This document shows positions 1 through 23,882 of a DNA stretch of 23,882 nt, piece after piece (position 1 is the stretch's first letter; each line of letters starts with the position of its first letter). The position numbers were made by a program, and so were the translations under genes. A model generated the notes under the pieces. The model saw nothing but the letters and a program-made list of their open reading frames with translations. It did not search any database and was not told where the DNA came from. The stretch covers positions 1 through 23,882 of the IMG/VR virus record IMGVR_UViG_3300030380_000804; one strand, written 5' to 3'. This DNA is from a virus.

Positions 1-332
1 TAGTCGTAAACATTATTGAAGCTGATGCTGATTTTGCGTCGGAGCATAGTCTAATTGCAGTTTCAGAAAATGCTGAAATCGGTGGGGCCTATGACGGCTC
101 TAGCTTTACTCGTAAAGTTGTAACTGATGACAGAACAACTGAGCAGAAAATAGAGGATGCTAGAGAAGAACGTGATGGCGCTTTGAAATCATGTGACTGG
201 ACTGTGATGCCTGACAGCCCCTTGTCCGAAAGTAAAAAAACAGAGTGGCAAACATATCGTCAGGCATTGCGTGATATCCCAGCGCAGTCTGCTTTTCCTA
301 ACAACATAACTTGGCCCACAATTCCAGAATAA
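1..332 (+). CDS. Phage tail assembly chaperone-type protein, 3' part (5' end outside window)
   Basis: The open frame enters from the left edge (first whole codon at base 3) and stops at TAA 330-332, giving about 109 C-terminal residues. The last third reads CDWTVMPDSPLSE, then WQTYRQALRDIP and a final FPNNITWP. This is the pattern of the C-terminal region of the phage tail assembly chaperone family (Phage_tail_APC type: DW..lPD.pl, W..YRqaLRDiP, P..v.WP), often found at the end of tail-fibre-region genes. Family members are thought to assist tail or fibre assembly; the role here is inferred from the motif and from the structural genes that follow. The N-terminal part is not visible, so the full length and any fused domain are unknown. 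The next gene starts 14 bases downstream. Confidence 0.7.
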   Translation, partial: VVNIIEADADFASEHSLIAVSENAEIGGAYDGSSFTRKVVTDDRTTEQKIEDAREERDGALKSCDWTVMPDSPLSESKKTEWQTYRQALRDIPAQSAFPNNITWPTIPE

Positions 333-346
333 GGACACACTAATTA

Positions 347-913
347 ATGTTTGGCTCACTTGCGATATCTGAAAGAGCTATATCAGATCAACCATTAGCT
401 CAAGTTATTTTATCTGCATCAGCTTCTCTATCTGCAAACTTTACACAAACAGCAGATGCGATTGCAATAGCCTCTGGAGTTTTAGAACTAAGCGGAACAT
501 CTTCTAAAGTATCTGTTGGCGTAGGAATTTTATCTGGTGTAATTGAGCTTTCAAGCAATCTTACTCAAACTTCTGATGGTATACGTATCGCAGTAACTGG
601 CGTTGATGTTGTATCAGACTTTACTAAAACAACTAACGCTACTCCTATTTTTGTAGGAACATCAAGTCAAACAGCATCGTTTACGAAAACATCTACCGCT
701 ACAAACATTGCATCTGGTGCATTGTCTGTAGATAGTAACTTTACTAAAACATCTGCTGCAGAAATTTTAAAAGGTGCAAGATTTACTATTTCAGGTGTTA
801 CCGCATCTGGCTCTGCAAATGATGTAGGAATAGCTACAACGTCATTTAATTTCCAAGCGGTACGGGCGCAGTACAGTCGGGCTAGAACAGTAAAAGTACC
901 ACGAGCAGCATAA
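347..913 (+). CDS. Repeat-built virion-associated protein, 188 aa, function unknown
   Basis: I do not recognise this protein as a named family. Residues 11-150 form seven consecutive units of exactly 20 residues. The unit starts are at residues 11, 31, 51, 71, 91, 111 and 131, and the clearest motif is NFTKT, NFTQT, DFTKT or SFTKT at the unit start, followed by I..G.L.. near its middle. Ser, Thr, Ala, Gly and aliphatic residues dominate, with very little charge, which suits a beta-solenoid or fibre-like shape. The last ten residues are basic (RARTVKVPRA) and resemble the R-T-V-x-V motifs of the next small gene. The start is ATG 347, preceded by AAGGA at 331-335, a rather long spacing. The stop TAA overlaps the ATG of the following gene by one base. 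The position between tail genes suggests a virion decoration or fibre component. Confidence 0.7.
   Translation: MFGSLAISERAISDQPLAQVILSASASLSANFTQTADAIAIASGVLELSGTSSKVSVGVGILSGVIELSSNLTQTSDGIRIAVTGVDVVSDFTKTTNATPIFVGTSSQTASFTKTSTATNIASGALSVDSNFTKTSAAEILKGARFTISGVTASGSANDVGIATTSFNFQAVRAQYSRARTVKVPRAA
377..796 (+). repeat. Seven 20-residue (60-bp) protein-level repeats in the 188-aa protein
   Basis: The units start at bases 377, 437, 497, 557, 617, 677 and 737. The period is exact at protein level, while the DNA units are diverged. The approximate consensus is [NDS]-F-T-[KQ]-T at positions 1-5, I or V near position 11, G near 13-14, and aliphatic or serine residues towards position 20. Units 1 and 3 lack the FTKT motif but keep the second half. 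Confidence 0.7.
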
Positions 914-1086
914 TGAGTACGGTAGCAGAACGAAGAATAAGTGTGCCTTTTGAAAATAGAATAGTACACGTAGCTCGTGGAACAACAACAGACGATAGAA
1001 CTATATTAGTTAAATTTGAAAATAGAACAGTATACGTAGAAAGACAACCGGGATCTGGTGAACGTACTGTGCATGTAACGGGGTAA
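913..1086 (+). CDS. Small repeat protein, 57 aa, function unknown
   Basis: ATG 913 overlaps the previous stop (TAATG) and the frame ends at TAA 1084-1086. The protein consists mainly of two copies of a 17-residue element 22 residues apart: RRISVPFENRIVHVARG (7-23) and RTILVKFENRTVYVERQ (29-45). A third short ERTVHV lies near the C-terminus. The alternating R-[TI]-V-x-V pattern suggests paired beta strands. The duplicated stretch is nearly identical at DNA level (949-973 and 1015-1039). The protein sits between repeat-rich and adaptor-type tail genes and is probably co-translated with them. I do not recognise a named family; a small virion component is the reasonable inference. Confidence 0.65.
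   Translation: MSTVAERRISVPFENRIVHVARGTTTDDRTILVKFENRTVYVERQPGSGERTVHVTG
949..1039 (+). repeat. Direct duplication within the 57-aa gene
   Basis: Two 25-base copies, 949-973 and 1015-1039, start with tttgaaaatagaa or tttgaaaatagaac and differ at two positions. They are spaced 66 bases apart, so the reading frame is kept, and they encode FENRIVHV and FENRTVYV. This points to a tandem duplication of a protein element. Confidence 0.8.
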
Positions 1087-1092
1087 TATTAA

Positions 1093-1437
1093 ATGTCATT
1101 TCGTTGGCCTACTAAAGATAAAGACGAAACACTAGACTACAGTGTTGACTGGTCACGTTTTCTAGAATCTGCAACTATTAGTTCAGTTCAGTGGCACGTG
1201 AAAACAGATGAAATAGGCAAGACAGCCATAGCAGCAGGTGAAACTTTAACTGTTGCATCTAGTAGTGCAGTAACAGATAACATACAAAATGTTTCACAGT
1301 CTAATACAACTACAGTAGCAACTATAAATATAGCAGGTGGTGTGAATAATCGTGAATACACATTTACTTGCACTATGACTGATAGCACTGCCAGCGTTGC
1401 TGAACGTACTATTAAACTTAAAATTAAAGAGAAGTAA
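1093..1437 (+). CDS. Phage fibre-tail adaptor-type protein, 114 aa
   Basis: The N-terminus, SFRWPTKDKDETLDYSVDWS, carries the WP.KD..E.lDY.vDWs pattern of a small phage family usually annotated as fibre-tail adaptor. The rest reads as one beta-rich, Ig-like domain: residues about 30-60 form strands, and about 76-112 carry the late-strand pattern INIAGGVNNREYTFTCTMTD followed by ERTIKLKIK. The length of about 110 aa suits this family. It lies directly before the head-tail adaptor gene, with three bases between stop and start. The likely role is to connect tail fibre or decoration proteins to the tail tube; this rests on motif recall and on position, not on a database search. Confidence 0.6.
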   Translation: MSFRWPTKDKDETLDYSVDWSRFLESATISSVQWHVKTDEIGKTAIAAGETLTVASSSAVTDNIQNVSQSNTTTVATINIAGGVNNREYTFTCTMTDSTASVAERTIKLKIKEK

Positions 1438-1440
1438 ATC

Positions 1441-2181
1441 ATGGCATATGACTTTGTTGGATTAGTTAACGATGTTAATAGACGCTTGAATGAAGTAGAG
1501 CTTACGACTTCTAATTTTGCTACTGCCACTGGTTTTTATGGGCAAGCAAAAGATGCAGTCAATGCTTCTATTCGTTATATGAATCAATCTCAATACGAAT
1601 GGCCTTATAATCATGTAGAACAAGAAGATACTTTAACTGTAGGTGTTACACGATATGCTTTTCCTACAGATACAAAAGTAATTGACTTTGAAACTTTTAG
1701 AATTAAAGAAGATACTACTTTAGGAAATACTACAGTTAAATTACCTTTGATTTCTTACGAAGAGTATCTTGACAAATATGTAGACCAAGAGTATAATAGC
1801 ACGGCTACTTCTTCAGGACAGGGTGTTCCTCAGTTAGTATCTCATGCACCTTCGTTAGAATATATTATGACTCCTGCTCCTGATAAAGCATACACAGTTG
1901 TTTATGAGTACTATAGAATACCTGTTGATTTAGCTTTACATGACGATGTACCTGTTGTGCCAGAAAGATTTAGGCATATAATTGTTGATGGTGCTATGCA
2001 CTATGCATACCTATTTCGTGGCAATACCCAAGATGCTCTTGTAGCTAAAGAAAAGTTTGAAGAGGGTATTAGCCATATGAAGTCTATGTTAATCAATCGC
2101 TATACATATGTTCGCTCGTATCTTATACAGCAAAACACTGGTGGTGGCGGTAGAATGGGATACGCAAGGCTACCGTTGTAA
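1441..2181 (+). CDS. Head-tail adaptor / tail tubular protein A-like, 246 aa
   Basis: The protein begins with helices containing DVNRRLNEVELTTSNF and NASIRYMNQ..YEWPYN, then a beta region with an aromatic-rich YAFPTDTKVIDFETFRI segment, and ends with a long helix around residues 185-225 (RFRHIIVDGAMHYAYLFRG). This helix, beta insert, helix plan and the wording of the motifs match the phage adaptor family that includes SU10-type adaptors and is functionally equivalent to T7 gp11 (tail tubular protein A). Such proteins form the ring joining the portal to the tail nozzle. The length of about 200-250 aa is normal. The gene ends in TAATG, overlapping the tail nozzle gene, which is the expected partner. 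Confidence 0.7.
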   Translation: MAYDFVGLVNDVNRRLNEVELTTSNFATATGFYGQAKDAVNASIRYMNQSQYEWPYNHVEQEDTLTVGVTRYAFPTDTKVIDFETFRIKEDTTLGNTTVKLPLISYEEYLDKYVDQEYNSTATSSGQGVPQLVSHAPSLEYIMTPAPDKAYTVVYEYYRIPVDLALHDDVPVVPERFRHIIVDGAMHYAYLFRGNTQDALVAKEKFEEGISHMKSMLINRYTYVRSYLIQQNTGGGGRMGYARLPL

Positions 2182-4157
2182 TGGACAAATGGCAAACTTA
2201 TCCTATAGAATTTCGTGGTGGGTTAGTAACGAATTTAAGTCCTTTACAACAAGGAACAAATTTACCCGGTTCAGCACGAATACTACGTAACTACGAACCT
2301 TCTGTTGAAGGTGGGTACAGACGTATTGAAGGATATGAAAAATACGATAGCAATATTATACCGCCATATGGTGCGCCTGTTGTACACGGTGCAAGTCAAA
2401 GCGGCACAACACTTGTTATAGCTGCAATACATACAACACCAGTAGTAGGTGACACTTTTACAATAGCAGGAGTAACAGGTACATATACAATAGCATCAGG
2501 TGGTGTTTCATATGATGCTGCTACTAATAGAGCTAGTCTTACATTAACAGGTAGTTTAGCTTCAAGTCCCGCTAATGCAGCGGCTGTTACATTTGCAAGC
2601 ACTGTGTCTAACTATTTAGCATTAGGTGTTGCAAGCTGGGAAGATTCAGCAATTGTAGCAAAAAATGATGACCTGTTTAAAAGTACAGGCAGTGGTTTTA
2701 CAAAGATTAATGTTGAGGCTTTTGGAACACCTCTTGTTAATGGAGCAAGTCAAACAGGAACTAGTCTTGACGTAGATGGAATTGTAGGTATACCACAAGC
2801 AGGTGACGTATTTAAGATAGCAGGGGTAGACCTTACTTATACAGTAACCTCAGATGCATCTGTAACAAGCGGTGCTGCTACTATAGCGATTAGTCCAGCA
2901 CTGGCAAGTAGTCCAGCAGATAATGCAGCGATTACTTTTATATCTTCAAACAGAGAAGGTGCTGTAAGAGTTAGATTTGCTAAATATAATTTTAATGGCA
3001 CTGAAAAAATAGCCATAGTAGATGGAGCTAATGTTCCAGCACTATATGATGGTACAAACTTTACATCTTTAAATAGCGCACCTACAGATGTAGTAGGAGC
3101 AACGCATACAATCAAATATAAAAACGCACTGTTTTTTGGCAAAGGATCTACCTTATCTTTTACAGCACCTTTTGATGATGACAATTTTACCGTTGCAGAT
3201 GGTTCGGGTTCTATAAATGTAGGTGGTGTAATTTCTGGTTTAGTTGTTTTTAGAAATCAACTAATAATATTTACAGAAAGAAACATACAGCAATTAGTAG
3301 GAGATACTATTGCAAACTTTAGCTTACAGCCAATCACAGAAGACATTGGTTGTATTGAGGGAGATACAATAAGAGAAATAGGCGGTGATGTAATATTTCT
3401 TGGACCAGATGGTCTTAGATTGTTAAGTGCAACAGAGCGTATTAATGATTTTGGATTGGCTGCAATATCAAAAGTAATACAGCCTAATATAACAGATTTT
3501 ATTACTGCTAATACGAGTTTTACAAGTTGTGTTATTCGGGAAAAATCACAATATAGATTGTTGGGCTATAATAACAATATTGCACAATCAAGCGCACAAG
3601 GTGTAATAGCAACACAGTTTGCTGAACAGGGTGGGACTGGCACTGCCTTTGCAGAAACAAGAGGTATACGTGCTTATGTAGCAGACAGTAATTATAATGA
3701 AGCTGTAGAAGTTGTACTGTTTGCAAACAATGATGGCTATTTATACCAAATGGAATCAGGAAACAGTTTTGATGGTTCTAACATAGTAACTACGTTTGCT
3801 ACTCCACATTTAACTATTCAAGATCCTAGAGTACGTAAAACATTTTATAAAATATTTCTTTATACTGATCCACAAGGAAGTGTAAACTTTAATCTAAGTT
3901 TAAAACTTGATTTTGATACGACAGGAATCATACAACCTAGTCCTATAAACTTTGCTAATACTTCTGGTGTTGTAGGATTTTATGGGTTGGGAACATACGG
4001 AACTACAAAGTTTGGAGCAAAGTTAACAAAGTTATTTGAAACGCAGGTAATAGGATCAGGCTTTGCAGTTTCATTTCAATTCGACTCAAACAGTGCTGAT
4101 GCCCCGTTCTCTATTGATGCACTGACAGTAGAATATAGCAACAACGATAGAAGGTAG
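2181..4157 (+). CDS. Tail nozzle / tail tubular protein B-like, 658 aa
   Basis: The N-terminus (FRGGLVTNLSP, then RNYEPSVEGGYRRIEGY at about 36-52) is the signature of the large beta-propeller tail proteins that follow the adaptor in podoviruses, equivalent to T7 gp12 and to the P22 gp10 stabilisation protein. The middle contains propeller-like strands such as LVVFRNQLIIFTERNIQQLVG and later DVIFLGPDGLRLLSAT. Two related beta-rich modules of about 75 residues (64-139 and 182-254), with the patterns GDTFTIAGV..TYTI and GDVFKIAGVDLTYTV, are inserted near the N-terminus on either side of one blade-like segment. The protein would form the hexameric nozzle through which DNA exits. The ATG overlaps the stop of the adaptor gene, so the two are probably translationally coupled. 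Confidence 0.7.
   Translation: MDKWQTYPIEFRGGLVTNLSPLQQGTNLPGSARILRNYEPSVEGGYRRIEGYEKYDSNIIPPYGAPVVHGASQSGTTLVIAAIHTTPVVGDTFTIAGVTGTYTIASGGVSYDAATNRASLTLTGSLASSPANAAAVTFASTVSNYLALGVASWEDSAIVAKNDDLFKSTGSGFTKINVEAFGTPLVNGASQTGTSLDVDGIVGIPQAGDVFKIAGVDLTYTVTSDASVTSGAATIAISPALASSPADNAAITFISSNREGAVRVRFAKYNFNGTEKIAIVDGANVPALYDGTNFTSLNSAPTDVVGATHTIKYKNALFFGKGSTLSFTAPFDDDNFTVADGSGSINVGGVISGLVVFRNQLIIFTERNIQQLVGDTIANFSLQPITEDIGCIEGDTIREIGGDVIFLGPDGLRLLSATERINDFGLAAISKVIQPNITDFITANTSFTSCVIREKSQYRLLGYNNNIAQSSAQGVIATQFAEQGGTGTAFAETRGIRAYVADSNYNEAVEVVLFANNDGYLYQMESGNSFDGSNIVTTFATPHLTIQDPRVRKTFYKIFLYTDPQGSVNFNLSLKLDFDTTGIIQPSPINFANTSGVVGFYGLGTYGTTKFGAKLTKLFETQVIGSGFAVSFQFDSNSADAPFSIDALTVEYSNNDRR
2370..2942 (+). 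repeat. Duplicated beta-rich module in the tail nozzle protein
   Basis: Copy 1 spans about 2370-2597 and copy 2 about 2724-2942. Both contain, in the same order, GASQ[ST]GT, a GD.F.IAGV motif, a TYT strand, and SLASSPANAAAVTF or ALASSPADNAAITF at the end. Similar GD.F.IAGV modules occur in several phage coat and tail proteins (recall). The copies are diverged at DNA level. Confidence 0.75.
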
Positions 4158-4165
4158 GAGATACT

Positions 4166-6778
4166 ATGGGTACAGGATATACTCGTAATGACACCAGTAA
4201 TAACATAGCCGATGGTAATGTTATCAATGCGTCAGATTTGGATGGCGAGTTTGATGCAGTAGAATCTGCGTTTAACTCTAGTTCCGGTCACACACATGAT
4301 GGCACATCTGCTGAAGGCGCACCCATAACAGTGCTTGGGCCTGTGCAAGATTTTGTTGCTAGTGCTACGGAAATTAAACCAAAAACAGACAACACTCTAG
4401 ACATAGGAACATCGTCTTTAGAGTTTAAAGACTTGTACTTAGATGGTAAAGCGTATATTGATGGTCTTGGTGAAAATCTATTAGTAGACACAGATAAATC
4501 TATTCAGTTTAGAGATACTGCACTAACTATTAACTCAAGCACTAATGGTCAGCTTGATATTAATGCAGATGTTGAGTTAGAAATAACTGCGCCTACCGTT
4601 GACATTGACGCTTCCACTGCAGTTACTATTGATACAACCACTCTTACAATTACAGGATCTGCTAACGTAGCTGGTGATTTAGACGTAGACAATATTAATA
4701 TTAATGGAAACACAATTATCAGCACAGACAGTAATGGCAATATTGCCTTAACCCCTAACGGCACAGGCGAAGTTGACATTAGTAAAGTTGATATTGATAG
4801 TGGTGCTATAGATGGCACAGTTATAGGTGCAAATAGTGCCGCTGCTGGAACATTTACAAATCTAACATCTACTGGCACGTCTACTCATGCTACTGTAGAC
4901 ATAAACGGTGGTGCTATTGATGCTGTAACTATAGGAACAAACAGTGCAGTAACAGACCTTCGTGTAGACAATTTAAAGTTAGATGGTAATACAATATCTA
5001 GCACAGACTCTAATGGTGACATTACTATTGACCCAGATGGAACTGGTGTTATTGATGTGCCTAGCACAACTAAAGTGCAGTTCCGTGATAGTGGGCTATT
5101 TATTAATTCTAGCACTAATGGACAACTAGACATTGACGCTGATGCAGAGTTAGAAATAACTGCACCAATAGTAGATATAGATGCATCTACCTCTGTAAAC
5201 ATTAGTAATGATTTAAAACTAGATAGTGACTCTGCTATTTTATCTTTTGGTGCAGATAGTGAAATCACTGTCACACACGAACATAACACAGGACTAAAGG
5301 CAAAGGCAGCTAGTGGCTTTGAGTTAAATCTACAAACTAGCCATGACTCTATAGAGGCTACAGATGTTATAGGTAAAATTACATTTAATGCTCCTGATGA
5401 ATCTAGTGGCACAGATGCAATATTGGATGGTGCTGCTATTGAGGCTGTAGCTGAAGCTACTTTCGCTTCAGACAATAATGCAACTGCTCTTGTGTTTAAA
5501 ACAAATACATCTGCTGCAGCCACAGAACGTATGCGTATTAAGTCTGATGGCACTATTGTTATGGATACACAAGTAGACATTGACAATATAACCATAGATG
5601 GCAACACTATCAGTAGTACAGATTCAAATGGCAACATAAACTTGTCTCCTAATGGAACTGGCACTGTAATAATAAATACAGATCTTGATGTAGATAATAT
5701 TAATATTAATGGCAATGCTATAACTTCTACAGATAGTAATGGCAACATAGCAATTACACCTAACGGAACTGGTGAAGTTGACATTAGTAAAGTTGACATC
5801 GACAGTGGTGCAATTGATGGAACAGTAATTGGTGCTAATAGCGCAGCGGCTGGAACTTTTACTACATTGACTGCAACAACTTTAAGTGGTGCTTTGAATC
5901 TAAATAGTCAGGCACTAACTAATGTTGATATAAATTCAGGTTCAATAGACGGAACAACTATTGGTGCAAATAGTGCTGCTGATGGCACATTTACTGCAGT
6001 AGATGTAGATAATATTAATGTCAATGGAAATACTATTAGCAGTACAAATAGTAATGGAGATATTACTTTAGATCCTAATGGAACGGGTCATGTTGTAATT
6101 CCTGCTGACATAGGTATAGGAACAACAAGTCCATCAGCACGTATTCATATTGAAGCTGCTACGCCTACCATTCGTTTAGAAGACACTAACGCAAATGGGT
6201 ATGCGGCACTTTCAGCAAACAATACTCGTGGCGGTCTTACACTTCAACTTGACCCCGATGATGTGGATAGCAGCACAGACTTTCGTGTTCAAGTTGATGG
6301 CACAGAAGTTATACGGGTTGATGCTAATGGCTTACTATTCAACGGTGACTCAGCCGCCGCTAACGCTCTTGATGATTATGAAGAGGGTACATGGACAGTT
6401 GGTGCAACAACAAGTAGCGGAACTGCTGCTTCTTTTGGTTCGGAAGAAGGTTTTTATACCAAAATTGGAAGACAAGTTACTGCGACTGCAATAATAACAA
6501 ATATAACGCCGGGTGGAACAGCCGCAAGTCCATTAAGAATAAGTGGTCTGCCATTTAATCCTAACACACACGATGCAATTGGCAGTGCTATTTGGACGCA
6601 AATAGATCTTCAAGGATCAGATACTAGATACTACTTAGCACCAAGAGCAGATTCATCAGGAAATTATATAGATTTTCCGCAGAGTGGTGAACAAAATAAC
6701 ACTACAAATTTAGACCACGCCGATCTAGACAGTGGTAATACGTCTGACATAACTTTTACCATAACATATGTTACATAA
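4166..6778 (+). CDS. Repetitive tail fibre protein, 870 aa
   Basis: The N-terminal part (about 1-60) ends in HTHDGTSAEGAPI, a pattern common at the start of the shaft in marine phage fibres, and is probably the virion attachment domain. Residues about 110-650 are a low-complexity shaft made of interleaved repeats: five copies of a GN.I.STDSNG.I...PNGTG unit, four copies of a D.[DN][SG]G[AS]ID...IG.NSA unit, and two copies of a longer FRD..L.INSSTNGQLDI block. At about 648 follows IGIGTTSPSARIHIE, typical of fibre shaft-to-tip transitions. The C-terminal ~135 residues have a different composition (EGTWTVGAT, then FYTKIGRQVTA) and probably form the receptor-binding tip. There is a good ribosome site, AGGAG, eight bases after the nozzle gene. 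Receptor identity cannot be read from the sequence. Confidence 0.8.
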   Translation: MGTGYTRNDTSNNIADGNVINASDLDGEFDAVESAFNSSSGHTHDGTSAEGAPITVLGPVQDFVASATEIKPKTDNTLDIGTSSLEFKDLYLDGKAYIDGLGENLLVDTDKSIQFRDTALTINSSTNGQLDINADVELEITAPTVDIDASTAVTIDTTTLTITGSANVAGDLDVDNININGNTIISTDSNGNIALTPNGTGEVDISKVDIDSGAIDGTVIGANSAAAGTFTNLTSTGTSTHATVDINGGAIDAVTIGTNSAVTDLRVDNLKLDGNTISSTDSNGDITIDPDGTGVIDVPSTTKVQFRDSGLFINSSTNGQLDIDADAELEITAPIVDIDASTSVNISNDLKLDSDSAILSFGADSEITVTHEHNTGLKAKAASGFELNLQTSHDSIEATDVIGKITFNAPDESSGTDAILDGAAIEAVAEATFASDNNATALVFKTNTSAAATERMRIKSDGTIVMDTQVDIDNITIDGNTISSTDSNGNINLSPNGTGTVIINTDLDVDNININGNAITSTDSNGNIAITPNGTGEVDISKVDIDSGAIDGTVIGANSAAAGTFTTLTATTLSGALNLNSQALTNVDINSGSIDGTTIGANSAADGTFTAVDVDNINVNGNTISSTNSNGDITLDPNGTGHVVIPADIGIGTTSPSARIHIEAATPTIRLEDTNANGYAALSANNTRGGLTLQLDPDDVDSSTDFRVQVDGTEVIRVDANGLLFNGDSAAANALDDYEEGTWTVGATTSSGTAASFGSEEGFYTKIGRQVTATAIITNITPGGTAASPLRISGLPFNPNTHDAIGSAIWTQIDLQGSDTRYYLAPRADSSGNYIDFPQSGEQNNTTNLDHADLDSGNTSDITFTITYVT
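4505..6107 (+). repeat. Interleaved shaft repeats of the tail fibre gene
   Basis: The GN.I.STDSNG units begin near 4682, 4961, 5576, 5690 and 6002. The SGAIDG-type units lie near 4780, 4902, 5795 and 5930. The QFRD..L.INSSTNGQLDI blocks lie near 4505 and 5075. The DNA copies are diverged but still recognisable (for example the aatattaatattaatgg stretches near 4690 and 5698), so recombination between units could change the shaft length. Confidence 0.8.
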
Positions 6779-6782
6779 TGTT

Positions 6783-6817
6783 AACTCATTGTGGATACTT
6801 TGAGTTGGACAGTCCAA
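6783..6817. other. Two inverted repeats upstream of the 86-aa gene
   Basis: In the 58-base gap after the fibre gene, AACTCA (6783-6788) pairs with TGAGTT (6801-6806) across a 12-base loop. TTGGAC (6805-6810) and GTCCAA (6812-6817) form a nearly perfect palindrome around one base. The two elements overlap by two bases, so they could not both form fully at once. They lie just before an AGAGGAG ribosome site. No U-tract follows, so this is not a standard terminator; a regulatory or processing hairpin is possible but unproven. Confidence 0.35.
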
Positions 6818-6836
6818 TAGCCAAGAGGAGATAAAC

Positions 6837-7097
6837 ATGGCACTAACAGAAGAAACAGTAAACGATAAAATTGAAGTTGTAAACAAAGGCACTTACTCAC
6901 TTGTTCAAGTGCGCAAGGCTACAATTATTAAACGTGATGGCGTAGAAATTAGTCGTTCATTCCATCGTACATCAATTATGCCTGATGCAGATTTATCAGG
7001 TTTAGATTCTGATGTTTCTGCTGTTTGCACAACAGTTTTTACAGATGCTTGTAAAGCTGGCTGGGCAACAGTTCTTGCTTCTTTAAACGAAGAGTAA
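6837..7097 (+). CDS. Conserved small phage protein, 86 aa, function unknown
   Basis: The sequence reads MALTEETVNDKIEVVN, then a strand-rich VQVRKATIIKRDGVEISRSFHR segment, a Met/Asp linker and a C-terminal helix VCTTVFTDACKAGWATVLA. I recall similar small proteins beginning MALTEETV.DKIEV and containing R.AT...RDG.EISR.FHR beside fibre genes in marine phages. No function is established that I know of. It has no signal peptide or membrane segment. The start has a strong ribosome site (AAGAGGAG, 6823-6830) six bases before ATG. The next gene begins four bases after its stop. It might be a small virion or fibre-associated protein; confidence in the gene itself is higher than in any role. Confidence 0.75.
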   Translation: MALTEETVNDKIEVVNKGTYSLVQVRKATIIKRDGVEISRSFHRTSIMPDADLSGLDSDVSAVCTTVFTDACKAGWATVLASLNEE

Positions 7098-7101
7098 ACT
7101 T

Positions 7102-7332
7102 ATGGAACTTTCAAGCATTATGTTTTGGAATATTTTTCTTACACTGGTTATAGCTCCAGCGTTTTGGATGTTCCGTTCATTAATGGCAGAAGTAAAGCGT
7201 ATTGATATACTACTAAATAAAACAAGAGAAGACTACGCAACTCGTTTAGAGTTACGTGATGACATGCGACAAGTAATGGATGCGTTACACAGAGTCGAAG
7301 ATAAACTAGATACAATGTTGAGTAGGAACTAA
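7102..7332 (+). CDS. Small membrane-anchored coiled-coil protein, 76 aa
   Basis: Residues about 6-26 (IMFWNIFLTLVIAPAFWMF) form one hydrophobic membrane segment. The remaining 50 residues are charged and helical, with a heptad-like pattern in RLELRDDMRQVMDALHRVED, so a coiled coil is likely. The layout of a short N-terminus, one membrane segment and a long coiled coil is compatible with an inner-membrane spanin or an unusual holin. However, basic residues (R25, K32, R33) just after the membrane segment favour a cytoplasmic C-terminus, which argues against a spanin. No endolysin gene is in the window to support a lysis cassette. It has a GAAGAG ribosome site and lies two bases before the ejection-protein gene. 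Confidence 0.65.
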   Translation: MELSSIMFWNIFLTLVIAPAFWMFRSLMAEVKRIDILLNKTREDYATRLELRDDMRQVMDALHRVEDKLDTMLSRN

Positions 7333-7334
7333 GT

Positions 7335-9584
7335 ATGGCAATGTTCAAAGCATTTAAACCCAGTGGAATGGAAAAAATAGCACGTTCTATGGGCTATCAG
7401 GGTAACATGCAAAACTTTCAAAGTTTTCTTGCACAAGACCCGATGAGACAACAACAAATGCAAAATTTTACAAATAAAGCTATGCAGATGGCTAGAGGCG
7501 GTGTTGTAAAAATGCAACAAGGTGGACAGCCTACAGGTCAGCCTATTTTATATAGTGGACAACAAGCACCTACGCCTGTTTTATCTCAACCGCCAGAACA
7601 ACAGTTTACAAGAACAGAACCCGTTTTATATAAAAAAGGTGACAAAGATATACCAAAAGGTAAAAAACCGGGAGATATTAAAACGCCCGGAACTAAAACA
7701 CCTATACCCGGAATCGCTTCATTTACAACACAACAAATGTATAACCCTGCTTTGCCTCAAGGTGGCGTAACAGTAGCTGCACAAATGCAGCCAACTAGAG
7801 ATCAAGACATTGACCCTAGAACGGGTATGCTTCGTGGTCAAGTTGCTGCTGGAACAACAATGGCTACAACTGCACAAGCAGCAATGCAACAACAAACTGA
7901 CGCAAACTTAATGCAAGCAGTAACTGCTGCACCTGCTATTGACGCTGCTGTAAATTCAGTTCAAGCTGCACAACTTAATCCTGACGATCCTCGTAATCAG
8001 ATAACTGCTGCACAACAAACAGCATCTTCTGTGGGTAGCCTAGATGCAGCACAGGGCAATGAGATACTTATCGACAATCCTGTGCAACGTCAAATACAAC
8101 AGGGTGAATTAATCAGTGGCACAGGCGTTGATGCTGCTAAAGCTGCAAAGTTAACTGCACAAACAGAAGCTGCTGCTGCTACTGCACAGCCAAGCCAACA
8201 AGCTATGGTGGCAGAACAGCTTGATGGTCTGATGCAGGACTTTGAAGGTGGTACTACACCAGCATGGGCTGCAGGAGCTATGAGGGCTGCTACAGCGGCT
8301 ATGGCTGCTCGTGGGCTAGGTTCTTCTAGCCTTGCGGGTCAGGCTGTTGTACAGGCTGCTATGGAGTCTGCGTTACCTATTGCACAAGCAGATGCGGCTA
8401 CAATAGCTAGGTTTGAATCACAGAACTTATCTAATAGACAGCAATCAGCGATGCTGGCTGCAGAACAACGTGCTAAATTTATGGGCATGGAGTTTGACCA
8501 AGCATTTCAAACAAAAGTAATGAATGCCAGCAAAATTAGTGACATTGCTAATCAAAACTTTACTGCAGAACAACAGGTGCAGCTAGAAAACTCTCGTATC
8601 GCTAACACAATGAATTTAAATAACCTGTCTAATACACAGGCTCTTGTAATGGCTGAAGCTGCTGCACTTTCACAACTAGACACTTCAAATTTAAATAATC
8701 GCCAACAAGCTGCTGTGCAAAATGCGCAAAGTTTCATGCAGCTTAATATGGCTAACTTGTCTAATCAGCAACAGACTGAACTGTTTAAAGCACAACAAAG
8801 AGTTCAATCATTATTTACGGATCAAGCTGCAGAAAATGCGTCACGGCAGTTTAATGCATCTAGTCAAAATCAAGTTGACCAGTTCTTTGCAAATCTCTCA
8901 AGCCAAACTTCACAATTTAATGCATCTCAAAGAAATGCACAGGCTAAGTTTAATGCTGGCGAAGCAAACGCTCAAGAAAGATTTAATGCAGACTTAAATA
9001 ACCAACGTGACCAGTTTAACGCACAGAACCAACTTGTGATTGCACAGTCTAATGCTCAATGGCGTAGACAAATTGCAACTGCAAATACGGCAGCTATTAA
9101 TCGTGCTAACGAATTAAATGCTTCTGCTGTTCTTGATATAAGTAAAACGGCGTATGATAATTTGTGGAATTTTTATTCTGATAGTATGGAGTGGGCGTGG
9201 ACATCTTCTGAAAATCAACTAGATCGTATAAATGCTTTAGCTCTTGCTGAAGTAGATGCTAAAACAAGAGCTAGAATTGCAAAAGAACAAGGACGATCTG
9301 CTGCAGGTTCTGCTATCGGTGGTTTAATTGGTACTATAGGTGCTGCATTAATTCAATGCTGGGTAGCACGGGAAGTTTATGGTAATAATGATATGCGTTG
9401 GTTTATATTCCGTGCTTGGTTAAAGTATGACGCACCTAAGTGGTTTGAAAAACTATACTTGACACACGGTGAAAAATATGCTAAGTTTATAAGTAACAAG
9501 CCACCACTAAAATGGTGTACTAAAAAACTTATGGACTTAGTTGTTGAACGCAAAGGAAAGATGCACAATGTCCAGACAGTATAA
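7335..9584 (+). CDS. Internal virion / ejection-type protein with 11-residue repeats, 749 aa
   Basis: Four regions are visible. (1) Residues 1-130 are Gln/Met/Pro-rich with ARGGVVKMQQGGQ, probably a flexible entry segment. (2) Residues 165-360 are Ala/Gln-rich and helical. (3) Residues 363-604 are about 22 consecutive 11-residue units, most with Asn at position 2 and the clearest reading FNA. (4) A glycine-rich hydrophobic segment follows, GSAIGGLIGTIGAALIQ (657-673), and then a C-terminal domain beginning CWVAREVYG and rich in Trp, Lys and Tyr (674-740). A membrane-inserting segment after a long helical rod suits a protein ejected to form a DNA conduit, like the T7 gp14/gp15/gp16 set. The position before further ejection-type genes agrees. 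No enzyme motif is visible. The function is inferred from architecture. The start has AGGA seven bases upstream. Confidence 0.65.
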   Translation: MAMFKAFKPSGMEKIARSMGYQGNMQNFQSFLAQDPMRQQQMQNFTNKAMQMARGGVVKMQQGGQPTGQPILYSGQQAPTPVLSQPPEQQFTRTEPVLYKKGDKDIPKGKKPGDIKTPGTKTPIPGIASFTTQQMYNPALPQGGVTVAAQMQPTRDQDIDPRTGMLRGQVAAGTTMATTAQAAMQQQTDANLMQAVTAAPAIDAAVNSVQAAQLNPDDPRNQITAAQQTASSVGSLDAAQGNEILIDNPVQRQIQQGELISGTGVDAAKAAKLTAQTEAAAATAQPSQQAMVAEQLDGLMQDFEGGTTPAWAAGAMRAATAAMAARGLGSSSLAGQAVVQAAMESALPIAQADAATIARFESQNLSNRQQSAMLAAEQRAKFMGMEFDQAFQTKVMNASKISDIANQNFTAEQQVQLENSRIANTMNLNNLSNTQALVMAEAAALSQLDTSNLNNRQQAAVQNAQSFMQLNMANLSNQQQTELFKAQQRVQSLFTDQAAENASRQFNASSQNQVDQFFANLSSQTSQFNASQRNAQAKFNAGEANAQERFNADLNNQRDQFNAQNQLVIAQSNAQWRRQIATANTAAINRANELNASAVLDISKTAYDNLWNFYSDSMEWAWTSSENQLDRINALALAEVDAKTRARIAKEQGRSAAGSAIGGLIGTIGAALIQCWVAREVYGNNDMRWFIFRAWLKYDAPKWFEKLYLTHGEKYAKFISNKPPLKWCTKKLMDLVVERKGKMHNVQTV
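8421..9146 (+). repeat. Hendecad (33-bp) protein repeat array in the ejection-type protein
   Basis: Units of 11 residues start at residues 363, 374, 385, 396 and so on, up to 594. Sixteen of 22 units have Asn at position 2. Six consecutive units (506-571) begin FNA, FFA, FNA, FNA, FNA, FNA, and the next three start SNA, ANT and LNA. There are no insertions or deletions in the register as counted by eye. Eleven-residue periods are typical of right-handed or nearly straight coiled coils. Confidence 0.8.
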
Positions 9585-9780
9585 TCCCGCAATACAATCA
9601 TATAAAAATATGAAGTTAGATGAGATGCCTAAACAGCAAAAGAAACAGGCATCAGGATTACTTGCGCCTAAAAATATGAACATGACAAATGCTGATGAAG
9701 ATTTGTCTAGTCCTTTAGTGCGTGTTAAAAAACATATGCAAGCTATACGTGAACGTAGGATATCTAAACATGGCACTTGA
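9568..9780 (+). CDS. Small basic phage protein, 70 aa, function unknown
   Basis: I chose ATG 9568 (MSRQYNPAIQSYKNMKLDEM) because AAAGGAAAG lies 8-16 bases upstream. An in-frame TTG at 9541 would add nine residues without a better ribosome site. The gene overlaps the end of the 749-aa gene by 17 bases in another frame. The protein is Lys-, Arg- and Gln-rich with no hydrophobic stretch; residues 40-68 look helical and basic (RVKKHMQAIRERRISKHG). I do not recognise a family. Its place inside the ejection-protein cluster suggests a minor virion or assembly role. It overlaps the next gene by 11 bases. Confidence 0.6.
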   Translation: MSRQYNPAIQSYKNMKLDEMPKQQKKQASGLLAPKNMNMTNADEDLSSPLVRVKKHMQAIRERRISKHGT

Positions 9781-10279
9781 CACAACTCCACTATTTGATG
9801 CACCGATTCCGGGTATGTCTTTGACCCACGAATTAGGCGCAAGACCTTGGCAACAGCCAGCACAGTATCCTACTGTGGATGAGGCCATTCAATATTATAT
9901 GGATAAAATGACATCTGATGAGTTTATGGATCAGCTTATTGATGTAGTTGAAATGGGTATACCCGTTGCAGACATTGCAAATATTATGCAAGTATCTAGC
10001 GTAATGGAAGGCGTTCATAGTTTAGATGTGGGTGTGCTAGTGGCTCCCGTTTTAATGGAAATGATTATGTTTATTGCTGAAAGTGCTGACGCTGAATATG
10101 TAACTGGACTTGATGAGCCTACTGAGGGGCAAGTAAGTAAAGCTAAAATGGCTAAAATTATGCAAGAACTTGAGCAAGAGGTTGGTAATATTGAGCAGCC
10201 AGAAGAAACTGAAACAGCTAAAGTAGAACAAGCTGATAGTGAAAATAAGCCTAAAGGCTTAATGGGACGGAGACAATAA
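9770..10279 (+). CDS. Conserved phage structural-cluster protein, 169 aa
   Basis: ATG 9770 is preferred over an upstream in-frame ATG (9722), because AGGA lies at 9757-9760 with suitable spacing and MALDTTPLFDAPIPGMSLTH is a natural phage-like N-terminus. The protein has a PGMSLTHELGARPWQQPAQY segment, a helical core (DEAIQYYMDKMTSDEFMDQL to about 120) with LDVGVLVAPVLMEMIMFIAE, then an acidic Glu-rich tail ending KGLMGRR. I recall homologues with an RPW..PpqY segment, a G.h.lDVG.LiAPvl motif and a terminal GLM.RR in marine phage structural clusters, but no proven function. The hydrophobic helix is moderate, so membrane insertion is uncertain. The stop overlaps the ATG of the following gene by one base (TAATG), consistent with coupled translation. 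Confidence 0.65.
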   Translation: MALDTTPLFDAPIPGMSLTHELGARPWQQPAQYPTVDEAIQYYMDKMTSDEFMDQLIDVVEMGIPVADIANIMQVSSVMEGVHSLDVGVLVAPVLMEMIMFIAESADAEYVTGLDEPTEGQVSKAKMAKIMQELEQEVGNIEQPEETETAKVEQADSENKPKGLMGRRQ

Positions 10280-11568
10280 TGAGTTTTGGCGAAGGTTTTG
10301 TAACAGGATTAGCTAGTTCATTAGATAGAGCATTGCAAGTTGATATGCAACGTAACATGGATAGAATGTCACGTGCGGAGGAGTTTGCCACAAGACGCAG
10401 ATTACAAAAAATTGAGTTTACAGAAACTAAAGGAAGAGAATTAAAAGAAAATTTACGAGAACTTGCTGCTCTTACGGGAAGCAATCGCCGTGCAGCTATG
10501 GCTGCTGAAGGTGTTGGTGGTACTTCAGATGCAATTGCTGAACTTGTAACAGACTTAAAAGAACAACGAAAAAAATTAGGAAAAGAGTTTAGCGTTAGTA
10601 AGTTTATTGATTTTTCTGGTGAAGAAACTTTAACAGACCCACGTACTCTTGTTGATAATTTTAATAGGTTTAAGCCTGACGTAGACTTTAGTGCTAAAAT
10701 ACCTTCTGGAATGGGTAAGACTACTGGTCTTATGGGTGCATTAGGCATAGAAATGAAACGTGATATAGGTGCAGACGTAGAAGCTACTGTTCCAGTTGAC
10801 GAAGAATACACAGCACCTCGTGATACATCAGAAATACCTTCGGCAACTATTAGTTTTGCTGAAGGGTATGAAGCAAGAGAGTTTGCTGCTAAGTTTGAAA
10901 AAAATAAAGACGAGGCGTATAAAAGCACGGAAAACATTCTTGCGTATGGTCAACAGTTAATGCTAGAAAATAAGCCGGGTACAGATGCACATACTCAAGG
11001 CCAGACATACTATGATATGGCTATGCAAACTCTGAAAGAGAAGAAACAGAATGAAAACGCAGACAATGCAACAACACTAAATCCAACAACTGGAATTAAA
11101 ATAGTTGACCAAGTAAAAAATACTTTTTATGATGCGGAATTTACAGAGACAACTAAAGATAGGCTGATAGCTAAACTAACTGGTACAAGTTCATATAAAG
11201 CTTATTTTGCTGCGCAGCCTTCTGTGATTGATGAGATACAGAAAACAACAGCAGCTTATAATAATGATGCTACACTGCAAAACTTTTTGCGTGTTGAGCA
11301 ACGTGCTTTTAATACCAATACTCAAACATATCTTAATAAGTTTTCTCAACAAGATATAGAAGAGAATAAAGCATATACCTTTGATGAGGATGGAAATGCA
11401 ACAGCCAATGCAGCTATTGAACCTAGTGCGACAGTTGATGCACAAGGCAAACCTCTGTTTGGTATTGGTGATATGAGCATGGTTAAGTATTATGACCCAC
11501 AGAATAATACTTATATAGGAGATACTGTCGCAGTTTGGATGGGTAATGACTGGGCTTACTTGGAGTAA
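10279..11568 (+). CDS. Internal virion-type structural protein, 429 aa
   Basis: The N-terminus, MSFGEGFVTGLASSLDRALQ, is a short amphipathic helix followed by a strongly charged helical segment to about residue 65 (RMSRAEEFATRRRLQKIEF). Residues about 70-190 are mixed, with FIDFSGEETLTDPRTLVDNF. About 190-270 and 280-370 are helical, and the C-terminal part (380-429) is Asn/Thr/Gly-rich and beta-like. I recall marine phage proteins with similar M.F..GF..G....d..l starts next to large ejection proteins, but no named function. No catalytic motif is visible. The gene overlaps its upstream neighbour by one base and is followed five bases later by the 1233-aa gene, so a role in the internal core is the best inference. 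Confidence 0.55.
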   Translation: MSFGEGFVTGLASSLDRALQVDMQRNMDRMSRAEEFATRRRLQKIEFTETKGRELKENLRELAALTGSNRRAAMAAEGVGGTSDAIAELVTDLKEQRKKLGKEFSVSKFIDFSGEETLTDPRTLVDNFNRFKPDVDFSAKIPSGMGKTTGLMGALGIEMKRDIGADVEATVPVDEEYTAPRDTSEIPSATISFAEGYEAREFAAKFEKNKDEAYKSTENILAYGQQLMLENKPGTDAHTQGQTYYDMAMQTLKEKKQNENADNATTLNPTTGIKIVDQVKNTFYDAEFTETTKDRLIAKLTGTSSYKAYFAAQPSVIDEIQKTTAAYNNDATLQNFLRVEQRAFNTNTQTYLNKFSQQDIEENKAYTFDEDGNATANAAIEPSATVDAQGKPLFGIGDMSMVKYYDPQNNTYIGDTVAVWMGNDWAYLE

Positions 11569-11573
11569 GTTAC

Positions 11574-14500
11574 ATGGTTAAGATACTTAATTACGCATCT
11601 CCTGAAATAGAAGAGCAGTATACTACACAGGAAACTGAAGACCAGCCTGTTGTAGATACAAGCACTATAGCAAAACCAGTACAGGAAGAAACAAAACCTG
11701 TAACAAAAGGTCCACGTATCCTGCGTCCTGCAGGTACAACAACTCCCCCTAAAGCAAGTATATCAGCAGTACGTGCAGCGCAGTCTAGTGCGCCTACAGG
11801 ACCATCTGTGCCTACAGGTGTAACTGAAGAAGATATTGCTTTTGAAGAGGCTAAAAAAGAACAAGAACGGTTAGCAGCTATTGAAACTAAAATAGATTAT
11901 GAAGCTGCTGATGCTGAAACAGATATGCCTCAAACAGATAAATTTAAGTTTATGACTAGGGAACAGATGGTGCGACTTGGTATGGCTACACCAGAAAAAG
12001 TAGTAGACACTACTACACGTGCGTATCGTGCTAGAAAAGAAAATGCTGAAACTGCAGAGGATATTGCTAGTGGTGCAGCAGAACTGGGTATATCAGAAAA
12101 CGAGTTTATTCGTGATTTTGTCATACCTCGTATGCCAGACAAGGTAGATGCTAATGGTGATCCTGACGAAAACGGCAACCCAAGCCTTATGAAAAAGTTT
12201 TTGTCTACGCCTGTGGCTGGACCTGTATTTATGCGGTCTTTGCTCAAGGTAGGTGGAGCTATAAATGTAGGCACTGCAGCCTATAACGATTTTATAGACG
12301 ATGCAGTTACATCCCTTGCTGAAAATAGTCCAGATACATATAAAGATGTTAGTAAGTTTGTATTTGGCGGTAAGGTGGACAAAGATACTTTTGTTAAGAA
12401 GCTAATGCGTGAGTCGGGAAACACTTTGCTCATGCTTGAAGGTATACCTGCATTGGGTACAGGTGCTAAACTAGGTAGTGATTTTAAACAAGCTGCTAAA
12501 CAGGTAGAAAAAGAAAGCCGTAGATTAAATGTACAAATGGCTAAAGCAATGTCACAAAAGCAAGCTGATGAGAAAGCTGCGCTGGCTAAAGATGTTGCCA
12601 AACAAAATAAACAAATAACTACAGACTATATTAAAGAGTTTGAGCAAAAGATTGGCGCACGTAGTAAACTAAATATTGAAGAAGTCATAGATGAAAGCAA
12701 GATAATATCAACTGCAAAAGGTGGGCAGCTTATTATAGACGAAAAGAAAGCACGTGCTGTTGGCAAACAAAAGCTAGAGGATATAGATGGTCAACCTATT
12801 AACCTTATAAACATGGCTGAAGGTGAAGACAAAGTAGCAGACTTCTTGGATTTAGCGGGTGATACTTTGACTATCAATGTTATTCGTCCAGAAAAACTAG
12901 ATGCATTTACTGCTGCTGCTGCTGACATTATTGCTAAGAAGCCAGACTTATACAATCCAAAGAAACGCTTAGTAGATAACTTATTTGAAATGTCCGTTAA
13001 TCAAGAAGCACTACAAACAGATGAGTTGCTTTCCTTATTAAATAAATATGATCTATCCTATGAAGACTACGCTACTATGGTTCTTGGCTCTGCCAGTGAT
13101 GCAGGTAGGGTGCTACAGAAATTCTCTCAGCTATCTAAACGCATAAAACCTAAAGGTGAAATAGATAATATCCGTGCTGCTGCTGTGCTGGATAATCAAA
13201 ACGGTATTATGAAGTTTATCCGTAGAACTGAGAACATTCGCCGTGGATTGCTGGTGTCTCAGATTGCTACTGCTGCACGTAACTTAACGTCTGCAGGTAT
13301 TCGTGCGCCATTAGAGGGTCTACAAAACGTAATGGACACTGCTTTATATAACATGGGGCAGGAAGGGATAGCCGCAGGTGCTAAGTCTATTGTGTCTAGG
13401 GCTAACTGGGACGATAGCTTTAGGCATATGCGCTACATGTTTGACGCTAAAAATGCTAGTGAGGTACGTGGCTATACAGACTTCGTTCTGTCTCGTCCCG
13501 GCATGAGCCAACAGTTTGATATGATGTATAATCAGATTAACGAAGTACGTAGAGCAACGGGTGCTGGTACAGGCGGTAAACTGGATAAGACACTAACCTT
13601 TATTGAGGATGGTGTAGATGTATTGAACACACCAAACCGTTGGCAGGAATATCTTGTTAGACGCAGTTCGTTCTTGGCTGAACTAGAACGTCTGTCAAAG
13701 AATGAGTATGGCATAGACCTGATTGAAGAGGTTAATGCAGGTAGACTTAATGACTTATTAAATGATGCTCCTGATATTATAGGAGATAAACGATCTTTCA
13801 AGCAACTTGTAGCTGACGCTACAGAAAAAGCATTGGACATTACCTATGCCAAGCAACCAGATACAGAAGTATTCAGGAACATTACGTCATTTATTACAAA
13901 CAATGGTCTGACTATTATTACTCCATTCCCACGCTTTATGTTTAACAGCATGGAGTTATTTGGCAACTATGCTTTTGGTGCATTAGCACCGCTAAGAAGA
14001 AAAGCAATGGGCATTGCCATTAAAGAAAGACGTGGGCCGCTATCTGCTAAAGAACGTAAGCAGCTATCTCGTAACATAATTGGTGTTATGGGTATATTGC
14101 CAGCAGCTATGTACTATCGTGGTCAGGAAGACGCACCAACAGATTACAAGATGCTGCGCACTGATGATGATAAGCTGATGGACACAACACCACAGTCGCC
14201 TATCTTGCGTCAGGCTTTGTGGATTGCTGAAGCTGCAAAAAGATATAATGATGGTACATTATCTAACTGGTATGACCACCGTGACGCTAAAGAAACATTC
14301 CTTGGTGTTAACGTGCGCACTGGCGCAGGTGATGCAGTCTTTAATGACATTGCAAAGATGATTGAAACTGCTGATGCGCAGAGTGGAGAGACTATAGGCT
14401 CTACATTTGGCACTATATTTGGTGAGTATGCTGCTACGTACTTTACACCACTAAATCAAATCATTGATGCGCAGCGTGGCACAGGTGAACGTGGGTTAGA

Positions 14501-15275
14501 GTATAGAGATGTACGCCAAGAGCCTGTGCTTGGTGAAACAGGTGTTGAAACAGCAATTGAATCGTTTAAGCGTGAGGCTGCAGAGCCTTTTGCTAGGCGT
14601 GGCTATGCAACTTTGCTGTCCCCAGAGGAAGAGGATAAGTTACCGTTAACAGAAACACTATTCCAAGAGGGAGAAAAACGGGAACGTATTATGCCACTAC
14701 TCAAGGTGTTTACTGGTATTGGTTTGACAAAAGAATCTAGTGAAGCAGGTAAGTTTCTTGAGGGGCTGGGCTTTCGTGATTACAAGATACGTACTAAAAC
14801 TATATCGCCGGGCTTCCAAAGATATGAAACCAAAGTTCTTCGTGAGTTACTTCCCACTATGGTAGACGTAGTAAAAAGCCCAGAGTTCATGCGCATATAT
14901 CGCACTGAGGCACGTAAGCGCAGTCCAGAGGAGCGTGAAAGAAAATCTGATGAGGCGTTCATTAAAGATGAACAGACAAGACGCATCACAGAAATACTAG
15001 CAGATTACAAACGTGCCATTGACCCTGTTCTTGAAGGGCAGGATGAAAAGGGATTAGTTGACCCAAAGACTGGTAATCCTATTGATGTACGTTTAACAGG
15101 TTATCTTGAGGCACAACAAAAGCTGCGTAAAATGAAACCAGCAGAAAGACGTGCGGCTCGTAATGCTTTGCCTAATATACTGCAGGAGTTAGGGCGAGGG
15201 GACGAGAAGCCTAGCTTTGCTAATGAAGACCACGTTAGAATGATGTTAGAGTATATCAAAGAAACTAGACTATAA
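11574..15275 (+). CDS. Large internal virion / ejection protein, 1233 aa
   Basis: This is the largest gene and the last of the late block, the place taken by the large core protein (gp16 equivalent) in T7-like phages. Residues 1-110 are Pro/Thr-rich and low in complexity. About 300-365 are strongly charged and helical, probably coiled coil (KQVEKESRRLNVQMAKAMSQ). About 530-700 hold a helical region with RRGLLVSQIATAARNLTSAG. About 765-850 contain FPRFMFNSMELFGNYAFG and a hydrophobic IIGVMGILPAAMYY that could insert in a membrane. The C-terminus is Arg/Lys/Glu-rich. I looked for the Glu-Ser type lytic transglycosylase motif that T7 gp16 carries at its N-terminus and saw none. The function is inferred from size, position and helical content. 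GGAG lies eight bases before ATG. Confidence 0.6.
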   Translation: MVKILNYASPEIEEQYTTQETEDQPVVDTSTIAKPVQEETKPVTKGPRILRPAGTTTPPKASISAVRAAQSSAPTGPSVPTGVTEEDIAFEEAKKEQERLAAIETKIDYEAADAETDMPQTDKFKFMTREQMVRLGMATPEKVVDTTTRAYRARKENAETAEDIASGAAELGISENEFIRDFVIPRMPDKVDANGDPDENGNPSLMKKFLSTPVAGPVFMRSLLKVGGAINVGTAAYNDFIDDAVTSLAENSPDTYKDVSKFVFGGKVDKDTFVKKLMRESGNTLLMLEGIPALGTGAKLGSDFKQAAKQVEKESRRLNVQMAKAMSQKQADEKAALAKDVAKQNKQITTDYIKEFEQKIGARSKLNIEEVIDESKIISTAKGGQLIIDEKKARAVGKQKLEDIDGQPINLINMAEGEDKVADFLDLAGDTLTINVIRPEKLDAFTAAAADIIAKKPDLYNPKKRLVDNLFEMSVNQEALQTDELLSLLNKYDLSYEDYATMVLGSASDAGRVLQKFSQLSKRIKPKGEIDNIRAAAVLDNQNGIMKFIRRTENIRRGLLVSQIATAARNLTSAGIRAPLEGLQNVMDTALYNMGQEGIAAGAKSIVSRANWDDSFRHMRYMFDAKNASEVRGYTDFVLSRPGMSQQFDMMYNQINEVRRATGAGTGGKLDKTLTFIEDGVDVLNTPNRWQEYLVRRSSFLAELERLSKNEYGIDLIEEVNAGRLNDLLNDAPDIIGDKRSFKQLVADATEKALDITYAKQPDTEVFRNITSFITNNGLTIITPFPRFMFNSMELFGNYAFGALAPLRRKAMGIAIKERRGPLSAKERKQLSRNIIGVMGILPAAMYYRGQEDAPTDYKMLRTDDDKLMDTTPQSPILRQALWIAEAAKRYNDGTLSNWYDHRDAKETFLGVNVRTGAGDAVFNDIAKMIETADAQSGETIGSTFGTIFGEYAATYFTPLNQIIDAQRGTGERGLEYRDVRQEPVLGETGVETAIESFKREAAEPFARRGYATLLSPEEEDKLPLTETLFQEGEKRERIMPLLKVFTGIGLTKESSEAGKFLEGLGFRDYKIRTKTISPGFQRYETKVLRELLPTMVDVVKSPEFMRIYRTEARKRSPEERERKSDEAFIKDEQTRRITEILADYKRAIDPVLEGQDEKGLVDPKTGNPIDVRLTGYLEAQQKLRKMKPAERRAARNALPNILQELGRGDEKPSFANEDHVRMMLEYIKETRL

Positions 15276-15279
15276 AAAG

Positions 15280-15299
15280 AGGGGGCTTAATTGCCCCCT
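15280..15299. terminator. Probable bidirectional rho-independent terminator
   Basis: A seven-base-pair stem, AGGGGGC (15280-15286) with GCCCCCT (15293-15299), surrounds a TTAATT loop. On the - strand the stem is followed by CTTTTTATA, a good U-tract. On the + strand it is followed by TCTTCCTCT, a weaker pyrimidine run. It lies five bases after the stop of the last late gene and between the two convergent blocks, so it probably ends transcription from both sides. Confidence 0.8.
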
Positions 15300-15303
15300 T
15301 CTT

Positions 15304-15341
15304 CCTCTGTCATTAGAGGTATGAGTATCAGATATGATACT
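15304..15341. other. Two additional hairpins in the convergent intergenic region
   Basis: CCTCT (15304-15308) pairs with AGAGG (15315-15319) across six bases. AGTATCA (15324-15330) pairs with TGATACT (15335-15341) across GATA. Neither has a U-tract. The second lies four bases past the stop of the last - strand ORF. They may block 3' exonucleases or support termination; this is inference. Confidence 0.4.
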
Positions 15342-15345
15342 ACTA

Positions 15346-15480
15346 TTATTGTAAGTCCCACCATCCATCATACTCCTTTGCACAGTTACATATATCGTTT
15401 AGTAATCCCATACCAAATGCGTAGAGTAGCCATCCACCGATAGCTACAAACGGTGTTATCTTAACGATTGTCACCGTCAC
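15346..15480 (-). CDS. Possible small membrane protein, 44 aa
   Basis: This would be the last gene of the - strand block. The frame is open further upstream, but only with a TTG start deep inside the mazG-like gene. I therefore favour GTG at 15480 (or the nearby GTG at 15474), close to the mazG-like stop; AGGG precedes the inner GTG. The product would have one membrane segment, ITPFVAIGGWLLYAFGMGLL, then a short C-terminus with two cysteines (DICNCAKEYDGWW). No family is recognised. The gene is short, overlaps its neighbour by about 20 bases and uses a GTG start, so it remains uncertain, although the hydrophobic-then-acidic layout looks protein-like. Confidence 0.4.
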   Translation of the reverse strand: MTVTIVKITPFVAIGGWLLYAFGMGLLNDICNCAKEYDGWWDLQ

Positions 15481-15799
15481 CCTGTAAACGATTCCTAGCT
15501 TTCCTGTCTGCCAGTTTGTCCAAGTTGTCTTCCATGATTCTACCAAGGTTCATGTCCACTTCTTTAGCAAGCATGGCGCAATACCACATAACATCTCCAA
15601 TCTCGTGACCAATAGCATTTAGTTTAGCGTGATGCTCTTCTCTATCTGCACCATCACGTATTAGCTTCTTTGCTTTGTTAGCAATCTCACCAGCCTCACC
15701 AGCCAATCCCAATGTTAGATATTCTAGTGCTTTATTATCTGGGTATATTGCCGTTTCTGCAGCCTTTTCTTGGTACTCCGTTGCTGTAATATTACTCAT
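15461..15799 (-). CDS. mazG-like: MazG-like nucleotide pyrophosphohydrolase, 112 aa
   Basis: This is a member of the all-alpha NTP pyrophosphatase (MazG-type) superfamily, which hydrolyses nucleoside triphosphates to monophosphates plus pyrophosphate. The metal-binding motifs are visible: GLAGEAGEIANK (residues 31-42, E35 and E38) and HEIGDVMWY (65-73, E66 and D69), with a conserved C-terminal KLADRKARNR. The N-terminal EYQEKAAETAIYP is the usual family start. I chose ATG 15799 because AGGAG lies six bases upstream; an in-frame ATG at 15844 would add 15 residues and also has an acceptable AAGGG. In marine phages MazG-like enzymes are thought to adjust nucleotide pools or (p)ppGpp during infection, but substrates vary. 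It sits in a nucleotide-metabolism operon with the ribonucleotide reductase. Confidence 0.85.
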   Translation of the reverse strand: MSNITATEYQEKAAETAIYPDNKALEYLTLGLAGEAGEIANKAKKLIRDGADREEHHAKLNAIGHEIGDVMWYCAMLAKEVDMNLGRIMEDNLDKLADRKARNRLQGDGDNR

Positions 15800-15802
15800 A
15801 TA

Positions 15803-15810
15803 TCTCTCCT
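15803..15810 (-). promoter_or_regulatory. Ribosome binding site that favours the 15799 start of the mazG-like gene
   Basis: On the - strand the sequence AGGAGAGATAT directly precedes ATG 15799, with six bases between AGGAG and ATG. It is stronger than the site before the alternative ATG at 15844. Confidence 0.6.
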
Positions 15811-15821
15811 TCATCCACTGT

Positions 15822-16064
15822 TCAGCCTCTTCCTTTAACCCCATTGTACTTACCCTTATCTAAATTCTCATAGTAAGCATCGTTCCAACCACGCTGCCAC
15901 TCTCTATACTGCATAGTATTAGGGTCAAGATTTGGACGATTCTCTTGAAATATTTGCCCTTCATTCTTCGTCACAAATCTACCGCCACGCTTAAAAGCAT
16001 CGTAGCCCCACTGGTATTGTATACGCAGCGGAGCATCGTACTTACTTAGATTGTTTCTTCTCAT
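15822..16064 (-). CDS. Small protein resembling ribosome modulation factor, 80 aa
   Basis: The visible pattern is G20-x2-A23-x3-G27 (WGYDAFKRGG), then P48-N49, then W56-x2-G59-W60-x2-A63 (EWQRGWNDA). This spacing and these residues match the RMF-like family, whose E. coli member has RGYQAGIAGR, then PY, then W.GGWREA. RMF dimerises 70S ribosomes in stationary phase; related small proteins occur in phages and plasmids. The insert between the two halves is longer here than in E. coli RMF, and the protein is basic and Trp/Tyr-rich. I chose ATG 16064 because AAAGGAG lies seven bases upstream; ATG 16067 is the alternative. A ribosome- or RNA-related role is an inference from the motif only. Confidence 0.5.
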   Translation of the reverse strand: MRRNNLSKYDAPLRIQYQWGYDAFKRGGRFVTKNEGQIFQENRPNLDPNTMQYREWQRGWNDAYYENLDKGKYNGVKGRG

Positions 16065-16281
16065 CATCAGACTCCTTTGTTTTAGGGAAGTACTTAACAA
16101 GCATTTCTAGCTTGTCGTGATAATTAGCAATCTCCTCTAGTTCTTGTTCAATTGCAGTCTGTATATCTTGATGCTCACCAACACCAACTGGGTTTGTAAG
16201 TAGTATTTCTACATTAGCCTTGTGCTTATTTATATGACCCACTAGATGCGAAGTCTGTGCTTCAATTAACATGTCTCTCAT
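16042..16281 (-). CDS. Conserved small phage protein, 79 aa, function unknown
   Basis: The sequence is mostly helical: MRDMLIEAQTSHLVGHINKH at the start, NVEILLTNPVGVGEHQDIQT in the middle, then IEQELEEIANYHDKLEMLVKYF and a Lys/Asp/Glu-rich tail. Three histidines (H12, H16, H19) lie in the first helix, and the NPVGVGEH loop looks conserved; I recall similar small proteins in T4-like and marine podovirus genomes without assigned function. ATG 16281 has AGG nine bases upstream; an alternative ATG at 16272 would give MLIEAQ. It overlaps the 41-aa gene upstream and the RMF-like gene downstream, as expected for a compact operon. It could be a helical-hairpin protein; no catalytic role can be claimed. 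Confidence 0.65.
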   Translation of the reverse strand: MRDMLIEAQTSHLVGHINKHKANVEILLTNPVGVGEHQDIQTAIEQELEEIANYHDKLEMLVKYFPKTKESDDEKKQSK

Positions 16282-16387
16282 TTTCTTTTTCCTTTTCTTT
16301 TTGTTTCAACCATTCCTCTCTGCAAGGGTGATGAGCAGGTGGGTTATATTGTACCCACCCGTCACCTTTCTTCCATACTACATTCAT
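16262..16387 (-). CDS. Small protein, 41 aa, coupled to the ribonucleotide reductase stop
   Basis: The ATG overlaps the reductase stop as ATGA, a classical coupling arrangement, and the frame runs to TGA 16262-16264. The product reads MNVVWKKGDGWVQYNPPAHH, then PCREEW and a charged KQKEKEKENERH tail. The compact W/Y/P-rich first half containing a His-Cys segment followed by a charged helix looks like a real small protein, not a shadow. No family is recognised. It overlaps the next gene by 20 bases. No separate ribosome site is visible, so translation would depend on ribosomes finishing the reductase. Confidence 0.55.
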   Translation of the reverse strand: MNVVWKKGDGWVQYNPPAHHPCREEWLKQKEKEKENERHVN

Positions 16388-18312
16388 GCTGCAGCAATGT
16401 CAACTATTTCGCACACACCTGCAGTGCAAGCTAACTCACGTCCACCTGATGTAGTATCTTCCTTCTCAAACTCTTGAAGCAAAGACCAGTCTACATTCTT
16501 TGGCATCTTAGCTGCCCACTCTTTGTATATGTCAGCATTAACATCCTGATAAGGTGCTTGCTGATATGTATGCTCACTAAATGGTAGGAAGCTGATACCA
16601 GATACCTCATCAAAGTGTTCATACACCCATGCACCCACAGCCATCCACTCATTCTCTTTGACAGAGATAGTGACTGATGGTTTGTGTTCACACCAGTGAC
16701 GCTGGTACAGCAGCCATAGTTCAAGCTGCTCAATGGCTGTCATACCTGTGCGTGTCACTGCGTTCTTAGGTGACTTCATAGGGAATGAGAAGACGGTAGT
16801 GCTGTCGGGCTTCATTACGTCTGGCTCACTAGGTATGCCCTGTGAAATCAAGAACTGTGTCAATGGGTCTTTGTTGTCCCCACGGACAGTGCGAATGTAA
16901 TATGGGTTGTGTCTAGCATGGATACCAGAGGCACTATCAACAAGCTGCGATACTGTACCGCTAGGCTTCACACAAGTAATAGCAGCAGACTGCTCAATGC
17001 CAAGTTCCCACGCCATAGACCTGTTTGCATCAATGGCTGTAACACGTAACATTTCAAGCGTATCAGCTACCTGCTTACCTTTGTGCAATGCAGGACAATC
17101 CATAATGCCTGTCAGTGATACACCCAGCAATCTCTCTTGCTCTGTATTGGCTTTCCATATGTTACGCAGATACTTAAAGTTAGTCAGCGTAGCTTGGAAT
17201 GTACCCAAAATAGTGGCAAGGCGTACCTTTTCTTTCAAGGATGTTAGTGTGTCTGTTTCACGTGCAACAACTTCTGACAGATTACAGAACTGGTATGGAC
17301 GCAGGATAATCTCAGAGCAAGGGTTGCAACCAAAGTCTTGGTCAGCATCACGTCTGCCATTCTTTGCTGCCTGTACCTTTGCTGACTGGCGATTAAATAT
17401 GCCACGCTCACCTGACTTACTATCATACAGGGATAGCCACTCACGCATGAATGTACCCATCTCAGGCTTATTCTTGTAAGCTACAGAGTTGTTAGCCAAC
17501 GCACGTTGTCCTTCATTCTCCCACCACTGACCTGACTTGGCATGTGCCATCTGGTCATCATTAAGATTAGATAATGAAATCAATGCACTACGGCGTACAC
17601 CACCTACGACTACCACTTCACCGATCTTGCACATGATGTCATGGCATTCGATTGGATAGAGTCTGCGACCTGCTGCACCTTTAAACTTCTGTACAACAAA
17701 CTCAAACAGTTCAACTAAAGGCTGTGGACCTGATGCCCTACCACCAAATGTCTTGAGCCTCGCACCTGCTGGACGTACCTCTGACACATCCCACTTAGGA
17801 ATCTGACCACTGTACAGCATAGCAATTAGTTCTTTTAGTGACTTAGCCCATCCGGGGCGGCTATCACCTACCTTGATTACTGTGTCTGTCTCATGAAAAT
17901 TTTCATTCACAACAGGCAGTTTCTCAATGCAGTGACGCTCTACACTAAAGCCAACACCTGTGCCACACATAAGAATGTACATAGTTTCATCAAAGGCACG
18001 TGGGCTGTCTACAGGCACATAAGAACAGTTGTATCCACCAACATGGCATCTGTCCAGTGCGGGGCCACTGGTCATCAATGCCCTCATGCTTGGCATGATA
18101 GATTGGTTAAGCACGGCTTCTTCTAATTCTGCACGTAGTGTATTTGGCAGAGTATAGTTGTGTTTCTCTTTCAGATGCCCCGACATATAATCAAAGTATC
18201 GTTCTACTGTTTCGCCCCATGTTTCTCTACGCTGCTCATCTTCTTTCCAACGTGCGTATCGTGACAGTGCTATAAAGTTTTGGTAGTCTGTAGGTAATGT
18301 ATTGCTAATCAT
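16384..18312 (-). CDS. nrdJ: Adenosylcobalamin-dependent ribonucleoside-triphosphate reductase (class II), 642 aa
   Basis: The enzyme reduces ribonucleoside triphosphates to dNTPs, using vitamin B12 to form a radical. The features match the monomeric Lactobacillus-type RTPR. The first active-site cysteine is in GGYNCSYVP (C96). The finger loop FGCNPCSEI carries N330, C332 and E334, and the partner cysteine is C343, 11 residues on, the same spacing as C408 and C419 in the Lactobacillus enzyme. The C-terminal redox pair is ACTAGVCEI (C629, C634). VKPSGTVSQLVDSASG and HARHNPYYIR are also typical. All expected catalytic residues are present, so it should be active. The length is somewhat shorter than the ~740-aa Lactobacillus enzyme. 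The start ATG has GGAG seven bases upstream. It supplies dNTPs for the DNA polymerase in the same operon and would need B12 from the host. Confidence 0.93.
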   Translation of the reverse strand: MISNTLPTDYQNFIALSRYARWKEDEQRRETWGETVERYFDYMSGHLKEKHNYTLPNTLRAELEEAVLNQSIMPSMRALMTSGPALDRCHVGGYNCSYVPVDSPRAFDETMYILMCGTGVGFSVERHCIEKLPVVNENFHETDTVIKVGDSRPGWAKSLKELIAMLYSGQIPKWDVSEVRPAGARLKTFGGRASGPQPLVELFEFVVQKFKGAAGRRLYPIECHDIMCKIGEVVVVGGVRRSALISLSNLNDDQMAHAKSGQWWENEGQRALANNSVAYKNKPEMGTFMREWLSLYDSKSGERGIFNRQSAKVQAAKNGRRDADQDFGCNPCSEIILRPYQFCNLSEVVARETDTLTSLKEKVRLATILGTFQATLTNFKYLRNIWKANTEQERLLGVSLTGIMDCPALHKGKQVADTLEMLRVTAIDANRSMAWELGIEQSAAITCVKPSGTVSQLVDSASGIHARHNPYYIRTVRGDNKDPLTQFLISQGIPSEPDVMKPDSTTVFSFPMKSPKNAVTRTGMTAIEQLELWLLYQRHWCEHKPSVTISVKENEWMAVGAWVYEHFDEVSGISFLPFSEHTYQQAPYQDVNADIYKEWAAKMPKNVDWSLLQEFEKEDTTSGGRELACTAGVCEIVDIAAA

Positions 18313-18316
18313 CTCT

Positions 18317-18463
18317 TCACTCCGTAATTGTTCTTATGTTTCTAATATCAGCACCCTCAATGTCATAAAAATATTCTTGGATACCGTCCTCTAATTCCTC
18401 ACCAACCTGACCATCGGCTGGCACTGGATATTCTTCTTCGTCAATATCAATAGTTATAAACAT
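18317..18463 (-). CDS. Small acidic protein, 48 aa, function unknown
   Basis: The frame starts at ATG 18463, one base after the DUF3310 stop, and ends at TGA 18317-18319, four bases before the reductase start. The product reads MFITIDIDEEEYPVPADGQV, then GEELEDGIQEYFYDIEGADI and IRNIRTITE-like residues. It is strongly acidic, with a probable beta-helix-beta arrangement. The tight fit between two genes with no wasted bases supports it. I recall similar acidic small proteins ending in NIRTI.E next to replication genes of marine phages, but no function. The GAGTT before the start is a weak ribosome site, so coupling to the upstream gene is likely. Confidence 0.6.
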   Translation of the reverse strand: MFITIDIDEEEYPVPADGQVGEELEDGIQEYFYDIEGADIRNIRTITE

Positions 18464-18464
18464 T

Positions 18465-18776
18465 TTAACTCGCATCACCAGCCATAACCTCTTCTATTAA
18501 CTTATCCAAATACCACTTAGCTTTTTGCAAATCCTCTAGAGGTTTGTCCTTATAGTCAAATCGCCAAAGGTATTTCATAACATTACCCTGCAGGTAATAT
18601 TTAAATCCATCATTGGTAGCAGCAGAGATAGCATGAATGCACTCAATGCCCGTTTGGTTGTAATGTGGTGGGCTGTTGACCATATCAACAACATTATCAC
18701 TTTGTTTATTTGATTGTGCCATACGTAACTTCTCTTGCTCCATCATTGCTTTCATATATCCTTCATGTCTACTCAT
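18465..18776 (-). CDS. DUF3310-family protein (T7 gp1.7-like region), 103 aa
   Basis: Residues 33-95 carry the DUF3310 pattern: VNSPPHYNQTGIECIHAI, then GFKYYLQGNVMKYLWRFDYK, then LEDLQKAKWYLDKLI. Key conserved positions visible are HYN (38-40), EC (45-46), GN..KYL.R (64-72) and DL.KA..YL (82-90). T7 gp1.7, the best studied relative, is an unusual nucleotide kinase acting on dTMP and dGMP; whether this protein has that activity is inference. The first 30 residues are a charged helix not part of the domain. The ATG overlaps the previous stop as ATGA. The position among nucleotide-metabolism genes fits a role in nucleotide supply. Confidence 0.8.
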   Translation of the reverse strand: MSRHEGYMKAMMEQEKLRMAQSNKQSDNVVDMVNSPPHYNQTGIECIHAISAATNDGFKYYLQGNVMKYLWRFDYKDKPLEDLQKAKWYLDKLIEEVMAGDAS

Positions 18777-19144
18777 GCTGAACCCTTTGTTTTAGTGTTA
18801 AAGTGCAGGTGTACTACATTACCATCGTAAGTTTTTTCTACCTCTGCTTTTTCTTCTAATTCTACATCAATATTCATTTCATTGTCAATAATTTTTGTTA
18901 CATATTCATGCACAATATTTCGTAACTCTTCTACTTCTTCCATAACGGGTACAGCCGCACACATCATCTTAGCAAAATGCATAACTTGGTAGTAATCCTC
19001 ATCATCTAAGGGATTATTTGGCATTGCCATTATAGATATGTCAACTTCACCAGACCACTTACCATCATCATTTGCGAATGGCCTGACACGTATGAGCATA
19101 TCCTCATTTTGTATTTCTTTAGATAGTTTATCCATTATGTCCAT
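18773..19144 (-). CDS. Acidic phage protein, 123 aa, function unknown
   Basis: There is a clear ribosome site, AAAAAGGAG, seven bases before ATG 19144. The protein starts MDIMDKLSKEIQNEDMLIRV, has a strand-rich segment WSGEVDISIMAMPNNPLDDE, a helix VMHFAKMMCAAVPVMEEVEE, and an acidic Glu-rich part followed by VVHLHFNTKTKGSA. I do not recognise a named family. No membrane segment, zinc site or catalytic triad can be seen. It lies three bases after the endonuclease gene and overlaps DUF3310, so it is co-expressed with replication genes. It may be an accessory or regulatory protein of DNA metabolism. Confidence 0.65.
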   Translation of the reverse strand: MDIMDKLSKEIQNEDMLIRVRPFANDDGKWSGEVDISIMAMPNNPLDDEDYYQVMHFAKMMCAAVPVMEEVEELRNIVHEYVTKIIDNEMNIDVELEEKAEVEKTYDGNVVHLHFNTKTKGSA

Positions 19145-19147
19145 GTT

Positions 19148-19603
19148 CTATCTCCTTTTTACTTTTGTGCCGCCAAACTTAATAAACTTTGGATGCCTGT
19201 TTTTGCCTTTCTCCTTCAACCAATCTTCAGGAATAATCCTGTCATAGTATCTAAAGCCATATTTAATACACCATTCACCATAGGTAGACTTAGCACCCTT
19301 ACGAAGTTTACGTCTGCTACTTTCAAACACAAAACGAATATCCAAATTCGGATGCTGCTTTTTAATAGCCAGATGCTTGCGTCTGTCTGCTGCGGTGAAC
19401 ATGCCCTTTGTTTCTATAATGATGCCATTGGACAGCACGAAGTCTGGTGTATATGTCCTGTATGCTAGGTCTTCCCATTCTATTTTAACTGCCTCATATA
19501 AAAAATCAATCTTTAATTCTTTGAGGTAGTCAGATACCTTAAGTTCAAGACCACTACGATATCCATACTTTCGTGCTGCCCTAAATTGTTTTGCGTTAGC
19601 CAA
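19148..19603 (-). CDS. T7 endonuclease I-type Holliday junction resolvase, 151 aa
   Basis: This enzyme cleaves branched DNA (Holliday junctions, branch points of replicating DNA) and helps break down host DNA. The catalytic set of T7 endonuclease I (E20, D55, E65, K67) is found here as E20 in YRSGLE, D54 in YTPDF, and E64 and K66 in GIIIETKG. Downstream FTAADRRKHLAIKK, LDIRFVFE and a YGEWCIKYGF segment also match the family, and the length is close to T7's 149 residues. The start codon is TTG: there is no ATG upstream or before the first catalytic residue, and GGAG lies six bases before the TTG. The gene overlaps the exonuclease stop by eight bases. It cooperates with the exonuclease and the polymerase. 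Confidence 0.92.
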   Translation of the reverse strand: MANAKQFRAARKYGYRSGLELKVSDYLKELKIDFLYEAVKIEWEDLAYRTYTPDFVLSNGIIIETKGMFTAADRRKHLAIKKQHPNLDIRFVFESSRRKLRKGAKSTYGEWCIKYGFRYYDRIIPEDWLKEKGKNRHPKFIKFGGTKVKRR

Positions 19604-20447
19604 CTACATCTCCAACATAGTTCACCATCGGCGGGTTCTTTGCCTGTGACTTTACAGCAGGTAACTCAGTAAGATTATCCCAACAATCAAAGCGATAGCT
19701 GCAAAATTTACATCCGTTATTAAGGACTTTATTACCTGTGGGCTTGCCACGAAAAGTCTCAGGCACTGGTTCAAAACATCTTTCAAACTTGTTCTCCTTT
19801 ACTGTCTGAACCGTATCCTTGATATGGGACACTTCAGTATCAATGTCAAGACCTGTAGCTGGCACATACTTAAACTGCCCGTTGGCTTTATTTACTACCC
19901 ACCAGCCGCCTGCTTTCTTGCCTGATGCTTTAGCATACCCAGCTAACTGAGCTACATACCCAAAGCCATCACCGTCGGCAAGAGTGTCATAGGATTCAAA
20001 CTTGTTTCTGTATGACCAGTCTGAAGCTGACTTAATATCGTCAACTGCACCGTCAATGATGAGGTCATAAGAACCTGAAACACTATCGTCACCAAGGTCA
20101 AGAGAAACTTTATCTGTGTCTTCGTAACTTACTCCTGCTTCTTTTAGAATACCTTTGAAGATAGCTTCAACAATATCTCCAATCATCATATTCATTACAA
20201 ATGTTGTTGGCAGGGGAACAGCTACCTCTGGCTTGTTCTTGTCATACCAGAGTTGACAAGTTGGCCTACCCACATTTGACATGCGTAAGCTAAACTTGTC
20301 ACGCTTGTTGCCCCCACCAAACTGGCGTTGTGCAGCAGCCATGACATCATCACCAATCTGTTTGATTGTTTCAGATGACATGCTTGAATGTCCACGTGTG
20401 GCATGTTCAAGATACTGATGCAGTGCCAGTTCAGCAGGATGCTTCAT
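19596..20447 (-). CDS. Cas4/RecB-like PD-(D/E)XK exonuclease with four-cysteine cluster, 283 aa
   Basis: Nuclease residues are visible: D128 in GSYDLIIDG, D137-I-K139 in VDDIKSAS, and the RecB-type Q167-x3-Y171 motif in YVAQLAGYA. A single cysteine in the N-terminal part (C64, GRPTCQLWY) and three near the C-terminus in NGCKFCSYRFDCW (C246, C249, C255) reproduce the 1+3 cysteine arrangement that holds an iron-sulfur cluster in Cas4 and AddB proteins. Such enzymes trim DNA ends, feeding single-strand annealing and recycling nucleotides. Metal cluster binding is inference from the motif. There is no CRISPR array or Cas1 in the window, so this is the phage recombination/degradation enzyme, not a CRISPR component. 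It overlaps the ssDNA-binding gene by one base (TAATG) and the endonuclease gene by eight. Confidence 0.85.
   Translation of the reverse strand: MKHPAELALHQYLEHATRGHSSMSSETIKQIGDDVMAAAQRQFGGGNKRDKFSLRMSNVGRPTCQLWYDKNKPEVAVPLPTTFVMNMMIGDIVEAIFKGILKEAGVSYEDTDKVSLDLGDDSVSGSYDLIIDGAVDDIKSASDWSYRNKFESYDTLADGDGFGYVAQLAGYAKASGKKAGGWWVVNKANGQFKYVPATGLDIDTEVSHIKDTVQTVKENKFERCFEPVPETFRGKPTGNKVLNNGCKFCSYRFDCWDNLTELPAVKSQAKNPPMVNYVGDVVG
19610..19613 (-). promoter_or_regulatory. Ribosome binding site supporting a TTG start of the endonuclease gene
   Basis: GGAG on the - strand lies six bases before TTG 19603. The only ATG nearby (in GGAGATGTAG) is followed at once by a stop, and the next in-frame Met is residue 68, past the catalytic residues, so TTG is the real start. 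Confidence 0.75.
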
Positions 20448-21328
20448 TATGCTACCTCATCTTCTTCGAAGTCCATGTCTACAACATCGTCAATATCCAA
20501 CTCATCTAAGTCATCATCGTTCTTTGATGATGCTTTTTCCGCATAGGCATTAATGATGTACTCGTTGTAGTTCTGTACCCATGACATGAAGTCGGCAAAC
20601 TTCTCTTGGTCATCTTGGGTAAGCTCGACAACATTAGTTACATCCAAAGACGTAACAGGTAGGTAGAAGCTATTACCGTTAGGCAGCTTACGCTCTTCTG
20701 TGTTCAGCGTTACATTATGCTGCACAGGCAAACGCTTCATCTTAGCAAGCTGGTTAAACACACCGCCCACAGTCTTGAATGCGTCACGGTTCTCTACTTC
20801 CCAAATGAACGGGACAGTATCGACACTGGCTTCTTTACCATCAGCATCTTTGGCATTGATTAGCTCAACAGTTCCAAGCACAACACGTACACGTTTGATA
20901 GAGCGAATCAATTCCTTAGTAGCATCTGGCAAAGACTTGAAGTCTTCGATCCAGCCAGAAGGCTTACCACAGTTAAAACCACCATCGTTGTCCTTCAAGT
21001 CTATGTTCAGGCTATCAGCCATGACAGTCTTAACGTAACGGTTAGGTGAAGCACCTGTAGCCATAACAAATTTCTTATACATAAAGCGTTGCATAAATGG
21101 ACGCACTATAGCAGACTCTGCGTAGTACGTGGGGCCATCAGGAATCTCTAGCTTATACGTACCACCCTTAACTTTAATGGTGTCTGTGCCTAAGATAGGC
21201 GAATGCTGTATACGCAGACGAGCAAGGAACATGCCTTGTTTTTTCTGTGAAGCAGATTCATTAGCCATGCCCATAGCTTTAGCCATTTCAGCATAGTTAT
21301 TAGTATCAATAGTTGTAATGTCGTTCAT
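20447..21328 (-). CDS. Probable ssDNA-binding protein with acidic C-terminal tail, 293 aa
   Basis: Residues about 30-230 are beta-rich, as in an OB-type binding domain: GMFLARLRIQHSPILGTDTI, then YKLEIPDGPTYYAESAIV, RVRVVLGTVELINA and PFIWEVENRDAFKTVGG. The last 25 residues are extremely acidic (DELDIDDVVDMDFEEDEVA). An OB-like core with an acidic C-terminus is the architecture of phage ssDNA-binding proteins such as T7 gp2.5 and T4 gp32, where the tail recruits the polymerase. The gene lies between the polymerase and the exonuclease, the expected place. I do not see sequence identity to gp2.5, so the function is inferred from architecture and context. The start has AAGGAG eight bases upstream. 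Confidence 0.6.
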   Translation of the reverse strand: MNDITTIDTNNYAEMAKAMGMANESASQKKQGMFLARLRIQHSPILGTDTIKVKGGTYKLEIPDGPTYYAESAIVRPFMQRFMYKKFVMATGASPNRYVKTVMADSLNIDLKDNDGGFNCGKPSGWIEDFKSLPDATKELIRSIKRVRVVLGTVELINAKDADGKEASVDTVPFIWEVENRDAFKTVGGVFNQLAKMKRLPVQHNVTLNTEERKLPNGNSFYLPVTSLDVTNVVELTQDDQEKFADFMSWVQNYNEYIINAYAEKASSKNDDDLDELDIDDVVDMDFEEDEVA

Positions 21329-21367
21329 ACAATTAACTCCTTTTCAGTTGTAAGATCCATAGTTATA

Positions 21368-23410
21368 TCAGGTTACGTCCTTGGTGTCAAGCCAATTCGG
21401 ACCTATTTTTGCCTCTAAAAGTAAAGGCACATTAAACTCAACTCCCCATCGTTGGGTGATGAGATAAGGTAGTGCTTTATTAGTATCGTCTATTACGCTG
21501 ATTACCTGTGATTCCTCATCAGGGTGTACGTCAATAACGATACTGTCATGCACTGTATTCACTATACACGACTGCTTATCTTTTAGCAAGTTGTCTATGT
21601 GCAACAATGCAATAGGCACGATGTCTGCCGTAGCAAACGATTGCACAGGATAATTCTTTATCTGTGTAAAGTGTGAGATGCGACCACTTGCTTTGCGATA
21701 CACATCGGGAAAAGCAAATTCACGACCACTAGGTGTCGTAATCTTGCGGGTATTCAGAGCCTCTTTAGCCAGCTTGGTGTGCCACTCTGAGACTCCCTTG
21801 TACTTTTTTGTAAAGTGTGTGTAATACTCTGCTTCCGCTGATGTTCTCCCAAAGCCCGTTGCGCCATAAAGAGGTGCGAACGTGTGAGCCTTCGCAGTCT
21901 GGCGATCCGTAGGTTGACCAGCATCGGTAATAACTTTAGCGGTGTATGAGTGTACATCAAATCCAGTAGATACTTCTTCAATAGCAACTCCATCTTGTGA
22001 AAGATAGGCAGCAGTACGAAACTCCAACTGTGCAAAGTCAGCTTCCATAATCTTACCACCATCAAATCGTGACACAAATACTTTCTTCACAGGAAACGTG
22101 CCGCCACGTGGCATGTTCTGCATGTTAGGGTCTGCACCACTGAACCTGCCAGTGGCTGTGCGGTGCTGTAGCAAACGCACGTGCAGTTTACCATCTCGCT
22201 TTGTATAAGTCTGTATACCTTCAACGAAAGATGAAAGGTATGTATCCACAGCACTTAGCCTACGTACCTTATAGAGGAAGTCAACAGCGTCTGTCATGCC
22301 ACGTTGTTTAGCGGCAGACTCTAGCACCTCTAGGTTTTGCTTGCTGGTGCTGAAGCCATTAGCACTTGCCCACTTAGCTGATGGTGGCTTAAACTTTAAC
22401 CCAGCCAGTTCTTTAGTATTAGTAAGCCTATAACCAAGCCCAGTACAGCGTGGACATTTATTTGTTCTAGCAAATGGTGTTCCATCTTTCTTCACCTTTC
22501 TGATGTATCCAGTACCACCACAGTCTCTACACTGCTCTGCTACAGTCTTGTACATCTTATCTGTACCGCCAGCTATCAAGCTGCGGAAGTCTGCGTCATC
22601 CATGTATGGGTCAATAGCGTTGCCCCAATACATCTTGTCCTTAACCTTGCGGCTGTAGATTACCCAAGACAATTGCTCTGGGCTGTTCAGGTTGATAGGT
22701 GTGTCACCCATCAGCTTACGCACATGCTCTTGCAGGTCAGTCTCAAGCTGCTGCTTCTCCTGCTCAAACTCTGTACGCACATCGTCTAGTGCAGACAAGT
22801 CCACCTTGAACCCACGCTGATAGATACGTGCTAGGCACACAGCTACCTCGTTAGTTAGCACCACGGTATTCAATAGCCCTGCATCATCACAACTATGTAA
22901 CCGCTTTACCTGCTTGTCACACAATTGCTGCGTAGCGTTAAGGTCAGCAGATAGATACTCACACAACTCGTTGTATGGTATGTCACGGGTAGTATAGCCC
23001 TTGGCAAAGTACTCTTTAAGAGTATCCTGCTTCTTGGTGTCCAGTTCGTAACGCTCTGCACAAGCCTCAAGAGACAATGGCTCTTTGATACCACGTTGTA
23101 GCACATACTCTGCAAGCATTGTATCGAACACAGGCCCGTCATACTTGAAGCCTGACTCCCACAACCACATCAAATCATATGCAGCATTGTGGCAGATAAG
23201 TATGGTAGCTTCGTCTAAGAACCATTGCACCTGCTCGTAGAAATGTTGTTGATTAGGTACGTCACAATGGTCAAATGGGAAGTGTCGCTCCACGTCTTGG
23301 TCAGTCAACACACCGATCATGGTCAGTGAGTTCTCTGGCTCAAAGGGATCAAGGTGCATCTTGCCATCACGCTTTGTGACAGTATTCTCTATGTCAAGTG
23401 TTAGTTTCAT
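21368..23410 (-). CDS. Family A DNA polymerase with DnaJ-type zinc finger insert, 680 aa
   Basis: This replicates the phage genome. The 3'-5' proofreading domain shows Exo I (LTLDIENT, D6 and E8), Exo II (CHNAAYDLMW, N75 and D79) and Exo III (YLSADLNAT, Y152 and D156). The polymerase domain shows TATGRFSGADPNMQNMP, motif A EADFAQLEFR (D458, E463), motif B R503-x3-K507-x3-F511-x2-xYG (Y515), and motif C NTVHDS (D622). The residue equivalent to E. coli Pol I Phe762 is F511. Between the domains, residues 294-322 hold CRDCGGTG and CPRCTGLG, half of a DnaJ zinc finger (four cysteines). No 5'-3' exonuclease domain is present, as in T7 polymerase. The zinc insert is the hallmark noted for HMO-2011-group phages. 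It overlaps the preceding gene by 17 bases. Confidence 0.95.
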   Translation of the reverse strand: MKLTLDIENTVTKRDGKMHLDPFEPENSLTMIGVLTDQDVERHFPFDHCDVPNQQHFYEQVQWFLDEATILICHNAAYDLMWLWESGFKYDGPVFDTMLAEYVLQRGIKEPLSLEACAERYELDTKKQDTLKEYFAKGYTTRDIPYNELCEYLSADLNATQQLCDKQVKRLHSCDDAGLLNTVVLTNEVAVCLARIYQRGFKVDLSALDDVRTEFEQEKQQLETDLQEHVRKLMGDTPINLNSPEQLSWVIYSRKVKDKMYWGNAIDPYMDDADFRSLIAGGTDKMYKTVAEQCRDCGGTGYIRKVKKDGTPFARTNKCPRCTGLGYRLTNTKELAGLKFKPPSAKWASANGFSTSKQNLEVLESAAKQRGMTDAVDFLYKVRRLSAVDTYLSSFVEGIQTYTKRDGKLHVRLLQHRTATGRFSGADPNMQNMPRGGTFPVKKVFVSRFDGGKIMEADFAQLEFRTAAYLSQDGVAIEEVSTGFDVHSYTAKVITDAGQPTDRQTAKAHTFAPLYGATGFGRTSAEAEYYTHFTKKYKGVSEWHTKLAKEALNTRKITTPSGREFAFPDVYRKASGRISHFTQIKNYPVQSFATADIVPIALLHIDNLLKDKQSCIVNTVHDSIVIDVHPDEESQVISVIDDTNKALPYLITQRWGVEFNVPLLLEAKIGPNWLDTKDVT

Positions 23411-23831
23411 TTATCTTTACCTTTATAGTTTTCGTTAAGTCCATCGGGATTTGGAAAAAGTACTCACCCTTGTATACATATTTATTAGGAACTTCCACTG
23501 GTGTCAAGTGCTTTACGTCTTCAGAGAAGAAAGTAATAGCTTTGTTTAGTTTGTTATTCCATATGTAAAACAGTGTGGGTTCTACAAAGAACTTCTTCTT
23601 TCGTTCAGGTAGCTGCACGGTATCATATGGGAACTTGTCTGTGTCCCACACAACCTTTACTTCACACTCTACCAGTAAATCTTTGCCACCCTTCGTGGCG
23701 ATCAGGTCTTGTGCATAACGATCTGGGTGTTCACGCACCGTATATCCCCTACGCTCAAGATGTAATTGTGTACGCTGTCGTGCAGCCTTGTCGTACTTAT
23801 CATACAACGCTTTATCAAATCGTTTCTTCAT
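23394..23831 (-). CDS. PD-(D/E)XK-like small protein, 145 aa, possible nuclease
   Basis: The middle carries a pattern compatible with the PD-(D/E)XK fold: D42 in YAQDLIATKGG, then E57-V-K59 in DLLVECEVKVVW, with a hydrophobic strand in between, followed by QLPERKKKFF. Restriction-enzyme-like and Holliday-junction-type nucleases have D then ExK in this spacing. The N-terminal 30 residues are a basic helix (KALYDKYDKAARQRTQLHLE), suitable for DNA contact. The gene stands directly upstream of the DNA polymerase and overlaps it by 17 bases. GAGG lies eight bases before ATG 23831. I do not recognise a specific family and enzymatic activity is not proven; the fold could have lost activity. Confidence 0.6.
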   Translation of the reverse strand: MKKRFDKALYDKYDKAARQRTQLHLERRGYTVREHPDRYAQDLIATKGGKDLLVECEVKVVWDTDKFPYDTVQLPERKKKFFVEPTLFYIWNNKLNKAITFFSEDVKHLTPVEVPNKYVYKGEYFFQIPMDLTKTIKVKINETNT

Positions 23832-23882
23832 CCTGTGTACCTCGCTGTCTGATAATCCAATTCAACATTAACCATGCCATGC
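23828..23882 (-). CDS. 3' end of an upstream gene, possibly primase/helicase
   Basis: Only 17 residues are visible (HGMVNVELDYQTARYTG), and the stop TGA overlaps the ATG of the next gene as ATGA, as at other junctions of this operon. The end D-Y-x-T-x-R-Y-T-G resembles the final strand of phage replicative helicases, which often end in a -D..TGRYTG-type sequence. That would be the expected neighbour in such a replication block, but 17 residues are too few to be certain. Another reading frame (stop at 23815) is also open but reads less like a protein. Confidence 0.4.
   Translation of the reverse strand, partial: HGMVNVELDYQTARYTG

Follow-up and report, generated by a model that had tools for sequence, protein, structure and literature searches.

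The window considered here, i.e. the whole stretch of viral DNA that was analysed (23,882 nucleotides; 23.9 kb), is, as judged from its sequence, a fragment of a short-tailed phage of the HMO-2011 type. Phages of this type are among the commonest in the sea. Besides the genes listed in Table 1, the window was found by sequence and profile searches to encode a phage endonuclease I, a class II ribonucleotide reductase and a family A DNA polymerase. The GC skew flips sign at about position 15,300, at the junction of a rightward structural operon and a leftward replication operon. The product of the gene matching gp77 of podophage GP4 is probably the site at which the fibres dock. Directly before the gene that is the main subject of this work lies a gene (7102-7332) that may be one of the lysis genes located at this place in relatives; its 76-aa product has a single membrane-type segment at the N-terminus and a tail resembling a coiled coil.

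Table 1. Features of the window and of its repeat protein (positions are those of the window; residues are those of the repeat protein)
Feature	Position	Strand	Basis or remark
Match to fibre-tail adaptor gp77 of podophage GP4, PF23148	1093-1437		E 1.7e-14
SU10-type head-tail adaptor, PF24175	1441..2181	+	Profile match; short-tail machinery
Nozzle/'amidase' family tail protein, phrog_5107	2181..4157	+	Profile match
Repeat protein, 749 aa	7335..9584	+	Orthologue of HMO-2011 gp25, 61% identity over 99%
Conserved helical N-terminal segment, residues 1-55	7335..7499	+	Helices 9-53 predicted
N-side anchor block, residues 306-352, 'WAAGAMRAA..ARGLGSSS..ALPIA'	8250..8390	+	Conserved ahead of the array
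22 consecutive 11-residue units, residues 363-604	8421..9146	+	Helix predicted; among relatives the length varies in steps of 11
C-side anchor block, residues 561-648, W576 and 'ENQLDR' R631	9015..9278	+	Conserved; helix 604-654 continuous
Gly-rich hydrophobic segment, residues 655-674, glycine-zipper type	9297..9356	+	Sequence
CWVAREVYG domain, residues 675-749, compact helical	9357..9581	+	AF2; subset of relatives only
~185-aa cassette protein	9722..10279	+	Listed with a GTG start; translation may instead begin at an ATG at 9770
429-aa cassette protein, mostly helical	10279..11568	+	Slot of P22 gp20/T7 gp15-like proteins
1,233-aa cassette protein	11574..15275	+	Slot of T7 gp16/SU10 gp24

The orthologue of the repeat protein in Puniceispirillum phage HMO-2011, gp25, is annotated as a hypothetical protein only. 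The same gene is found in the same slot in 27 HMO-2011-type records, and by this orthology the window protein is a member of an existing but undescribed group; no earlier report of a repeat in gp25, or of a quantised length, was found in the literature searched. Comparisons of the repeat protein with Pfam, PHROG and the PDB sequences gave nothing meaningful (a match to LRR_EndoS with an E value of 0.01 was taken as chance), and a Foldseek search with the full AF2 model returned no match below E 0.001. Similarly, no relation to the P22 gp7 family, SU10 gp21/22, T7 gp14 or phiX174 H was detected by profile comparison, the values for H being an hhalign probability of <1% and an HMM E value of ~0.2.

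The two ends of the protein vary among its relatives. The first-pass annotation had pointed to a glycine-zipper hydrophobic segment behind the repeats, and a Gly-rich hydrophobic tail is indeed seen in many relatives. The Trp/Tyr/Lys-rich domain that was described as beginning with CWVAREVYG is also real, starting at residue 675, and a small helical fold is predicted for it by AF2 (pLDDT 91-94), but it is not a constant feature of the family and among phage records it is present in HMO-2011 only. Other relatives end after a short hydrophobic/Gly-rich segment, or with S74 or other tails, and the C-terminus thus appears to be swappable. At the opposite end, five relatives of 1,021-1,660 aa (L066, L074, L081, L082, and L280) carry several hundred additional residues ahead of the conserved part, for which no Pfam match was obtained except for a weak helix-turn-helix in L280.

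The middle of the protein had been described as 22 units in an exact 11-residue register (residues 363-604), and this description is confirmed both by reading of the individual units and by autocorrelation of the translation, in which the 11-residue signal is far above chance. For residues 356-606, the numbers of identity matches at lags of 11, 22, 33, and 44 were 45, 49, 46, and 49, respectively, where 21-24 are expected (z values of 4.7, 5.9, 5.6, and 6.8), and the observed values were reached in 0 of 5,000 shuffles. Of the neighbouring lags, 10 and 13 did not exceed an absolute z of 2 and 12 was depleted. In a windowed scan, the period-11 z value was 9.6 for the window protein and 5.45 for phiX174 H, which served as a positive control, while T7 gp14/15/16, P22 gp7, and SU10 gp20-24 all scored <2.4. 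The count of Asn at unit position 2 (16 of 22 units) was likewise correct. The repeated FNA starts reported for units 506-571 hold for those at residues 506, 528, 539, 550, and 561, but the unit at 517 starts with FFA; the unit at residue 572 starts with SNA. Across the family the register extends past these 22 units, back to residue ~352 and on to ~631.

The length of the array was examined in relatives gathered from viral contigs, bacterial genome contigs and phage records, and 241 distinct proteins were measured. Two anchors were located by separate HMMs, viz. the ALPIA block before the array and the W...ENxxDR block after it, and the distance from anchor to anchor was determined, the repeats never being aligned as a whole. 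Anchors defined by simple regular expressions proved insufficiently strict (93 of 115 proteins fell in one class) and were replaced by the HMM anchors with checked residues. The distances range from 195 to 833 residues and take 19 values, the window protein having 283. The difference from 283 is an exact multiple of 11 in 240 of the 241 proteins and in 18 of the 19 length classes; the sole exception (L182) carries one inserted residue in the unit that comes last before the conserved Trp. At the measured anchor positions Pro is present in 239 and Arg in 232 of the 241 proteins, and among the 230 that have both, 229 follow the multiple-of-11 rule. In the flanks of the same proteins, which provide a control, 152 distinct lengths are observed from the start to the first anchor and 47 from the second anchor to the end, with all eleven classes modulo 11 occupied. 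By parsimony on a tree based upon the anchor blocks, ~30 independent length changes are needed, such figures being counts under a simple model and not exact probabilities. The data exclude a model in which the array may gain or lose residues in any number. The repeat regions (69,078 residues in total) contain no Pro and no Cys, and they have 1.4% Gly, 30.6% Asn + Gln and 17.9% Ala.

Three of the relatives (L166, L167, and L171) are located on bacterial MAG contigs that were binned with Bacteroidota (Sphingobacteriales, Winogradskyella, and Flavobacteriaceae). The hosts of the family may thus include bacteria other than proteobacteria, although mis-binning of phage contigs is also possible.

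Concerning the manner in which the arrays change in length, adjacent 33-nt units in the window share 37% DNA identity, which is the value for random unit pairs, and slippage is therefore not now at work there. In one clade of long arrays, with distances of 393, 503, 613, 723, and 833, growth has been by 110 residues at a time, and the corresponding 330-nt blocks are up to 91% identical in DNA. Growth by blocks of ten hendecads was seen in L248, L250, L280, L249, L254, L290, and L287, and the distances of the very long arrays lie on 283 + 110n and 371 + 110n. The highly similar blocks of this one clade indicate that whole units are duplicated, as would also be expected if multiples of 11 were a mere by-product of duplication and deletion of repeat-unit DNA, with no structural constraint. 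We regard such an origin as most improbable, since the 33-nt units of the window lack DNA similarity above background, a one-residue indel is present in only one of the 241 proteins despite divergence to ~30% identity while the flanks vary freely, and duplication accounts for gains but not for the absence of other persisting indels. These observations are best explained by whole-unit duplication as the supply of length changes, with other indels being lost through selection against register shifts; it is the failure of indels other than multiples of 11 to persist over divergence down to ~30% identity that points to such selection.

Eleven residues correspond to three helical turns, and length changes by whole hendecads are the rule that is expected where each helix packs on its neighbours along its full length. 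In the AF2 model (based upon 40 relatives) the region is predicted to form helices at residues 333-382, 389-472, 479-599, and 604-654, with short breaks at 383-388, 473-478, and 600-603; within the array the confidence values are modest, for the most part 40-78, with the highest (~76-78) at residues 510-590. The proposal of a long, continuous and register-locked helical rod is thus supported by the autocorrelation, the AF2 helices, the anchor distances and the absence of Pro. A beta-solenoid, which was prompted by the ladder of Asn residues, was rejected in view of the lack of Pro, the 1.4% Gly, the high Ala and Gln content and the helices in the AF2 model. A part of the first-pass annotation that is not supported as stated is the kind of packing, for which a straight or right-handed coiled coil had been suggested; the one hydrophobic seam that an ordinary coiled coil of this kind would have is not seen. 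The hydrophobic power at 3/11 is at the random level (mean 1.15), whereas that at 4/11 is 16.3 and at 5/11 is 10.9, and each helix has instead two hydrophobic seams, at positions 9/1 and 11/3, that are ~164/196 degrees apart. The averaged unit is F/A1 N2 A3 S/Q4 N/A5 R6 Q/N7 Q8 [AIVM]9 [AD]10 [LQM]11, with Phe as the most frequent residue at position 1. Read from position 9, it consists of hphhphp followed by four mostly polar residues, a register that fits best in 99.6% of the 241 relatives. The smaller angle between the seams (~164 degrees) holds positions 4 and 8, which are occupied by Ser, Gln, Asn, Ala, and Thr; charges occur mainly at positions 6 and 10, and position 2 (mostly Asn) resembles positions 4 and 8 in charge. 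The hphhphp arrangement is the Type-3 pattern, in which two distinct seams are reported to give large barrels (PMC6175849). The array has this two-seam pattern and may form a barrel, the number of strands of which cannot be told from the pattern. A closed barrel, if formed, would have mostly amides and small polar residues facing its lumen, like the phiX174 H tube.

Additional information is provided by the genes that follow. In each of the 200 loci whose downstream sequence is long enough, the repeat gene is followed by a homologue of the ~185-aa protein, and in annotated relatives this is followed by a protein of ~370-930 aa and then by one of ~820-1,670 aa or larger. Of the three cassette proteins, the ~185-aa neighbour is by far the best conserved (~250 homologous ORFs versus 30 for the 429-aa and 65 for the 1,233-aa protein in the same loci); it is universal in the group and had no family match. 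In Pelagibacter phage HTVC103P, a phage lysozyme domain was found in the protein that takes the place of the 1,233-aa protein. For the 429-aa protein no significant fold match was obtained, the best row from Foldseek/VIA-align with its AF2 model being a pre-ejectosome chain of cyanophage A4, whose Z score of 6.5 over 69 residues does not stand out from the background of helical proteins. The cassette is in the same end-of-operon slot as SU10 gp20-24, proteins that are in virions and are missing after genome release (PMC9509320), and the ejection operons of T7 and P22 are similarly arranged (PMC8954989). The earlier suggestion of a putative DNA-ejection protein therefore agrees with the setting of the gene, which by synteny (200/200 loci) lies within a conserved putative ejection cassette.

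Two relatives (CRP-3 and L209) carry a C-terminal S74 domain, whose nearest outside relatives include the S74 domains of annotated DNA ejection proteins. Ejection proteins with a related S74 in a similar slot are gp20 of phage 7-11 (phrog_4287) and gp11 of AH02, the latter of which, with its S74 removed, still matches the P22 gp7 family (phrog_598) and directly precedes a P22-like injection protein. An apparent homology of CRP-3 and L209 to ejection proteins via phrog_4287/phrog_6121 was rejected, as the matches vanish once S74 is removed. Outside S74, and for members without it, no profile match to phrog_598, phrog_805 or phrog_4287 was found. As no profile match of the repeat family is obtained without S74, homology of its sequences to the known ejection families is not claimed.

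Elsewhere, the S74 domain matures trimeric fibres. Its presence in two relatives would fit a role of the protein as an external fibre or whisker, i.e. a coiled-coil shaft of low order (e.g., trimeric) that is attached to the tail or neck and bears the CWVAREVYG domain or the S74 chaperone as interchangeable C-terminal heads, as would the position of the repeat gene after the tail-fibre and lysis genes and array lengths of up to 125 nm. We nevertheless consider this role unlikely. The S74 domain is also found on the annotated ejection proteins noted above, the two-seamed hydrophobic pattern is not trimer-like, the C-terminal tail of most members is short and has neither a receptor-binding nor a beta domain, and the repeat gene is linked to the cassette, with the ~185-aa homologue in all testable loci.

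The reading that we prefer, with a probability of roughly one-half, is that the protein is a virion protein that is ejected and whose copies form a rod or tube across the cell envelope; no virion proteomics of these phages was found in the literature searched. The middle of the protein would be a long uninterrupted alpha-helix of hendecads, and several copies side by side, each touching two neighbours, would make a wide barrel or sheet with positions 4 and 8 (Gln/Asn/Ser) on one face and most of the charges (positions 6 and 10, and less so 2) on the other. The copies would exit the head together with the ~185-, ~430-, and ~1,230-aa cassette proteins, the rod or tube would prolong the short tail across the envelope, and the Gly-rich hydrophobic C-terminus would insert in the membrane or cap the structure there. 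Such a tube would act in the manner of the phiX174 H tube or of the T7 gp15/DEV gp72 tunnels, with its length set by the number of hendecads.

The system to which this arrangement may best be compared is phiX174 H, in which hendecads and heptads form a decameric tube of 170 A with 18 of 23 inward residues being N, Q or R (PMC7354561). Both proteins show hendecads by the same test, H has an N/Q/R-rich helix, and both would serve DNA delivery without a long tail. However, H has three hendecads followed by heptads and makes a tube of fixed length (17 nm), whereas the present family has ~18-76 hendecads, a two-seam pattern that is compatible with a tube, dsDNA phages as carriers, and no sequence similarity to H. 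Helices with two seams can also pack as open sheets, and the seam angle of 164 degrees is near flat, which would suit a helical sheet, a lattice or a DNA-organising coat within the head; such a structure in place of a tube seems very doubtful to us, given the gene slot that is shared with ejected proteins and an amide-rich face like that of the phiX174 tube. The protein also resembles the podophage ejection proteins P22 gp7/gp20/gp16, T7 gp14/15/16, SU10 gp20-24, and DEV gp72/gp73 in its slot, helical nature, Gly-rich hydrophobic end and occasional S74 or lysozyme modules, but those tested share no homology with it outside S74 and none has a comparable hendecad array.

In its variation of length the family is similar to the tape-measure proteins of siphophages, which have variable whole numbers of 11-aa repeats and block duplications (Belcaid et al. 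2011, PMC3271669). This likeness, together with Phe as the commonest residue at unit position 1 and the duplication of blocks as whole units, might indicate an internal ruler or plug in the head or tail lumen that fixes the geometry of the assembly surrounding it. Unlike the carriers of tape-measure proteins, however, these phages are short-tailed and the repeat protein is in an ejection-type cassette. Phage MQM1 has a capsid of ~70 nm and a tail of 9.2 nm by TEM (PMC10410586), and the SU10-type adaptor and nozzle were present in 10-12 of the 17 records checked, including records with the longest arrays if of sufficient length, the remainder being mostly short fragments. With no long tail to measure, an internal ruler is quite unlikely. 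By analogy, the protein would work most like phiX174 H and vary in length like the 11-residue tape-measure proteins, being a member of neither family. We tentatively suggest, as a possible specific form of the ejected rod or tube, a ruler-like helical tube protein that acts after ejection. Its ~18 to 76 hendecads would determine how long a wide alpha-barrel conduit for dsDNA becomes, and it would evolve by one hendecad or by a block of ten at a time; such a protein would parallel the phiX174 H tube by convergence and on a larger scale, and would be a 'tape measure without a tail'.

The chief difficulty for the preferred reading is the length of the rod, which had been described in the first-pass annotation as similar in scale to the cell envelope. 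This is correct for the window protein, whose rod, if straight, would measure 42 nm between the anchors and 36 nm over residues 363-604, but it does not extend to the family, in which fully helical arrays of ~18-76 hendecads would be 29 to 125 nm. An array of 833 residues, 125 nm if helical, is longer than the 70 nm capsid of MQM1 and than the usual envelope, and hence bending, folding back or some other use has to be assumed for the longest arrays at least. For the family as a whole, a rule by which the rod is as long as the envelope is wide finds no support; folding back of the arrays, their extension into the cytoplasm and surface layers of greater thickness are possible explanations.

To our knowledge, structural detail on how short-tailed phages cross the envelope is available for few systems only. 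The present work indicates that a gene that is seen as noise by family libraries obeys a strict geometric rule across hundreds of abundant marine phages. Its natural length variants, of 29 to 125 nm as a helix, make it possible to ask what the length of the rod must match. If the proposed reading is true, ssDNA and dsDNA phages would have converged on tubes made of hendecads.
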